From positions 62,001 to 126,000 of the forward strand of contig CAJXSR010000002.1 of NCBI GenBank assembly GCA_913061275.1: a stretch of 64,000 nt of DNA, read 5' to 3'. Position 1 is the first letter of the stretch. Each line of letters starts with the position of its first letter. The position numbers were made by a program, and so were the translations under genes. Below the pieces are notes generated by a model that was not told where the DNA came from, made no database searches, and was given only the letters and a program-made list of their open reading frames with translations. Origin of the DNA: an uncultured Paracoccaceae bacterium. Its GTDB lineage: Bacteria; Pseudomonadota; Alphaproteobacteria; Rhodobacterales; Rhodobacteraceae. Positions 1 through 64,000 of this stretch are shown one piece after another.

Positions 1-48
1 AAGGTCGCCGTGGATGTCGCTGATAGCATAGATAGGTGTTTGGATCAT
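1..48 (-). CDS. metallophosphoesterase, N-terminal fragment cut by window edge
   Basis: Only the first 16 residues are in the window. Read on the minus strand from the ATG at 48 they are MIQTPIYAISDIHGDL. The DIHGD motif close to the start is the first metal-binding motif of calcineurin-like serine/threonine phosphatases and related phosphoesterases. The enzyme type is inferred from this motif alone. It would be transcribed leftwards out of the window, in the same direction as the DUF1127 gene and hairpins upstream of it. Confidence 0.6.
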   Translation of the reverse strand, partial: MIQTPIYAISDIHGDL

Positions 49-161
49 TTTTGGGCCGTAGTTTGCTTCGTATCTGATGGTTTTAGGCCATACTTTGCCA
101 AACGAAAAGCCCCCGTGTTATATTTTGCTACAGTAAATTGAAACGATAGGATTATTGCATT

Positions 162-208
162 AAAAAATATTGTGTATGGGGCTAACACTCTCCCGAAATG
201 TTAGCCCC
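162..208 (-). terminator. strong hairpin ending the DUF1127/small RNA transcript
   Basis: A perfect 10-bp inverted repeat, GGGGCTAACA (178-187) with TGTTAGCCCC (199-208), has an 11-base loop. On the minus strand a run of six T (162-167) comes about ten bases after the stem, so the uridine tract is not directly adjacent and termination is probable rather than certain. The loop carries GGGAG on the minus strand, complementary to the CTCCC in the two upstream hairpin loops. Confidence 0.5.
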
Positions 209-287
209 AAATGTCAACGGGATCTGGGAGGATTGACCGCTAACGTGCGATGTTGGACTGTCTCTGGGAGGATCGAGCAACAACATC
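162..287 (-). ncRNA. candidate Cuckoo/CcsR-type small RNA downstream of DUF1127 gene
   Basis: On the minus strand, just behind the DUF1127 stop, lie two consecutive hairpins. Hairpin 1 pairs GATGTTG/CAACATC (249-255 with 281-287); hairpin 2 pairs GTCAA/TTGAC (213-217 with 233-237). Each loop presents ATCCTCCCAGA, whose CCUCCC is complementary to a Shine-Dalgarno sequence. The loop motif repeats exactly 40 bases apart (223-236 and 263-276, 13 of 14 identical). A third, longer hairpin (178-208) and a T-run follow. In Rhodobacter sphaeroides the CcsR RNAs (Cuckoo family) have two hairpins with C/U-rich anti-SD loops and are processed from the 3' side of a DUF1127 mRNA. The match here is architecture plus motif; the loops have CCUCCC rather than the full CCUCCUCCC. 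An AT-rich palindrome at 320-337 between stop codon and hairpins could be a processing site (inference). Confidence 0.65.
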
Positions 288-357
288 AGCAATAGTTTCG
301 ACAGGCAAGCTGGCGTTTTATTTTATGGACATAAAATTTGATTTATGTTTTCGGGCA

Positions 358-624
358 TTACAACCCATCATATTCATATTTAATAAGTGATTCAGCGTGG
401 CGTTTGATGTCTTTTCTGGAAAGGCCAACCTTATTTAATTGATAGTCAGACATTGAATTCAAAGCCGAAGATAATCGGTTAATTTTGAATTGCATAAATG
501 ATTTTGATGAGCTTGATTTTACTACGTTTCCAAGTTTTGTTATCAAAGTAAGGGCGCTATTTAATATTTGTTGTGCGTGTGATGATAAATCTAACGGGGT
601 GTAATCAAAGCTGCTTATTTCCAT
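358..624 (-). CDS. DUF1127 small protein
   Basis: This 88-residue protein has the DUF1127 signature near its C-terminus (residues about 52-75): LNSMSDYQLNKVGLSRKDI, corresponding to the family pattern L-x2-LSD-x-QL-x-DIGL-x-R-x-DI. The first 50 residues are Ser/Ala-rich and unassigned. DUF1127 proteins are small, Arg/Lys-rich alphaproteobacterial proteins; some act in RNA turnover and phosphate or stress responses, and in Rhodobacter sphaeroides one (CcaF1) is made from the same transcript as anti-SD small RNAs. The ATG at 624 follows AAAGGA at a good distance. The hairpins at 178-287 lie directly downstream, so the CcaF1-like arrangement is the main clue to its role. Confidence 0.8.
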   Translation of the reverse strand: MEISSFDYTPLDLSSHAQQILNSALTLITKLGNVVKSSSSKSFMQFKINRLSSALNSMSDYQLNKVGLSRKDIKRHAESLIKYEYDGL

Positions 625-837
625 TTAATCAATCCTTTGATTATCTCTCTGATACGAGCTTTTACTAAAAAGACACATAGGACAATGGTGTTTACCTATT
701 ACAATGGATATCATTCAAAACAAATGATAAAATGCCACTTATTTATACTATTTGCTATAAATATGAGCAAAAAATCTATACCAACGTTACCGCAGATCGT
801 CATATAAAATTGTCAAATTTTACTTGAATGCCTGCAA

Positions 838-1566
838 TTAAACACTTTCATTAGCGTTCATAATGACAGGCATCTGAAACTTCCACTTGTTCCAAAGCTT
901 TGGCTTCTCAATTAGCTCTATCATGAAATGGGCAACATTAGATCGCGTTGTCGGGCGACCAGTAAAAATACCCGTAGAGGGGGACGCACTGATTTCATAG
1001 GGCGATACTTCGGCATTGATTAGCGTGTCTGGACGGACAGCGCACCATTCAATGTGCTTGTTCTTTATTCCCACAACCTGATGTAGATGTTCAGCGGCAG
1101 TTTCGTTGTCTCGGTGCGGTGGTATCGTGTAACGCAAGATTGTAAGCAGCAACCTTTCAAACCAGCGTCTTTGCGCGTCAATATTGGGGTTTGGTACTCC
1201 AACCGTGTTCATAAGGATGAATTTTGTAGGTTTGGAAGCGTTATTTTTCCTAATTGCCATGCACAAGCGTCGCACCGCATCAGTGCATAAATTTCTAGGA
1301 TTTCCAAACATGCCGTTGAAATCCAAGTTATGACCCAAGCAAGATACAACTGCATCACAACCTTCCACATGTGTTGCCATTTCCGCGTCACTTAAATCTA
1401 GAATAGCCGCTTCAATGATCTTTGCATTTGGATTTTCCAATATTTCTGCAGAGAGTTTATGAGGGGATCGGACAATAATGCGAACCTTGTGATTTTTACG
1501 CAGCAACTGTTCTACCAACGGTTGCCCCGTATTGCCCGTGGCCCCAAGTACTAATGTGGTTGTCAA
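838..1566 (-). CDS. NAD(P)-binding atypical SDR / NmrA-like protein
   Basis: The 242-residue protein begins with a Rossmann nucleotide-binding motif, GATGNTG at residues 8-14, as in the NAD(P)H-binding (NmrA/atypical SDR) family. The segment CDAVVSCLGHN around residue 75 fits the usual strand-4 region. The classical YxxxK catalytic pair of short-chain dehydrogenases is not evident, so it may be a redox sensor or an isomerase-type member rather than a dehydrogenase. Substrate is unknown. It stands alone, with a 340-base upstream region and a dispersed repeat (1868-1895) behind its promoter zone. Confidence 0.75.
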   Translation of the reverse strand: MTTTLVLGATGNTGQPLVEQLLRKNHKVRIIVRSPHKLSAEILENPNAKIIEAAILDLSDAEMATHVEGCDAVVSCLGHNLDFNGMFGNPRNLCTDAVRRLCMAIRKNNASKPTKFILMNTVGVPNPNIDAQRRWFERLLLTILRYTIPPHRDNETAAEHLHQVVGIKNKHIEWCAVRPDTLINAEVSPYEISASPSTGIFTGRPTTRSNVAHFMIELIEKPKLWNKWKFQMPVIMNANESV

Positions 1567-1908
1567 TGCGTGCTTCCTTATATCGTTGATTGCTGGCGCA
1601 TAAGTTTAGCGCTTGAAAATTTGTTGAGATAATAATGTGTTCTGATGCTGCTGCGATACTTTCGGCAGCTGCTTTTCTCAAGCATCAAGTTTGCATATGT
1701 GTCATGTGAAATATGCATGCTTCTAGTCACAAGCAGGCACAGAATACCAAAGTACGAACAGAATAGTCCAAAACAAAACTGGCCACCACATGTATGATAG
1801 CCAGTTAGAATTTTTTAAACTTCAAAACACCCTAGTATTTTTTTGTGTAATCAAGCTATTACAATAAGTTAACTAGGTGTCCCAACTGGGACATTGGGTT
1901 TATCCCCC
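1567..1908. other. 342-base intergenic region
   Basis: This stretch has no convincing gene. It should hold the promoter of the minus-strand SDR gene. A 6-bp inverted repeat, GCATAT (1693-1698) and ATATGC (1711-1716), lies about 130 bases upstream of that gene and could be an operator, though such short AT-rich repeats arise by chance. The right end contains the first copy of the 28-bp dispersed palindromic repeat. Confidence 0.5.
1868..1895. repeat. 28-bp dispersed palindromic repeat, copy A
   Basis: The element begins with GTTAACTA and ends with the inverted repeat TGTCCCAACTGGGACA plus TT. A second copy at 54201-54228 matches 27 of 28 bases. It lies 13 bases beyond the stop codon of the minus-strand DUF2158 gene and well upstream of the SDR start. 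It could be a 3'-end hairpin, an operator or a small interspersed repeat; sequence does not decide between these. Confidence 0.75.
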
Positions 1909-2277
1909 CTAATCTTTACGATAAAACGGCTTTTCTTTGCGGTCATCAAACGTCCGTGGTTTACGATCACGGTCACCACCACGGTCGCCGCCGCCTTTAA
2001 AGCCGCCACGGTCGCCACCACCTTTGAAACCACCACGATCACCGCCACCTTTAAAGCCGCCACGATCACCACCGCGATCGCCACCCTTAAAGCCGCCACG
2101 GTCACCTTGCTCAGTCGCTTCAAATTTGCGCAGCAATGTCACGTTGAACGTATCGCGATGAACTTTGCCCTCATTGATCCAGACAACGTTAATTTTTTTG
2201 CCTTCAAAGCCTTCAACCGTCATACGCGGAGAGCCAGAGACCAGTGTGACGATATCGCCTTCGGTAAGTGCAGACAT
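1909..2277 (-). CDS. DUF2158 (YodC-like) protein with RGG-repeat tail
   Basis: Residues 5-52 match DUF2158: GDIVTLVSGSPRMTVEGF followed by a V-W strand and a conserved F/L end. Residues 58-102 are a Gly/Arg/Asp/Lys repeat, with three exact copies of DRGGFKGGG (residues 71-97) and related units either side. The last 20 residues are highly charged. RGG/FGG-type tails commonly bind RNA and promote condensation; that role is inferred, not shown. DUF2158 itself is a small beta-rich domain of unknown function. The ATG at 2277 follows AAGGAAA at a usual distance. The gene is transcribed alone or after DUF1467. Confidence 0.8.
   Translation of the reverse strand: MSALTEGDIVTLVSGSPRMTVEGFEGKKINVVWINEGKVHRDTFNVTLLRKFEATEQGDRGGFKGGDRGGDRGGFKGGGDRGGFKGGGDRGGFKGGGDRGGDRDRKPRTFDDRKEKPFYRKD
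1987..2067 (-). repeat. three 27-base tandem repeats encoding DRGGFKGGG
   Basis: Three consecutive 27-base units inside the DUF2158 gene encode identical nonapeptides but differ at synonymous positions (for example GGT/GGC and TTT/TTC). This suggests selection on the peptide rather than a very recent slippage event. Confidence 0.8.
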
Positions 2278-2335
2278 GGGGTGTTTCCTTTTGGTTTGGC
2301 CCGCCCATACGCCTATAGCGGGATAATGAAAAGCG

Positions 2336-2605
2336 TTAGTTTTTTATACCGTTGTAAATATCAAACATATCAACGGTGATTATGCCTGAAATAATAATGC
2401 CACAAATAATACCCCAAGTTGGGAAAGTCAGTATAGTAACCCACATAAATTTTTTCTTTAGCATCGGGTCATCTGGGGCTGATGAAGGAGTTCCTTTAAC
2501 GATATTCCCCGTTTCAGATTGGCTTTTAATCCGAAGCGGAAGTATGATTAGCAATAACATAAACCAGACAACAGCAAACATGACAAATGCAGCACCGATA
2601 CCCAT
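2336..2605 (-). CDS. DUF1467 family membrane protein
   Basis: The 89-residue protein has two predicted membrane helices (about residues 3-25 and 53-77) separated by a charged loop containing LPLRIKSQSE and a KGTPSSAPDDP segment, both characteristic of DUF1467. The family has no known activity. Its location immediately downstream of methylmalonyl-CoA epimerase, 12 bases away on the same strand, is the usual alphaproteobacterial arrangement and suggests co-transcription; a functional link to propionate metabolism is not established. Confidence 0.8.
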   Translation of the reverse strand: MGIGAAFVMFAVVWFMLLLIILPLRIKSQSETGNIVKGTPSSAPDDPMLKKKFMWVTILTFPTWGIICGIIISGIITVDMFDIYNGIKN

Positions 2606-2617
2606 AATGTATCCTTT

Positions 2618-3022
2618 CTAAACTTGTTCCAGCTCAATTAACGTTCCGTTGAAATCTTTTGGGTGCAAAAATAAAACGGGCTTTTTATGCGCCCCGATTT
2701 TTGGCTCACCTCCACCTAAAACCCGTGCACCAGAGGCAACAAGATGATCGCGTACAGCAATAATATCATCAACTTCATAGCAGATATGATGAATGCCACC
2801 TGACGGGTTCTTTTCCAGAAACCCGGCAATAGGAGAGTTTTCACCCAAAGGGTAAAGCAGTTCTATCTTGGTATTGGGCAGTTCGATAAAAACAACTGTG
2901 ACACCGTGATCGGGCTCATCTTGAGGTGCGCCCACGTTTGCCCCCAGCGTATCGCGATAAAGGGCGATGCCCGCATCCAAATCAGAGACAGCAATGGCGA
3001 CATGGTTCAGACGGCCGATCAT
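2618..3022 (-). CDS. mce: methylmalonyl-CoA epimerase
   Basis: This 134-residue vicinal-oxygen-chelate protein interconverts (2R)- and (2S)-methylmalonyl-CoA in propionyl-CoA catabolism. The metal ligands are visible as His7 (LNHVAIAV), His79 (GGIHHICYEV) and Glu130 (TLIELEQV). The length is normal for the family. The frame is open up to 3076, but the ATG at 3022 is chosen because the family begins with the beta strand containing NHVAIAV and because AGGAAT lies 7 bases upstream. It is followed by DUF1467. Confidence 0.92.
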   Translation of the reverse strand: MIGRLNHVAIAVSDLDAGIALYRDTLGANVGAPQDEPDHGVTVVFIELPNTKIELLYPLGENSPIAGFLEKNPSGGIHHICYEVDDIIAVRDHLVASGARVLGGGEPKIGAHKKPVLFLHPKDFNGTLIELEQV

Positions 3023-3157
3023 GAATTTATTCCTAATGTTTGGGCTGGTTCTAACCGCAAAGAAAAAGAAACACAAAGAGGTGTGACTTTTTGCGCGACT
3101 TTAATCTGTCGTTAGGGATGTTCGACTTTGATTGGGTCACGAAAGGAAACAATAATT

Positions 3158-3910
3158 ATGGATGATTCACCCTTGGCAGATTGGACACGGCCCAAAACAA
3201 CACTTAGGCGTCCCTTATTGGGCATAACGATACTATTGGTAGAAGACAGCAGGTATTGTTCTGAGGCAATGCGACTGTTGTCTATTCGCAGTGGTGCGCG
3301 CTTAAGACGGGCGGACAGCATAAAATCTGCGCGAAGGCATTTACGCATTTACCGCCCTGATGTGGCATTAATCGACCTAGGCCTACCTGATGGTTCTGGG
3401 TTAGAGATTATTCAGGATATTGCGCAAGGTCGGTTTGCAATGACATCTATCATCGCGACAAGCGGGAATATTAATGCCAACACATATGATGATGCTATTA
3501 ACGCAGGTGCTGCCTTTTTCATGGAAAAGCCTGTTGCAGATTTGGCAAACTTTCAACAAACCATCCTTGCATCCTTACCTGCCGAAATGCGGCCTAGGGA
3601 TTTTGTGCCAAGGTTGGCAGATTCGGTAGTAAAGCCAGATGCGCAAGCATTAAAAGATGACCTGGATCATATTGACAGTTTACTGGTAGATTGTTTTGAG
3701 AAAAATGATGTGGATATTTTATCTTATGCAGCGCAGTTTTTGAACAGTTTGGGGCGCGATGCAAACAGCAAACGCATATTGCAAGTGGCAGAAAAATTAG
3801 AAGATATTGCAAAAGATAATAATTTTTCATGTGATGACGTGAAACAGGAATTCCGTATTGCAAGAAAAGCGGTGGATAACAGATTGGCGCAGTCACCACA
3901 GATTTTTTAA
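3158..3910 (+). CDS. orphan response regulator with helical C-terminal extension
   Basis: Residues 22-145 form a REC domain: acidic pair Glu29-Asp30, phosphoacceptor Asp73 in LIDLGLPDG, Thr101/Ser102 and Lys124 in MEKPV. The remaining 100 residues are predicted helical, with no HTH, GGDEF or other recognised output domain, and no conserved HPt histidine that I can identify. It therefore may act by protein contact. There is no histidine kinase nearby. The ATG at 3158 is chosen over the upstream in-frame start (3128) because AAAGGAAA precedes it. It diverges from mce. Confidence 0.85.
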   Translation: MDDSPLADWTRPKTTLRRPLLGITILLVEDSRYCSEAMRLLSIRSGARLRRADSIKSARRHLRIYRPDVALIDLGLPDGSGLEIIQDIAQGRFAMTSIIATSGNINANTYDDAINAGAAFFMEKPVADLANFQQTILASLPAEMRPRDFVPRLADSVVKPDAQALKDDLDHIDSLLVDCFEKNDVDILSYAAQFLNSLGRDANSKRILQVAEKLEDIAKDNNFSCDDVKQEFRIARKAVDNRLAQSPQIF

Positions 3911-4081
3911 AGGGTGTCGAAATTAGACTAGACGGGTGTCGTTTGTTGCGCCAAACATCAATAATGACCCAGTTTAAATATCATAGCCGCCCAATCAGAA
4001 ACCTTGGGGTTAGCATCTTGTACGTGTGTGATTTAACGCAAGTAAATATGCGAAGTGGCGCCATATTTGTCAGGTTTTGCA

Positions 4082-5212
4082 ATGGCTGACTTTTTGGATT
4101 CAGAATTTGAAGCAAGATTTACATCTGCCCAAACGGCCATGGCCGCCAGTGGTATGGATGCGATATTATTATGTACCGAGGCAGAAATTCGCTACTTCAG
4201 TGGATTTCGCACACAATTCTGGCAAAGCCCGACGCGGCCATGGTTTTTGGTGTTGCCTAGAAGTGGTGCCCCGATTGCTGTGATCCCTGAAATTGGCGCA
4301 GAATTAATGGCCCGCACTTGGGTGTGCGATATTCGTACTTGGGCCGCGCCTAACCCAACTGATGACGGTGTCAGCTTATTGGCCGATGTATTATCCCCGT
4401 ATTCAAAAGTCGGATTGCCAATGGGTGAAGAGGCCAGTTTACGAATGCCACTTCGGGATTTCTACCGTGTGCAGGAAAAATCAGGCGTAGAATTCTTGGA
4501 TTGCTCAAATTTGATTAAAGCCATTCGAATGATAAAATCAGATGCTGAAATTGCCTTATTACGTAAGATTTGCAAAATCGGAAGTGATGCATTTGATAAT
4601 GCCGCTGATATATTTCACGCAGGCTTGCCATTATCAGAAGCATTTCGGGCCTTTAAAATAGAACTATTACAACAAGGTGCCGACGATGTACCTTATCTTG
4701 TGGGTGCGGCAGGGCAAGGTGGGTACGGCGATGTTATTTCCCCCCCCAATGATATGCCTTTGCAAGATGGCGATGTTTTAATGTTGGATACAGGTGCCAG
4801 CTTGCAGGGTTATTTTTGTGATTTTGATCGCAATTTTGCCATTGGGCATGCCACTGACACTACAAAGCAGGCTTATGGTCGCTTATGGCAAGCAACAGAA
4901 ATTGGATTGCAAACCGCTTATGCTGGGGCAAGATGTGCCGATTTGTTTAATGCCATGCACGCCGAACTAGGGGGCGGGCCATCTGATGTGGGAAGATATG
5001 GGCATGGTCTGGGTATTCAGTTAACAGAGTACCCATCAATAGCAGTTTTTGATGAAACTGTTTTACAACCAGGGATGGTCATGACGCTAGAGCCAAGCAT
5101 GACAATAAGTGAGGGTAAAATGATGGTACACGAAGAAAATATTTTAATAACCGATAACGAACCAGTATTACTGACAAAACGTGCGGCACCTGAATTGCCG
5201 ATTATCTCATGA
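4082..5212 (+). CDS. M24 family (creatinase/prolidase-fold) hydrolase
   Basis: The 376-residue protein has a creatinase N-terminal domain (about 1-145) and an M24 pita-bread domain with all five metal ligands: Asp236, Asp247, His308, Glu337 and Glu351. Members are Xaa-Pro peptidases or hydrolases of small molecules such as creatine or ectoine; DMSP lyase DddP is also in the fold. The next gene, an AMDase-like protein, overlaps by four bases (ATGA), an arrangement resembling the ectoine-degradation pair EutD/EutA. The rest of an ectoine operon is absent, so the substrate remains open. The ATG at 4082 has AGG ten bases upstream. Confidence 0.85.
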   Translation: MADFLDSEFEARFTSAQTAMAASGMDAILLCTEAEIRYFSGFRTQFWQSPTRPWFLVLPRSGAPIAVIPEIGAELMARTWVCDIRTWAAPNPTDDGVSLLADVLSPYSKVGLPMGEEASLRMPLRDFYRVQEKSGVEFLDCSNLIKAIRMIKSDAEIALLRKICKIGSDAFDNAADIFHAGLPLSEAFRAFKIELLQQGADDVPYLVGAAGQGGYGDVISPPNDMPLQDGDVLMLDTGASLQGYFCDFDRNFAIGHATDTTKQAYGRLWQATEIGLQTAYAGARCADLFNAMHAELGGGPSDVGRYGHGLGIQLTEYPSIAVFDETVLQPGMVMTLEPSMTISEGKMMVHEENILITDNEPVLLTKRAAPELPIIS

Positions 5213-5955
5213 AGCTGCCCTATATAAGTGATGGTGGTTACGGTGCGGGTGTGCACCCTGCAATCGGTGTGGTTGTTTTATCTACGGATGAAACGCTTGA
5301 ACCTGAGTTGAAACAAATCTCCACCGAAAACGGTACCAGTTTGTATCACAGCCGCATTCCATTTGATCCAAATGTTACCCCAGAAACTTTGGCAAAAATG
5401 GAAGAAAATCTACCGGCCAGTACAGCTCTGTTTCCTGCGCGTGTAAAATTCAAGGCGATTGGTTATGGTTGTACTTCAGGGGCGACGGTTATTGGCTCAA
5501 ATCGGATTGCTGCAGTTATAAAAGAACAATTTCCAGATACCCATGTTACAGATCCGATTGCTGCAGTAATTGCCGCGTGTAACGCGCTGGGTGTAAAACG
5601 GTTGGGAATGGTGACACCATACCGTCAGGATGTATCACTAGCGATGATAGATCTATTAGAAGAAAATGGCATACGCATCAGCGAATTTGCCTCTTTTGAA
5701 GAAGAACTGGATCATAAAGTGGCACGAATTTCTGAAAAATCCACTTATGATGCGGCGATGCAAATAGGGGCAGGGGATTGTGATGCGGTTTTTACATCCT
5801 GCACCAATTTACGCAGCTTTGGCATGATTGATGCCGCAGAAACCGCCCTTGGAAAACCCGTAATATCCAGTAATTCTGCCTTTGCTTGGCACTTACATAA
5901 GCTGGCGGGGATAACGGGACAAATTTCTGGGCCCGGTAAATTGTTTAAGTTGTAA
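5209..5955 (+). CDS. Asp/Glu racemase superfamily protein (AMDase / maleate isomerase-like)
   Basis: The 248-residue protein resembles maleate cis-trans isomerase, arylmalonate decarboxylase and EutA. Two active-site-type cysteines are placed as expected: Cys88 in GYGCTSGA and Cys198 in FTSCTNLRS. Retaining both cysteines favours an isomerase or racemase over a decarboxylase, which usually has one. It overlaps the preceding M24 hydrolase by ATGA, so the two are translationally coupled and presumably act on one pathway. It converges on topA. Confidence 0.8.
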   Translation: MKLPYISDGGYGAGVHPAIGVVVLSTDETLEPELKQISTENGTSLYHSRIPFDPNVTPETLAKMEENLPASTALFPARVKFKAIGYGCTSGATVIGSNRIAAVIKEQFPDTHVTDPIAAVIAACNALGVKRLGMVTPYRQDVSLAMIDLLEENGIRISEFASFEEELDHKVARISEKSTYDAAMQIGAGDCDAVFTSCTNLRSFGMIDAAETALGKPVISSNSAFAWHLHKLAGITGQISGPGKLFKL

Positions 5956-5967
5956 ATTGTTTAAACT

Positions 5968-8592
5968 TTAATCAGCTTTCTTGGCTGCAGGTTTCTTTTT
6001 AGCAGCCGGCTTTTTCTTAGCCGCTACTTTTTTCTTGGCCGCAGGTTTTTTCTTTGGGGCTGCTTTTCGTTTACCTTTGGTCGCGGCTTTTGCATTCACT
6101 AATTCAACCGCTTGTTCCAGCGTAATATCTGTAGGTTCAATTTCTTTTGGTAAAGTCGCATTGATTTTGCCCCATTTTACATAGGGGCCATAACGGCCAT
6201 CCATTACGTTTAATGCGCCACCTTCTTCAGGGTGTTCGCCCAATTCTTTTAACGGTGCTACAGCAGTCCCGCGCCCAGTTTTATTGGCTTTTTCAGTTAT
6301 CAGTTCAATCGCGCGGTTCATGCCGATGATAAACACCTCTTCGGGGTCTTTGATATTGGCATAGATTTTCTGCGCGGTCTTTTTGCCCTCTTCCAGTGGT
6401 TTTTGCCACATTACATATGGGCCGTAACGCCCGATGGCCGCATCAATGTGACCACCTTCGGGGTGATCGCCCACACGGCGCGGTAAGGATAGAAGTAACA
6501 AAGCGCGTTCTAAATTTACCGTTGATAAATCGCTGCCTTTGGTGATGGACGCGCGCGGTGGTTTTGGGTTTTCCTCTGTCGCATCGCCACGTTGTACATA
6601 GGGGCCAAAGCGGCCAGTGCGCAATGTTATCGCTAGGCCATTTTCGTCGACACCTAATTCTTTACCGTCTGGGCCTGCAATATCGCCTCCTTCAACTTCA
6701 CCAGTGATTGGGCGGGTGTAGCGGCATTCAGGATAATTTGAACACCCGATAAATGCCCCACCTGATCGCGCGGTGCGCATTGATAAACGGCCATTTCCAC
6801 AGTTTTTACAAATACGCGGATCAGTGCCATCTTCTGTTGCTGGAAACAGATGTGGTTCCAGATATTCGTTGATTTTTTCTAATACTTCAGTGATCCGAAG
6901 GTCGGCAGTTTCTGCTATTGCCGCAGAGAAATCACGCCAGAAACGCCCTAGAACATCTTTATAGTTTTCGCGCCCACCCGAAATATCATCCAGTTCTTCT
7001 TCCAATCCAGCTGTGAAATTATAGCTGACATATTGGCGGAAATAATTTTCCAGAAACGCTGTTACAAGGCGACCTTTATCTTCGGGGATCAGGCGCTTGT
7101 TTTCTGAGCGCACATACTCGCGGGTCTGGATTGTGGTAACAATCGATGCATAGGTTGACGGGCGACCAATGCCCAGCTCTTCCATACGTTTTACCAATGA
7201 TGCTTCTGTATAACGCGGCGGCGGTTGTGTGAAATGTTGTTCTGGTGTGATTGATTTTTTATCGGTCTGATCGCCTGCTGTCATTTGCGGCAACCGTTTG
7301 TCATTATCATCGACAACCGTATCATCACGACCTTCTTCGTAAACTTTTAAAAATCCTTCAAAAATAACGACTTGCCCAGTTGCACGCAGGCCAATTTGCC
7401 CGTCTGATGATGTGATATCCACCGTGGTACGTTCCATACGCGCACTAGACATCTGGCTGGCAATAGTGCGTTTCCAGATCAGGTCATATAGTTTGCGTTG
7501 GTCTGCTTCTAGGCGTGATAGGCTGTCTGGCTTGGCTGACATATCAGTTGGGCGAATACATTCGTGAGCTTCTTGTGCGTTCTTGGCTTTATTTTTGTAA
7601 ACGCGTGGTTCTTTTGATACAAATTCGGCGCCGTAAAACCCTTTGATTGCTTCACGCGCCGCAGTAACCGCTTCGGGGGCCATATCAATACCGTCGGTAC
7701 GCATGTATGTGATGTAACCTGCTTCATATAGACGTTGTGCCACTGACATGGTTTGGCGGGCACCAAAACCAAACTTGCGACTGGCTTCTTGTTGCAATGT
7801 TGAGGTCATGAAAGGGGCAGACGGGTTGCGATTCGCAGGTTTTGCTTCAACAGATGCAACGGTTAGGTCACGCGTGTTTACTGCTTGTACCGCAAGTTCG
7901 GCGGCGGCTTTATTTTCAATATCGAATTTTTCAAGCTTTTTGCCTGCAAGACTACGTAGGTTGGCTTCAAATGTTTGGCCGCGCGGTGTGGTAAGAAGTG
8001 TTTTCACAGACCAATATTCACGGTTTTTGAACGCTTCAATTTCCATCTCACGCTCAACAATTAGCCGTAAAGTTACCGATTGTACGCGCCCTGCAGATTT
8101 GGCCCCAGGCAGTTTGCGCCATAAAACTGGCGACAGATTAAAGCCGACCAAGTAATCCAATGCGCGGCGCGCAAGATAAGCCTCAACCAGTTCCATATCT
8201 ACTTCTCGCGGGGCTTTCATCGCGGTGGTGACAGCGGGCTTGGTAATAGCGTTGAACACAACACGGCTAACGGGGGTAGATTTATTGATGGCTTTACGTT
8301 TGCGCAAAGTTTCTTCTAAGTGCCATGAAATAGCTTCGCCTTCACGGTCAGGGTCGGTCGCGAGTATCAGTTCATTGTCATCTTTGAGCGCGTCAACAAT
8401 CGCTTTGATATGTTTTTTGCTGTCGGTACCAACTTCCCACTTCATTTCAAATTCATTGTCGGTATCAACCGAACCATTTTTGGGCGGCAGGTCGCGAACG
8501 TGACCGTAAGATGCTAATACTACGTAGTCATCGCCCAAATATTTATTAATGGTTTTGGCCTTGGCGGGGGACTCTACGACAACAACTGGCAT
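5968..8592 (-). CDS. topA: DNA topoisomerase I
   Basis: This 874-residue type IA topoisomerase relaxes negative supercoils. The TOPRIM domain is at the N-terminus (ESPAKAKTI near residue 8; DPDREGEAISWHL near 85-97), and the tyrosine motif GYITYMRTDG is near residue 295. A four-cysteine zinc ribbon (CKNCG...CSNYPEC) lies near 590-620, followed by repeated GRYGPYV-type C-terminal modules. The last 25 residues are a Lys/Ala-rich tail with repeated AAKKKPAAKKK units, typical of alphaproteobacterial TopA and probably DNA-binding. A TTGACA sequence on the minus strand at 8657-8662 is a possible -35 element. dprA lies immediately upstream in the same direction. Confidence 0.97.
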   Translation of the reverse strand: MPVVVVESPAKAKTINKYLGDDYVVLASYGHVRDLPPKNGSVDTDNEFEMKWEVGTDSKKHIKAIVDALKDDNELILATDPDREGEAISWHLEETLRKRKAINKSTPVSRVVFNAITKPAVTTAMKAPREVDMELVEAYLARRALDYLVGFNLSPVLWRKLPGAKSAGRVQSVTLRLIVEREMEIEAFKNREYWSVKTLLTTPRGQTFEANLRSLAGKKLEKFDIENKAAAELAVQAVNTRDLTVASVEAKPANRNPSAPFMTSTLQQEASRKFGFGARQTMSVAQRLYEAGYITYMRTDGIDMAPEAVTAAREAIKGFYGAEFVSKEPRVYKNKAKNAQEAHECIRPTDMSAKPDSLSRLEADQRKLYDLIWKRTIASQMSSARMERTTVDITSSDGQIGLRATGQVVIFEGFLKVYEEGRDDTVVDDNDKRLPQMTAGDQTDKKSITPEQHFTQPPPRYTEASLVKRMEELGIGRPSTYASIVTTIQTREYVRSENKRLIPEDKGRLVTAFLENYFRQYVSYNFTAGLEEELDDISGGRENYKDVLGRFWRDFSAAIAETADLRITEVLEKINEYLEPHLFPATEDGTDPRICKNCGNGRLSMRTARSGGAFIGCSNYPECRYTRPITGEVEGGDIAGPDGKELGVDENGLAITLRTGRFGPYVQRGDATEENPKPPRASITKGSDLSTVNLERALLLLSLPRRVGDHPEGGHIDAAIGRYGPYVMWQKPLEEGKKTAQKIYANIKDPEEVFIIGMNRAIELITEKANKTGRGTAVAPLKELGEHPEEGGALNVMDGRYGPYVKWGKINATLPKEIEPTDITLEQAVELVNAKAATKGKRKAAPKKKPAAKKKVAAKKKPAAKKKPAAKKAD

Positions 8593-8714
8593 TAAATTTC
8601 CTTAACGATTCACGGGTATCCGTTGGGCGCAATAGATGTGTCGGCTTTGGGGTGATTGTCAATGGGTTGAATTTTATGACCTGAACTTTACAATAAAGCG
8701 CGGTGTTTCTACCG

Positions 8715-9833
8715 CTAAGACGCAAGGGCTAGCATACCGCCCGGTTGACGTTCAATTTGCCCCTTCATTTCTAAATCCATCAAGTGTTGTGCAACAGTAC
8801 AAGCAGGCAGGCCACTGTCGCGGATCACAATATCTTCTGTAATTGCAGAGGCACTTAGTAAGGTCAGGATTTTCGCGTGTGCTTCCGCTGTTGGGATGTC
8901 CATGACTTTGTTGCGTGTGATAATTTTAGTATGCTTAGGGTGTGTTGTAATGGTCAGTGCACCAATTACATCCTTCGCGGAACGCACAAGTACCGCCCCA
9001 TCGCGTATTAAAAAATTACACCCTGCTGCGCGCCCATCAAAAGGATGGCCGGGTATGGCCATCACATCGCGCCCAATATCAAGTGCATTGCGTGCTGTTA
9101 TTAGGCTGCCTGATCTTGCAGCCCCTTCCATTACCACAACTGCCTGCGCCAAACCTGCAATAATGCGATTGCGCATAGGGAAATGGCGGGCTTGGGGAAT
9201 TAGCCCTGCAGGTTGTTCGGTTAACAGAATGCCGTTATCGGGGATGTCTTGATATAGCTGTTGATTTTCACGCGGATAATACACATCCAAACCGCCTGCA
9301 ACCACGGCAATGGTACCTTGTTTCAGTGTAGCTTGATGTGCTGACGCATCAATACCACGTGCAAGCCCAGATAAAACACTATAACCCGCTTTCGCTAGGC
9401 CTTCTGCGATTGTTTGGGTCATGCGGCGCCCCAAACTAGATGCGTTTCGTGCGCCAACTATTGCGATGGTAGGTTTGGCAAGACAAGACAAATTGCCTTT
9501 TGCCCATAGCAATGGTGGGGCATCTGATGTTTGTGCCAAAAGCGCTGGGTAGTCACGCGATCCAATACAAAGTGGCTGGTACCCCTTGTGTTGCGCTTCA
9601 ATAAATTCAGCTTCGGCTATATCAAACGGGCAAACAGCGTAATTACTGACGCCTGCCTGTTTTGCGATAAGCGGCAATGCCGCAAGAGCGGCCGTTACCG
9701 TTTCATGAGTACGCAACAACCGATGAAATGTGGTAGGCCCAACACGTCGAGACCGGATTAGGCGTATCCAGTTGATATAATCCGTTTGTGTTTTCGGCAG
9801 TTGGTCGAGAGGCAGAGCAGTTTGTGTCATCAT
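8715..9833 (-). CDS. dprA: DNA-processing protein DprA
   Basis: This 372-residue protein binds single-stranded DNA and loads RecA during natural transformation. The Rossmann-like core shows IAIVGARNASSLGRRMT, VLSGLARGIDASAHQATL and a long conserved block MRNRIIAGLAQAVVVME continuing to SGSLITA. A C-terminal winged-helix (DML1-like) segment occupies roughly residues 300-372. The pair dprA-topA is a common alphaproteobacterial neighbourhood. Two adjacent ATG codons (9833 and 9830) could serve as start. Other competence genes are not in the window. Confidence 0.95.
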   Translation of the reverse strand: MMTQTALPLDQLPKTQTDYINWIRLIRSRRVGPTTFHRLLRTHETVTAALAALPLIAKQAGVSNYAVCPFDIAEAEFIEAQHKGYQPLCIGSRDYPALLAQTSDAPPLLWAKGNLSCLAKPTIAIVGARNASSLGRRMTQTIAEGLAKAGYSVLSGLARGIDASAHQATLKQGTIAVVAGGLDVYYPRENQQLYQDIPDNGILLTEQPAGLIPQARHFPMRNRIIAGLAQAVVVMEGAARSGSLITARNALDIGRDVMAIPGHPFDGRAAGCNFLIRDGAVLVRSAKDVIGALTITTHPKHTKIITRNKVMDIPTAEAHAKILTLLSASAITEDIVIRDSGLPACTVAQHLMDLEMKGQIERQPGGMLALAS

Positions 9834-10025
9834 TCACAAACTCTGCCAGATCGTTATTAACAGATAGTGAATCGCATAACATTATTTACTCTACAATGTA
9901 GGGACATGGGTTAATCTGCCAAGTGGTATAGGTTGGAATAAAATACTAAACTAGTTTACTGGTATAATTTTCGATCAAATATTTTATAATTATTTCAATG
10001 TCTTGAAGTATAATATATTCTAATA

Positions 10026-11453
10026 TTAAACCTGTGATCCACCTATCGTCAGACCACCAATCAGAAGCGTTGGTTGCCCAACTCCAACAGGTACCCATTG
10101 CCCTGCTTTGCCGCAGTTGCCCATGCCAGGGTCTAGTGCCATGTCATTTCCAATAGCACGAATGTTCTTAAGCGCAGTCGCACCATCCCCAATCAATGTG
10201 GCGCCTTTGACGGGCGCGCCTAGTTTCCCATTCACTACGCGGTAGGCTTCGGTGCAGGAAAATACGAATTTGCCGTTGGTTATGTCAACCTGCCCACCAC
10301 CAAACCCCACAGCGTAAACGCCATCTTTGATCTGCGATACAATATCTTCAGGTGCCGCATCCCCGCCTAGCATATAAGTATTGGTCATGCGCGGCATTGG
10401 TGTGTGTGCATAACTTTCACGCCGCCCGTTGCCAGTAGGATCTACACCCATCAGCCGCGCATTTTGGCGATCTTGCATCAACCCCACCAGAATGCCGTCC
10501 TCAATCAGAACGTTTTTGGCCGATTGTGTGCCTTCATCATCAAAACTAATCGAGCCACGACGATCGGGAATAGTGCCATCATCCAGTACCGTTACGCCCT
10601 TGGCAGCCACACGCTGCCCCATTAATCCTGCAAAGGCGGATGTTTTCTTACGGTTAAAATCGCCTTCTAACCCATGGCCCACCGCCTCATGTAATAAAAT
10701 TCCAGGCCAGCCATTGCCAAGGGCTACATCAAACGCACCTGCGGGGGCAGGGATTGCATCTAAATTAACCAATGCGATACGCAAAGCTTCTTTTGCCGTT
10801 ACTTTCCAATGGTCGGATTGCATAAGCCCTGACAATCCGTAACGACCGCCACCGCCTGCGCTGCCCGTTTCACGCCTGCCATCCTGTTCAACGATTATAC
10901 TGATGTTCAGACGGGTTAGTGGGCGGCTGTCACGCACACGCGTACCTTCTAGCCGCAGAATTTCCACTTCTTGCAACGAGGCAGTAAGTGACGCAGAAAC
11001 TTGTATCACCCGTTTGTCCAGTGACCGCGCAAAATCATCAATTTCTTGCAGGGTTTCGATCTTCACAGAAAACTCAGCATCCGCCATCGGGTCTGCGTCG
11101 GTATATAATCGTTGATTTGTTGGGATCGGCGCATCAGCCCATGTACCACCGCCACTGCCAACGGCCAATCGCGCGGTTTCAGACGCGCGCTTTAATGCAT
11201 TAATATTCATCACGGTGGAATGGGCGTAACCCGCCGTTTCGCCGCGCACAGCCCGTAATCCAAAACCTTCAGAGGCATCGTATGATGCAGTTTTCAACTT
11301 CCCATCATCAAAAACCAATGCTTCAGAACTACGGCGTTCAAGAAATAATTCGCCATCATCGGCCCCTTGAACGGCGTCTCTTAGAACTTTTATAGCTTCA
11401 TTTTCATCAAATGAGCTTTCAAAAGGCGAAAAAGGTTTTGTTTGTCTGGTCAA
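10026..11453 (-). CDS. tldD: metalloprotease TldD
   Basis: The 475-residue protein belongs to the TldD/PmbA family. With TldE (PmbA) it forms a heterodimeric zinc protease that trims unstructured peptides and modified peptide antibiotics such as microcin B17. The zinc motif HEAVGHGLEGDF (HExxxH) is visible in the centre, and the C-terminal segment ends GGLTIGGSQV as expected for TldD. No tldE partner is in the window. It diverges from the cytochrome oxidase operon, a typical Rhodobacterales position. Confidence 0.95.
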   Translation of the reverse strand: MTRQTKPFSPFESSFDENEAIKVLRDAVQGADDGELFLERRSSEALVFDDGKLKTASYDASEGFGLRAVRGETAGYAHSTVMNINALKRASETARLAVGSGGGTWADAPIPTNQRLYTDADPMADAEFSVKIETLQEIDDFARSLDKRVIQVSASLTASLQEVEILRLEGTRVRDSRPLTRLNISIIVEQDGRRETGSAGGGGRYGLSGLMQSDHWKVTAKEALRIALVNLDAIPAPAGAFDVALGNGWPGILLHEAVGHGLEGDFNRKKTSAFAGLMGQRVAAKGVTVLDDGTIPDRRGSISFDDEGTQSAKNVLIEDGILVGLMQDRQNARLMGVDPTGNGRRESYAHTPMPRMTNTYMLGGDAAPEDIVSQIKDGVYAVGFGGGQVDITNGKFVFSCTEAYRVVNGKLGAPVKGATLIGDGATALKNIRAIGNDMALDPGMGNCGKAGQWVPVGVGQPTLLIGGLTIGGSQV

Positions 11454-11631
11454 AATGCACTGTCCTTGATAGGTGTTCTTTATGATAAGCGGCGCAATGC
11501 CGCAAAGGGAAAGCTTGTCTCTGGGGCGATATTATGGTTTTTCAGTCCAAGGACACAACAGGGATTCTGTCGCTTTGCGCGATTTGGGTTTAATAAGGGC
11601 AAAAGCCCGTAGCGAAAACAGGAATGAACGC

Positions 11632-12546
11632 ATGTCAGTTGCAAAGATTTTTAATGCCGTTTCAACAGCCTTAGTCGGCCTTATGGTATCTGGTAGCGCA
11701 TTTGCGCAAGAAGCTATGGAAGTACTTGGAAAGCCGGTTGATAAAGCGATTAACTTTCAAACGCCTGCTACTGAAGTAATGCGCGACATTATCTGGCTGG
11801 ATAATTTTCTACTGGTTATTATTACGGTTATCACAATATTTGTTACGCTATTATTGGCGATTGTTGTGGTGAAATTTAACAGACGTGCAAACCCAGTAGC
11901 AGCAACATTCACACATAACTCTGCCTTGGAAGTCGCTTGGACGATTGTTCCGATCATTATTCTGATTGCAATAATTCCGCCATCTCTAAAACTTCTGTTC
12001 AAGCAACAGGAAATCCCTGCTGCTGACATTACAATTAAAGCTACAGGCAACCAGTGGTACTGGACGCATGAGTATGTGGATCACGGATTTGAATTTGACA
12101 GCTATATGATTGGCCATCCCGCAACATTGGCTGATGATGATGGTGAACAAGCCTTTAAAAAATCACCTGCTGTTATGGCCGCGTTGAAAGAAAACGGCTT
12201 TAACGATGATGAGTTTTTACTGGCAACAGATACATCCGTTGTTGTTCCAGTGAACAAAACAATCGTTGTACAGGTAACGGGCGCAGATGTGATCCATTCA
12301 TGGACGATCCCTGCGTTTGGTGTTAAACAAGATGCCGTTCCGGGTCGTTTGGCGGAACTTTGGTTCAAAGCTGAAAAAGAAGGTGTTTATTTCGGACAGT
12401 GTTCAGAGCTGTGCGGTAAGGATCATACTTATATGCCTATTACTGTAAAAGTTGTGAGCCAAGAAGAATACGAAGCTTGGCTGGACGGTGCAATTACCGA
12501 ATATGCGGGCACACCACGCACAATAACAGTCGCGAACGCAAACTAA
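11632..12546 (+). CDS. ctaC: cytochrome c oxidase subunit II
   Basis: This 304-residue subunit carries the CuA centre that accepts electrons from cytochrome c in aa3 oxidase. It has a signal peptide (MSVAKIFNAV to GSAFA), two membrane helices (about 45-70 and 90-112) and a periplasmic cupredoxin domain. The CuA motif CSELCGKDHTYM and the upstream ligand His in DVIHSW are intact, as is the aromatic QWYWTHEY. The frame is open back to 11473, but ATG 11632 gives a good signal peptide and has a GGA eight bases upstream. It is the first gene of the ctaC-ctaB-coxF-ctaG-ctaE operon. Confidence 0.96.
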   Translation: MSVAKIFNAVSTALVGLMVSGSAFAQEAMEVLGKPVDKAINFQTPATEVMRDIIWLDNFLLVIITVITIFVTLLLAIVVVKFNRRANPVAATFTHNSALEVAWTIVPIIILIAIIPPSLKLLFKQQEIPAADITIKATGNQWYWTHEYVDHGFEFDSYMIGHPATLADDDGEQAFKKSPAVMAALKENGFNDDEFLLATDTSVVVPVNKTIVVQVTGADVIHSWTIPAFGVKQDAVPGRLAELWFKAEKEGVYFGQCSELCGKDHTYMPITVKVVSQEEYEAWLDGAITEYAGTPRTITVANAN

Positions 12547-12600
12547 TAATCCAACCATAACGGGCCTGTGCTGCCCGTTTCATATTTTGGATAGATAACA

Positions 12601-13551
12601 ATGGCAGATGCTAGTGTGATAGAGACTGGACATGAGGCCGATTTTGGCGACTATGTTGCGTTGCTAAAGCCGCGTGTTATGTCTTTGGTTGTTTTTACGG
12701 CTCTTGTCGGGCTGTTGGTGGCACCTGTTTCTGTTAACCCTGTGATTGGCTTTGCATCTATTCTATTTATCGCAATAGGCGGTGGTGCCTCTGGTGCGCT
12801 TAATATGTGGTGGGATGCGGATATTGATGCGGTCATGAAGCGCACACAGGGCCGTCCAGTGCCTTCAGGGCGCGTTACTGGCAACAATGCAATGATATTC
12901 GGGCTTTGGCTGTCGGTCATCGCTGTGCTGATGCTGGGCCTGACCGCAAATTACCTTGCCGCTGGCCTATTGGCATTCACGATCTTTTTCTATGCAGTGG
13001 TTTACACTATGTGGTTAAAACGCTCAACGCCGCAAAATATCGTAATTGGCGGTGCGGCGGGCGCATTTCCCCCAATGATCGGCTGGGCTGTGGCAACGGG
13101 TAGCGTTGGCATCGAAAGTATATTGATGTTCGCCCTTATATTCATGTGGACGCCACCACATTTCTGGGCCTTGGCCCTATTTATGAACCAGGATTATAGC
13201 AAAGCAGGTGTGCCGATGTTGACAGTGACACATGGCAAACGCGTTACACGCAATCATATACTTGTTTATACAATCGCTTTGGTACCATTTGCCTTGGCCA
13301 TTGCGTTTACCAGTATTGGTGGCCCGCTTTATTTTGCTGTTTCATTGGTTTTGAATGCCCTGTTTCTAAAAGGGGCTTATGATATATGGAAGCGACAAGA
13401 AGAACAGGCTGAAACAGATAACTATGCAACAGAACGTAAGGTTTTTCGTATTTCTTTATATTACCTATTCTTACATTTCGCTCTTTTGTTGGTTGAAGCA
13501 ACGGTCAAAGGTTTTGGCTATAATATGGCCGCTTGGCCTCAGTGGATATAA
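12601..13551 (+). CDS. ctaB: protoheme IX farnesyltransferase (heme O synthase)
   Basis: A 316-residue UbiA-family membrane enzyme that attaches the farnesyl group to heme B, the first step to heme A for the aa3 oxidase. The prenyl-diphosphate-binding motif NMWWDADIDAVMKRTQGRP is near residues 66-85, and about nine membrane helices are predicted. The start is preceded by a 54-base gap from ctaC. It is followed three bases later by coxF. Confidence 0.96.
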   Translation: MADASVIETGHEADFGDYVALLKPRVMSLVVFTALVGLLVAPVSVNPVIGFASILFIAIGGGASGALNMWWDADIDAVMKRTQGRPVPSGRVTGNNAMIFGLWLSVIAVLMLGLTANYLAAGLLAFTIFFYAVVYTMWLKRSTPQNIVIGGAAGAFPPMIGWAVATGSVGIESILMFALIFMWTPPHFWALALFMNQDYSKAGVPMLTVTHGKRVTRNHILVYTIALVPFALAIAFTSIGGPLYFAVSLVLNALFLKGAYDIWKRQEEQAETDNYATERKVFRISLYYLFLHFALLLVEATVKGFGYNMAAWPQWI

Positions 13552-13554
13552 AAT

Positions 13555-13734
13555 ATGTCGGGTACAGATAGTAAAATAAGTGACCGCAGGAAGCGTAACA
13601 ATATAATGATCGGTATCGTATTATTCAGTTTTGTTGGTTTAGTTTTTGCAATCACAGTTGCTAAAATGATGGCAGGGCAAAATATGGAAGCGTTCGATCA
13701 CGCTGTGCGTCCAGCATTGGAGCAAGCTGAATGA
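13555..13734 (+). CDS. small cytochrome oxidase-associated membrane protein (CoxF-like)
   Basis: This 59-residue gene fills the space between ctaB and ctaG exactly. It begins MSGTDSKISDRRKRNNIMIG, has one membrane helix (about residues 17-39) and a short polar tail ending in LEQAE. Its TGA overlaps the ctaG start as ATGA. Rhodobacterales ctaB-ctaG operons carry a short CoxF protein of this size and topology in this place. Identification rests on position, size and topology. Confidence 0.85.
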   Translation: MSGTDSKISDRRKRNNIMIGIVLFSFVGLVFAITVAKMMAGQNMEAFDHAVRPALEQAE

Positions 13735-14315
13735 GCCAGAATAAGAATAGTAAACTTGTTGTAAAGCTGACTAGCTTGGTGTTTTTTATGCTGGCAATGT
13801 CCTTTGCCGCAGTGCCATTCTACGACTGGTTTTGCCGTGTCACTGGGTTTGCAGGGGTGCCACAAGTTGCGGCTGAAGCCAGCAGCGAAATACTGGATCA
13901 GGCAATCGAAGTCCGCTTTGACGGGTCGCTTGAGGCTGGTATGCCGTGGCAATTCAAACCTGTTGCCCGCACGATGCAGTTGAAGATCGGCGAAACAGGG
14001 CTTGCATTTTATGAGGCCCATAATCCGACTGATAAAGCTATCGCTGGTACCGCAAGTTTCAACGTATTCCCGTATTCAACGGGGGCGTATTTTACGAAAA
14101 TCGACTGTTTTTGCTTTGAGATGCAGGTTTTGCAACCGGGCGAAACGGTTATGATGCCGGTGACTTTCTATGTTGATCCGGAAATTATTAACGATGACGA
14201 TGCAAAATATGCAAAAACCATCACACTTAGCTACACTTTCCATGTGACAGATTTGCCTGAAGAGCAAGCAAGCCTTGCTTTGGACAGTGAAACCGACATA
14301 AAAACACTACAGTAA
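13731..14315 (+). CDS. ctaG: cytochrome c oxidase assembly protein CtaG/Cox11
   Basis: The 194-residue copper chaperone delivers copper to the CuB site of subunit I. It has one N-terminal membrane helix (about 11-30) and a periplasmic immunoglobulin-like domain. The copper motif CFCF is at residues 126-129, and an additional conserved cysteine, Cys35, follows the helix. It is translationally coupled to coxF and lies 16 bases before ctaE. Confidence 0.96.
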   Translation: MSQNKNSKLVVKLTSLVFFMLAMSFAAVPFYDWFCRVTGFAGVPQVAAEASSEILDQAIEVRFDGSLEAGMPWQFKPVARTMQLKIGETGLAFYEAHNPTDKAIAGTASFNVFPYSTGAYFTKIDCFCFEMQVLQPGETVMMPVTFYVDPEIINDDDAKYAKTITLSYTFHVTDLPEEQASLALDSETDIKTLQ

Positions 14316-14331
14316 TTAAGGGGATTCCACT

Positions 14332-15132
14332 ATGGCGCATGAAAAAAACCATGACTACCACATTTTGCAACCTAGCATTTGGCCGTTCATGGGTGCCGTT
14401 GGCGCATTCGTTATGCTTGCAGGGGCCGTTCTTTGGATGAAAGGCATGACACCGTTTCTGTTTTTTGCGGGTCTAGCAGTAGTGCTATACGTTATGTTCG
14501 CTTGGTGGTCTGAAGTTGTAGATGAATCTCATGTGGGCGATCACACGCCAGTTGTTGTAATTGGTCTGCGCTACGGTGTGATTATGTTCATCATGTCCGA
14601 AGTGATGTTTTTTGCCGCTTGGTTCTGGTCATTCTTCAAACATGCGATGTACCCGATGACTGAAGGGTCGCCCATGATTGATGGTGTATGGCCGCCAATG
14701 GGTATTGAAACCTTTGATCCTTGGCATTTGCCGTTGATGAATACGCTAATCTTGCTGTGTTCTGGGTGCTTATGCACATGGGCGCACCACGCGCTTGCGC
14801 ATGAAAACGATCGCGACGGTTTGAAAAAAGGCCTGATTGGCTCTGTTCTGCTAGGCGTTCTGTTTACAGTTTTCCAAGCCTATGAATATAGCCATGCAGC
14901 ATTCAGCTTCTCTGGTAATATCTACGGTGCTAACTTCTTTATGGCAACCGGCTTTCACGGCTTTCACGTTGTGATCGGAACTATCTTCTTGTTCGTCTGC
15001 TTTATGCGGGCACGCGCTGGCCACTTTACGCAAGAGCGTCATGTAGGGCTGGAAGCGGCCGCTTGGTACTGGCACTTCGTTGACGTAGTATGGTTGTTCC
15101 TATTCTTCGCAGTCTATATCTGGGGCGGCTGA
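14332..15132 (+). CDS. ctaE: cytochrome c oxidase subunit III
   Basis: This 266-residue protein has seven predicted membrane helices and the family hallmarks [13 protein letters not shown], a [11 protein letters not shown] motif and the C-terminal [13 protein letters not shown]. It stabilises the aa3 oxidase and the proton pathway through subunit I. Subunit I (ctaD) is not in the window, as usual in this order. AAGGGG sits ahead of the start. A rho-independent terminator follows. Confidence 0.97.
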
Positions 15133-15160
15133 TAGGCATACCATATTCATGAATTTTAAA

Positions 15161-15189
15161 ACGGGGGTATTTTGTACTCCCGTTTTTTT
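15161..15189 (+). terminator. rho-independent terminator after ctaE
   Basis: ACGGGGGTA (15161-15169) pairs with TACTCCCGT (15175-15183) with one G-U pair and a short TTTTG loop, followed at once by a run of T to 15189. This is the canonical form and probably ends the ctaC-ctaE transcript before the GNAT-like gene. Confidence 0.85.
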
Positions 15190-15238
15190 GTGTTAAGTAA
15201 AATGCATATAATAAAAACATTTTTGAATGGACTAGGAT

Positions 15239-16051
15239 ATGCGTTTTAAAGATGAGTTTTTTGGGTCTGAAGCACAAATAACCGTATCTAAACGGGCTTG
15301 CGAATTATGGAACTTATGTTCTGGCGATCCACGGTTTTCTTATAATGGGCGCATGGTTGCTTTAAACGGTGATATAGGCCCAGAAACCGTTGAAGTAATG
15401 GCTGCAGCTGCACGCTTACAAGGGGCAGTCACAAACCACTTTTTTCCAGAGAGCCAAGCCAATAAAACATCTTCTGCACTCGAAGCATTAGGTCTGTCTT
15501 GCAACAGGTGGGAATTCTATCATGGACAAAAAAAGGCCTATGAAGCATCAAAAGATATTCTGGCGAAATACCAACTACCAGATGATTTAGCCGTTGAGCG
15601 ACTAAGCCCAGAGACATCTGCGAAGAAAATAGCCGATTTGGCGGCTATGGCTGCGGACTGCGAGGTAATGGTTATGTCAGGTCGCGTGATGCGGGGGTTG
15701 GATATAGAGGGGATAACCTTGGGTGCCTTTGATGTATCTGGTGCAGCTATTTCAAGTGCTTGGGGGTATAAATGTTATCATCCGGAAAGTGGGCTGTCAG
15801 AGAATGCTTTTTGGGGTGGTTTAACATGCCGCCCAGATAGGCGTGGTCAAAAGGTTGCCCTGATCTTAGGCGCTATGAGCATTGTAGCGCTTTGGGAAGA
15901 TCACGGCGTCCGAGGGTTTTGTACAGGTATCACAGCTGGAAACATGTCTTCTATTGCCGTTTGCGAAAAGCTTGGTGTTTTTCCCTCTGACTGGGTCGGG
16001 TTGGGTGTGACCGATCCCAGCATGTTCCAGGGCGGCAGGCTTACAAAATGA
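15239..16051 (+). CDS. GNAT-fold acetyltransferase-like protein
   Basis: I do not recognise the specific family of this 270-residue protein. The C-terminal part (residues about 190-255) has a GNAT-type layout: CRPDRRGQKVALIL resembles the R/QxxGxG/A acetyl-CoA loop and is followed by a helix, a strand and GNMSSIAVCEKLGV, the usual NxxSxxLxEKxGF end. The N-terminal 150 residues are unassigned. It sits between the ctaE terminator and SURF1, interrupting an order that is normally contiguous in relatives, so it is probably an inserted gene with its own promoter. Confidence 0.6.
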   Translation: MRFKDEFFGSEAQITVSKRACELWNLCSGDPRFSYNGRMVALNGDIGPETVEVMAAAARLQGAVTNHFFPESQANKTSSALEALGLSCNRWEFYHGQKKAYEASKDILAKYQLPDDLAVERLSPETSAKKIADLAAMAADCEVMVMSGRVMRGLDIEGITLGAFDVSGAAISSAWGYKCYHPESGLSENAFWGGLTCRPDRRGQKVALILGAMSIVALWEDHGVRGFCTGITAGNMSSIAVCEKLGVFPSDWVGLGVTDPSMFQGGRLTK

Positions 16052-16122
16052 TGCGCGTTTACGTCTTGGACTCGTTGTAAATCTAGGGTACTGGCTGACG
16101 GGTTATCTAAGAGGGTGGTAAA

Positions 16123-16800
16123 ATGACCAAACGCATGATCTTCCCGATAATTTTCGGCATTACAGGTATCGCTATTTTACTTGCGTTGGGTACGTGGCAA
16201 GTTAAACGTATGGGCTGGAAAAATACTATCCTTGCTCAAATAGAGCAGCGTATCACCGCTGAACCTATTCCTTTGCCCGCCAAGCCAAACCCTGAATTTG
16301 ACAATCGGTTATCAGTGCGCGTCAAAGCTTTAATAGGCTTTGATGAGGCGCATGTGCTGTATTCCACCAAACGCGGTGGGCCGGGGTTTCTGGTGATAAC
16401 ACCTGCTTTAACCAAACCGGATGGCCGGCGGGTTTTGATTGATATGGGCTATATTCCCGAGGCGAAAAAAAGCAAGGTGCGCAGCCCACAAACAGTGACC
16501 ATTGTCGGTAATCTTTTGTGGCCAAACGAAACCGATGGTTTTACACCAGATCCAAATTTGGCAAAGAACATCTGGTTCGCCCGTGATGCGGGCAAGATGG
16601 CGCGTCATTTCAAGACTGAGTCGTTTCTGATTGTCGCACGTTCTATTGAGGTTGGTGACTACGGCACCACCCCGCAACCCATAGGGCTGAACATTCCAAA
16701 CGACCACTTTGAATATGCCATTACATGGTTTTCACTGGCCTTGGTATGGTTTGGGATGACACTCTACCTGCTTTATCGTATCAGACAGAAAACCGTTTAA
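16123..16800 (+). CDS. SURF1 family cytochrome oxidase assembly protein
   Basis: The 225-residue protein has the SURF1 topology: one membrane helix at each end (about 7-25 and 200-220) and a periplasmic domain between them. The start MTKRMIFPIIFGITGIAILL leads to the conserved GTWQVKRMGWK, and NDHFEYAITWFSLALVW precedes the last helix. SURF1 helps insert heme A into subunit I. It lies downstream of the cox operon and 18 bases before thrC. Confidence 0.93.
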   Translation: MTKRMIFPIIFGITGIAILLALGTWQVKRMGWKNTILAQIEQRITAEPIPLPAKPNPEFDNRLSVRVKALIGFDEAHVLYSTKRGGPGFLVITPALTKPDGRRVLIDMGYIPEAKKSKVRSPQTVTIVGNLLWPNETDGFTPDPNLAKNIWFARDAGKMARHFKTESFLIVARSIEVGDYGTTPQPIGLNIPNDHFEYAITWFSLALVWFGMTLYLLYRIRQKTV

Positions 16801-16818
16801 ACTAGAATCGAAAGCATC

Positions 16819-18213
16819 ATGAAATATATCTCTACCCGTGGGCAATCCCCTGCGCTGACATTCGAAGAAGCAATGCTATCGGGCCTTGCACGTGACGGTG
16901 GCCTTTATGTGCCAGAAGAGTGGCCAACATTAAGCGAAAGCAAAATCGCAAGCTTTGCAGGGAAGTCTTATGAAGAGGTTGCTTTTGAGGTAATGAAACC
17001 ATTCGTCGGTGACGCGTTTACTGACATAGAGTTTATGGAAATCATCCAAAAAGCCTATGCTGGTTTTGCCCACACGGCTAAATGCCCATTAGTGCAGCTG
17101 GATGAAAACCACTTCTTGCTGGAACTGTTTCACGGGCCGACATTAGCGTTTAAAGATGTGGCGATGCAGTTGATCGGTCAGATGTTTCAGGTAGCTTTAA
17201 AACGCCGTGGGGATCGTGTGACAATAGTGGGGGCGACATCTGGTGATACTGGCTCTGCCGCCATTGAAGCCTTTAAGGGTCTGGACGCGGTTGATGTCTT
17301 TATCATGTTCCCAGATGGGCGCGTGTCAGAAGTGCAACGCCGCCAGATGTCGACACCGTCTGAGGCCAATATCCATGCGTTGGCCGTGGCAGGCGACTTT
17401 GACGATTGCCAAGCCCGTTTGAAAGATATGTTCAACGATTTTGATTTCCGTGACGGAGTTAAACTGGCAGGTGTCAACAGCATCAACTGGGCCCGCGTGA
17501 TGGCACAAGTGGTGTATTATTTCACCTCTGCTGTGTCCTTGGGCGCACCACATCGCAAAGTATCTTTCACCGTGCCTACGGGCAATTTCGGCGATATTTT
17601 TGCAGGCTACGTGGCCAAACGCATGGGGTTGCCGATCGACCGTCTGGTTATCGCCACCAACCAGAACGATATTCTGCACCGCACGATGCAATCGGGCGAT
17701 CACACTAAAATGGGTGTGACCCCATCAATCAGCCCGTCGATGGATATTGAGGTTAGCTCTAACTTTGAACGCTTGGTGTTTGATCTTTATGACCGTGAAG
17801 GTGATGCAGTGGTCCAATTAATGGACGCATTGAAAAATGACGGCACATTCACTCTGTCACAAGGGGCCACGCAAAAATTGCATGACGAGTTTGACAGCGG
17901 CAGTTGTTCTGAAAGTGAAACCTCTGCCCAGATTAAACGCTCTTATGCCGATATAGGTGAAGTGCTGTGCCCGCATTCAGCGATTGCGGTTAAGGTTGCG
18001 AACAGCATTGTTCGCGATGAAACCGTGCCGATGATTACATTGGCCACGGCGCACCCCGCCAAATTCCCCGCAGCGGTAGAAGCTGCATGTGGTGTGCATC
18101 CTGAAATGCCAGCGCGCATGGGTGATCTGTTCAACAAGGCAGAACGTATCACAAAAGTGGGGAATGATCTGGCTGACATCACGGCTATTATTCGCGAAAG
18201 GATTGCTTCGTGA
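16819..18213 (+). CDS. thrC: threonine synthase
   Basis: The 464-residue PLP enzyme converts O-phosphohomoserine to threonine. The N-terminal MKYISTRGQSPALTFEEAML is typical of the long (type I) enzymes, and the PLP lysine is Lys112 in HGPTLAFKDVA. GATSGDTGSAAIEAFKG and PTGNFGDIFAGYVAKRMG are conserved cofactor and substrate segments. It overlaps the next gene, an M16 peptidase, by four bases. Confidence 0.97.
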   Translation: MKYISTRGQSPALTFEEAMLSGLARDGGLYVPEEWPTLSESKIASFAGKSYEEVAFEVMKPFVGDAFTDIEFMEIIQKAYAGFAHTAKCPLVQLDENHFLLELFHGPTLAFKDVAMQLIGQMFQVALKRRGDRVTIVGATSGDTGSAAIEAFKGLDAVDVFIMFPDGRVSEVQRRQMSTPSEANIHALAVAGDFDDCQARLKDMFNDFDFRDGVKLAGVNSINWARVMAQVVYYFTSAVSLGAPHRKVSFTVPTGNFGDIFAGYVAKRMGLPIDRLVIATNQNDILHRTMQSGDHTKMGVTPSISPSMDIEVSSNFERLVFDLYDREGDAVVQLMDALKNDGTFTLSQGATQKLHDEFDSGSCSESETSAQIKRSYADIGEVLCPHSAIAVKVANSIVRDETVPMITLATAHPAKFPAAVEAACGVHPEMPARMGDLFNKAERITKVGNDLADITAIIRERIAS

Positions 18214-19472
18214 CTGTTGAACTGACCACATTGCCAAACGGCTTTCGCATTGTCACAGAACACATGCCAAGCCTGCAATCCGCGTCGTTAGGCGTATGGG
18301 TATCGGCAGGCGGGCGTCATGAACGCGCCGATCAAAACGGCATTGCGCATTTTCTAGAACATATGGCGTTCAAAGGCACGCAGACACGTAATGCGTTGCA
18401 AATCGCCGAAGCGATTGAAGATGTGGGCGGGTTTATTAATGCCTATACCAGTCGCGAAGCCACAGCTTATTATGTACGTGTGTTGGAAAAAGATGTGTCG
18501 CTAGCGTTTGATGTGATTTCAGACATTGTATTGAACTCTACATTTGATCCACGTGAGGTTGATATTGAACGTGGCGTGATTTTGCAAGAAATCGGCCAAT
18601 CATTGGATACACCCGACGATATTATTTTTGACTGGCTGCAAGAAGTGTCATACCCTAACCAACCTTTTGGGCGTACAATCCTTGGGCCAGCTGAACGGGT
18701 AGAAAATTTTACACGGGAAAATCTGCAAGAGTTTGTGGCACAAAATTATGTACCAGATCAAATGATACTGGCTGCCGCAGGCGCCGTGGATCATGCAGAA
18801 TTGGTGCGATTGGCAGAAGCAAGCTTTGGATATTTGCCAAGCAATAAAGGATTGATTGCACAACCCGCCCTTTACAAAGGCGGTGAGTGCCGCGTTGTTA
18901 AAGACTTGGAACAAGCCCATTTTGCCCTGTCACTTGAAACCAACGGGTACATGAGTGACGATGTTTACACGGCCCAGGTATATTCTGTTGCGATGGGTGG
19001 TGGCATGTCATCGCGGCTATTCCAAGAAGCGCGAGAAAAACGCGGACTTTGCTATACAATATATGCTCAAGCTGGGGCTTATGCCGATACAGGATCACTT
19101 ACGATCTATTCAGGCACCAGTGGTGATGATGTAGCTGGCCTGTCAGAACTATGCATTGATGAATTAAAACGCTCGGCGGACGATATGACTGGGGCTGAAC
19201 TTGATCGTGCCCGAAACCAGATGAAAGCAGGGTTGTTGATGGGGCTGGAAAGCCCTGCATCACGCTGCGAGCGTTTGGCGCGTATGGTTGGGATTTGGGG
19301 TCGTGTACCCGATCTAGACGAAGTTGTGGGAAAAATCGATGCGGTTTCAGTGCAATCGCTTACAGATTTCGCCCAACGTTTGTGTGAAAAATCAACCCCC
19401 TCTGTAGCCCTTTATGGTCCTGTGGAACAAACCCCAGATGTTGAAACTCTTGCACAAAGGCTGGCGGCGTAA
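18210..19472 (+). CDS. M16 family zinc peptidase (processing peptidase-like)
   Basis: This 420-residue pitrilysin-family protein carries the inverted zinc motif HFLEH at residues 47-51 (ligands His47 and His51, catalytic Glu50) and a distal Glu-rich helix (ERGVILQEIGQS). It resembles the bacterial relatives of mitochondrial processing peptidase beta. The C-terminal inactive M16 domain spans about residues 170-350. The ATGA overlap with thrC is a common alphaproteobacterial arrangement. Physiological substrate unknown. Confidence 0.92.
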   Translation: MTVELTTLPNGFRIVTEHMPSLQSASLGVWVSAGGRHERADQNGIAHFLEHMAFKGTQTRNALQIAEAIEDVGGFINAYTSREATAYYVRVLEKDVSLAFDVISDIVLNSTFDPREVDIERGVILQEIGQSLDTPDDIIFDWLQEVSYPNQPFGRTILGPAERVENFTRENLQEFVAQNYVPDQMILAAAGAVDHAELVRLAEASFGYLPSNKGLIAQPALYKGGECRVVKDLEQAHFALSLETNGYMSDDVYTAQVYSVAMGGGMSSRLFQEAREKRGLCYTIYAQAGAYADTGSLTIYSGTSGDDVAGLSELCIDELKRSADDMTGAELDRARNQMKAGLLMGLESPASRCERLARMVGIWGRVPDLDEVVGKIDAVSVQSLTDFAQRLCEKSTPSVALYGPVEQTPDVETLAQRLAA

Positions 19473-19475
19473 TTG

Positions 19476-20060
19476 ATGTTTAGGCGCAAACCAAAAGTTG
19501 CGATAGAAACAGAGCGGTTGACGCTGCGCTTGCCTGAACAATCAGACCATGGTCAATGGGCCGAATTGCGCCAAAATAGCATTGAGTATTTAACCCCGTG
19601 GGAACCCGTTTGGGCTGAAGACCATTTTACTAAAAGAGCTTTTAACAATCGGGTTTATTGGGCGCGCAAAACATTTGATACAGGGCGCGGTGCGTCTTTG
19701 TTTCTAATCCGAAGAACTGATGGAAATTTACTGGGTGCGATCACGCTTGATAACATTCGCCTAGGCCCTGCACAAACGGGTACATTGGGCTATTGGACAG
19801 GCCAAAGGTATGCCCGCCTAGGGTATATGTCCGAAGCTATTCGCGGGCTGGTACATTACGCATTCACCGATCTTGATCTGTCACGCATAGAGGCAGCTTG
19901 TCTGCCTACTAACACACCATCGCGCGGCGTGTTGGAAAAATCTGGCTTTAAGTACGAAGGTGTTGCCCAAGCCTATTTGCAAATCAATGGCCGTTGGTGC
20001 AATCATGTGCTGTATTCCAATTTGCGGCTTGATCGGCGCGGCAAAACAGATGCAAGCTAG
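19476..20060 (+). CDS. GNAT acetyltransferase, RimJ/RimL type
   Basis: The 194-residue protein has the RimJ/RimL-like pattern: IETERLTLRLPE at the start, YLTPWEPVW, LGYWTGQRYARLGYMSEAIRG as the acetyl-CoA region, and NTPSRGVLEKSGFKYEG near the end. RimJ and RimL acetylate N-termini of ribosomal proteins; whether this one does is unknown. An in-frame TTG at 19473 directly precedes the ATG chosen here, and either could start it. It follows the M16 peptidase by only a few bases, so it is likely co-transcribed. Confidence 0.88.
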   Translation: MFRRKPKVAIETERLTLRLPEQSDHGQWAELRQNSIEYLTPWEPVWAEDHFTKRAFNNRVYWARKTFDTGRGASLFLIRRTDGNLLGAITLDNIRLGPAQTGTLGYWTGQRYARLGYMSEAIRGLVHYAFTDLDLSRIEAACLPTNTPSRGVLEKSGFKYEGVAQAYLQINGRWCNHVLYSNLRLDRRGKTDAS

Positions 20061-20092
20061 CGTCGCACCAAAAAGGAAATCAAGTAACTCTC

Positions 20093-21505
20093 ATGACCTT
20101 ATTGAACGCTTCACCAGAATTTCTAAACGCGCTTAAAGCGATATTACCAAGTGATACCGTAACCACTGCAACAGAGGGTTACCTGACAGAGGAAAGAGGC
20201 TTGTCCCTTGGTACAGCCGCTTGCCTTTTACGCCCTAGAACCGTTGAAGAAGTTTCTGCAATCGTGGCGCTGTGCAATCAGCACCGCGTTGGCATTATTC
20301 CCTATGCGGGCGGCACAGGGCTGGTTGGGGGGCAGGTTGCAACACTTGACCCAGCCCCTGTTGTTTTATCAGTTGAACGGATGAATGCTGTACGCGCCAC
20401 GGACACTGCAAACAATACAATCACTGTAGAGGCGGGCCTGATACTGGAAGACCTTCAAAAAGCTGCCGATGATGCGGATCGGCTGTTTCCGCTTTCACTT
20501 GCTTCCCAAGGCAGTTGCCGTATCGGGGGCAACCTTGCAACCAACGCAGGGGGTGTTCAGGTCTTGTGCTATGGCAATACGCGTGACTTATGCTTGGGGT
20601 TAGAGGCAGTTATGCCAGATGGTTCGATTTACCACGGCCTAAAAGGATTACGCAAAGACAATACAGGCTACGATGTTCGAAATATGCTGGTAGGCTCAGA
20701 GGGTAGTTTAGGAATTATCACCGCTGCAACGCTAAAGTTATTTGCAAAACCAAAAGAGATTGCAACGGCTATGGCGGTTTTGCCATCGCCAGAAGCCGCA
20801 GTAAATTTGCTGGGTGTGATGCAGTCAAAGCTAGACGGATTAGTTTCCAGCTTTGAATTAATAAATGGAATGGGCCTTGATTTTCTGGCTGAAAAGATGC
20901 CCGACCTTCGCTTGCCTTTTACCCCGCACCCAACATGGATGGTGCTAATTGAGGTCACAGGTGGTGAAGGTGCGGAATTAGAAAGCCGCATTATGTCTGC
21001 CCTTGAACAGGCTATTGAAAGCGGCTTGGTTGAAGATGTGTTGATCGCGCAAAACGTACAACAACGGCAAGATTTTTGGCAAGTGCGTGAAAACATTCCG
21101 ATTGCCAATAAAGCAGTTGGTTCTATTTCCAGCCACGATATTTCCGTACCCATTTCGGCAATCCCTGCGTTCATAGATGCAGGCAGTAAATCCATTGCTA
21201 GGTTAGGCGATTATCGTATCAACTGTTTTGGTCATGTGGGTGATGGTAATCTGCATTACAATGTGTACCCATTAAAAGGCCAAAGTAACCAAGGTTTGGG
21301 AAACTTACGCAAGGCCGTCAAAGATGTGGTATACGAGTTGGTTCATGAATTTGGCGGATCTTTCTCTGCTGAACACGGCATCGGACGGCTAAAAATTGAT
21401 GACTTGGAAAAATATGGTGACCCTGCAAAACTTGCGATGATGCGCCAGATTAAAACTGCTTTTGACCCGAATGGCATCATGAACCCAGGCGTTATTATCA
21501 GATAA
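20093..21505 (+). CDS. FAD-linked D-2-hydroxyacid dehydrogenase (GlcD family)
   Basis: The 470-residue protein has an FAD-binding-4 domain (PYAGGTGLVGGQV near 75; GNLATNAGGVQVLCYGNTRD near 145-165) and a C-terminal FAD-oxidase domain ending with HVGDGNLHYNVYP and GSFSAEHGIG. The family includes D-lactate, D-2-hydroxyglutarate and glycolate dehydrogenases. The single-gene context, without glcE/glcF, favours a D-lactate or D-2-hydroxyglutarate enzyme, but the substrate cannot be fixed here. Confidence 0.9.
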   Translation: MTLLNASPEFLNALKAILPSDTVTTATEGYLTEERGLSLGTAACLLRPRTVEEVSAIVALCNQHRVGIIPYAGGTGLVGGQVATLDPAPVVLSVERMNAVRATDTANNTITVEAGLILEDLQKAADDADRLFPLSLASQGSCRIGGNLATNAGGVQVLCYGNTRDLCLGLEAVMPDGSIYHGLKGLRKDNTGYDVRNMLVGSEGSLGIITAATLKLFAKPKEIATAMAVLPSPEAAVNLLGVMQSKLDGLVSSFELINGMGLDFLAEKMPDLRLPFTPHPTWMVLIEVTGGEGAELESRIMSALEQAIESGLVEDVLIAQNVQQRQDFWQVRENIPIANKAVGSISSHDISVPISAIPAFIDAGSKSIARLGDYRINCFGHVGDGNLHYNVYPLKGQSNQGLGNLRKAVKDVVYELVHEFGGSFSAEHGIGRLKIDDLEKYGDPAKLAMMRQIKTAFDPNGIMNPGVIIR

Positions 21506-21513
21506 TAATATTA

Positions 21514-21542
21514 CGCCCCGCCAGGGGGGTACTTGCGGGGCG
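21514..21542. terminator. GC-rich hairpin between convergent genes
   Basis: CGCCCCGC (21514-21521) pairs perfectly with GCGGGGCG (21535-21542) over a 13-base loop. It lies between two convergent genes but neither strand has an adjacent T-run, so it may be a bidirectional 3'-end hairpin rather than a classic intrinsic terminator. Confidence 0.5.
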
Positions 21543-21633
21543 CATGGTTTGTGGCAAGCATCATGTTTTCACTTAGCGTGCTTTTGAACTATAACTAGTA
21601 AATGGTTACGAAAACCTTACGGCCCTCAATTTT

Positions 21634-22959
21634 CTAACGCTCACTTTTGCCCTTTGCCCTTTCAAGTGCCATTCTGGTTTTTGCGGCCATATCAAAAAAC
21701 GGGCGTGGCGGTATCCAACTGGGTTCTGACAGTGAATTGGCTGTGTCCAACAATTCTGACGGCGCATTCATCGTTAGATCAGCGATCAACCTACCCATGA
21801 TCGTGCCGCGTGCCGCACCAGACGCATTATAACAACCCGCCGCAAACATAGTGTCTGATAGCTTGCTGAATACTGGTTTCGAATTGGCACTTACACAAAT
21901 ATTACCCGACCAAGTGTATTCAATCGCATCTGCTGCTAGCCAAGGAAATCTTTTTTTCAATCCCTGATAGTGGATGCTCTGGTTATGTGCCAATCTGGCT
22001 GCTTCAATCCCTGAAGGGCGATACTCTGCAGTGTTGCGGATCAAAATACGTCGATCTTTTGTTAACCGCATGGTCGCCCCTAGGGATTGAGGCGACAAAA
22101 CCCCCCAAGAAGCCGCGTGGCCGATTTCATCTTCTTCGGCTTTGGTCAGGGGGCGGGTCAAACTGGCGGTTAAAGCTAGTGGGAACACGCGGTCAGTTCG
22201 AATGCCTAACCTAGGCATGAAAGCATTGACCCCGACGATCACTTTGTTTGCGCGCAACGTGCCGCCTTTTAGGGTTAGAATCGCCGCATCCCCATCTTGC
22301 TTCAGCTTTAAGACAGGTGAGTTTTCATAAATCTCGACCTGAGCAGGCAAACTATCGGATAGCCCTTTCGCAAGGGCTGCAGGTTGCACCAAAGCACCAC
22401 CTGTCGACAGAACGCCCAACTTATAATGCGTAGTGCCAAGACGTTTATGTAAAGCTGCTTGATCCAACAAGGTGGCGTTAATCCCCATATCCGTAAATGC
22501 CTGCGCATGGTGGCGCAGTTTATTAAAATTTTTCGGGGATGTGGCAGCATGAATAGATCCGGTATCTTCCCATTGGCAGTTTATTTCATGGGTTTCAACA
22601 AGCTGCTTTAGGGCTGCAACGCCTGCATGATCCAACGCATTCAGGGCCGCATAATCCGCCCACCCACTTGCTGATGAAAAGGCTGCATGTCCAGGCGACT
22701 CGTTGGCAACAACAAAGCCAGAATTGCGCCCTGTTGCTCCTTGTCCGACCCGCTTGCCGTCAATCAGGATAACGCGTGCATTCGGTTCCAACTCTGCTAT
22801 TCGCCGCGCAGCTGCAAGGCCGGTAAACCCGCCGCCGATTATTACCCAATCTGTTGTTTGTGTACCATTAAACGTCGGATGTGATGTGTAATCACCAGCT
22901 AAAGCAACCCAGCCACATATATCTGAAATGGTATTACCCAGGAAATGCCCAATCATCAA
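21634..22959 (-). CDS. FAD-dependent amine/amino-acid oxidoreductase (DAO family)
   Basis: The 441-residue protein has the dinucleotide motif [20 protein letters not shown] near residue 36 and the Gly/Arg-rich [14 protein letters not shown] that marks the DAO family. It resembles gamma-glutamylputrescine oxidase-type enzymes (PuuB-like) in length and in the C-terminal [17 protein letters not shown]. Substrate unknown. Its start overlaps the stop of apt by four bases, an unusual partner for a salvage gene. Confidence 0.85.
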
Positions 22960-23489
22960 AGCCCCTCAAATGCACATAACACATGCACGGGCACGCCCAT
23001 TGCCTTTATTTTGTCTGCCCCACCCAAGTCAGGTAGGTCAATTATGAAGGTAGATTGCACAACAACGCCCCCCAAAGCCTCGATCAATTTTATTCCAGCT
23101 TCAGCAGTGCCACCTGTTGCGATCAGATCGTCCAGTAATAGTATCTTTTCACCCGCTTCAATCGCATCATCATGTAGCTCTAGCGTGGCAGTTCCATATT
23201 CCAGTTGGTAATCTTGGCTAATGGTTTTCCCAGGTAATTTCCCTTTTTTACGGACCGGAATGAAACCCACACCCAATGACTGCGCCACCGCACCCCCCAT
23301 GATAAAACCGCGGGCTTCTAGGCCTGCAACCTTGTCAATTTTCAGGTCTTTCAGGGCTGCCACTGTTTCGGCAATCGCCAACCGCAATCCTTCGGCACTG
23401 CCAAATAATGTGGTGATATCGCGAAATAGAATGCCTTCATGTGGGAAGTCAGGGATAGTACGAATGTAGTCTCGGATACTGTTGGTCAT
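22956..23489 (-). CDS. apt: adenine phosphoribosyltransferase
   Basis: The 177-residue enzyme makes AMP from adenine and PRPP. The conserved start [19 protein letters not shown], the [11 protein letters not shown] segment and the PRPP loop [14 protein letters not shown] are all present at normal spacing. With mtnP 1 kb upstream on the same strand, it can recycle the adenine released from methylthioadenosine; the lipoprotein gene between them is in the same orientation with short gaps. Confidence 0.97.
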
Positions 23490-23501
23490 TATGTCTCTTT
23501 A

Positions 23502-24542
23502 TTATTGCTTAAATAAACGTTGTAAGATGGTTTGTGGATTGCCGTTGTTTCGTTTTGAAAGTTCGCGTGCTGCTGGGGTCTTTTTTAAGATAGAAATAAC
23601 ACTAGGAGAAGTCAGGGCAACCGCATGGTTTAAAGCGTCCCCATCGGTGAAGGCAGAAAGGTTAACCACCTGAACACCGTGTTTAGCTAATTGATCCGAT
23701 CGTGTGATCTGGCCAAGGCGTTGTTGCCTGCCTGTCAGGAACGCCATGACTTTTAAAGCATTGTCATTTTCTGTGCTGAACACAACAAAAGGGCTTGGAA
23801 CAGGGTTAAGACGGCTAAGTTGTATTTCAAAAACGGACGGGTCAATGTCGGGTGAGATTAAAACCACACCATCAATGATCTTGCGCACACGTTCATCACC
23901 GCCGATCGCCATCTGGCGTAAGGTTTCCATCAACAAATTGGCGCCTATGGAATGCGCAACCAAAATCAACCGCTTCACACCAGAGCTTGCCAGTTGTTCT
24001 AGCAAGGTTTGTAATCCGTCACGGGCAAACAAAACACTGTCACGGTCATGCAGGTATTCATATGACGTTTCCGTTGACGGCCAAGCATATAATACGGGTG
24101 TGCTTGTTAACTCCATATCGGCAGAGATTTGTGCAAAACGGTATAGGCTTTCAGCAAAATTGTTATTGTATCCGTGGATAAAGACAATCGCTTCATCCTT
24201 GGCACCCACTTTTGATTTGAAAGTAGCAGAAGTATCGAAAACCTGTGCATCGGTAACCACAAAATCCGTTGCTGGGTTGGGTGCGGATTTTGGCCACTCT
24301 ATTGCGCCAACCTTATGGGTGGGCGGCAGTGACACATCAAACCGTGCATAGGTTACCTCTGACGTGCGCAATCCGTTGAAATCAAATTTAGCGTCAGTTT
24401 GGCGTTGCCGTGTTGTGGCAACAAATATGCGTTCAACATGCGTAACTGGTATATTTGATGTAACAATTCCCAGCTCACCACGCCCTGCACATGCCGTCAG
24501 AACGGTCAGGCAGAATATCAGCACGGTAAGCGGTTTTTGCAT
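23502..24542 (-). CDS. DUF900 alpha/beta-hydrolase lipoprotein
   Basis: This 346-residue protein begins with a lipoprotein signal, MQKPLTVLIFCLTVLTAC, so it is likely membrane-anchored in the periplasm. The DUF900 fold shows VFIHGYNNNFAESLYR (oxyanion region) and the nucleophile motif LVAHSIGANLLMETL, followed by an Asp/His-containing C-terminus. Substrate unknown. It lies 2 bases downstream of mtnP and 12 upstream of apt, so all three are probably one transcript. Confidence 0.88.
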   Translation of the reverse strand: MQKPLTVLIFCLTVLTACAGRGELGIVTSNIPVTHVERIFVATTRQRQTDAKFDFNGLRTSEVTYARFDVSLPPTHKVGAIEWPKSAPNPATDFVVTDAQVFDTSATFKSKVGAKDEAIVFIHGYNNNFAESLYRFAQISADMELTSTPVLYAWPSTETSYEYLHDRDSVLFARDGLQTLLEQLASSGVKRLILVAHSIGANLLMETLRQMAIGGDERVRKIIDGVVLISPDIDPSVFEIQLSRLNPVPSPFVVFSTENDNALKVMAFLTGRQQRLGQITRSDQLAKHGVQVVNLSAFTDGDALNHAVALTSPSVISILKKTPAARELSKRNNGNPQTILQRLFKQ

Positions 24543-24544
24543 TT

Positions 24545-25414
24545 TTACAGAACCCTACCGGCAACCGCATCAAGTTGAGCGACTATTGCAAGGTCGCGGT
24601 TATCGGGTTGGGTTAGAATTGCATATTCCAACGCGCGGTCACAACCATACGGGCAGGGTTCGCGCTTAGCACCTAACAGTGCGGGTAACCTGCCAACCAG
24701 CCCTTTGGCCTTGCTTGCATTGCCCATCAGGGTTGCGATGATTTGTGATATATCCACTTCTCCGTGGTCAGGATGCCAACTGTCAAAATCAGTTATCATA
24801 GCCACAGAGGCATAACAAAGTTCCGCCTCGCGTGCTAACTTCGCCTCTGGCATATTGGTCATGCCAATTACATCACACCCCCAAACCTCGCGATACATCT
24901 TACTTTCGGCGAGCGTTGAAAACTGCGGCCCTTCCATTGCCAGATAAGTACCACCCATATGCACATTTATATTCTCCGCTTTAGCGGCTTCATAACAGGC
25001 CGCACTTAAACGCGCACAGGTGGGATGGGCTACAGAAACATGCGCTACACAGCCCGTGCCGAAAAAGGATTTTTCGCGTGCGAATGTGCGATCAATAAAT
25101 TGGTCCACAATCACAAAATCGCCGGGTGCCATATCTTCGCGAAAAGACCCACATGCAGAAACCGATATTACATCTGTTACGCCCGCGCGTTTCAACGCAT
25201 CAATATTCGCACGGTAATTTACTGTGCTTGGGGAAAGCGCGTGGCCCCGTCCATGGCGTGGTAAAAACACCATTTTCACACCGTTTAATTGGCCAAATAA
25301 TAACGCATCAGATGCGTCGCCAAACGGGCTGTCAACTTTATGCCATTTGGCACCTTCGAGCCCTTCAATGTCATAAACACCACTGCCGCCCATCACGCCG
25401 ATTACCGTTTCCAA
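24545..25414 (-). CDS. mtnP: S-methyl-5'-thioadenosine phosphorylase
   Basis: The 289-residue enzyme cleaves methylthioadenosine, a polyamine by-product, to adenine and methylthioribose-1-phosphate. Family marks are GVMGGSGVYDIEGLEG, FLPRHGRGHALSPSTVNYRA with the phosphate-binding residues, and GPQFSTLAESKMYR with GMTNMPEAKLARE. The adenine product can be used by Apt encoded downstream. Confidence 0.96.
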   Translation of the reverse strand: METVIGVMGGSGVYDIEGLEGAKWHKVDSPFGDASDALLFGQLNGVKMVFLPRHGRGHALSPSTVNYRANIDALKRAGVTDVISVSACGSFREDMAPGDFVIVDQFIDRTFAREKSFFGTGCVAHVSVAHPTCARLSAACYEAAKAENINVHMGGTYLAMEGPQFSTLAESKMYREVWGCDVIGMTNMPEAKLAREAELCYASVAMITDFDSWHPDHGEVDISQIIATLMGNASKAKGLVGRLPALLGAKREPCPYGCDRALEYAILTQPDNRDLAIVAQLDAVAGRVL

Positions 25415-25465
25415 AATATAATCTCCATATGTCTTTTACAAAGTTTATGCCGCCTGCATCTGATA

Positions 25466-25945
25466 TTAAAGCGGTATTGTGGCCCATTTGAATTGCGCAT
25501 CGGTTTCAACCGCTTTGATGCGAACCGCACGAATGCGTGCCAAAGCTGCATCACCCTCTTCGCCTTGCAGGCACAATATTTTCAACACCAACATACCTGA
25601 TCGGCCATTGCCGCCTTTGCAATGAACCAAAATACGGCCATTCTTTTCTAATATTTCGTGTAGTTGTGCCAGATTTTGCAACCAAAGAGTGCGGTCTTTA
25701 GTGTCTGGCGTGCCATAATCCGTAATAGGTAGATGCAGCCAATCATAGGGGGCTTGCAAAAATTGTTGCGGTAAAGAGGTAACCATATTGGGAAATTCAT
25801 CTTCACCTGTAAGCGTGACAACTACATGTGGGTTCCATTTTGCAATAGATGCAAAATCGGCGTCAGTTACTGGCTGCCTGCACAATGCAAGCGTACCAGT
25901 CCCAAACCCTGCCACTTGATATATCTCAAACCGCTCCGTCGACAT
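25466..25945 (-). CDS. dual-specificity/tyrosine phosphatase family protein
   Basis: The 159-residue protein carries the phosphatase loop HCKGGNGRSG with nucleophile Cys109 and Arg115 (CX5R). Asp76 or Asp82 in the PITDYGTPD segment could be the general acid. It resembles cyclin-dependent kinase inhibitor 3-type and related bacterial phosphatases; the substrate may be a protein or a small molecule. Its start codon overlaps the stop of the flavin reductase gene by one base, indicating co-transcription. Confidence 0.85.
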   Translation of the reverse strand: MSTERFEIYQVAGFGTGTLALCRQPVTDADFASIAKWNPHVVVTLTGEDEFPNMVTSLPQQFLQAPYDWLHLPITDYGTPDTKDRTLWLQNLAQLHEILEKNGRILVHCKGGNGRSGMLVLKILCLQGEEGDAALARIRAVRIKAVETDAQFKWATIPL

Positions 25946-26553
25946 TACGTTTTCTCGGGTCGGTTAAGCGAAAATACATTATGTACGGACGTATAATCAC
26001 GATACCCCAAACGCGCTAACGGTGCATAACTGGTGACATCCAGTATTCCATTTTTCAAATGCTCATCATGAATATGCACACAAACCACCTGTCCCAAAAT
26101 CATATGTCCATTGCCGGGCAACGGGATGATTGAGTGCAAGGTACATTCAAATACCGCAGGGCTAACAGCCACAAACGGGGTTTTGATAACTTGCGGTATG
26201 CCTTTTTCCAATCCTGCCTGTTCAAACTCGTCAATACCATGCGGATAATGTTCGGATGTGACGTTCATCGCATCCTTTAATGCGTCTGATACGATATTGA
26301 CGCAAAACTCTTTTGTGTCTTGAATGTTCACCAAACTGTCTTTCAAATCATCAGATCCTGCCTTTGCGCCAGAAGCTGAAAACATCACCATCGGGGGCAC
26401 GTCTTGAATGCCATTAAAGAATGAGTAGGGGGCAAGGTTTGCAATGCCATCTTTGCTCAATGTCGAAACCCAACCTATAGGGCGCGGGGAAACAATGGCC
26501 TTGAAAGGGTTATGCGGTAATCCGTGATCGTCGATATTGGGGCGATAAAACAT
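25945..26553 (-). CDS. flavin reductase family (FMN-binding split barrel) protein
   Basis: The 202-residue protein matches the DIM6/NTAB flavin reductase family: PRPIGWVSTLSKDGIANLAPYSFFNG near residues 25-50 is the FMN-binding beginning, and GHMILGQVVCVHI is the conserved late strand. Such proteins reduce FMN or act as stand-alone flavoenzymes. It diverges from an acetyltransferase gene and is followed by a phosphatase. Confidence 0.9.
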   Translation of the reverse strand: MFYRPNIDDHGLPHNPFKAIVSPRPIGWVSTLSKDGIANLAPYSFFNGIQDVPPMVMFSASGAKAGSDDLKDSLVNIQDTKEFCVNIVSDALKDAMNVTSEHYPHGIDEFEQAGLEKGIPQVIKTPFVAVSPAVFECTLHSIIPLPGNGHMILGQVVCVHIHDEHLKNGILDVTSYAPLARLGYRDYTSVHNVFSLNRPEKT

Positions 26554-26580
26554 GTATTTGCCTTTATGAAGAATTGCCCA

Positions 26581-27129
26581 ATGCCTACCCTCATGCTATC
26601 GGCATTTCCAGAGTTATTGCAAAGAGTTGAAAATATGTACCGTTTGGCGGCCGAAAATAAGGATGATTGGTGGGAGGTCGAAGCCCTATACGACCTGACC
26701 TTTGCGCCTGGCCGTGAAGCATTATCATCGTACCGCTTGCGTGAAGGCGTGTTGCCTGTGGCTGATCTCTGCCTAACCGCGCGGGATAAAGATGATGTGC
26801 TGGCAGGTGTCATTCGGTATTGGCCAGTTGTGATCGGCGAAAATAATGCCAAAACCCTACTGCTTGGCCCTATTGCCGTTCACCCAACGCGCCAAGGTGA
26901 GGGCTTGGGTGGCTTGCTGATGCGTGAAAGTCTATCACTGGCAAAACAGGCAGGATGGGGCCGTGTTATGCTTGTTGGGGATGCACCGTATTACCAGCGT
27001 TTTGGGTTTAACAAGGCACCCGATCTGAACTTTCCACCACCTGTTAATCCTGATCGAATACTGACGCAGGAACTGGCTGAAGGTGCTTTTAAAGATGTGT
27101 CGGGGTCTGTGCGCAAGAGTGAAGACTAA
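26581..27129 (+). CDS. GNAT N-acetyltransferase (YhbS-like)
   Basis: The protein has the YhbS-type beginning EALYDLTFAPGRE...SYRLREG and the acetyl-CoA loop VHPTRQGEGLGGLLMRESL, then VGDAPYYQRFGFNKAP. Substrate unknown. The start is uncertain: in-frame ATGs occur at 26566, 26581, 26593 and 26635, and none has a strong ribosome site; 26635 (with AAAGAG upstream) is a fair alternative. The frame extended to 26524 would overlap the divergent flavin reductase. Confidence 0.82.
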   Translation: MPTLMLSAFPELLQRVENMYRLAAENKDDWWEVEALYDLTFAPGREALSSYRLREGVLPVADLCLTARDKDDVLAGVIRYWPVVIGENNAKTLLLGPIAVHPTRQGEGLGGLLMRESLSLAKQAGWGRVMLVGDAPYYQRFGFNKAPDLNFPPPVNPDRILTQELAEGAFKDVSGSVRKSED

Positions 27130-27214
27130 CCGTAGCTTACTGTCTAACTTGAATCATTAGTCTAATTATAGCATCCTGTGGTTGTATTGATTTAACTTTA
27201 TTTGAGGAAATAGG

Positions 27215-27622
27215 ATGAGCGGTGATATTATCAACGGGCTTTTCAAAAAAGGCGGCTCCCGTGGCTATTATACAGTTAAAGCTATTAACTGGGATGTTGG
27301 TAAAAAGGGTTCAGGCTTTACGATTACCGTTCCGAAGGGCCGTGAATTTGAAAGCAGTGTACCTAGGTTTTTACACTGGGTATTGTCACCTGATAATCTG
27401 CGATATTTATTGTCGGCTGTGATCCACGATTTTTTGTTGGAAGAAAACTACCGAGCGTTTTTTGCAGCAGGAGAATGGTATGACGCGGCACTTAAATCAG
27501 ATGGTAAACAGTATTTCACTTTTACCGCGGCCCTTGCGGTGACGACCTTTACGGTCATGGGGCGGATGAACAAAAAAATAAGAAGCATGATCCCGAAAAG
27601 GGGTGGAAATGAGCGACGGTAA
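27215..27622 (+). CDS. DUF1353 family protein, phage-associated type
   Basis: The 135-residue protein carries the DUF1353 core: SSVPRFLHWVLSPDNLRYLL, AVIHDFLLEENYRAFFAAGEWYDAAL. The family is common near phage lysis and tail genes and in gene-transfer-agent-like regions, but its activity is unknown. A weak hydrophobic segment lies near residue 112. GAGGAAATAGG precedes the start. No other phage gene adjoins it; a 12-codon frame beginning at the end of the gene (about 27610) is too short to call. Confidence 0.8.
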   Translation: MSGDIINGLFKKGGSRGYYTVKAINWDVGKKGSGFTITVPKGREFESSVPRFLHWVLSPDNLRYLLSAVIHDFLLEENYRAFFAAGEWYDAALKSDGKQYFTFTAALAVTTFTVMGRMNKKIRSMIPKRGGNERR

Positions 27623-27656
27623 GGTTATCGGCACCGCCATATATTAGTTCGTAATT

Positions 27657-29897
27657 TCACTGCCCGTTCAGCCACTTCATCAAGGCCCCGCGCACGGATT
27701 GTTCCCCCGATGCGCGTGCTTCATTAATCACGTCGCGGGCCTCTTCCAGATTAGTGCGGCGCAGCATGTGTTTTACGGGGCCGATGCTGGCGGGGCGCAT
27801 CGATAGATTGCGCAGGCCCATCGCGACAAAACACAATGCTTCAACTGGGCGGCCAGCATCTTCACCACAAAAACTGACAGGGGTTTCAAACAGATCACAT
27901 CTTGCTGCAATTTGTTCAATAAATGTCAAGAAACTAACGTTCAAAGTATCGTAACGGCGGCGTACACGTTCGTTTTCTCTGTCGGCTGCATAGAAGAATT
28001 GCTTTAAATCATTGCCGCCAATGGAAATAAAATCACACATTTCAAAGAATTGATCTGGTGCAAAAGCCAAGCTTGGGGTTTCAAGCATGGCGCCCACTTT
28101 CACATCCGAAGGCATCACATGGCCCAGACGTTCCTCATTACGCAGAACCTTTCCAAGCAAGGCTTTGGCATCGCGAAATTCGTCAAATTGGGCGACGAAC
28201 GGGAACATGATACGCAAAGGCCGCCCGTTGGCTGCACGAATAAACGCTTGCAACTGCATCTGCATAACGCTTTTTTTATCCAACCCAACACGAATGGCAC
28301 GCCAACCCATCGCAGGGTTGGGTTCATCTTCGGGCTGTAAGTAAGGCAGGACTTTATCCGAGCCAATATCAAGCGTGCGGAAATTAACGGGCAAGCCGTT
28401 TGATGCTTTATAAACCCGCGCGTAAAGATTGGCCAAATCAGAGCGCTTTGGCATTGAATTGCGCAACAGGAATTGCAGTTCTGTGCGAAACAACCCAACA
28501 CCCTCGGCACCAGAACTTTCCAAGCTGGGCAGATCGGCCATCAGGCCTGCATTCATCTGTAAACCAACCTGCACACCATCTTGAGTTACAGCAGGCAGAT
28601 CACGTATAGCAATATATTTTTTCTGGGCTTCCGTCAGCATTGCGACTTTATCTTTGAAAGCCCCCACAACAGTTTCATCGGCGCGCAGATGTACAACACC
28701 CTGATCGCCATCCACCAGAATTTCATCACCAGTTAAAGCTTCACGGGTGATGTTTTCGGCGTGAATAACCATAGGAATGGCCCAAGCACGGGCAATTATT
28801 GTGGCATGTGACCCTACAGAGCCATGTTCCAACACCAGCCCTTTGATGTTTTTACCATATTCCAGCAATTCTGCTGGGCCGATATTACTGGCAACCAAAA
28901 TGGCATTTTCTGGCACCGCATCACTCGCCGATCGGCCTTGTCCCGTTAGCAGGCGCAGCAAACGATTAGACAGATCATCCAGATCATGCAGCCGTTCGCG
29001 CAAATAAGGATCAGGTACGCGTGACATGCGTGCGCGTGTAGCAGATTGTTCTTTTTCCACTGCCGCTTCGGCTGACAATCCACTGTCGATGCTGGCTTCT
29101 AATCGTGATACCCAGCCACGTGAATTGGCAAACATACGGTACGCTTCCATTACCTCTTGTTGTTCTTTATCGGCGGATTTACTTGCGTTCAGCAAATCGT
29201 CAACATTTAGTCGCAACAGATCTATGGCCTCGTTCAGGCGGAATTTTTCAATGTCAGGGTCATCTGCGATTGGATTGGTAATCACAATCTTTGGGTCATG
29301 TAATAGGACTACACCAATGGCGGCCCCTTCTTGGGCAGAGCCGCCTTTAAATAAATGTGCGCGCTGGTGCGGGGCAGTCATGGCTTCGCCTTCGCCGGTA
29401 AAAGCACCCAGTTCTTTCATTTCCGCGATAACCATTGCCACAACTTCAAGCGCATAAATGTCGTCATCTGCGTATTTACGTGGTTCCTTACTTTGTACAA
29501 CCAATACACCCAGAACTTCACCAAGCCTTTGAATTGGCACACCTAAAAGTGAGGAAAACAATTCCTCACCAGTTTCAGGCATATAGCGAAACCCTTTGGT
29601 ATTTGGTGCATCTTCGGCATTAATAGGTGCCGCCTGCTTGGCTACACGCCCGACAAGCCCTTCACCCACACGCATTCTAGTCTGGTGAACAGCTTCAGGA
29701 TTTAGGCCTTCGGTCGCACATAGTTCCAATGTTTGGCGGTCGCGACGCAGGTAAATCGAACACACTTCAGTTTCCATGCTTTGTGCTACAAGCTGGGTTA
29801 TGTGGTCTAACCGCTCTTGGCCTGCACCATCTTCGGCTAGCGTGTCACGCAGCCTTTGCAGTAGTGTTCTGGATGTAACGCCGCTTTTTTTGGCCAT
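27657..29897 (-). CDS. ptsP: phosphoenolpyruvate-protein phosphotransferase EI-Ntr
   Basis: The 746-residue enzyme I of the nitrogen-related phosphotransferase system has an N-terminal GAF domain (about 15-160), the PEP-utiliser N-domain and the phosphohistidine domain with His in GSVGSHATIIARAWAIP. The C-terminal TIM barrel has FRTLDIGSDKVLPYL, GGNDLKQFFYA and FCGEDAGRP. It phosphorylates NPr, which feeds PtsN-dependent regulation of carbon, nitrogen and potassium metabolism. It lies 7 bases downstream of lysC, the usual alphaproteobacterial arrangement. Confidence 0.96.
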   Translation of the reverse strand: MAKKSGVTSRTLLQRLRDTLAEDGAGQERLDHITQLVAQSMETEVCSIYLRRDRQTLELCATEGLNPEAVHQTRMRVGEGLVGRVAKQAAPINAEDAPNTKGFRYMPETGEELFSSLLGVPIQRLGEVLGVLVVQSKEPRKYADDDIYALEVVAMVIAEMKELGAFTGEGEAMTAPHQRAHLFKGGSAQEGAAIGVVLLHDPKIVITNPIADDPDIEKFRLNEAIDLLRLNVDDLLNASKSADKEQQEVMEAYRMFANSRGWVSRLEASIDSGLSAEAAVEKEQSATRARMSRVPDPYLRERLHDLDDLSNRLLRLLTGQGRSASDAVPENAILVASNIGPAELLEYGKNIKGLVLEHGSVGSHATIIARAWAIPMVIHAENITREALTGDEILVDGDQGVVHLRADETVVGAFKDKVAMLTEAQKKYIAIRDLPAVTQDGVQVGLQMNAGLMADLPSLESSGAEGVGLFRTELQFLLRNSMPKRSDLANLYARVYKASNGLPVNFRTLDIGSDKVLPYLQPEDEPNPAMGWRAIRVGLDKKSVMQMQLQAFIRAANGRPLRIMFPFVAQFDEFRDAKALLGKVLRNEERLGHVMPSDVKVGAMLETPSLAFAPDQFFEMCDFISIGGNDLKQFFYAADRENERVRRRYDTLNVSFLTFIEQIAARCDLFETPVSFCGEDAGRPVEALCFVAMGLRNLSMRPASIGPVKHMLRRTNLEEARDVINEARASGEQSVRGALMKWLNGQ

Positions 29898-29904
29898 AAA
29901 TTTT

Positions 29905-31158
29905 TTACGCTGCTTTATCTAGTTCAAAAGCATCATGCAACGCGCGGACGGCTAATTCCATATATTTTCGGTCAACCAGTACAGATACTTTTATTTCCGA
30001 GGTCGTGATAACCTGAATATTCACGCCTTCATCAGCCAAAACGCCGAACATTTTGCCTGCGACACCCGCTTGTGAGCGCATACCGTTACCGACAATAGAA
30101 ATTTTAGCCACGTTCGGATCGTTAAGCAATTCTTTATAGTTCAATTCACCGTCTTCTTGGGAGTCACTTAGGGCTTTTTCGGCCAATGCAATTTGATCTG
30201 TTGGGCAAGAAAATGTCATATCCGTGCGTCCATCATCCGAGATGTTTTGTACGATCATATCCACATTCACGCCAGCCTCTGCCAAAGGGCGGAATATAGC
30301 TGCGGCTACGCCCGGGCGGTCAGCCACGGATACCAATGTCATTTTGGCTTCATCCCTAGAATAAGCCACGCCTTTTACCACACGAATATTTTCCATGATG
30401 TCCTCTTCTTTGCAGACTAATGTGCCAGTGTTTTCTGAAATGCTTTCCCCGAAACTGGACAGTACGCGTAAATTCACGCGATAGCTACGCGCAAGTTCCA
30501 CAGAACGGGTTTGTAGTACTTTTGCGCCCAAAGATGCCAGTTCCAGCATTTCCTCATAAGATATTTTATCTAGCTTGCGCGCGTTACTCACAATACGCGG
30601 GTCGGTTGTGTATATACCGTCTACGTCGGTGTAAATATCACAACGATCCGCATCAAAAGCTGCCGCAAAAGCTACGGCTGTGGTGTCTGACCCGCCACGC
30701 CCCAAAGTAGCGATGCGCCCGTCCGCCATAACACCTTGAAAGCCTGCTACAATGGCGACTTTTGTACCGTTTGCAAACGACGCTTCAATGTTTTCGCTGG
30801 GGATCGCATCAATGCGCGCCCCTTCATGGTGGCCCGTGCATTTCACCGGCACCTGCCAGCCTTGCCAGCTGCGTGCGGGTATACCCATTTCCTGCAACCG
30901 CATCGCCATCAAACCAGATGTGATGTTTTCACCAGAGGATACAACCGCATCATGTTCTGCCTTATCATGCAGCCCATTGTCAGGTGCGCTGTCTTTGACC
31001 CAGCCCACAAGTTCATTGGTTTTGCCTGACATAGCAGAGACGATAACGATAACCTCATTGCCGTTATCAACCTCTTGCTTCACCTTGCCAGCAGCATTCG
31101 CGATCTTATCCAGATCCGCTACAGAGGTACCACCAAATTTCATCACAATGCGCGACAT
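29905..31158 (-). CDS. lysC: aspartate kinase
   Basis: The 417-residue enzyme phosphorylates aspartate, the first step to lysine, threonine and methionine. The kinase domain begins RIVMKFGGTSVADLDK and includes GRGGSDTTAVAFAAAFDADR; two ACT domains form the C-terminal third (VADRPGVAAAIFRPLAEAGV and GVAGKMFGVLADEGVNIQ). A GTG at 31161 precedes the ATG at 31158, which is chosen because GGA lies eight bases upstream. Feedback control by lysine/threonine is expected from the ACT domains. Confidence 0.97.
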   Translation of the reverse strand: MSRIVMKFGGTSVADLDKIANAAGKVKQEVDNGNEVIVIVSAMSGKTNELVGWVKDSAPDNGLHDKAEHDAVVSSGENITSGLMAMRLQEMGIPARSWQGWQVPVKCTGHHEGARIDAIPSENIEASFANGTKVAIVAGFQGVMADGRIATLGRGGSDTTAVAFAAAFDADRCDIYTDVDGIYTTDPRIVSNARKLDKISYEEMLELASLGAKVLQTRSVELARSYRVNLRVLSSFGESISENTGTLVCKEEDIMENIRVVKGVAYSRDEAKMTLVSVADRPGVAAAIFRPLAEAGVNVDMIVQNISDDGRTDMTFSCPTDQIALAEKALSDSQEDGELNYKELLNDPNVAKISIVGNGMRSQAGVAGKMFGVLADEGVNIQVITTSEIKVSVLVDRKYMELAVRALHDAFELDKAA

Positions 31159-31410
31159 CACTTTATTCCAAATCCCAGTATTCGTCAGCGCGTGTCTTAC
31201 GCGGGTTGCGGGCAGGGAGCAAGGGAAAGTGGTTGATGCGCAGTAATTTTGGGGTGGCTTTTGCCTGCGTACATTATGAAATGTAGAAACACGAGTTGAT
31301 ACTTATATGAATACATACTTGTACCGCCTATTTTTTATATGAAAAGGGTGTGGTTTTGCCTAGGGTAGAAAAACGGCCTGAAAATCCAGGCTAGATTTCG
31401 GGGGGTATCA

Positions 31411-32670
31411 ATGAAAATAGTAAACCAGACAACAAGATTGGCTTGTCTTTCAGTAGCCACATGTGCTGCATTATTTACACAACCAGTTGCTGCGACCGAA
31501 GGGTATTTTGCCCTAGGTTACGGCCCAAACCAACGTGCGTTGGCCGGTGCAGGTGTTGCGCACGGTTTTGAAGCAATGTCTGTGGCGGTAAATCCTGCAT
31601 CGGCGACAGGGGTAGGGCATGAAGTGCAAATCGGATTGCAGTTTTTCTCACCCAGACGTGGTTACACAGCTACGGGAACGGGATTTGTGCCCACGGGTAC
31701 TGTAGACAGCGGGTCAAATTTGTTTCTGATCCCCAACTTTTCATATAATCGTCCGCTAGATAGCGGGGCGGTTTTAAATTTTTCGGCATACGGAAATGGC
31801 GGCATGAATACCGATTTTGGTACAGGATTGGCAGGCTGCGGTTCTGTTTTTTGCGGCGGCCCTGTGGGTGTTGATCTTAGTCAATTATTTCTTTCGGCTA
31901 CTTACGCACAAAAACACGGTAATCTGTCATGGGGCATTGCCCCCACGTTGGCTGCACAAAGATTTGAAGCCAAAGGTTTAGGCGCATTTGCGGGGATATC
32001 TGCGGATGCAGCCAACCTAACTGATAATGGGCATGACATCTCTTATGGCTTTGGGATGCGGGCTGGGTTGAACTGGCAGGCCACACCAACCTTTAGCTTT
32101 GGCCTTGCGGGGCAAACTAAAATGTATATGTCGAAATTCGATAAATACGCAGGCCTATTTGAAAATGGCGGCGATTTTGATATTCCAGCGTCGGTAACAG
32201 CAGGTTTAGCCTGGAAAGCCCACCCGAAAACAACGGTTATGGTGGATTTACAACGGATTTTTTATACAGGCATAGGAGCGGTTTCCAACGCGGGAAATGC
32301 AGGCCCTTTAGGGGCGCCAGGTGGTGCTGGTTTTGGCTGGGATGACGTGAATGTCATCAAAATTGCCACGGAATGGAAACAAAGCGATAAGATGACATGG
32401 CGGGCTGGCTATGCCTATGCAACCAACCCTGTAGGCCCAGAGGATGTGACGCTGAACATCATTGCCCCCGGTATTGTAGAACATCATTTCAGCCTTGGGG
32501 GTTCTTATAAATACAATGAGAAAAGCAAGTTGGATTTTGCGGTTGTAATTGTGCCAAGAAGTACGGTTTCAGGCCCAGAGGTAACGCCGGCCGGTGTGAC
32601 GCCTGGAAGTAATATCGAATTATACATGCGCCAATTCAGCCTGTCGGTAGGGTGGTCGCACGCATTTTAA
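31411..32670 (+). CDS. FadL/OmpP1-family outer membrane transporter
   Basis: The 419-residue protein has a signal peptide (cleaved after about residue 29) and the FadL beginning TEGYFALGYGPNQRALAGAG, which includes the N-terminal hatch. The C-terminal beta strands end LSVGWSHAF with a terminal Phe, the outer-membrane sorting signal. The family imports hydrophobic molecules such as long-chain fatty acids or aromatic compounds. A small hairpin (GCCTG...CAGGC at about 31377-31393) and a G-rich ribosome site precede the gene. Confidence 0.9.
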   Translation: MKIVNQTTRLACLSVATCAALFTQPVAATEGYFALGYGPNQRALAGAGVAHGFEAMSVAVNPASATGVGHEVQIGLQFFSPRRGYTATGTGFVPTGTVDSGSNLFLIPNFSYNRPLDSGAVLNFSAYGNGGMNTDFGTGLAGCGSVFCGGPVGVDLSQLFLSATYAQKHGNLSWGIAPTLAAQRFEAKGLGAFAGISADAANLTDNGHDISYGFGMRAGLNWQATPTFSFGLAGQTKMYMSKFDKYAGLFENGGDFDIPASVTAGLAWKAHPKTTVMVDLQRIFYTGIGAVSNAGNAGPLGAPGGAGFGWDDVNVIKIATEWKQSDKMTWRAGYAYATNPVGPEDVTLNIIAPGIVEHHFSLGGSYKYNEKSKLDFAVVIVPRSTVSGPEVTPAGVTPGSNIELYMRQFSLSVGWSHAF

Positions 32671-32839
32671 GAGGTGCTTAAAATCTAAATCTATAGGGTC
32701 TTCAATGCTACATACCAGTATTCTTCAACGTGTGTATTGCGTGGGGTGAGGATATGGGAAAGAACGATATAATTTGTATTGTGCGTAATCTTAATTGGAC
32801 TAGCTTCTAATATATCTTTTGAAACACCGAGGGTTAAAA

Positions 32840-33478
32840 ATGCGCCGCATCGAATATTTCTTTTCTGTCCATTCAGCATATGCCTATCTGGGGTCCACTA
32901 AATTTACTGAAATAGCAAAGTCGGCGGGATGTGTGATTGAATACCGCCCAGTTGATTTGCGTAAAGTCGTTGACGCATGCAATACAGTTTCGTTTTCTGA
33001 TCGTAGTTTCGCACACAAAGATTATTTTTTCCGACGTGAGCTAGAACGCTGGTCCCAAGAACGCAATGTTCCCATTCTTTCGACAGGGCCATCTTTTCAT
33101 TCGCATGAAATAGCAACTGCAAGTTCTATGGTTATTGCCGCACAGTTTCAAGATATTGATGTAGCTGCATTTAGCCATGCTTTGCTGGCAAATCACTGGA
33201 ACAAAGATGCAGATTTGGCAGACCGATCGACGCTTGTTAAAATTGCCGCCAGTGTAGGGTTGGATGGTGAAGAATTACTGAAACGTGGTAGTTCTGATGC
33301 GGTGACAGCGCAATACGACGCCAACACACAAGAAGCGATTGATCGGTCGGTTTTCGGTTCCCCTACATATTTTGTTGATGGTGATATGTTCTATGGGCAG
33401 GATCGTTTAGATATGGTCGAACGCGCCTTGAAAAATCCATATGCTGGTGATTTTAAAATCAGCATGTCGCCGAAATAA
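32840..33478 (+). CDS. DsbA-fold isomerase (2-hydroxychromene-2-carboxylate isomerase family)
   Basis: The 212-residue protein begins MRRIEYFFSVHSAYAYLGS, matching the HCCA-isomerase/kappa-GST type where a Ser replaces the DsbA active-site cysteines. FGSPTYFVDGDMFYGQDRLDMVERAL at the C-terminus is the conserved cis-Pro region. The known reaction is glutathione-dependent isomerisation in aromatic degradation, but many members have other roles. GAGG lies eight bases before the ATG at 32840, favoured over the in-frame ATG at 32819. Confidence 0.88.
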   Translation: MRRIEYFFSVHSAYAYLGSTKFTEIAKSAGCVIEYRPVDLRKVVDACNTVSFSDRSFAHKDYFFRRELERWSQERNVPILSTGPSFHSHEIATASSMVIAAQFQDIDVAAFSHALLANHWNKDADLADRSTLVKIAASVGLDGEELLKRGSSDAVTAQYDANTQEAIDRSVFGSPTYFVDGDMFYGQDRLDMVERALKNPYAGDFKISMSPK

Positions 33479-33513
33479 TAATAGTACCTGACAAAGGTGG
33501 GCATCTGGTCACT

Positions 33514-34155
33514 CTACAACCTCAATTCCCGTGCAATTTTAGCCAAAGCAGCCGCATTGCCCCCGCCTGTTTTATCGCGAATGGCAGAACGGTGACTTTC
33601 TACTGTGCGAATGGAAATGTTCAGCCGGTATGCAATTTCTTTGTTCAGGTGCCCTTCGGCAATCAAAGCAAGTACTTGTTTTTCACGTTTGGTTAATCCG
33701 TAAGTACATTCGGTTTCGCCATGAACCCCCGAAGAGCTTTGTAGACTGGCTGCAACTTTCGGCCCCAAATATGTAGCCCCTTCAGCCACAGATTTAATGG
33801 CGTTTAACATCTCTGGTTTGGATACATCTTTTAACACAAAACCACTGGCCCCGATGCGCAAAGCTTCTTGGATATACTCATTATCATCATAGATAGATAA
33901 AAACAGAATACGGGTATTTATACCAAGCTGCATAATCTGTTTTGCAGCCTCTAACCCGTTCATTACGGGCATGGAAATATCCATTAACAGCACATCTGGT
34001 TTAAACTGTTTACAAAGTGTCACGGCCTCTTGTCCATTACAGCCTTCAGCGATGATTTCAATATATCCGACATCGGACAGGCGTGCGCTGATACCTTCGC
34101 GTAGCAAGTCATGATCGTCTACGATGATGATTTTAATATGTGAATTGGGTTTCAT
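33514..34155 (-). CDS. NarL/FixJ-type response regulator
   Basis: The 213-residue protein joins a REC domain (IIVDDHDLLREG; phosphoacceptor Asp in PDVLLMDISMPVMNG; Lys in VLKDVS) to a LuxR-type HTH (LTKREKQVLALIAEGHLNKE). Its ATG overlaps the TGA of the histidine kinase gene. The pair faces away from the TRAP transporter genes starting at 35704, so regulation of that transporter is the simplest hypothesis. Confidence 0.95.
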   Translation of the reverse strand: MKPNSHIKIIIVDDHDLLREGISARLSDVGYIEIIAEGCNGQEAVTLCKQFKPDVLLMDISMPVMNGLEAAKQIMQLGINTRILFLSIYDDNEYIQEALRIGASGFVLKDVSKPEMLNAIKSVAEGATYLGPKVAASLQSSSGVHGETECTYGLTKREKQVLALIAEGHLNKEIAYRLNISIRTVESHRSAIRDKTGGGNAAALAKIARELRL

Positions 34156-35519
34156 GTGCGGCCCCTGTCTTTCGTGATGGGCAAGGTAATACGAATGCCA
34201 AAGCCGGATGGTTTGACATCCATGAATTGGATTGTTCCACCAAAACTGTCAATGCGTTCTTGCATGTTGCGCAGACCAAGGCCTGAGGTTTCTTGCAAAA
34301 AACGTACCCCTAATGGGGCGCCGCTGCCGTCATCACTGATGTCTAATTGGATTTTACTTTTTATTTTATTTAACGTTATGAACACATTATCTGCTTGTGA
34401 ATGCTTAACCGCATTGGTCAGGGATTCCTGCACACACCGGTAAAGTGCGGTTTTGGCTTCATCGATCAACAGATCTTGTATTGGCTCTGCGTCAACCATT
34501 ACGTTAAAATCGCTCTGTGTACTGAATTCTGTACCCAAACCTTTAATAGCGGCCGCAAGTCCGATATCGTCCAACACTGAAGGGCGTAGATCCATTGATA
34601 TACGGCGTACCTCTGAAATCGCTTCATCCAGTGCAGTGATGGATTTTTCAATCGGTTGGGTGACTTTTGATCCTTTGCGGATATGCCCAAGTGCGCTTTC
34701 AATCCCGTATTTCGCGGAGACCAACAACTGGCTGATACTGTCATGCAATTCACGCGATACACGTTTGCGTTCATCTTCTTGAATATCCACGATGCGGGTC
34801 GTCAGCTTTTTCAGTCGGGCATCTGCCAAACGTTGCTCTGATAATTGCAGGCTTGCCAGAATGATCGTGGTGACGCCAATGGCTCCAATGGTTAAAAGTA
34901 AAAGCGCAAACCGGGTTTGACGGATCGAATTTTGCAATTCTTTTTGCACGATATTAACCTTATCAGTTACATCATCCAGATATATTCCTGTCCCCAACAT
35001 CCAATCCCATTTCGGAAAATAGGTTGAAAAAGCCAATTTGTTTACATAATTCCCCGATGAGGGTTTCAACCAGATATGCTCATAAAATCCTCCCCCTTCC
35101 TGACCTATTTTAATCATATCGCGGATGATATTCTTGCCTTCAACATTTTTCAGCCCGTACCAGTTATTGCCGACAAAATACGTCAGTCGCGGGTTTACGA
35201 TATTTTTGCCCTCGTTGTCATATGCAAAGAAATAATTATCCTCGCCATAAGACATTTTGCGCAAGATTTCAGTGGCTGAACGCTGTGCTTGGCGTTTGGT
35301 TTTCAAAGTTGAATTATACATCGGCGTGATTGCACCAGTTGCTAACTGGATATAATTTTCCAATTCCTTGCGCTTCAAATCAAGGTACATCTTTTCAACG
35401 ATTTCAGCCTGGGCAGTGGCCAATCGGGCTGATTGAATGTTCACAACAAATATGGTTGCCGCCGAGATTAGAATGATCGGCAGCAAAGCAATAAAAATCA
35501 GCTTTGTTTTGTAGTTCAT
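34152..35519 (-). CDS. sensor histidine kinase with Cache domain
   Basis: The 455-residue kinase has an N-terminal membrane helix, an extracytoplasmic single Cache domain (about 30-195) with NYFFAYDNEGKNIVNPRL and PKWDWMLGTGIYLDDV, a second membrane helix (about 200-225), then HisKA_3 with phosphorylated His in ERKRVSRELHDSISQLL and an ATPase domain ending SGLGLRNMQERIDSFGG. Cache domains bind small organic acids and similar ligands. The ATG at 35519 gives the membrane helix directly and follows GGGGAAAA. The partner regulator overlaps it by four bases. Confidence 0.93.
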   Translation of the reverse strand: MNYKTKLIFIALLPIILISAATIFVVNIQSARLATAQAEIVEKMYLDLKRKELENYIQLATGAITPMYNSTLKTKRQAQRSATEILRKMSYGEDNYFFAYDNEGKNIVNPRLTYFVGNNWYGLKNVEGKNIIRDMIKIGQEGGGFYEHIWLKPSSGNYVNKLAFSTYFPKWDWMLGTGIYLDDVTDKVNIVQKELQNSIRQTRFALLLLTIGAIGVTTIILASLQLSEQRLADARLKKLTTRIVDIQEDERKRVSRELHDSISQLLVSAKYGIESALGHIRKGSKVTQPIEKSITALDEAISEVRRISMDLRPSVLDDIGLAAAIKGLGTEFSTQSDFNVMVDAEPIQDLLIDEAKTALYRCVQESLTNAVKHSQADNVFITLNKIKSKIQLDISDDGSGAPLGVRFLQETSGLGLRNMQERIDSFGGTIQFMDVKPSGFGIRITLPITKDRGRT

Positions 35520-35703
35520 CTGGTTTTCCCCTTTGGCGCGGTTAGATACATCAATACACACTGGGCAGGAAGTTAACAGAGTTCAGTAGTAATACGGATA
35601 TACGCGGGTAGTACTGCGTGTTGTCATTTACGCACCATAGAACTAAACAGAATCAAGGTTACTGCTGTATAGTGGTGGCCTGTATCCATTTGGGAGGAAA
35701 TAC

Positions 35704-36786
35704 ATGGAACGTCGTAAGTTTTTAACCGGTGCAGCTATTGCTGGTGCCGCTACAACGCTGGCCGCACCTTCGGTTGCTCAAGGTAAAAAAGAAATGGTTA
35801 TTGTGTCCACTTGGCCACGTGACTTCCCAGGTTTGGGATTGCCTGCGCAACGTCTTGCAGCACGCATCACTGAACTGACAGACGGTGAGATTGATGTGAA
35901 ATACTTCGCTGCCGGCGAACGCGTTGGTGCGTTTGACAGCTTTGACGAAGTTGCATCTGGCAACGCACAAGCCTATATCGCCGCTGACTACTACTGGAAG
36001 GGTAAGCATCCAGGTTGGGCTGCATTTACTGCTATCCCGTTCGGTCTGACATACACAGAAATGGACGCTTGGATCAAATATAGTGGCGGCCAAGAATTGT
36101 GGGATGAAATCGCTGGCGAATTTGGTCTGAAAAACTTTGCTATGGGCAATACAGGCGTTCAAATGGGCGGTTGGTTCAACAAAGAGATGAACTCTGCTGA
36201 TGACTTCAAAGGTTTGAAAATGCGTATTCCTGGTTTGGGCGGCGACGTTCTATCAAAACTAGGTGCATCTCCTGTGTCACTACCTGGTGGTCAAATTTAT
36301 GAAAACCTTACATCTGGTGCGATCGATGCAACAGAGTGGGTTGGCCCATATAATGATTACTTCATGAAGTTCTATGAAGCTGCGAAATACTACTATTTCC
36401 CAGGTATGCACGAGCCAGGCGCACAGCTTGCAATGGGCATGAACAGTGAATTCTGGGGTGGTCTATCTGACAACCACAAAGCCATCGTTCAAGCCGCGTG
36501 TAACGAAGAAAATGCACGTACAATGGCAGAAACCAATGCAAACAACGGTAAATTCCTAAATAAATTGGTTAATGAGCATGGCGTACAAGTACGCGAGTTC
36601 AATGACGATGTTTATGATGCATTTGGTGAAGCTGCGGCAGAAGTCATGGAAGAAGCCCGTGATCACAGCCCATTGGCCAAGAAGATTATGGATGCTGTTG
36701 CAGATGCGCGCGCTGAAATCGGTGCATGGACTGCTTTGTCAGACATGTCATACGTGCAAAAGCGTAACCGCGTAATCAACGGTTAA
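35704..36786 (+). CDS. TRAP transporter substrate-binding protein (DctP; TakP-like)
   Basis: The 360-residue periplasmic protein has a twin-arginine signal (MERRKFLTGAAIAGAATTLA, AAPSVAQG). It resembles the TakP/TTHA0766 group that binds 2-oxo acids or calcium-lactate: GERVGAFDSFDEVASGNAQA, PFGLTYTEMDAWIKYSGG and ATEWVGPYNDYFMKFYEAA match the conserved substrate-pocket segments. The ligand is inferred from family likeness only. GGGAGGAAA lies before the start. A hairpin follows before dctQ, probably favouring a higher level of this component. Confidence 0.92.
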   Translation: MERRKFLTGAAIAGAATTLAAPSVAQGKKEMVIVSTWPRDFPGLGLPAQRLAARITELTDGEIDVKYFAAGERVGAFDSFDEVASGNAQAYIAADYYWKGKHPGWAAFTAIPFGLTYTEMDAWIKYSGGQELWDEIAGEFGLKNFAMGNTGVQMGGWFNKEMNSADDFKGLKMRIPGLGGDVLSKLGASPVSLPGGQIYENLTSGAIDATEWVGPYNDYFMKFYEAAKYYYFPGMHEPGAQLAMGMNSEFWGGLSDNHKAIVQAACNEENARTMAETNANNGKFLNKLVNEHGVQVREFNDDVYDAFGEAAAEVMEEARDHSPLAKKIMDAVADARAEIGAWTALSDMSYVQKRNRVING

Positions 36787-36806
36787 TCTTAAGCAGATCT
36801 AAAATA

Positions 36807-36833
36807 AGCCGGGGCGGATATTTCGCCTCGGCT
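36807..36833 (+). terminator. hairpin between dctP and dctQ (attenuator or mRNA stabiliser)
   Basis: AGCCGGGGCG (36807-36816) pairs with CGCCTCGGCT (36824-36833) with one G-U pair and a 7-base loop. There is no T-run behind it. Such hairpins after a binding-protein gene usually protect its mRNA or reduce read-through into permease genes. Confidence 0.6.
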
Positions 36834-36891
36834 TCATTGTAAACAAAACTAATCAATTAGTTGCCATTCATGCTGCTGTCGGGGGAAAGTC

Positions 36892-37869
36892 ATGTCTATG
36901 CCGCAAACCGAATCTGAACCTATGTCGGGTTCTTTGCCAAATGCCACCCGCATTCTTGGATGGTCGATCCTTTTTGTCATGTTCGTATTTCTTGCGAATA
37001 ACTTTCTTACATTTTGGGCAGGCTTGCCTGGTGCCTCGCCTTCAGGAAATATGCTTGCGATGATGCAAGCGGCATTTTACCCCTTAGCCGTCATTCTTGC
37101 GTTGTTACTGGTACGCCAACGCGCAAATGTTACATTGCGCGACGACAGCCTGCGCATTTCAAACATGAACACATTTTTCATCCGCGCGTGTTTTTTCGCG
37201 GTTCTGTATATTGGTGTCATTGATATGGCCATCTCATTTTTGCGTGTCGAAGGGTTGCTGGAAAGCATCGTGGGCGAACAGATGACCAAAAACTTGGGCC
37301 GCTCGCAATTTCGCGGCACTTATGTCCATGTGCCCCTGATGATCCTTGGTGTTATCACTGCAACACGTAGCCGCGTATTGGGCGTAGAATGGTTGGCATT
37401 AATGGTGGTTGTCGCCGAATTATTAATCGTTTTCTTGCGCTTTATCTTTTCATATGAACAGGCATTTATGGCCGATCTTGTACGTTTCTGGTATGGTGCC
37501 TTATTCCTGTTTGCCAGTGCCTACACTTTGATCGAAGAGGGCCATGTACGGGTTGATATATTCTATGCTGGCTTCAAGACTAAAACCAAAGGGTGGGTCA
37601 ATGCGTTTGGCTCATTGTTTATGGGAATAATGCTGTGTTGGACGATTTTAATCGTCGGAATGGGGGCAAAAACTTCAATCATTAACAGCCCCATACTTTC
37701 TTTTGAAACCTCACAATCTGGCTTTGGAATGTATGTAAAATACCTTATGGCAGGTTTCTTGGGTGTATTTGCAGTATCTATGATGATCCAGTTTGTCAGT
37801 TACTTACTGTCAGCGGTTGCCGATTATCGCGGCGATCCTGATACCACTACCAAAGCGGAGACCCCATAA
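36892..37869 (+). CDS. TRAP transporter small permease DctQ, enlarged
   Basis: At 325 residues it is well above the usual 160-200. The C-terminal half (about residues 180-315) matches DctQ: four membrane helices with LIEEGHVRVDIFYAGFKTKTKGWVN. The N-terminal extension adds about three further helices and a loop. The enlargement parallels the enlarged DctM next door, suggesting a distinct TRAP subfamily. The gap to DctM is 2 bases. Confidence 0.88.
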   Translation: MSMPQTESEPMSGSLPNATRILGWSILFVMFVFLANNFLTFWAGLPGASPSGNMLAMMQAAFYPLAVILALLLVRQRANVTLRDDSLRISNMNTFFIRACFFAVLYIGVIDMAISFLRVEGLLESIVGEQMTKNLGRSQFRGTYVHVPLMILGVITATRSRVLGVEWLALMVVVAELLIVFLRFIFSYEQAFMADLVRFWYGALFLFASAYTLIEEGHVRVDIFYAGFKTKTKGWVNAFGSLFMGIMLCWTILIVGMGAKTSIINSPILSFETSQSGFGMYVKYLMAGFLGVFAVSMMIQFVSYLLSAVADYRGDPDTTTKAETP

Positions 37870-37871
37870 CG

Positions 37872-40523
37872 ATGGAACTGTATTTTCTTCTTTTGCTGGT
37901 CATTCTAATGGCTGCCGCACTTGGGTCAGGGTTTCCCGTGGCTTTTGCCCTTCCGGGCGCATCTATCATTACCATTATGGTAGCCGCTGGCACGGGGCTT
38001 TTGTTTGAAGGCGTTACCGACGCATATTTTGCCCAAGGCGGGCCGAAACAATGGTTATCAGCAGGGGTGACAAACCTGCGCGGGGTCTATTGGGAACCTG
38101 AACGCGATACGTTGATCGCCATCCCTTTGTTTATTTTTATGGGCATCATGTTGCAACGGTCCAAAATTGCTGAAGATTTGCTGATTACTATGGCCAATCT
38201 GTTTGGCCCAATTCCAGGCGGTTTGGGCATATCCGTGGTGTTTGTGGGGGCTTTACTGGCGGCGACAACAGGTATTGTTGGTGCCACTGTGGTTGCAATG
38301 GGTTTAATTTCATTGCCTGCGATGATGCGCAACGGCTATTCAAATTCGCTGGCGACAGGCACGATTGCCGCCTCTGGTACATTGGGCCAAATCATTCCAC
38401 CATCAATCGTATTAATCATTTTGGCCGATCAGTTGGCCAGTGCAGCAGATCAGGCAGGGACTATCCGTAAAGCGCTGTTTAAAGAAAACACTGGCGAATT
38501 GTCTATGCCATCTTCTTTTGAAGTCGTGTCTACAAGTGCAGGCGAGATGTTCTTAGGTGCGTTGCTTCCCGGGCTGGTTTTGGTTGGCCTGTATATGCTT
38601 TATATCCTTGTGGTCGCAATGATACGCCCGAAAATGGCACCACCAGTTCTATACAAAGGGTCGTATGATAAAGCATTTGCCGTAAATGTATTTATGACAC
38701 TTATCCCGCCATTGGCCCTAATATTCTTGGTTCTGGGGTCGATTATCGGTGGTATCGCTACTGTAAACCAAGCGGGTGCCATCGGTGCTGCGGGTGCACT
38801 TGTGATGGCGGGTTATCGTTTGAATGAAGGCCGCAAAGGCACTTATTATCCTGCTATTATTGCTGTCGGCAGTTTGATTGTTATCGCACTGGTGATGAGC
38901 AATTTTAACACCAACATTAAGAACATCAAAAATAGCACAGATGCACTAGGTGTAGGGCTTGCTATTGCAGCCTCTCTATCCCTTATCGGGGCCTTGGTTT
39001 GGAGTGCGATACGGGCTTTTAAAGTTGAAGATACATTGCAAGGCGTGATGCGCGAAACCGCAAAAGCCACCTCGCTTGTGTTTATCATCCTGTTGGGTGC
39101 CGCTATTCTAACTGCAGCATTTCGCGCCTTTGGTGGTGAACATCTGGTAAAAGAGTTCCTAGAGGGTATGCCGGGTGGCTTCTGGTCAAAATTCGTAATT
39201 GTTATGGCTGTGATTTTCTTCATGGGGTTCTTTTTGGATTTCATTGAGATTGCTGTTGTTGTGGTGCCGATTGTAGCCCCGATCCTATTGGCTGATCCCG
39301 AAGCTAATGTAACCGCCGTTTGGTTAGGGGTAATGATTGGTTTGAACATTCAAACTTCATTCCTAACCCCGCCATTTGGATTTGCGTTGTTTTATCTGCG
39401 AGGGGTCGCACCAGCCGCTGTGAAAACCATTCAGATGTACAAAGGCGTTATTCCGTTTATTTGTTTGCAACTGATTGCCTTGGGTATTGTCGGCAGTTCG
39501 CCGCAACTGGTGAATTACCTGCCAAACCGCGTGGCCCTTCTTTCTGATAACGCGCCTCCACCGCGTAACCCGAAACTGGGCTATTGTGTTGACCAGTATG
39601 TCAGTCAACAACTTGATACCCTTGGTCCAAGTCTGTTGGCAGTTGCTGACACAGCCGCACAAACTGAAATGGGGTACTTGCCAAAGAAAATGGCGAAGTC
39701 GATCAGCGAAAGCTTTTCCAATGTGGCGAATGCTTTAGGGCAATTAGAATTAGCTGAAAAAACGGCACAAGAAGTGACGCTGGCTGCCGTTAAATTCCGC
39801 CCGATACATAAGCATGTACGTGCATTGCAGCGCGATGCAAAAACCATAGACCGTGCGATTGTAGCCATTGTTGACCGGATTGAAGATTTGCCAGAAGATA
39901 GTTCTAAAATCAGTGGCCTAAATGCACAGATTGATGTGTTGAATGATGAAAAAGCGGTCTTATTGGCGCAAGTTCCTGCTGACTGGGATGCAACTTATAA
40001 AGAATACCAAGAAATCAATAAGGCGCAATCCAAAGCGTTCTCTGTATATAAACGCCTGTCGTCAGATGCGTATGTACCTGCAATAGAGGCGCTTGGCATA
40101 CTTAACAGCGGCGATGCGTTTCGCAACTTAAAAGATGCTTTACTGGAAACAAAAGCCATGGTTACACAGAACGCACCAGCGGATTCTGTTGAACCCTTGG
40201 CCGACTTGTCACGTGCGTTTAACGATGTTGCAGGGGCAGGTGCTATCAAGTCAGCAATTTCCAAAGCACGCCGCGCTGTGAAGTCAAAGACACCCAATAA
40301 AGAAAAAGCGCAAAAACAACTGGATAAAGCGATTGCGCTTTATCAAGATCAGACCGAATGGCGTGCCAAGGCCGAGGCGGATATTGCACCGAAACTTGCC
40401 GTTTATACGGATAGCCTGCGCACAACATTGGGGCTGAAAGATCAACAAGATTTCACACGTGAACAAGCCTTGTTTGTAGCTTCATGCGTGTCAGATCATC
40501 GGGATGTATCGCTGAATTTCTAA
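37872..40523 (+). CDS. TRAP transporter large permease DctM with long C-terminal extension
   Basis: The 883-residue protein is twice the normal DctM length (about 430). The membrane part ends near residue 545; it contains the usual GFPVAFALPGASI, IPLFIFMGIMLQRS and ASGTLGQIIPPSIVLIIL motifs plus two insertions (about 195-215 and 315-370). From about residue 556 a hydrophilic, helix-rich tail of some 328 residues follows, with Lys/Glu-rich coiled-coil-like stretches and no recognised domain. The membrane-to-tail boundary has a PPPRNPK linker. The tail's function is unknown; regulation or partner binding is possible. Confidence 0.9.
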   Translation: MELYFLLLLVILMAAALGSGFPVAFALPGASIITIMVAAGTGLLFEGVTDAYFAQGGPKQWLSAGVTNLRGVYWEPERDTLIAIPLFIFMGIMLQRSKIAEDLLITMANLFGPIPGGLGISVVFVGALLAATTGIVGATVVAMGLISLPAMMRNGYSNSLATGTIAASGTLGQIIPPSIVLIILADQLASAADQAGTIRKALFKENTGELSMPSSFEVVSTSAGEMFLGALLPGLVLVGLYMLYILVVAMIRPKMAPPVLYKGSYDKAFAVNVFMTLIPPLALIFLVLGSIIGGIATVNQAGAIGAAGALVMAGYRLNEGRKGTYYPAIIAVGSLIVIALVMSNFNTNIKNIKNSTDALGVGLAIAASLSLIGALVWSAIRAFKVEDTLQGVMRETAKATSLVFIILLGAAILTAAFRAFGGEHLVKEFLEGMPGGFWSKFVIVMAVIFFMGFFLDFIEIAVVVVPIVAPILLADPEANVTAVWLGVMIGLNIQTSFLTPPFGFALFYLRGVAPAAVKTIQMYKGVIPFICLQLIALGIVGSSPQLVNYLPNRVALLSDNAPPPRNPKLGYCVDQYVSQQLDTLGPSLLAVADTAAQTEMGYLPKKMAKSISESFSNVANALGQLELAEKTAQEVTLAAVKFRPIHKHVRALQRDAKTIDRAIVAIVDRIEDLPEDSSKISGLNAQIDVLNDEKAVLLAQVPADWDATYKEYQEINKAQSKAFSVYKRLSSDAYVPAIEALGILNSGDAFRNLKDALLETKAMVTQNAPADSVEPLADLSRAFNDVAGAGAIKSAISKARRAVKSKTPNKEKAQKQLDKAIALYQDQTEWRAKAEADIAPKLAVYTDSLRTTLGLKDQQDFTREQALFVASCVSDHRDVSLNF

Positions 40524-40531
40524 AGCACTGT

Positions 40532-40563
40532 CGGTGCGTGGCTTACCGCGCACCGTTTGTTTG
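40532..40563 (+). terminator. terminator after the TRAP operon
   Basis: CGGTGCG (40532-40538) pairs perfectly with CGCACCG (40549-40555) and is followed by TTTGTTTG. It lies nine bases after the dctM stop, between convergent genes. Confidence 0.7.
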
Positions 40564-40581
40564 ACTACGCTTTAGAATGCT

Positions 40582-41016
40582 TTAATTAACCTTACCCTTA
40601 TTGCCCCACGGCAATGGGGTTACGTTAATGCCATCCTCTACCAAAGATTTGGCATCTTCGATTTTGGCCTCACCATAGATTGAACGTTCAGGCGCATCGC
40701 CATCATGGATAGCGCGGGCTTCATCGGCGAAGTTTTTGCCTACATTTTCAGAATTATCTTCAACCTTTTTACGCATCTCGGCCAAGGCTTGTTCGGCAGG
40801 GGATGCGGGGGCAGATAAAGGCCCGCTTGCAGGTTTTGTTGCTTTTCTACGGGCAGCTTGCACTTGCGGGGCCATCACTGCTTTTTCTACACCTAATGCA
40901 CCACAAACCGAACAGGTTATCATGCCAGCATCCAACAGTTTTTCAAAGGCAACAGCGGATTGAAACCAGCTGTCAAAACTGTGGTCGTGTTCACATTTCA
41001 AGTTATATCGGATCAT
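40582..41016 (-). CDS. DUF1178 family protein
   Basis: The 144-residue protein begins MIRYNLKCEHDHSFDSWFQS, the DUF1178 signature with a small zinc-ribbon-like start (C8, H10, H12, then CSVCG at about 36-40). The middle is a variable Ala/Pro linker and the C-terminus has DEARAIHDGDAPERSIYGEA. Function unknown; the Cys motif suggests metal binding. It converges on the TRAP operon. Confidence 0.88.
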   Translation of the reverse strand: MIRYNLKCEHDHSFDSWFQSAVAFEKLLDAGMITCSVCGALGVEKAVMAPQVQAARRKATKPASGPLSAPASPAEQALAEMRKKVEDNSENVGKNFADEARAIHDGDAPERSIYGEAKIEDAKSLVEDGINVTPLPWGNKGKVN

Positions 41017-41094
41017 GGCTTAACTCTGGTTTGCCTTTACTATTTCAAGAAAGGATAACCGCATAAAACATAATTTCCAGTAAAAATTGATAGA

Positions 41095-41652
41095 TTACCG
41101 CGCGCGGCGGTCACGACGTGCGGACATCGGCTGAAACGCCACACCATTATGCGCTTCGCAATAAGGCTTGCCAGTTTCAGATGTCAGGCCGCAAAACCAG
41201 AAATCTTCTGTTGCAGGGTCGCCAATGGGCCATTTGCAGGTGCGTTCGGTTAATTCCATCAACGACAATTTTTTGGCTTCTTTTTCTACTGTCGCAACTT
41301 TTTCCAAAGCTTCCGAACTAATTTCGCTGTTGGACGGTTGCGGCGGTAAAGGCTGGCCTGCGGTAATAATCGGTTTGCGCGGTGGTATCGTAACCGACAT
41401 AGACGTCGAAGATACTTCAACAGGTTTTGCCTTAGGCACTGCTTTGGCCTTAGGTGCCGCTTTGGCTTTAGGGGCCGCCGCTTTAGCCTTGGCTTTTGAA
41501 GGGGTTGCGCGATTGGACAGGCCCAAACGATGTACTTTTCCGATCACAGCATTACGTGTCACGCCGCCCAGTTCTTTGGCGATCTGGCTGGCAGAATTAC
41601 CTTCCATCCACATGGTTTTCAAGATTTCTACGCGGTCATCTGTCCAGGACAT
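41095..41652 (-). CDS. gcrA: GcrA cell-cycle regulator
   Basis: The 185-residue protein starts MSWTDDRVEILKTMWMEGNS with the GcrA helix-turn-helix (ASQIAKELGGVTRNAVIGKV) and ends with the conserved RTCKWPIGDPATEDFWFCG and PYCEAHN block. GcrA is a sigma70-binding transcription factor active at CcrM-methylated promoters in Alphaproteobacteria. An Ala/Lys/Pro-rich linker with KAKAAAPKAKAAPKAK separates the two parts; its composition resembles the TopA tail. Confidence 0.95.
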   Translation of the reverse strand: MSWTDDRVEILKTMWMEGNSASQIAKELGGVTRNAVIGKVHRLGLSNRATPSKAKAKAAAPKAKAAPKAKAVPKAKPVEVSSTSMSVTIPPRKPIITAGQPLPPQPSNSEISSEALEKVATVEKEAKKLSLMELTERTCKWPIGDPATEDFWFCGLTSETGKPYCEAHNGVAFQPMSARRDRRAR

Positions 41653-41757
41653 AAGAATACTCCAATAAAGGCCAATAAATAAGGCTAGCCATACTATTTA
41701 AACTAACCTGCAAGCTGATACCAGAGCTATTATGAAAGAAAGGTGTATAAATACAGC

Positions 41758-42648
41758 CTAAGCTTTTACAGCCTTATGTTCCCTTACAGCCAGTAAGGTT
41801 GCACCTGCACAGATTGTCAGGCCACCAATAAGGCTAATTCTGTCAGGTATTTGCCCAAAGAATATGTAATCGTAAAGGGCTGCGAATATCAGTGTTGCAT
41901 AGGAAAATGGCGCAATAAAACTGGCGTCACTGGCGCGCAGTGCATTTAGATAAAGTGCCTGTGCTATAACCATAATGGTGCCGATACCGATAAGGGCTGC
42001 CCATTGCAGTGTGTTTGGGCTTTGCCAAACGAAAAAAGCGATTGTGCTGGATAGTAATAAACCGAGCGCGTTATTTATGATCAAGATTTGAAACGGGTTT
42101 TCTTTGCGGGTTAGTAATTTCATCATAATCAATTCAACCCCGAAAAAAGCTGCGGCACCTAGGGCAAATAGGGCGGCAGGCTGAAAGCTGGAAATGTTTG
42201 GGCGCAATAGGATGAACGCACCACATAAACCTATGATTGCAGCTAACCATCGGTATTTGCCTACATTTTCACCCAAAAACCGTATTGCCAACATCATTGC
42301 AAATACGGGGCTTAGAAAACTGATTGCAGTTGCGTCAGGCAAAGGGATCAAGGAAACGGCGGTAAACATCAATGTCACACCGCCCCATCCAGCGGTGGTG
42401 CGCCCGATGTGCAATTTTAAATTGGGGTTATCAAATTTGGGGCGCATGACGCTGGCGGTTAATAATAATGCCGTAAAGGCAAAGGCAAATCGCCCAAAAC
42501 TGATCTAAAATGGATGTAGTTCGGGGCCCAGATGGCCTTGCCCCAACAGTTTGGCTAAAACAGTTGTACCCGCAATTAATGCAGAAGCGATCACGATCAT
42601 AACCGCAGGGAAAAACACTGTATTTTTCGTAATAGAATGCGGCTGCAT
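41758..42648 (-). pseudogene. EamA/DMT-family permease interrupted by one in-frame stop
   Basis: Two frames are in register: MQPHSITKNTVFFPAVMIVI up to ELHPF (42648 to 42508), a TAG at 42507-42505, then ISFGRFAFAFTALLLTASVM to the normal end at 41758. Joined they give about 296 residues with ten helices, the normal EamA length. Family members commonly read HPFQISFGRF here, so the TAG probably replaces CAG. Whether it is a true nonsense mutation, a sequencing error or a suppressed codon cannot be told. If real, the downstream part could start again at ATG 42447 but would lack the first helices. Confidence 0.85.
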
Positions 42649-42765
42649 GGTTATCTCGTTTCTGGCGAAAGGATCATTAATAATACGTAAGGGCAAGCAG
42701 GAATTGACTTGACGTAAAAGATAGGTCACATCGTTCTTTTGAAAACCTAAACAGGAGTAAAAATC

Positions 42766-43944
42766 GTGATCCCTTCAGTGCTGCCGACATATGCCCGTGC
42801 ACCGCTTACTTTCGTCAAAGGCGAAGGAAGCTGGCTAATGGATGCAGACAACCGACGCTATTTGGATATGGGCGGCGGGATTGCGGTGAATGTTTTGGGC
42901 CATGCGCACCCTGAACTGGTATCCGTGTTGCAGCATCAAGCGACCCAGCTTTGGCACACATCGAACCTGTATAACATTCCCAACCAACAGGCTTTGGCTG
43001 ATCGGTTGGTGGAACATACATTCGCTGACACGGTTTTTGTGACCAATTCGGGCACTGAAAGTATGGAATGTTGCGTGAAGATGGCACGCAAATACCACTA
43101 TGAAAACGGCAATCCTGAACGCACCAATATAATTGCTTTTGAGGGGTCATTTCATGGCCGCTCGCTGGGGATGATCTCGGCTGCGGGGGCTGAAAAACTG
43201 ACCAAGGGTTTTGGCCCGTTATTGCCAGGTTTCACACATTTGAAACTGGGTGATTTGGCAGATGTAGAAGCGGCGATTGATGGCACAACTGCCGCTATCA
43301 TGGTTGAGCCAGTTCAAGGTGAGGGCGGCATCATACCCTTGCCTGACGATTATATGCAAGGGCTGCGCAAGCTTTGTGATGACAACGGGATTTTACTGAT
43401 ATTAGATGAAATACAATGCGGTATGGGCCGTACAGGAAAATTATTTGCCCTTGAATGGTCAGGGATTACACCTGATATTATGGGTATCGCCAAGGGTATC
43501 GGCGGCGGTTTTCCATTAGGCGCTTGTCTTGCCACCGAAAAAGCTGCAAGCGGAATGATTGCAGGCACACACGGGTCAACTTATGGCGGCAATCCTTTGG
43601 CGTGTGCTGTTGGATCGAAAGTAATGGATATTGTTGCAACCCCTGAATTTTTGGGTGAGGTCAGTGTCAAAGCGGGCCATTTGCGCCAACGTTTAGAAGG
43701 GCTGGTTGCCAGCCACCCAGATGTGTTTATCAGCATGCGCGGTTCTGGCTTGATGATTGGTGTCGAATGTAAAGCACCCAATATAGATGTGGTTAAAGCT
43801 GGCTACGATGCAGAGGTTCTAACCGTTCCGGGTGGGGCCAACGTGATCCGTTTATTGCCACCTTTAACCATCTCAACCCAAGAAATTGATGAAGCAGTGG
43901 CACGTCTAGATAAAGCCGCCACAGCGATAGAGGCAAGCTTATGA
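42766..43944 (+). CDS. argD: acetylornithine aminotransferase
   Basis: The 392-residue PLP class III aminotransferase acts in arginine synthesis. It shows the conserved [20 protein letters not shown], the PLP-binding [16 protein letters not shown] and the Schiff-base lysine in [16 protein letters not shown]. It precedes argF with a four-base overlap, which supports ArgD over succinylornithine or GABA aminotransferase. AGGAGT lies before the start. Confidence 0.95.
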
Positions 43945-44867
43945 CTGATTTCTTAGATATTCATAAAACCGATGTGGATGACCTGCGGGGCATTCTGGAT
44001 CAGGGCAAGGCGATGAAGGTCGCACGCGCTGATCTGCCTAAAGGCGCGCCTGATGCAGACACACCACTGGCCAATCATATGGTTGCCCTGATCTTTGAAA
44101 AACCGTCAACACGCACACGGGTTTCGTTTGATGTGGGCGTACGCCAGATGGGGGGCCAGTCAATGGTTCTTTCCGGTTCTGAAATGCAACTGGGTCATGG
44201 CGAAACCATCGCAGATACAGCACGTGTTCTGTCACGTTATGTTGATATGATTATGATCCGTACTTTTGACGAAAGTGTTTTGCTGGAAATGGCGGAATAT
44301 GCCAGCGTTCCAGTTATCAACGGTCTGACAGATCGCAGCCACCCTTGCCAGATCATGGCCGACGTGATGACCTATGAAGAACGTCATGGCTCTATCAAGG
44401 GCAAGAAAGTTGTCTGGATGGGGGACGGTAACAATGTCTGCACCTCATTTTTGCACGCAGCGGGTCAGTTCGGGTTTGACCTGACGTTTTCTGGCCCGTC
44501 CAATCTAGAGCCAGAAGCCGAAGCTATTGGCTATGCTCGTAAAAATGGCGCGACAGTAGAAATTGAACGCGATGCACAAAAAGCGGTGGAAGGGGCTGAT
44601 TTAATTGTCACCGATACATGGCTGTCGATGCACGATAAACAATCCGCCCGCGAACGTCGCCACAACTTGTTGCGACCTTATCAGGTGAATAATGAATTGC
44701 TGGAAAGTGCGGGTAAAGATGCGGTTTTCATGCATTGTCTGCCTGCGCACCGCGAAGAAGAAATCACATCCGAAGTGATGGACGGACCACAATCTCTGGT
44801 ATTCGACGAGGCTGAAAACCGACTACACGCACAAAAAGCCATCATGCGGCATTGTCTGGGCGTGTAA
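43941..44867 (+). CDS. argF: ornithine carbamoyltransferase
   Basis: The 308-residue enzyme forms citrulline from ornithine and carbamoyl phosphate. The carbamoyl phosphate motif STRTR, the HPCQ motif in [11 protein letters not shown] and the ornithine motif HCLPAHR are intact. It overlaps argD (ATGA), and the following dehydratase starts within its stop codon (TAATG). Confidence 0.97.
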
Positions 44868-45805
44868 TGATTACACCCGAACATATCCGCCAAGCGCATC
44901 AGCGCATTGGTCAATATGTTCGGACAACTCCTGTTGTCACGCTGGAAGCGGGTGCCCTATGTGCGGTGCCTGTCACGCTTAAGCTGGAACATCTGCAACA
45001 TAGCGGCTCTTTCAAGTGCCGTGGCGCGTTTAACACGCTGTTGGCGCACGATGTGCCTGATGCAGGTGTTGTGGCCGTATCAGGTGGCAATCACGGTGCT
45101 GCGGTGGCCTATACGGCCATGCAACTGGGCCATAAATCAACAGTGTTTGTACCCGACTATGCAAGTGCGGTGAAAATGGACCGCATGCGTGGCTTTGGTG
45201 CGGATGTAATCCCCAGCGGTACTGATTTTCAAATGGTGATCGACAAGTTCGAAGCCTTTGCCCGCGATACGGGCGCACTGGCCGTTCACCCCTTTGATGC
45301 ACCTTCGGTCTTGGCAGGGCAAGGCACTGTTGCGTTAGAATTTGAAGCACAAATGCCTGATCTGGATACGGTGATTATATCTGTTGGCGGTGGCGGTTTG
45401 ATCGGGGGCATTTCATCTTGGTATGGCGACCGTGTGAATGTGGTTGCCGTGGAAAGCGAAGGAACTGCCACTTATGCGACGGCTTTATGCAAAGGCAAAG
45501 ATGCGGTGATTACGCCCAATGGAATTTCTGCGGATAGTCTGGGTGCGCCGCGTTTGGGTACCTTGGCCTATGCGGCTTTGACAGCGGCCAAACGACCTTC
45601 TGTTCTGGTCACGGATGCCCAGATTATCGCGGCCCAACAACAGCTGTGGGATGCCGCACGTATTGTGGGTGAACCGGGGGCGGCAACCGCATTGGCGGCT
45701 TTGACTTCCGGCGCATATAAACCCGAAAAAGACGAACGTGTCGGCGTTTTAATCTGCGGCGGCAATGCTGCGCCTGACTGGTTCATAACAAAGGATGTAT
45801 CATGA
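44867..45805 (+). CDS. serine/threonine dehydratase family PLP enzyme
   Basis: The 312-residue fold-type II PLP protein has the cofactor lysine in SGSFKCRGAFNTLL, the phosphate loop SVGGGGLIGG and an ending ICGGNAAPDWF. It resembles threonine/serine dehydratases or serine racemases, without a regulatory ACT domain. Its ATG shares a base with the argF stop, so it is coupled to arginine genes; it overlaps the broken isochorismatase gene by four bases. Confidence 0.9.
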   Translation: MITPEHIRQAHQRIGQYVRTTPVVTLEAGALCAVPVTLKLEHLQHSGSFKCRGAFNTLLAHDVPDAGVVAVSGGNHGAAVAYTAMQLGHKSTVFVPDYASAVKMDRMRGFGADVIPSGTDFQMVIDKFEAFARDTGALAVHPFDAPSVLAGQGTVALEFEAQMPDLDTVIISVGGGGLIGGISSWYGDRVNVVAVESEGTATYATALCKGKDAVITPNGISADSLGAPRLGTLAYAALTAAKRPSVLVTDAQIIAAQQQLWDAARIVGEPGAATALAALTSGAYKPEKDERVGVLICGGNAAPDWFITKDVS

Positions 45806-46359
45806 AAACGGCTTTACTTGTTATCGACGTGCAAATGGGTTTCGTCCACCGTGATGCCGCTGGCACCCCGCGATCTTGCCCACAAGCAGAACAAAACATT
45901 GCTACTTTGCTAACCGCATTTAGGGCAAGCGAGGACGTGGTGATCCACATTCACCATCATACGATGGAAGAAAACTCGGTTTTTCGTGCCGACCTGCCGG
46001 GTGGGGCCGTGCAACCGTTCGCGCAACCTGTGAAGGGTGAGGCAGTGATTATCAAACGCGTCAACAGCGGGTTTATTGGCACCAGCCTAGAGGCCGATTT
46101 GCGCGATGCGGGCATCAGCAGGCTGGTAATGTGCGGTGGGGTTGCCAATTTCTGTGTCGAGACTACCGCACGTATGGCAGGCAACTTTGGGTTTGATGTA
46201 CTTTACGCTTCTGACGCAACTTGGGCCTATGGCTCGACAGGCCCAGACGGGGTGGAACATTCACCCTAACAGGTACATTCTATGTCACTGTGTAATCTGG
46301 ATGACGAATTTGCGCAGGTTTTGAATACAGCGCAAATTTTGAGGAAGATCGGAATGTAG
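45802..46359 (+). pseudogene. isochorismatase-family hydrolase interrupted by one in-frame stop
   Basis: The frame runs 155 codons to a TAA at 46267-46269, then continues in register for 29 more codons (VHSMSLCNLDDEFAQVLNTA and onward) to TAG at 46357-46359. The joined 185 residues are the normal length, and family members usually read HS-x2-VHAMSLANLHGEFA here, so the TAA replaces a sense codon, perhaps GAA or CAA. The catalytic residues (Asp9 in LLVIDVQMGF, Lys in VIIKRVNSG, Cys in VANFCVETTAR) lie before the stop. A 155-residue product would lack the last helix and strand. Confidence 0.85.
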
Positions 46360-46370
46360 GTGGTTTTTGC

Positions 46371-46742
46371 CTACCGATCACTGGGGTGATTTACCCCGTC
46401 ATCCCATGGAACTTCTTCCAACTCAGACGGGTCAACCCCTTCCAATGCCCCTGCATTGACACCGTATTCATTTGGATTGGATCGTCTGCGGTGATGCGTG
46501 TAATTTCCACAAACGGAACAGAAATAATGCTCGGCACTTTTCGTGCCCCACTGATATAACTGCAAAACGTCTGCCCCTTTGACTAACTCAACCCCGTCAG
46601 GGTAGGCAGCCGTTGCCGCAATAGCCCCGCGACGGCGACAAAATGAGCAGTTACACCGACGTGCAGTGTTCAACCCGTCGGTTAATTTCACGCGTAACTC
46701 AACCGAGCCACAATGGCAGGTTAGTTTATGCCAACTGTTCAT
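46371..46742 (-). CDS. GFA-family zinc protein
   Basis: The 123-residue protein has the Mss4-like GFA fold with cysteines in CHCG (residues 9-12), CNCSFC (28-33) and CSVCG (about 76-80), which bind structural and catalytic zinc. The name comes from a proposed glutathione-dependent formaldehyde-activating enzyme, but that activity is disputed for most members. Its start overlaps the stop of the rhomboid gene by four bases, so it is the last gene of the minus-strand block. Confidence 0.88.
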   Translation of the reverse strand: MNSWHKLTCHCGSVELRVKLTDGLNTARRCNCSFCRRRGAIAATAAYPDGVELVKGADVLQLYQWGTKSAEHYFCSVCGNYTHHRRRSNPNEYGVNAGALEGVDPSELEEVPWDDGVNHPSDR

Positions 46743-47482
46743 CTACGCCTCCTGACGATGGGTATGGTACTTGTTCGGGTAGTAAATGTTGGGGCATGTG
46801 GTGGGTGAAAATGGCTTGCCTGCCAAAACTTTGTACCGCCAAGGCGCACCCATAAAGGGGTGGCCAAAACGATGCCTACGATAAACCCACCGATATGGGC
46901 CCAGTACGCCACACCGCCTTCGGAACCGGATACTGATGCACCACCAAAAATCTGCAAAGCCATCCATATGCCCAAAACGACCCACGCGGGCCATTTGAAT
47001 ATCTTGAAAAAGATGATGAATATAAATATCACATCCACTTTGGCCTTGGGGTAAAGCAACAAATATGCGCCTAACACCCCTGCGATTGCACCTGATGCCC
47101 CCACGGTCGGAACGCCTGAATTGGGGTCAGATAAAACATGAAACACATCTGCCCCAAATCCGCTGGCCAGATAAAACAACAAGAACGGCAAATGCCCCAT
47201 TGCATCTTCTACATTATCGCCAAATATCCATAAAAACAGCATGTTACCACCGATATGCATCAGCCCTGCGTGCAAAAACATTGAAGTAAGTGCCGTGTGA
47301 ATATCCACCCCTTCGCTGACCCTTGCAGGGACCATTGCCCAATGGCCCCAAAACGATGATAGGGCCACATCATCATTCATGATCGGGTAATACATGGCAA
47401 AGACAAAAATGTTTACTGCGATCAACGCATAGGTCACATACGGGCGGCGGCCAGAAGGGTTATGATCGCGTATCGGAAACAT
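46739..47482 (-). CDS. rhomboid-family intramembrane serine protease
   Basis: The 247-residue membrane protein has six predicted helices. The catalytic Ser130 lies in VGASGAIAGVLGAY and the partner His196 in YWAHIGGF; the conserved MFLHAGLMHIGGNML loop is at about 68-82. It cleaves membrane proteins within the bilayer. It lies 13 bases downstream of the zinc-ribbon membrane protein and may act on membrane proteins of the same block (inference). Confidence 0.94.
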   Translation of the reverse strand: MFPIRDHNPSGRRPYVTYALIAVNIFVFAMYYPIMNDDVALSSFWGHWAMVPARVSEGVDIHTALTSMFLHAGLMHIGGNMLFLWIFGDNVEDAMGHLPFLLFYLASGFGADVFHVLSDPNSGVPTVGASGAIAGVLGAYLLLYPKAKVDVIFIFIIFFKIFKWPAWVVLGIWMALQIFGGASVSGSEGGVAYWAHIGGFIVGIVLATPLWVRLGGTKFWQASHFHPPHAPTFTTRTSTIPIVRRRR

Positions 47483-47495
47483 TCAGTGGTCTTCC

Positions 47496-48614
47496 TTATT
47501 GGCTTTGGGCCGCGATATAGCCGATTACAACAGCGGCCAAGGCACCCAGAATAACGGCAAAAGTGATTTTCCAAGCAGAATAAGGCCGCTCACCTTGCGT
47601 CTTGCCAGTGCGCCCGTTAACCACAAATCGGTAGGTTTTTCCGCGATATTTATACGCAGCCATCCAAACAGGCAGCAGGATATGCTTAAACGTAAGTGCC
47701 CCCACATCTGTATCTAGGTTGTGTATTCTTTGCTGATCGCCACCAATATCAAATTTGACATCACGCGTAATCATTCGGTTCATATAGGCGCGCGCCTCTT
47801 TATACCCATCTTCCAGTTGTACCGTGTAGGTTTCAGCCCGAAATCCTGCCAGATATTCTGGCTTATAGGGTTCCATTTCAGACAGATCCCAAGGGGCAAG
47901 CGCGTCAGTGTATTTCTTCGGCAGGCTTTTTGATCCTAACACCAAAATATCATCAAAAAACCGTGCAACGCGCCCTTGTGCCGCTGTCCAGCGCACTTTT
48001 GGCACTTGGCGGGTCTGTGTTTGTGATTTGCCATCTACCATCACGTTCACGCGCTGGGTCACGTAATAAACCACCCCGCGTTCGCCTGTGTAACGTGTTT
48101 TAGTATCTGCATCATATGTCCAGTACGGTACATATATTCCTTGTAACTTACGGCCCTTACGCGCGTATTCTTGCAAGCCGTTAGGGGCAAACCACAGCTT
48201 GCCCAGCCAGTCGGTCATGTTTTTGCGCGCGCCCCTTTCTGATAGGCCAAAAGGCAACAGCGCTTTGGGTTTGATCTGTCGGTCTATACCAGTATCTGTG
48301 ACCACGGGTGTGGCACAAAACGGGCATTCGGCAGCGTGCGTATTTGGGCTAAATTCCACATGTGCGCCACAGTTTTCGCATGAAACCGTGCGCAGTTCCT
48401 CCATATCCAGATCAGGCAGTTGATTTTTTACAGCTTTGTGAAAATCTTGTTCTTTAATGGACTGGCCTTGCGGCTTTCCTAATTCGAATATGATCTGCTC
48501 AGCCCCGCAATGGTCGCATTTTAGCTGACCTTTTTCGGGGTTATACCGCAAGTCTGACCCACATGTATCACATGGAAATTGATGTTCTAAGGCTGTTATT
48601 GGGCTGTCACTCAT
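47496..48614 (-). CDS. TFIIB-type zinc-ribbon membrane protein
   Basis: The 372-residue protein has two zinc ribbons (C15-x2-C18/C33-x2-C36 and CENCG...CPFC at about 79-97), a middle beta-rich domain with LQGIYVPYWTYDADT and a single membrane helix at the C-terminus (about 348-368). Such proteins are sometimes mislabelled as primosome or helicase proteins because of the ribbons; there is no helicase motif. Homologues occur near SPFH, TelA and XpaC genes. It starts within four bases of the small b561-like gene. Confidence 0.8.
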   Translation of the reverse strand: MSDSPITALEHQFPCDTCGSDLRYNPEKGQLKCDHCGAEQIIFELGKPQGQSIKEQDFHKAVKNQLPDLDMEELRTVSCENCGAHVEFSPNTHAAECPFCATPVVTDTGIDRQIKPKALLPFGLSERGARKNMTDWLGKLWFAPNGLQEYARKGRKLQGIYVPYWTYDADTKTRYTGERGVVYYVTQRVNVMVDGKSQTQTRQVPKVRWTAAQGRVARFFDDILVLGSKSLPKKYTDALAPWDLSEMEPYKPEYLAGFRAETYTVQLEDGYKEARAYMNRMITRDVKFDIGGDQQRIHNLDTDVGALTFKHILLPVWMAAYKYRGKTYRFVVNGRTGKTQGERPYSAWKITFAVILGALAAVVIGYIAAQSQ

Positions 48615-48856
48615 TTTAGATATTTATAAGAACGACGCGATACCGTGATGTGTAATGCGCTGTTTTTCAACAGATAATGTTGCCATAGATAAAACAATGT
48701 ATGGGCTACGATAACTCCTAAGATCATACCAACACTTGCATGTGTGGATAAAGCACCACCCGGATCAGTGCGGCTTTCTTCAGGTACTACCAACCAAAAA
48801 TATGCAATCAAAGGAACGCATAACCAGTGCAACCATTTAATAACCGTGTGGCGCAT
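48611..48856 (-). CDS. small two-helix membrane protein, half-size cytochrome b561-like
   Basis: The 81-residue protein has two membrane helices (about 7-24 and 39-60). KWLHWLCVPLIAYF and THASVGMILGVIVAHTL match the first two helices of the cytochrome b561 family, including candidate heme histidines His10, His39 and perhaps His51. A complete b561 has four helices, so this is either a half-size, dimer-forming protein or a remnant. It lies three bases after the SPFH gene and overlaps the zinc-ribbon gene, consistent with real co-translation. Confidence 0.7.
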   Translation of the reverse strand: MRHTVIKWLHWLCVPLIAYFWLVVPEESRTDPGGALSTHASVGMILGVIVAHTLFYLWQHYLLKNSALHITVSRRSYKYLK

Positions 48857-48859
48857 ATT

Positions 48860-49963
48860 TTATCCTATGGGCGGTGGTGGCGGCGCGATGGTAAACAGTT
48901 GCGCCAGTTCTGCAATTTCGCTTGCGGCTTTCCAACCATCAAGCCCTACTGCCCAAACTAATGTATCACGCTTTAATGTGCCGTCGCCAGCCATACGGCC
49001 CAGATTGGCCTTTGAAAATGGCCCAGTAGTTTCACCGTTCTCGGCAATATGCCAAACCCGTTCAACAGGCGGTGGTGGTGGCATTTGTGGTGCTGTGGGT
49101 GCAGCACGTGGCCCCCAAGGGCCTGCGTTTGCCATTGCCATGCCCATTCCCATACCTAAGCCTGCACCCATTCCGCCACCACCATTTGGATTGCTGGCAG
49201 CAGCTGTCATTGCTTCGGCGGCTGAGTATTGCGTAAATCGCCCCAAATCACCCGCAAGCCCCATAGAGGTGCGTTTGTCCAATGCCGCTTCAACCGCAGG
49301 CGGCATAGAGATGTTTTCGATATAAAGATTGGGTAATTCCAAGCCAAACTCTGCTATTTCCGGTGCTATACGCGTGGCCAACAATTTGCCCAGATCAGCC
49401 GTGTTTGCAGCCATATCCAGTAAAGGTATGGCACTTGCGGCAATCGCGGCTGAAAAACGTGACACGATGATGTTGCGGATCGCATATGAAATCTCATCCA
49501 TAGTAAATTCGCCATCAGTGCCTACAATTTCGGTCATGAATAACGCAGGATCAGTGACTTTCATTTCATAGGTGCCATAGGCGCGAATGCGCAATGGGCC
49601 ATATTCGGGGTCACGTATAATCACAGGGTTTTTTGTACCCCATTTCAGGTTTTGAAAACGGGTGGTGTTGATAAAGTATATTTCGGATTTAAACGGGCTT
49701 TCAAACCCGTGATCCCAATGCTGCAACGTGGTCATGATCGGCATGTTGTTGGTTTCCAACATATAAAGCCCAGGGCTGAACACATCTGCCATCTGGCCTT
49801 CATGTACCAATACTGCCGCTTGGCCTTCGCGCACCGTTAGTTTAGCGCCGTATTTTATCTCATGATCTTCACGTTCAAACCGCCAGACCAGCGTATCACG
49901 CGTGTCATCTGTCCAGTGAATAACGTCGATAAATTCATCGGTTAGAAAATCTAAAATACCCAT
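48860..49963 (-). CDS. SPFH-domain protein with C-terminal GYF_2 domain
   Basis: The 367-residue protein starts with an SPFH (band 7) region: GAKLTVREGQAAVLVHEGQM, FSPGLYMLETNNMPIM and NLYIENISMPPAVEAALDKR near residue 230. A Gly/Met/Ala/Pro-rich linker (about 260-305) leads to a GYF_2 domain (about 308-362) with VWHIAENGETTGPFS and DTLVWAVGLDGWKAA. Membrane helices are not obvious; related YdjI/virion-core-type proteins bind membranes peripherally. It is central in the TelA-type block and may organise the membrane proteins encoded around it. Confidence 0.9.
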   Translation of the reverse strand: MGILDFLTDEFIDVIHWTDDTRDTLVWRFEREDHEIKYGAKLTVREGQAAVLVHEGQMADVFSPGLYMLETNNMPIMTTLQHWDHGFESPFKSEIYFINTTRFQNLKWGTKNPVIIRDPEYGPLRIRAYGTYEMKVTDPALFMTEIVGTDGEFTMDEISYAIRNIIVSRFSAAIAASAIPLLDMAANTADLGKLLATRIAPEIAEFGLELPNLYIENISMPPAVEAALDKRTSMGLAGDLGRFTQYSAAEAMTAAASNPNGGGGMGAGLGMGMGMAMANAGPWGPRAAPTAPQMPPPPPVERVWHIAENGETTGPFSKANLGRMAGDGTLKRDTLVWAVGLDGWKAASEIAELAQLFTIAPPPPPIG

Positions 49964-49976
49964 AAAACTTCCTTTT

Positions 49977-50912
49977 TTAACTTTGCCCTGAAGGTAATAA
50001 CTCGTGTGCGATTTGTTGGACGATCGGATGCGCTGTTTTTACCGTCATCCCGATTGTTAGGCGCTTATCGTAAAGCATTTGCAATAACAGCTCGTCATGG
50101 CGGGTCATAAGAGAAAACTCTTCATCGTCATTAAAAATTGACGGGCGGGCCTTTGGGCTGTCATTTGCCAGACCCAAAGCTTGGGTCATTTCTTCTTGAA
50201 TACAGGATTGACGCATCAAACCTCTGTGTTCAGCCTTAATGAGTATAACCGCCCCTTTGTACCCTGATAGTGAATTCACATCTGATACGGCATATGCTGC
50301 ACAAAAAATACCACGGGGGCTTGTTTGAATTTCGCTCAATATTTGTGGCACTAGGTATTTGACACGGCCAAGCAGGTTAGGCGTATAGCTTTTTTGTTCA
50401 TCTAAATTTAAAAACAGGATTGAGAAATTGGCGCGTCTGGCATCCGTCACTTGTATATCCAAACCAGATATTCGCGCCAAACGCGTAGAAAAACTACGCA
50501 CATAAGCGGTATCTATCTTGCGTTGATCCTCGGAAACAGATGGCCCAAAATTCAACCCGATACGCACAGGGCGTTCCCAGCGGCGCAAACTGCTGGCGGT
50601 TTGGCGTTCAACAAACTGACCGCCGTGCACTGAATACTCGTCAAAAAGGGCGACACGTTCAAAGTTTTTCACCAGATCTGTGGCTGAAAATAGGGCGTCA
50701 CTGGGCTCTAGTTCTTGGCGTAACCGCCCTTTGGCTCGCAAGCGATCTTGTACTTTCGCATAATAAGCGGCCACTTGTTGGCTTTCTGCTGATGGTGTCG
50801 TTTGCACAGGTTTAACAGATTGCGGCCTTGGTTTTGGCTTTGTTGTTTCAGTCAAAGGTACACAGGCCGAAAAGCCGATAAGGATACTGGGGAATAGGAT
50901 TGATAACCGCAT
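49977..50912 (-). CDS. DUF2927 lipoprotein
   Basis: The 311-residue protein has a lipoprotein signal, MRLSILFPSILIGFSAC, with lipobox Cys17, then a Pro/Lys-rich spacer. The rest matches DUF2927, including the CIQEEMTQALGLANDSPKAR motif and SIFNDDEEFSLMTRHDELLL. The EEMTQALGL helix recalls the metzincin zinc helix without the full HExxH motif; a peptidase function is not supported. It follows telA after a strong hairpin and precedes the SPFH gene by 13 bases. Confidence 0.85.
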   Translation of the reverse strand: MRLSILFPSILIGFSACVPLTETTKPKPRPQSVKPVQTTPSAESQQVAAYYAKVQDRLRAKGRLRQELEPSDALFSATDLVKNFERVALFDEYSVHGGQFVERQTASSLRRWERPVRIGLNFGPSVSEDQRKIDTAYVRSFSTRLARISGLDIQVTDARRANFSILFLNLDEQKSYTPNLLGRVKYLVPQILSEIQTSPRGIFCAAYAVSDVNSLSGYKGAVILIKAEHRGLMRQSCIQEEMTQALGLANDSPKARPSIFNDDEEFSLMTRHDELLLQMLYDKRLTIGMTVKTAHPIVQQIAHELLPSGQS

Positions 50913-50930
50913 GGTGCTGACTATTAAAGC

Positions 50931-50966
50931 AATTCAGGAACGCTGCAAGTGCGGCGTTCCTGAATT
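50931..50966 (-). terminator. perfect 13-bp hairpin between telA and the DUF2927 gene
   Basis: AATTCAGGAACGC (50931-50943) and GCGTTCCTGAATT (50954-50966) form a perfect 13-bp stem with a 10-base loop. It lies seven bases beyond the telA stop on the minus strand. A short T-containing stretch (GCTTTAATAG) follows. It can end or attenuate the xpaC-telA message before the downstream genes. Confidence 0.7.
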
Positions 50967-50972
50967 TTGCGC

Positions 50973-52148
50973 TTACTTACTTGCTGGTGCATCTGGCTTA
51001 GGTGTAGCTTTTGCCGCTGAAAGCGTATCTTTTAACTTGTCTTCCAGTGTTTCCAGCTCTTTTTCTGCTTCGGCACGTTTTAGTTTACCTTCGTCAGCTA
51101 TTTGCAAACTTTCCTCGATTGTGTCGATCAGATACTGATTGGCCTTGCGAATGCTTTCTATATCAAACACCGAACGTTCCATTTGTTTGCGCACCTCACG
51201 GTTGGCAACTTGTAGGTTCGCCGCATTGCTTTCCAGCAATTCATTGGTCAGATCAGACGCTTCTTTCACAACCTCTGCGGCTTCACGGGATCGGTGAATG
51301 GTTACGGCTTGGGCTAATTGAGTTTCCCAAAGCGGCACGGTGTTGACCAAGGTAGAATTGATCTTGGTAACAAGGGATTTATCATTTTCTTGTACCAGAC
51401 GGATTGATGGCAGTGACTGCATCGTCACTTGGCGGGTCAGCTTCAAATCATGCACACGGCGTTCAAGATCATCGCGTGCTGCACGCAGATCACGTAATTC
51501 TTGCGCCTTGATAACACCTTTGTCTTTGGTCGCATTCGCAACCTGCTTTTCTTTGGCAGGGATGGTTTTTAGATCTAGATCTTTAATTTTCTCTTCGCCG
51601 GCTGCAATATACAGGGCCAGTTCATCGTAAAAAGCTAGGGTCTTACCATATAGTTTATCCAGTGATTTGATGTCTTTTAATAAGATATGTTCATGGTCAA
51701 GCAATTCATCGGTGATTTTATCAATCTGGCCCTGAACAGTTTCATATTGCGCAATAAACTTTACAACGGGGGTTGCTTTGCCCAGCAATCTTTCCCACCA
51801 GCTGCGCCGACGGTTCGGGTTTAACTCATCAACCGAAAACCCACGAATAGAGCTAACCATATCGCGCAGGCTATCCCCCGCAGGCCCTACATCTTTGTTG
51901 CGCACACCTGCCAACATTTCTTGGCTGATGGTTTGCAATTCCGCTTGCGCGTTAGAGCCAAACTCAATGATTGATTGGGAGTTTGCTATGTCAATTTCTG
52001 CCATCCGCGCTTTGATAATTTTTTTCTGATCTGGTTTTACATCAGAAATAACAATCAATTCACCCTTCGGTTCTGGCAATACCGCAGCGGTTACTTTTTC
52101 AACTTCTTTGAGGGTGGTCTCGGCCTTCTTACGTGTATCATCTGACAT
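50973..52148 (-). CDS. telA: TelA/KlaA-family protein (toxic anion resistance)
   Basis: The 391-residue, mostly helical protein matches TelA: RSWWERLLGKATPVVKFIAQ, ETVQGQIDKITDELLDHEHI and NTVPLWETQLAQAVTIHRSREA. Family members are linked to tellurite and envelope-stress tolerance, and in Bacillus subtilis (YaaN with XpaC) a TelA gene also pairs with xpaC. No membrane helix is seen. It lies 10 bases after xpaC on the same strand, so the two are surely co-transcribed. The biochemical activity of TelA is not known. Confidence 0.95.
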   Translation of the reverse strand: MSDDTRKKAETTLKEVEKVTAAVLPEPKGELIVISDVKPDQKKIIKARMAEIDIANSQSIIEFGSNAQAELQTISQEMLAGVRNKDVGPAGDSLRDMVSSIRGFSVDELNPNRRRSWWERLLGKATPVVKFIAQYETVQGQIDKITDELLDHEHILLKDIKSLDKLYGKTLAFYDELALYIAAGEEKIKDLDLKTIPAKEKQVANATKDKGVIKAQELRDLRAARDDLERRVHDLKLTRQVTMQSLPSIRLVQENDKSLVTKINSTLVNTVPLWETQLAQAVTIHRSREAAEVVKEASDLTNELLESNAANLQVANREVRKQMERSVFDIESIRKANQYLIDTIEESLQIADEGKLKRAEAEKELETLEDKLKDTLSAAKATPKPDAPASK

Positions 52149-52158
52149 TTCTTGTCTC

Positions 52159-53061
52159 CTATCGTTTGGCGTGAACGCCCTCTTGTTTTAGCCTGTCTTG
52201 CAGAACTTCTATTTCAATATCCAAATCACTACGATCATCTAATAACAGTGTTTCGCGGTGGGCGGCAAAATTTTTCTCTAAATCGTTTAGCAGGTTTTCG
52301 TATTTCAACCGTGCATCCTGATCGCGGTTTTTGGTGTATAGATTGGCAAATTTAATCGTCGCATCACGCGCACCTTTTAAATAAACCCCGATAAATTTAC
52401 GTGCCCGTGTTAAATCGCGTGGGTCTTCTTCGATGGTGCGAAACATATCGCGCGCGGTTCGGGCAAGGCTTTCAATGCGGGCTTCTAATGCGCGGTCTTT
52501 TATGCGCTGCGATGCAGTTACAGTTTCTGACAGTAACTTTTCAGCCTTTTCGATGGCTTTTGTTACGCGCTCGGCTTCAAAGCTGTCAAACCCTTCCATA
52601 CCTTTTTTGCGCAACGGGTCTATACCAAAGCTAAAACTGTGGGCAGCAGTTGCGGCACCTGCATAAACCAAGCTTGAAATTAGCTCTGCGCCCGCACCGC
52701 CATATGCAGCCATCCATACACCCAACCCTGTTAGGACGGATGCGAATATCTTGCGCGGTATTGCAGGGGGTTTGGTGACTTTGCGGGCGTTATAGGCATC
52801 TTCGGCTTGCAGACCATCGCGCAATAACCATGCCGCTAAGATAAGCACGCCAAACGCGCCTAACTCAATAGCCATGCCTGTGCTGTTACCAATTCTAAGT
52901 TCACTAATACCCGAAAACAAAAGCGGTAATGGCACCAGAAACAGCAATTTAGAACGGATGTTGGGGTTATATACCTCTTGGCCGCTAAATTTATTTGGCT
53001 GCGATGGTGCCGTTTCAGATGCGCCATCAGGGCTAAATTGGCCGCCGTATTTTTTTGTCAT
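52159..53061 (-). CDS. xpaC: XpaC-family protein (5-bromo-4-chloroindolyl phosphate hydrolysis family)
   Basis: The 300-residue protein has a disordered start, about four hydrophobic segments between residues 30 and 145, then a helical cytosolic part (MEGFDSFEAERVTKAIEKAE, IESLARTARDMFRTIEEDPR, ARKFIGVYLKGARDATIKFA). That C-terminal layout matches XpaC. The name derives from a hydrolysis phenotype, not a shown enzymatic site. Its ATG overlaps the TGA of a 31-residue membrane peptide gene, and telA follows 10 bases on. Confidence 0.9.
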   Translation of the reverse strand: MTKKYGGQFSPDGASETAPSQPNKFSGQEVYNPNIRSKLLFLVPLPLLFSGISELRIGNSTGMAIELGAFGVLILAAWLLRDGLQAEDAYNARKVTKPPAIPRKIFASVLTGLGVWMAAYGGAGAELISSLVYAGAATAAHSFSFGIDPLRKKGMEGFDSFEAERVTKAIEKAEKLLSETVTASQRIKDRALEARIESLARTARDMFRTIEEDPRDLTRARKFIGVYLKGARDATIKFANLYTKNRDQDARLKYENLLNDLEKNFAAHRETLLLDDRSDLDIEIEVLQDRLKQEGVHAKR

Positions 53062-53153
53062 GAAAGCGACCCACTATAGGCCCCAGCCGCCACCACCCAA
53101 ATGATGATAACCAGAACAAAATACGCGATCCATTGTAGCGATGCGGCAGACAT
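53058..53153 (-). CDS. 31-residue single-helix membrane peptide ahead of xpaC
   Basis: The gene encodes MSAASLQWIAYFVLVIIIWV and then VAAGAYSGSLS, a single membrane helix (about residues 8-24) with short ends. GAGG lies seven bases before the ATG, and the TGA overlaps the xpaC start codon (ATGA), so translation is probably coupled. No similarity is recognisable at this length. Function is unknown; a small regulator or subunit of the XpaC-TelA complex is possible. Confidence 0.72.
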   Translation of the reverse strand: MSAASLQWIAYFVLVIIIWVVAAGAYSGSLS

Positions 53154-53233
53154 TCACGCCCTCGAAGTTGTAATACATTGTTAATATAGGCGGTGTGTCT
53201 GCATGTTGCTAGGGTCAAATATCAAAAGATGAC

Positions 53234-53259
53234 GTAGGGTAGGCTAAAGCCCACCCTAC
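53234..53259 (-). terminator. terminator overlapping the terC stop codon
   Basis: On the minus strand GTAGGGTGGGCT pairs with AGCCTACCCTAC through twelve base pairs (one G-U) and a 2-base centre, starting inside the terC TAG. A TTTT run follows about six bases later. It separates terC from the xpaC-telA transcript. Confidence 0.7.
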
Positions 53260-54080
53260 AAATTATCTTCCTGCTCAAATGACCGCTCGGCTGCCAGTTT
53301 TTTCTGATACCCTGTTTGCACCAGTTCCACGATGACAAGCACAATGACCGAAAAGTAGAAAGTGGATTTTGACATAGGAACAATTTCATGCCCGAAAACC
53401 TTTAACAGTAGGGCATCATCGTGCATCGCATGTGCTGCGGCGGGGCCTGCCTCGCCTAGCAAAACCACACCAACGATCAGCAGTATGAACAGGCCAAGCA
53501 CTTCGAACATGCGGTTGCGTTTCAAAAACTCGGTTACGCCATCCGCCAGCACCAGCATGGCAACACCCGATGTAAGTATGGCAATGGCCAGAATTGGAAA
53601 TACATCTGTTATAGCAAGGGCTGACAGGATTGAATCAAAGCTGAAAATAAGGTTCATCAACACGATTAACATAATGGCTTGTGCTGCGGTTTTTTTCTGC
53701 CCGCCGTCTACATCGTGGCTTAGATTATCCAGTGACAGCATATGGGCGATTTCCTTAAACGCAGTATACATCAGGAAAACACCCCCGATGATAAAGATGA
53801 CGGTTGAAAAATTCACCCCGCCTTCAAGGATACCCGTCCAGTTAAAGACATAGAAAGGCTCGGACAGTGCGCCGATCAGATTAATCATCACAAAAAGCAG
53901 CACCACCCGCAGGACAACAGCGATGATGATACCCCAGAAACGCACGGCTTTTTGTTTTTCTTTAGGGGCGCGTTGTGACTCGATAGAAATATATAGCAGG
54001 TTGTCAAAACCCAGAACTGCTTGCAAAAAGATCAATATCGCCAGATTGCCCAGATTTTCAAATGTAAATAGATCAGCCAT
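53256..54080 (-). CDS. TerC-family membrane protein
   Basis: The 274-residue protein has seven predicted membrane helices and the TerC motifs LQAVLGFDNLLYISIESQR and NLIFSFDSILSALAITD, with acidic residues inside helices. TerC proteins are implicated in tellurite resistance and in metal (manganese) export during protein secretion. The ATG at 54080 gives a normal start; an in-frame ATG at 54089 is possible. It is separated from the 31-residue gene by a terminator, but co-orientation with telA/xpaC is suggestive because Ter and Tel proteins often occur together. Confidence 0.94.
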   Translation of the reverse strand: MADLFTFENLGNLAILIFLQAVLGFDNLLYISIESQRAPKEKQKAVRFWGIIIAVVLRVVLLFVMINLIGALSEPFYVFNWTGILEGGVNFSTVIFIIGGVFLMYTAFKEIAHMLSLDNLSHDVDGGQKKTAAQAIMLIVLMNLIFSFDSILSALAITDVFPILAIAILTSGVAMLVLADGVTEFLKRNRMFEVLGLFILLIVGVVLLGEAGPAAAHAMHDDALLLKVFGHEIVPMSKSTFYFSVIVLVIVELVQTGYQKKLAAERSFEQEDNL

Positions 54081-54200
54081 ATGCCCCACCTTTTTTGTTT
54101 GAAACAGAAATAGGATGTTCTATGGGTTGGTGCAACTACAGAGTAGTGTTTTAGGTTTTCTTGGGCACTATTTTTTGTATAAATATATTAATTTCAGTAT

Positions 54201-54228
54201 GTTAACTATGTGTCCCAACTGGGACATT
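54201..54228. repeat. 28-bp dispersed palindromic repeat, copy B
   Basis: It matches 27 of 28 bases with the copy at 1868-1895, including GTTAACTA and the palindromic TGTCCCAACTGGGACA. It lies 47 bases past the stop of the minus-strand YCII gene and about 120 bases before the terC start. A separate 8-bp inverted repeat (ATTCGGGG 54226-54233 with CCCCGAAT 54262-54269) begins at its end and may terminate the YCII gene. Confidence 0.75.
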
Positions 54229-54275
54229 CGGGGGTGTTTTGCAACATTTTCGCCAAATCATCCCCGAATTATGAA

Positions 54276-54599
54276 TTACATTTCCATTTCCATATCCATT
54301 GCCTGTGCAACCTCTATCGTCCCACCCATATCTACATGCGGGCAAGCTTTTGCCATTTCACAAGCCGCTTCAATGCTATCAGCCTGCAAAATCGTGATGC
54401 CTGACAGCGGATTAGCCCCGCCATCATCTGTAATCCCGTCTGCACTAACAGTTTTGGATTGTCCGACAGGCATCCCCGGATCAACAACCGCATCGCCCAA
54501 TCCCGCACTCCAAGCCTTCCATTTGACCATATGCGCCATGCCTTCTTCTTTAGATTTGAAATTGTGACCGCCGTGATAGGCAAGTAGATATTTTGGCAT
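54276..54599 (-). CDS. YCII-related domain protein
   Basis: The 107-residue protein begins MPKYLLAYHGGHNFKSKEEG and matches the YCII/DGPF fold seen in small dimeric alpha-beta-barrel proteins. The ending DMEMEM is unusually Met/Glu-rich. Function is unknown; the family is often found with sigma factors or detoxification genes, none of which is nearby. Confidence 0.8.
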   Translation of the reverse strand: MPKYLLAYHGGHNFKSKEEGMAHMVKWKAWSAGLGDAVVDPGMPVGQSKTVSADGITDDGGANPLSGITILQADSIEAACEMAKACPHVDMGGTIEVAQAMDMEMEM

Positions 54600-54750
54600 G
54601 TGTTTCGTCCTTATTTTAAGTTTCGATATGAAACTCTTATATCACAAAACTGCGATTTTGAAAGAATCGCTTAGTAAGGTACCCTTTGTATTGCGCTAGG
54701 TTTGACGGCGTAAGCGGCCTGTTTTGGCCATGAATGAAAAGGATAAGACT

Positions 54751-54957
54751 GTGCCGAAAGGTAAAGTAAAATGGTTTAACCAGCATAAAGGCTTTGGCTT
54801 TATCGAACCCGCTGAGGGCGACAAGGATGTGTTTGTGCATGCCTCGGCCGTCAAAGACGCAGGCCTTGAAGGGCTGGAAGAGGGCCAAGCCATCGAATAT
54901 GAAATGATTGCTGGGCCTGATGGTCGTGAAATGGCCGGTAATCTGCGCGTCGGCTAA
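54751..54957 (+). CDS. cold shock protein, CspA family
   Basis: The 68-residue protein has the nucleic acid motifs GKVKWFNQHKGFGFIEP and KDVFVHASAVKDAG. It binds single-stranded RNA and DNA. The start is set at GTG 54751, which gives the normal (M)PKGKVKWF beginning and has AAGGA seven bases upstream; in-frame ATG 54730 would add seven residues. Expression is probably controlled by its 5' leader, but I see no clear motif. Confidence 0.93.
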   Translation: MPKGKVKWFNQHKGFGFIEPAEGDKDVFVHASAVKDAGLEGLEEGQAIEYEMIAGPDGREMAGNLRVG

Positions 54958-54971
54958 GGCCCGCGTAAATG

Positions 54972-55793
54972 CTAACTTAAGTTACGCCTTTTAACGGGCC
55001 GCTTGCTTTTTGCACTTTTTTGTATGCTCTGGGATTTTTGCCCCTGCACCTGTTCGGCCTGATCGTCCAAGCCCAACTGGTCGCGCAGAACTTTCATGCG
55101 AACTTCTTCCACTTCACCCGGATCCAGTGTCATCAACTGAAATGGGCCGTAAGAAGTACGGATCAGGCGGCTCACGGACAAGCCGATTTCATTCATCGCA
55201 CGGCGAATTTCGCGATTTTTGCCTTCGGTAATGCCCACAGTCAGCCAAGCGTTGGCACCTTGTTGGCGGTCAATGGTAACAGCCATCGGGCGAAAATTTT
55301 CACCGTCAACCGTTATGCCGTGCCGCAAAGGGGCAAAAAGCTCTTCCGTGGGGTAGCCATTAACGCGCACACGATATTTGCGCACCCAGCCAGTTGATGG
55401 CAGCTCTAGTTTGCGTTTTAGCTCACCGTCATTGGTCAGCAACAACAGCCCTTCAGAATTAAGATCCAGACGCCCAACGGTCATTACGCGCGGCAGGCCT
55501 TCTGGCAAGTGATCAAAAATAGTGTCACGGCCTTTTTCATCACTGTCAGATGTTACCAAACCGTTGGGTTTATAATAACGCCAGACCCGCAGTTTTTCAG
55601 GCGCCCCTACAGGTTTACCATCTACAGTAATTGTATCAGCTTCCGAGACTTTAACGGCAGGTGTATCCAGTACTTTGCCGTTCAGCGTGATGCGGCCAGC
55701 CGCGATCATGCGTTCAACCTCGCGGCGTGAAGCGATACCTGCACGGGCTAGAAATTTTGCGATGCGGTCACCCGCTTGATTTTCCATAGACAT
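54972..55793 (-). CDS. rRNA pseudouridine synthase, RluB/RsuA family
   Basis: The 273-residue protein has an N-terminal S4 RNA-binding domain (DRIAKFLARAGIASRREVER and AGRITLNGKVL) and a RsuA-type catalytic domain with Asp in VGRLDLNSEGLLLLTNDGEL. The size and the Lys/Arg-rich tail favour RluB (23S rRNA) over RsuA. ATG 55793 is chosen near the S4 domain; the frame is open to 55829. Confidence 0.92.
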   Translation of the reverse strand: MSMENQAGDRIAKFLARAGIASRREVERMIAAGRITLNGKVLDTPAVKVSEADTITVDGKPVGAPEKLRVWRYYKPNGLVTSDSDEKGRDTIFDHLPEGLPRVMTVGRLDLNSEGLLLLTNDGELKRKLELPSTGWVRKYRVRVNGYPTEELFAPLRHGITVDGENFRPMAVTIDRQQGANAWLTVGITEGKNREIRRAMNEIGLSVSRLIRTSYGPFQLMTLDPGEVEEVRMKVLRDQLGLDDQAEQVQGQKSQSIQKSAKSKRPVKRRNLS

Positions 55794-55947
55794 GAAGGTG
55801 CAGTATACCGATGATAGGGGCTTGTACACTGCCTAGATTTTGAAAATAAACTTTAGGCGTTCATAGATTATGAATATGAAATAGCTTAATTGAAATGCTA
55901 AATTATCTGTCGCATCTTTTGAAAATTACCGTTTAGGATTACGTTGA

Positions 55948-57552
55948 ATGAAAACCGAAAAATACGACTATATAATCGCAGGTGCGGGAACTGCGGGTTG
56001 TATCCTTGCACACCGTTTAACCGAAGCTGGGCACAGTGTGTTGTTGGTGGAAGCGGGCGGCAGTGACAATCACTGGACAGTACGTATGCCTGGTGGTTTG
56101 CGTGCACATTATAAGCCGAAAAGCCAGTTCAATTATCATTATTATTCAGTTCCACAAAAACATCTGAATAACCGTGAGGTTTATCAACCGCGTGGCCGCG
56201 CCCTTGGGGGCTCTGCCTCTATCAACGGCATGGTATTTTTGCGCGGTCATGCGCAGGATTATGAACGTTGGGTTAAGCAGGGTGTGCAAGGCTGGGGATA
56301 TAGCGATGTGTTGCCCTATTTCAAACGGTTGGAAAGTTGTGAAGCAGGGGCGGATGATTATCGTGGTGACCGTGGCCCGGTGAATGTGCGCAAACAAGCC
56401 GATTTGTCAGAACTGGATCAGGCATTTCTGGCCGCAGGGCGCGATGGTGATTTTCCGTATACCGATGATGTAAACGGACAACAGCAAGAAGGGTTTTGCC
56501 GCTTCGATATGAATGTGGATAAAGGCGTGCGGGCCAGTACCGCTTATGCTTACCTGCATAAATTCAAAGGGCGGATCAGTCCGAAAATTCGGTTGAACAC
56601 GCTGGTGGAAAAACTGGTTTTTGAAGGTGATCGGGCGGTTGGTATTCAATATCGGCAGGGCAAGGTCAGTAAAATCGCCTATGCAGAAAATGAAGTAATC
56701 CTAAGTCTTGGTGCATTTGGTACGCCGCAGCTTATGATGTTGTCGGGTATCGGGCCTGCGGCGCATCTGCACGAGATGGGCATTAAGCCCCGTGTTGATC
56801 TACCGGGTGTGGGCCAGAACCTGCAAGACCATCTAGAGGTGCATATTCAGCACCATTGCACCAAGCCCATATCGCTGAACCGTTACTTACGGCCTGATCG
56901 AATGGTGCAGGCCGGTGTGCGATGGTTCATATCAAAAACAGGTGTGTGCGCACGTAATCAGGCCAACACAGGCGCGTTTTTGAAAACCAACGATAGCATT
57001 ATGCACCCCAACATTCAGTTCCATTTTTTCCCTGTATTTTTTGACGGCTGGAACCCGCGCCATGATGTGAGCGGTTATCTACTGGACACAGGGCCAATGC
57101 GCCCAACCAGTGTGGGCGAGGTGCGGTTAAGGTCAAACGATCCTGCGCAAAGCCTTGCGATTGATCCGAACTTCTTTTCTACAGAACGCGATCGCGAGGA
57201 AACCATTGATGGGTTTGAATTGGGACGTGAAACTTTACGCCAAACTGCATTTGCCCAATATGATGCAGGCGAGGCCATACCTGGCCCGCAGGTAAAAACC
57301 CGCAAACAGATAGAAGAGTTTATACGCGAGCATGCAGGCAGTGCCTATCACCCGTGTGGTACCTGTAAGATGGGGGCCGACGATGATGCGATGGCAGTTG
57401 TTGATGTGAACGGCAAAGTGCGCGGTATTCAAGGTCTGCGTGTTGTGGACGCGTCAATTATGCCCAGTATCGCCAGCAGCAATATCAATGCAGTCGTGAT
57501 GATGATCGCGGAAAAACTGTCGGATGCTATACTGGGAAATAAGCTGCTTTAA
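55948..57552 (+). CDS. GMC-family FAD oxidoreductase (choline dehydrogenase-like)
   Basis: The 534-residue flavoprotein starts with YDYIIAGAGTAGCILAHRL and has the GMC motif 1 GRALGGSASINGMVFLRG and the C-terminal HPCGTCKMG and NINAVVMMIAEK. The family oxidises primary alcohols, including choline, to aldehydes. No betaine aldehyde dehydrogenase or bet regulator is adjacent, so choline is not assured. AGGAT precedes the start. Confidence 0.9.
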   Translation: MKTEKYDYIIAGAGTAGCILAHRLTEAGHSVLLVEAGGSDNHWTVRMPGGLRAHYKPKSQFNYHYYSVPQKHLNNREVYQPRGRALGGSASINGMVFLRGHAQDYERWVKQGVQGWGYSDVLPYFKRLESCEAGADDYRGDRGPVNVRKQADLSELDQAFLAAGRDGDFPYTDDVNGQQQEGFCRFDMNVDKGVRASTAYAYLHKFKGRISPKIRLNTLVEKLVFEGDRAVGIQYRQGKVSKIAYAENEVILSLGAFGTPQLMMLSGIGPAAHLHEMGIKPRVDLPGVGQNLQDHLEVHIQHHCTKPISLNRYLRPDRMVQAGVRWFISKTGVCARNQANTGAFLKTNDSIMHPNIQFHFFPVFFDGWNPRHDVSGYLLDTGPMRPTSVGEVRLRSNDPAQSLAIDPNFFSTERDREETIDGFELGRETLRQTAFAQYDAGEAIPGPQVKTRKQIEEFIREHAGSAYHPCGTCKMGADDDAMAVVDVNGKVRGIQGLRVVDASIMPSIASSNINAVVMMIAEKLSDAILGNKLL

Positions 57553-57572
57553 CAGCGCGGCAGGGTTTAGAT

Positions 57573-58235
57573 TTATGACATCAGGCTGGAAATATGTGAT
57601 TTTCGCATCTCCAGAAATTTCATAAGGCGTTCGTTGTAATCAGATGTTACAGCTTTGCTAACGGTTGGGCGTAGCCCCAATGCTTTGCGCCATGCAATGA
57701 CCTTTGGTTTGGTGTCAAATATACCAAAATCGCCGATTTGATCGAAAACATCAAAATACCGAAATACCGGCCCAAAAGCCACATCAACCAAGCTAAATTC
57801 CGCCCCGTTGAAATATGGGGTATCGCCCAACTCTTGTTCAATGCGTGCGAACTTCTTTGATAAATCTTCTGCCTTTTTCGAAAACATATCAGCGTCTTTG
57901 GCATTATATAAACCACCTATGTCGTTCAAAGTGGCCGCACCAAACTCTATCCATGCACGGTGTTGCGCGCGATCAAGTGGATCGTTTGGGTGTAATGGCT
58001 GAACCTGTGTATCTTCAAGGTATTCCAAAATCACCGACGATTCGAAAATGGCCTTGTTATTTACTGTCAAAACTGGGGTTTTTCCAAGGGGGGATATGTC
58101 GGTAAACCAATCTGGTTTATTCGCAAGGTCGATGTATTTGCGTTGATAAGGCACGCCTTTTTCTTCAAGCGAAATAATAGCGCGTTGAACATATGGGCAA
58201 AGATGGTGGCTCATTAAGACTAAAGTATCTTGCAT
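57573..58235 (-). CDS. glutathione S-transferase
   Basis: The 220-residue protein has a thioredoxin-fold N-terminal domain (VLMSHHLCPYVQRAIISLEE; GKTPVLTVNNKAIFESSVIL with the glutathione-binding Glu-Ser) and a helical C-terminal domain. Cys13 in HHLCPYVQR makes it omega- or beta-like. It diverges from a marR gene with two matching operator palindromes between them, so it is probably its target. Confidence 0.9.
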   Translation of the reverse strand: MQDTLVLMSHHLCPYVQRAIISLEEKGVPYQRKYIDLANKPDWFTDISPLGKTPVLTVNNKAIFESSVILEYLEDTQVQPLHPNDPLDRAQHRAWIEFGAATLNDIGGLYNAKDADMFSKKAEDLSKKFARIEQELGDTPYFNGAEFSLVDVAFGPVFRYFDVFDQIGDFGIFDTKPKVIAWRKALGLRPTVSKAVTSDYNERLMKFLEMRKSHISSLMS

Positions 58236-58253
58236 GGGGGGTTCCTTTATATA

Positions 58254-58267
58254 GATGCATATGCATG
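58254..58267. promoter_or_regulatory. candidate MarR operator 1 (GATGCA-TA-TGCATG)
   Basis: A 14-base inverted repeat, GATGCA-TA-TGCATG, contains the perfect palindrome ATGCATATGCAT. It lies 18 bases upstream of the GST start. The half-site GATGCA is shared with operator 2. Confidence 0.55.
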
Positions 58268-58298
58268 TATGTTTTATATTACAACCATTGTCAACCTT

Positions 58299-58312
58299 GA
58301 TGCAGATGCATC
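58299..58312. promoter_or_regulatory. candidate MarR operator 2 (GATGCA-GA-TGCATC)
   Basis: A perfect 6+6 inverted repeat around GA, directly upstream of the first marR ATG. Its centre is 45 bases from operator 1, four to five helical turns. Its position suits autoregulation of marR and repression of the divergent GST gene. Confidence 0.6.
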
Positions 58313-58330
58313 TTTATGGTTTATAGGGGT

Positions 58331-58780
58331 ATGACAACCGATTTAAACCCGAATACCATGGCTGCCTGGGTAAGCTTGATACGTGCCAGTGAACGTGCAG
58401 TTTCACAGGTTGAAGCCGTTTTGAAATATCAAAACCTGCCGCCACTTAGTTGGTATGATGCCTTGATCGAAGTGGAAAAATCAGGCGCAACAGGCGTGCG
58501 GCCCTATGAATTGCGCGAACGTCTTTTAATGCCCCAGTATGGCACATCGCGTTTGTTGGCGCGGATCGAAAAAGCAGGTTATATCCAGCGCGTTCCTTGC
58601 AGTATGGACGGGCGCGGGCATGTGGTTAAAATCACAAATGAAGGTAAAGCTGTGCGCAAACGTATGTGGCCGATTTATTCTAACTGCATCAAGAATATGG
58701 TTGAAACCAATTTAACCCACCTGCAAGCGGATGCATTACGATCACTGGTTGATTGTGTAGCGGTGGATAAAATCAGATGA
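58331..58780 (+). CDS. MarR-family transcriptional regulator
   Basis: The 149-residue protein has a winged helix-turn-helix with LRERLLMPQYGTSRLLARIE as recognition region and the wing CSMDGRGHVVKITNEGKAV. It probably represses the divergent GST gene through the two palindromes at 58254 and 58299. Start is uncertain: ATG 58331 and 58316 are both in frame, with a poor ribosome site for each; 58316 lies only three bases after operator 2. It overlaps tadA by four bases. Confidence 0.88.
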   Translation: MTTDLNPNTMAAWVSLIRASERAVSQVEAVLKYQNLPPLSWYDALIEVEKSGATGVRPYELRERLLMPQYGTSRLLARIEKAGYIQRVPCSMDGRGHVVKITNEGKAVRKRMWPIYSNCIKNMVETNLTHLQADALRSLVDCVAVDKIR

Positions 58781-59241
58781 ACCAATTCAACAACCATATG
58801 GACACAGCCCTGCAAGAGGCCAAACAGGCTGCCATACGCGGTGAAGTGCCTGTGGGTGCCGTGATTGTTATGAATGGCGAAGTGATTGCGCAGGCAGGCA
58901 ACCGCACACGTGAATTGTGTGACCCCACAGCCCATGCCGAAATACTGGCAATTCGCGCTGCATGTGCAGCTTTAGGGCAGGAACGTTTGGGCAGTTGCGA
59001 TTTGTACGTCACATTGGAACCATGCCCGATGTGTGCTGCGGCCATTTCAAACGCTCGTATTGCGCGCCTGTATTATGGCGCATCCGACCCGAAATCAGGC
59101 GGGGTGGCGCAAGGGCCCAAGGTTTTCACCCACGCGCAATGCCACCATATGCCAGAGGTTTATGACGGGATTAATGAAGCGGCGTGTGCCGAGGTGTTAA
59201 GCGCGTTCTTTGCAGGGCTGCGAGACGTTCATCAAAAATGA
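58777..59241 (+). CDS. tadA: tRNA-specific adenosine deaminase
   Basis: The 154-residue enzyme makes inosine at position 34 of tRNA-Arg(ACG). The cytidine deaminase-fold zinc site is His53-Ala-Glu55 (TAHAEILAIR) with Cys83 and Cys86 in EPCPMCAAAI. It overlaps marR and the next acetyltransferase gene by four bases each. Confidence 0.96.
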   Translation: MNQFNNHMDTALQEAKQAAIRGEVPVGAVIVMNGEVIAQAGNRTRELCDPTAHAEILAIRAACAALGQERLGSCDLYVTLEPCPMCAAAISNARIARLYYGASDPKSGGVAQGPKVFTHAQCHHMPEVYDGINEAACAEVLSAFFAGLRDVHQK

Positions 59242-59696
59242 AAAACTGGCACCTACGCAAAGCAAGACCAGATGATGCCACAGCTTTGGCAGTCTGTTTC
59301 GAACTGGCGTATTCTATATATGCGAAACAAATAAATGATCTGCCTGCGGTATCGGAAGGTGTTGCAGATGACATTGCTAACAATTTGGTCTGGGTAGCAG
59401 AGAGTGATGGTGGAATTGTCGGGGGCGTGGTTTTGGTGTTGCAAGCTAACTACGCTATATTGGCAAATGTTGCAGTCACCCCTTTTGCAAGTGGGACAGG
59501 CTTGGGAAAAGCACTGGTTGAACAGGCAGAATATACTTGTCGAGAATTAAAAATACCAAATATCAGATTATCTACCCACGCAAAAATGCCAAAGAACGTA
59601 AGTCTTTATGAATACTTGGGTTGGCACGTTACCAATCGTGAAGGAAATAAAGTTCATATGGAAAAGACCGTTGTGTCACATGACAATCTTACATAA
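59238..59696 (+). CDS. GNAT N-acetyltransferase
   Basis: The 152-residue protein begins MKNWHLRKARPDDATALAVC and shows VAVTPFASGTGLGKALVEQA, the acetyl-CoA loop. Later SLYEYLGWHVTNREG fits the final GNAT strand. Substrate unknown. The ATG at 59238 overlaps the tadA stop (ATGA). Confidence 0.88.
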   Translation: MKNWHLRKARPDDATALAVCFELAYSIYAKQINDLPAVSEGVADDIANNLVWVAESDGGIVGGVVLVLQANYAILANVAVTPFASGTGLGKALVEQAEYTCRELKIPNIRLSTHAKMPKNVSLYEYLGWHVTNREGNKVHMEKTVVSHDNLT

Positions 59697-59705
59697 AACT
59701 TAACC

Positions 59706-60386
59706 CTACGGTTGTATAATTTCTGCAATCAATGCACCAATGGTTTTGCTGGCTTTTACAGAAGGGTGGATCATATCAGGCGCGTGAAAGGATCGGTCTT
59801 TATTGGGTACGAGTTCTTTTAAAGATAAGAAATGTACGCCTTCATCGGTATTGGCAAAGGCATCAATTCTGCTTTCAAGTTCATTACCTTCATTTCTGCA
59901 ATGGTCGATGAATGAGGCAACACCGGGGCTGCGCAAATACCCCACATAAATTACTTGTGCACCAGATTTGCGAATTTTTGAAACAAGTTTGGGTATTTCC
60001 CCCTTGCTGCCATCCTTGGCGATTAACCTATTCATCTTGCGATCACATAGAATGCAGCCGCAACCCAGCCACAAGTCGTTGCCACCACCGTTTAAAATAA
60101 CCCAATCCCATTCGCTGGGCCTATATTGCTTTGTGATGTTCAGCCCTAAACTACCAGAAATCGGTAAGCCATATAAAATACGCGCGCCCATAACTGACCT
60201 GTCTATAACCTTTACACCTAATTTTTTTTCAACGGTGTCAGTGATGGATTGGCCTGTTAGCTGATTGGTTGCCAGTAACGAGTCGCCCATTGCAAGTATT
60301 CTGGAATTAGGATTGCGCGATACTGATTCAGCACAAGCAAACAGAAACAAGGGTAGGGTGATTAGCAGTAATTTACATAGTTTCAT
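59706..60386 (-). CDS. SGNH/GDSL hydrolase lipoprotein
   Basis: The 226-residue protein has a lipoprotein signal with lipobox Cys18 (LLITLPLFLFAC). The SGNH catalytic blocks are Gly/Ser (MGDSLLAT, Ser36), block III Asn in NGGGNDLW and the C-terminal Asp-x2-His in DMIHPSVKA. An insert GCGCILCDRKMNR after the Asn block holds three closely spaced cysteines, unusual for the family. Probably an envelope esterase or deacetylase. Confidence 0.82.
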   Translation of the reverse strand: MKLCKLLLITLPLFLFACAESVSRNPNSRILAMGDSLLATNQLTGQSITDTVEKKLGVKVIDRSVMGARILYGLPISGSLGLNITKQYRPSEWDWVILNGGGNDLWLGCGCILCDRKMNRLIAKDGSKGEIPKLVSKIRKSGAQVIYVGYLRSPGVASFIDHCRNEGNELESRIDAFANTDEGVHFLSLKELVPNKDRSFHAPDMIHPSVKASKTIGALIAEIIQP

Positions 60387-60652
60387 TTGTATGGGTTATC
60401 TTAGTTGATGCGGTAATCGCAATGGGTTTAATCTAATAGATGTTCGCGTTTTATTAAGGTGAATAAAGGCTATATTGTGGGGGATTTAGGGTTTTAATGG
60501 GGTGTGGGCTTATTTGGCACTGAACTTGTTCTTGCCGCGTATCAACAGAAGACCCTATTCTGTTTTAGCATTTACACAAACCAACCTTGCGAACATTCGC
60601 GCACATCGCTAAAGCTTTCCCCGATATATCGTAACAACAGGACGGCGAAGAC

Positions 60653-60940
60653 ATGTCGATCGACAAAGACACAGCACGGCGCGTGGCGCATTTGGCCCGT
60701 ATCAGAGTAGAGGAAGATCAGCTGGAAAATCTGGCAGGTGAACTTTCAGGTATCTTGGGCTTTATGGAGCAGTTGAATGAGGTTGATGTTGAAGGTGTAG
60801 AACCTATGACATCCGTGTCTCCGATGGATTTGAAACGACGTGATGATGTTGTGACGGATGGTAATAAACAAGCGCAGATTTTGTCGAACGCACCTGATAC
60901 CCGTGAAGGGTTCTTTGCCGTGCCCAAAGTGGTGGAGTAA
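60653..60940 (+). CDS. gatC: Asp/Glu-tRNA amidotransferase subunit C
   Basis: The 95-residue subunit begins [20 protein letters not shown] and has [20 protein letters not shown] and FFAVPKVVE, all typical of GatC. It wraps around GatA and GatB in the amidotransferase that makes Gln-tRNA and Asn-tRNA. AGGACGG lies before the start; gatA follows five bases on. gatB is not in the window. Confidence 0.96.
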
Positions 60941-60945
60941 GCGAT

Positions 60946-62433
60946 ATGACAGAACTATCCAAACTAACGATTACAGATGCCCGTGATAAAATGCGCGCAG
61001 GTGAGATTACATCTACTGAACTGACACAAAGCTGTCTGGATGCGGTAAATGCGGCGGATGCACTGAATGCTTATTGTGCAAAAACGCCAGAGATTGCTTT
61101 GGCGCAAGCCGCTAAGGCGGATGCGCGCATTGCAAAGGGGGGTGCACCTGATATGTGTGGCATCCCTTTGGGCATCAAAGATTTGTTTTGCACCAAAGGT
61201 GTGCAGTCGCAAGCTGGCTCTAACATTTTGGCTGACTTCAAACCAGAGTACGAAAGCACTGTAACCCAAAACCTATGGGATACTGGTGCGGTGATGTTGG
61301 GCAAACTCAACATGGACGAATTCGCTATGGGGTCTTCAAATGAAACCTCTGCTTACGGCCCTGTGGTTAGCCCTTGGCGGCGTGATGGATCGAACACACC
61401 TTTAACACCGGGCGGCTCATCAGGTGGATCGGCCGCAGCGGTTTCTGCTGACTTGTGTCTTGGGGCAACGGGTACAGATACAGGTGGTTCTATCCGCCAA
61501 CCTGCGGCCTTTACAGGTATTGTAGGTGTGAAACCCACATATGGCCGTTGTTCACGTTGGGGTGTTGTGGCGTTTGCATCATCACTAGACCAAGCGGGGC
61601 CGATGACCAAAACCGTGCGTGATAGTGCTATAATGCTTGAAGCAATGTCAGGCCATGATGCGAAAGATAGCACCAGTGCCGATTTTGCAGTGCCGAATTT
61701 TGAGGCGATGCTGACAGGTGACATCAAGGGTAAAAAGATCGGTATTCCAAAGGAATATCATCTGGAAGGAATGCCTGCTGAAATTGAAAAGCTTTGGGCT
61801 GATGGTGCCGATATGCTGAAAAGCGCAGGCGCTGAAATGGTGGATGTGTCTTTGCCACATACCAAATACGCGCTGCCTGCTTATTATGTGCTTGCACCCG
61901 CAGAAGCATCATCCAATTTGGCCCGTTATGATGGTGTGCGCTACGGTCACCGTGCGACGCTGGAAGCCGGTGACGGGATTGATGATATGTACATGCGTAC
62001 CCGTGCCGAGGGTTTCGGGGCTGAAGTGCAACGCCGCGTGATGATCGGGGCTTATGTGCTTTCTGCGGGTTTTTATGATGCATATTACCGCCGCGCCCAG
62101 CGAGTGCGCACATTGATTAAGAAAGACTTTGATGATGTGTTTGCTAGTGGTGTTGACGCAATTTTAACACCTGCAACGCCGTCTGCGGCATTTGGTTTGG
62201 GTGAAATGGCGGATGCTGACCCGATCAAAATGTATCTGAACGATGTATTTACCGTGACAGTAAACCTTGCAGGCCTGCCGGGCGTTGCAGTGCCAACGGG
62301 TCTAGATAATCAAAACTTGCCACTTGGTTTGCAACTTATCGGGCGGCCGTGGGAAGAGGGCGATATGCTGAATATCGCTTATCGTTTGGAACAAGATGCA
62401 GGTTTTGTTTCCAAACCGCGCAACTGGTGGTAG
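60946..62433 (+). CDS. gatA: Asp/Glu-tRNA amidotransferase subunit A
   Basis: The 495-residue amidase signature protein releases ammonia from glutamine. The Ser-cisSer-Lys triad is visible as Lys78 ([10 protein letters not shown]), Ser158 ([12 protein letters not shown]) and Ser182 ([10 protein letters not shown]). Length and the C-terminal [18 protein letters not shown] fit GatA. Five bases separate it from gatC. Confidence 0.97.
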
Positions 62434-62461
62434 AACGTATCTAAAAACAGGATGGTAAGGT

Positions 62462-63157
62462 ATGCGGTATTTTATAGGCACGTCTATTTTAATGGCTGTT
62501 TTAGCGTCATGTGCGCCAACACCCCCCAATGATGGCGATACATATTTTGATAAAATAACCCCTGATCCGGCCGCTTTAGAACGCAAATCTGAAGAGGATC
62601 GGCTGAAACGGGCTGAAACCGAAACTGTTGTTATAGACCTGCCTGTGGATACTGTGACTGGTGCGATTGCAGTTGCACCAGAAGGAACAGCGGTGCAATC
62701 AGGTGATACGACTGTAACGGTTGATTTGACAGGCGACACCCCTGTGAAAACCAACACGCCTGCAAAGGCCAATGGTGAGATTTCCAACTCGCAAGATTTT
62801 CAGGTGGTTAAGGCGAATGAAACCATAGCCTCGGATGCCGCAAAGCTGGAAGAGTTAAAAAGCAACTATGAAATAGTGCAGCCAGGGGCCGCACCAAAAC
62901 GCGGATCTGATCTTAATCTGGCAAAATATGCTTTGGCACAAAGCAATCCTGTGGGAAACAAAATCTACACACGTTTTCCTTTAGGCGGTAAGCGGGCCAA
63001 ACGTAAATGCGCGGCATACGGATCTAATGACGAAGCCCAAACGGAATTTCTGAAATCAGGCGGGCCGCAAAAAGACAGGCGCGGTATTGACCCCGATGGG
63101 GATGGTTATGCCTGCGGTTGGTCACCAGATGTTTACCGCGCTTTGTTAGGTCAGTAA
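62462..63157 (+). CDS. lipoprotein with Excalibur-like calcium-binding end
   Basis: The 231-residue protein has a lipoprotein signal with lipobox Cys17 (ILMAVLASC). The middle is Thr/Val/Asp-rich and poorly conserved. At the C-terminus CAAYGSNDEAQTEFLKSGG leads to DPDGDGYACGWSPD, resembling the Excalibur DxDxDGxxC motif. That motif is found in secreted and wall-associated proteins; calcium binding is inferred. It directly precedes an amidase gene with the stop and the next start touching. Confidence 0.72.
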   Translation: MRYFIGTSILMAVLASCAPTPPNDGDTYFDKITPDPAALERKSEEDRLKRAETETVVIDLPVDTVTGAIAVAPEGTAVQSGDTTVTVDLTGDTPVKTNTPAKANGEISNSQDFQVVKANETIASDAAKLEELKSNYEIVQPGAAPKRGSDLNLAKYALAQSNPVGNKIYTRFPLGGKRAKRKCAAYGSNDEAQTEFLKSGGPQKDRRGIDPDGDGYACGWSPDVYRALLGQ

Positions 63158-63850
63158 GTGGCGAATGCCACGGCTGATATAGTACAAACCCCGTCTCCGA
63201 ATTTCGGGCCAAGACGCCACGGCCTGCCGCCTGATATGGTGGTATTGCATTACACCGCGATGCAAACGGCAGATGCGGCATGTGCGCGATTGTGTGACGA
63301 GGCGGCCGAGGTTTCGGCGCATTATCTGATCTCGGAACAAGGTATTATTTTTCAACTTGTTGATGAAGACATGCGGGCATGGCACGCAGGTGCAGGTGCT
63401 TGGGGTAATGTTGCGGACGTGAACTCGCATTCTATTGGGATTGAGCTGGCGAATACAGGCGATGTGCCGTTTCCTGCGGCACAAATGGATGCGCTGGAAG
63501 GATTACTGGCAGGTATTCAAAGCCGCTGGGCCATTCCTGCCGCACGGGTGATCGCACATTCAGACATGGCACCAGAACGCAAGTTTGATCCCGGCCCTAA
63601 GTTTGACTGGCAGCGTTTGGCACTGGGCGGGTTTTCGATCTGGCCGAAGGAGGCCAAAGACGTATTAGGGTCATGGGATGATTTTGAGGCTCATGCAGCA
63701 CGGTTTGGTTATCGCGGCACTGGGCAGAGTTTACTGTCAGCATTTCGGTTGCGGTTTTTGCCCCATAAGACGGGGGGGCTGGATGCTAAGGATATCAGCG
63801 TGATCATGCAGTTGGCAGATCAATGGCCTTGCAGTATTGCCGCTGTTTAA
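63158..63850 (+). CDS. N-acetylmuramoyl-L-alanine amidase (Amidase_2)
   Basis: The 230-residue protein matches the AmpD/AmiD family: zinc His31 in VVLHYTAMQ, His in VIAHSDMAPERKFDPGPKFDW with the Asp ligand in KFDPG. It cleaves the lactyl-amide bond in peptidoglycan. There is no clear signal peptide, which points to a cytoplasmic AmpD-like role in recycling. The GTG start at 63158 follows the upstream stop directly. Confidence 0.88.
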   Translation: MANATADIVQTPSPNFGPRRHGLPPDMVVLHYTAMQTADAACARLCDEAAEVSAHYLISEQGIIFQLVDEDMRAWHAGAGAWGNVADVNSHSIGIELANTGDVPFPAAQMDALEGLLAGIQSRWAIPAARVIAHSDMAPERKFDPGPKFDWQRLALGGFSIWPKEAKDVLGSWDDFEAHAARFGYRGTGQSLLSAFRLRFLPHKTGGLDAKDISVIMQLADQWPCSIAAV

Positions 63851-63872
63851 CGATTTGGGTAAAGATATAATT

Positions 63873-64000
63873 ATGACAGAAAACATCCAAAGCCTTGCCG
63901 TGGTGGAACGGCTTTTTCCGTTAATTGTGAGCGGTGAAAAGACATCAACTATTCGATGGTGTGAGCGGCATATCACACTAGGCCCCCTGATGTTTTTCTG
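63873..64000 (+). CDS. ASCH-domain protein, N-terminal fragment cut by window edge
   Basis: The first 42 residues (MTENIQSLAVVERLFPLIVS and on) include LIVSGEKTSTIRWCERHI, the ASCH motif (G-x-K-T-x-T-x-R). ASCH domains bind RNA or nucleosides and some are amidohydrolases. Only the start is visible. Confidence 0.65.
   Translation, partial: MTENIQSLAVVERLFPLIVSGEKTSTIRWCERHITLGPLMFF

Follow-up and report, generated by a model that had tools for sequence, protein, structure and literature searches.

A predicted Cuckoo/CIN1-like anti-Shine-Dalgarno RNA behind a divergent DUF1127-like gene in Amylibacter

The minus strand of a 64-kb window from an uncultured bacterium, very probably an Amylibacter (Rhodobacterales; Paracoccaceae in the NCBI taxonomy), carries what, judged from its sequence, is a real and conserved anti-Shine-Dalgarno (aSD) RNA of the Cuckoo/CIN1-like type that is linked to a DUF1127-like gene (Table 1). 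The window is the whole stretch of DNA that was analysed and constitutes one part of a 3.39 Mb assembly in 56 contigs. The identification draws on the presence of the element, its predicted structure and covariation, the fact that it is better conserved than the coding gene, the DUF1127 linkage and a bias among matching target sites. Very probably, the DUF1127-like gene and the small RNA downstream of it form a single unit of the Cuckoo/CIN1 kind that would act on the ribosome-binding sites of mRNAs.

Table 1. Features of the DUF1127-like gene and the downstream RNA element in the window
Feature	Position	Strand	Basis
Divergent DUF1127-like small-protein gene, 88 aa	358..624	-	ORF; Pfam DUF1127 E 0.02, below cut-off; homologs in two Amylibacter species
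A/U-rich spacer between gene and hairpins, 66 bases	292..357	-	Sequence
Hairpin 1: outer stem and CUC/GAG closing pairs, loop GAUCCUCCCA	246..291	-	RNA folding
aSD motif 1, ATCCTCCCAGA	263..273	-	Motif count
Hairpin 2: 8-bp outer stem, three inner pairs, loop CUCCCA	213..244	-	RNA folding
aSD motif 2, ATCCTCCCAGA	223..233	-	Motif count; ATCCTCCCAGAT identical at 12/12 bases in three species
Third stem-loop, terminator-like, 14 pairs in MFE	177..209	-	RNA folding
CGGGAGAG at the tip of hairpin 3	188..195	-	8/8 bases identical in three species
Block AATAGGTAAACACCATTGTCCTA ahead of the gene, conserved	678..700	-	Partly common to two other species and a second copy on contig C27

Only two copies of the motif ATCCTCCCAGA exist in the whole 64 kb, both on the minus strand and 40 bases apart, against an expectation of 0.02, and none of 100 shuffles gave two copies. 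RNA folding placed the CUCCCA core of both motifs in a terminal loop, and in hairpin 2 the AUC and GAU that flank the core within the motif are base-paired to one another. The first-pass annotation had described two minus-strand hairpins at exactly this spacing with aSD sequence in their loops, which motif count and folding together confirm; it was also right that the loops hold CCUCCC rather than a longer motif, as both hairpins have a single CCUCCC and lack CCUCCUCCC. The fold of the stretch 357-158 reached -54.7 kcal/mol (z -4.3) and was equalled in stability by none of 200 shuffles. Of the 189 hairpins with at least nine contiguous pairs on both strands of the window, the third hairpin is the only one whose tip shows GGGAG. 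Comparison with Rfam yielded no family at the gathering threshold anywhere in the window; for the region 100-700, a relaxed limit of E 10 gave two chance-level matches (E 0.36 and 9.2), neither of which is relevant.

The short gene (624-358) lies upstream of the hairpins and is co-directional with them, and the spacer that separates them is a possible RNase E processing region. In two relatives this spacer is far shorter, with hairpin 1 beginning about 15 nt past the stop codon. The block at 700-678 is a possible promoter element; no clear -35/-10 pair was seen in it, and a sigma-70 scan of positions 100-900, which also brought up no promoter of a stress type, detected no sigma-70-like promoter upstream of the gene on the minus strand and none at the RNA. 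A UUUUUU run starts 9 nt past the third stem, no U-run being located directly behind the third hairpin, and a simple terminator scan was silent across the RNA and did not call this hairpin. Strong stems directly behind a gene and the lack of a separate promoter would also suit hairpins that are no sRNA and instead belong to the DUF1127 mRNA, as its terminator or as a structure that stabilises its 3' UTR. We consider this quite improbable, since across the family the loop motif stays constant while the stems change and since one relative (L050) has an array of twelve such hairpins.

A protein search of the genome contigs for named relatives gave no match. A DNA pattern search of the genome contigs found six loci, two of them from Amylibacter and four labelled otherwise. 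Among three Amylibacter species, the RNA element is identical at 94/109, 90/109 and 103/109 positions in the three pairwise comparisons (86, 83 and 94%), as against 177/267, 151/255 and 168/255 (66, 59 and 66%) for the gene in the same comparisons. The 150-base flanks are identical at 56, 50 and 61% of aligned positions upstream and at 57, 49 and 43% downstream, and neither the upstream nor the downstream neighbour gene of the window unit was found near the copies of the relatives (tblastn, 8 kb around each). Because the non-coding stretch changes less than its own coding gene, a function at the RNA level is strongly supported. In the third stem, three of the 14 pairs changed on both sides and 100% of the cells are paired. 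Hairpin 2 showed two one-sided changes only, and hairpin 1 showed one one-sided change together with two broken cells in this fold. These figures come from only three sequences, and 12 of 500 shuffles reached the observed covariation score. The covariation which the first-pass annotation had expected in the two aSD stems of close relatives was thus found in part: in the three species all double changes fall in the third stem, whereas hairpin 1 covaries over more distant loci.

This wider family was approached from the gene and from the RNA separately. A protein profile matched 17/33 genus genomes at E up to 0.001 (own genome and profile seeds included) and 25/394 family genomes at E up to 1e-5 (own genome included). 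A covariance model built from the three close RNAs and searched without the gene matched 7/33 genus genomes at E up to 0.05 and 11/394 family genomes at E up to 0.01, again with the own genome included; at the thresholds used, the window-type element is not universal in the family. Outside the own genome the RNA model hit 12 places in the 394 family genomes, 11 of which lie directly behind a DUF1127-like gene, and nine of these 11 coincide with loci found independently by the protein profile. In genomes G184 and G149 the DUF1127-like ORF directly upstream was recognised by eye, and for G184 it is also backed by a pairwise match. One candidate RNA locus (L088 in G228) was discarded as a false positive of the model inside coding sequence. 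The eight places matched in the genus comprise the three seeds, four places behind DUF1127 loci and contig 36 of genome G005, where three aSD hairpins are present and a DUF1127 gene was not seen. Counting by motif, 23/56 DUF1127 loci have two or more CCTCC in the 250 nt downstream on the gene strand, compared to 1/56 on the opposite strand and 2/56 in the 250 bases upstream; the 56 loci (L001-L065 minus eight second copies and L017, which has no downstream sequence) are not independent and some are seeds. Gene-plus-RNA architecture is kept in the family, and an RNA-only model re-found DUF1127-linked loci.

Hairpin 1 is the most constant part of the element: CTCGCTCCTCCCAGAG, or a sequence near it, was found in 20 hairpins of 19 loci. 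Its outer stems comprise 15 distinct arm pairs in which 101 of 105 positions are paired, whereas 2000 permutations gave a mean of 50.7 and a maximum of 78. Only motif-matching hairpins were counted here, 10 of the 29 loci given being without such a motif. The arms are the best over linker lengths, so that 14/20 reach seven pairs and 6/20 reach six; with the same best-arm choice at random positions, 278/5000 reach seven and 1442/5000 reach six. The stem of hairpin 1 covaries around a constant loop across loci. Conservation, covariation and the DUF1127 linkage leave practically no room for chance repeats without function, an explanation for which we found no point in favour.

Many related loci have CCUCCUCCC in at least one hairpin, and within one genus the number of aSD hairpins ranges from one or two up to twelve. 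The largest array lies on contig C1 of Amylibacter genome G031 (L014/L050), where six similar tandem pairs make up twelve aSD hairpins with 19 CCTCC behind a DUF1127 gene (863837-864079, minus strand). Genomes G015 and G004 have three aSD hairpin pairs behind a DUF1127 gene, and at L012, L018 and L089 two tandem DUF1127-like genes precede the aSD hairpins (partly by eye). Recurrent TGCAG/GCAGC sequences, which by eye resemble LysR operators, were noticed upstream of hairpins or DUF1127 genes at L013, L075, L081, L082 and L089; the stretch 900-625 of the window contains one TGCAG and no GCAGC.

The encoded protein is a weak match to Pfam DUF1127 (15 bits, with the cut-off at 23.3). Its homologs in the two other Amylibacter species share 63% and 51% identity, and in the family alignment six of eight members match the DUF1127 model at E up to 0.1. 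The placement of the hairpins behind a DUF1127 gene, as proposed in the first-pass annotation, thus holds for the position of the gene, while the domain assignment stays below the Pfam threshold for the window protein and is shared by most of its relatives at the relaxed level. DUF1127 proteins elsewhere act via protein contacts with PhoR, and the excerpted text of the same study states that no RNA binding was found for Salmonella YjiS (PMC12501420). Since DUF1127 proteins act in this way elsewhere, a role of the window protein in RNA metabolism is not a given.

The loop motif of the CcsR RNAs of Rhodobacter sphaeroides is CCUCCUCCC, and the CCUCCC loops of the window differ from it. The genome studied here has five CCTCCC pairs (one in the window, three on contig C40 and one at C8:86289-86335) and none for the reversed control. 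On contig C40, a second DUF1127 gene encodes a CcaF1-like protein of 69 aa (Pfam 40 bits). Its match is a DUF1127-like protein of 71 aa from another genus, whose gene has five aSD hairpins behind it. The C40 locus (L002, about 12480-13010) consists of the CcaF1-like gene, three aSD hairpins upstream that end in a T-run and two downstream. BLASTP gave no alignment between the window protein and the CcaF1-like protein of C40. Contig C27 carries, within positions 1-400 (L017/L098), a second copy of the window paralog together with its upstream region (75% identity over 55 residues), which is cut short by the contig end so that its RNA lies out of view; no second DNA match that would continue it was detected in the own genome. 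Because CCUCCUCCC is absent from its loops and another contig of the genome holds a CcaF1-like gene that has aSD hairpins of its own, the window RNA was rejected as the counterpart of CcsR/ccaF1. The CcsR/Cuckoo assignment made at first consequently survives as a DUF1127-linked aSD architecture of the Cuckoo/CIN1-like kind, and the window is most likely a divergent paralog unit.

In R. sphaeroides, CcaF1 is co-transcribed with CcsR1-4 from an RpoHI/RpoHII promoter (PMC10253847), and the CcsR RNAs are matured by RNase E and CcaF1 (PMC8625941). This CIN1 locus of the Cuckoo family has the same arrangement of a short DUF1127 gene followed by co-directional hairpins and belongs to the same order, Rhodobacterales (PMC10253847). 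Its hairpins, like those of the window, have aSD loops. The two differ in that the window has two aSD hairpins plus a GGGAG stem-loop where R. sphaeroides has four sRNAs, and in that the window protein is divergent and has 88 aa compared to the 71 aa of CcaF1. Traits shared with Cuckoo/CIN1 RNAs are the tandem hairpins with aSD loops, the co-directional short DUF1127-like gene upstream and stems that vary by compensatory change while the loop stays constant (hairpin 1 over 19 loci, hairpin 3 in three species); the likeness is only partial in hairpin 2 with its one-sided changes and fails for the loop sequence. The absence of CCUCCUCCC from the loops makes the window RNA, as predicted, a Cuckoo/CIN1-like variant and not a canonical member. 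Rhizobia possess the alpha-r14/NfeR1 and SmelA075/SmelA099 RNAs with the same modular aSD-loop hairpins, variable stems and several copies per genome (PMC3927594, PMC10746234). The rhizobial loops read CCUCCUCCC, unlike those of the window. For NfeR1, a 123-nt transcript that has three such hairpins and does not depend on Hfq has been described (PMC10746234). A third comparison is offered by Caulobacter, in which the alpha-R8 sRNAs SisA-D have the same CCUCCC core and the sponge CrfA matches it by a G/A-rich stem-loop (PMC12559287). There the core is a single-stranded stretch and the sponge a separate RNA, while in the window the core is a hairpin loop and the complementary loop would be part of the RNA itself.

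That the GGGAG of the third loop is complementary to the CUCCC of loops 1 and 2, as had been pointed out from the sequence, was borne out by a predicted duplex of -10.0 kcal/mol with either aSD loop, compared to -8.7 kcal/mol for the SD consensus. Opening costs were 0.0-0.1 kcal/mol for CUCCC (three hairpins tested) and 0.1-2.0 kcal/mol for GGGAG (four hairpins tested). The third loop complementary to the first two is possibly a new part of such RNAs. It could act as a built-in sponge, in which GGGAG of hairpin 3 would pair with CUCCC of loops 1 or 2 in the same molecule or in sister RNAs and so limit activity until a partner or a cut frees the loops. Besides the energies, this somewhat unlikely explanation has a precedent in trans in CrfA, which sponges UUUCCUCCCU sRNAs in Caulobacter (PMC12559287). 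It also agrees with the distribution of GGGAG over 30 folded regions, which were picked for CCTCC content so that the presence of aSD motifs in them is not itself evidence. GGGAG is present in all three species of the window clade and in 8/9 loci of a second clade, which consists of nine loci of eight genomes, each genome of its own genus; among the remaining 18 regions it occurs only at L026, outside its hairpins, and 17 are without it. The excess is nevertheless modest and clade-bound (12/30 regions compared to 4.9 expected from shuffles, in regions that are not independent), and the pairing columns never vary, so that covariation cannot test the pairing. In the second clade, GGGAG is part of a middle segment, CAGGGAGCGCC, with 10/11 columns invariant in an alignment that leaves out L044 (a further copy in G069 whose hairpin 1 equals that of L025); L023 has GGGAA. 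The MFE folds of this clade place GGGAG in or beside a hairpin loop in only 5/9 loci, and in one of these five (L021) it is paired. As a ribosome-binding site of a small ORF the GGGAG of this clade was rejected, an ATG at the same place being present in only 3/9 sequences. At L045, GGGGGGAG stands ahead of the first aSD hairpin, outside the stretch counted for GGGAG.

There is an even chance that the third loop is an ordinary one, in which CGGGAG forms a stable C(GGGA)G tetraloop of the GNRA type that caps the terminator and is kept for its stability, without pairing to the aSD loops. Such a tetraloop is present in the centroid fold with one bulged base, and this bulged base is the sole position of the tip at which the species differ (U to A). 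It accounts less well for the rest of the family: GGGAG is found at the tip of the last stem-loop in the window clade only, the last aSD hairpin, by reading of the folds, having CCTCCTCCC in 15/30 regions and other loops elsewhere, and the second clade keeps its conserved segment in the middle and not in such a tetraloop. The recurrence in both clades suggests that a complement of the seed may have been fixed twice in the family. Taken further, some Cuckoo-type RNAs would carry their own antidote, a GGGAG segment for binding the CUCCC seed loops, either in cis or on sister RNAs, that arose at least twice, at the tip of the third stem-loop in the window clade and in the middle segment of the second clade; we put this forward tentatively, as an unlikely but specific proposal. 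In the open-access literature we found no report of CcsR sponging in Rhodobacter, nor of kissing-loop formation, self-sequestration or autoinhibition in aSD sRNAs.

Transcription, processing, repression of targets and the role of the protein are the parts of the scheme that we infer. Probably the RNA either is the 3' end of the message of the DUF1127-like gene as transcribed or is released from it by cleavage, and the DUF1127 protein may assist in processing as CcaF1 does in R. sphaeroides. Hairpins 1 and 2 would hold CUCCCA in open loops for pairing with Shine-Dalgarno regions of the type UGGGAGGA, and this pairing would keep a set of mRNAs from being translated, of which many encode the solute-binding proteins of ABC and TRAP transporters.

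Candidate target sites in the own genome were collected for three motifs, with ORFs shorter than 60 aa left out of all three sets. The pattern TGGGAGG-N(2-12)-ATG gave 24 sites (23 distinct) versus 8 for the reversed pattern, and 15 distinct ORFs behind them reach 60 aa, of which seven encode solute-binding proteins of the periplasm (three DctP, two SBP_bac, one Peripla_BP_6 and one phosphonate-binding). For AAGGAGG there were 30 sites versus 8 reversed, and none of the 20 ORFs encodes a solute-binding protein, although four of them specify other ABC-transporter components (L130, L139, L148, L149); the difference between 7/15 and 0/20 has a one-sided Fisher value of 0.001. AGGGAGG yielded 18 sites versus 1 reversed, with solute-binding proteins in 4/12 ORFs. 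Because AGGGAGG sites show the bias too, it does not point to the window RNA alone, and the matching sites may in fact be used by other aSD sRNAs of the cell. Within the window, TGGGAGGAAATACATG (35691-35706, plus strand) is the site of a DctP-type gene. A bias of this kind agrees with the targets known for aSD sRNAs: NfeR1 of the alpha-r14 family silences mRNAs by covering the translation start with its three aSD motifs, and its confirmed targets are two mRNAs for ABC-transporter periplasmic components and ntrB (PMC10746234). Elsewhere in the own genome, four genes within about 7.5 kb (C20:59354-66882; L112, L161-L163) have (A/T)GGGAGG before each ATG. Their domains are cytochrome c, SoxA/TsdA, molybdopterin oxidoreductase and flavocytochrome c, and they are possibly a sulfur-oxidation cluster under the control of aSD sRNAs.

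These findings extend the pairing of a DUF1127 gene with an aSD RNA to a divergent paralog lineage in Amylibacter and suggest transporter solute-binding proteins as a target class. They also raise the idea that an aSD sRNA can contain a sequence complementary to its own seed; if the antidote reading is true, such an RNA would be a self-limiting aSD regulator.
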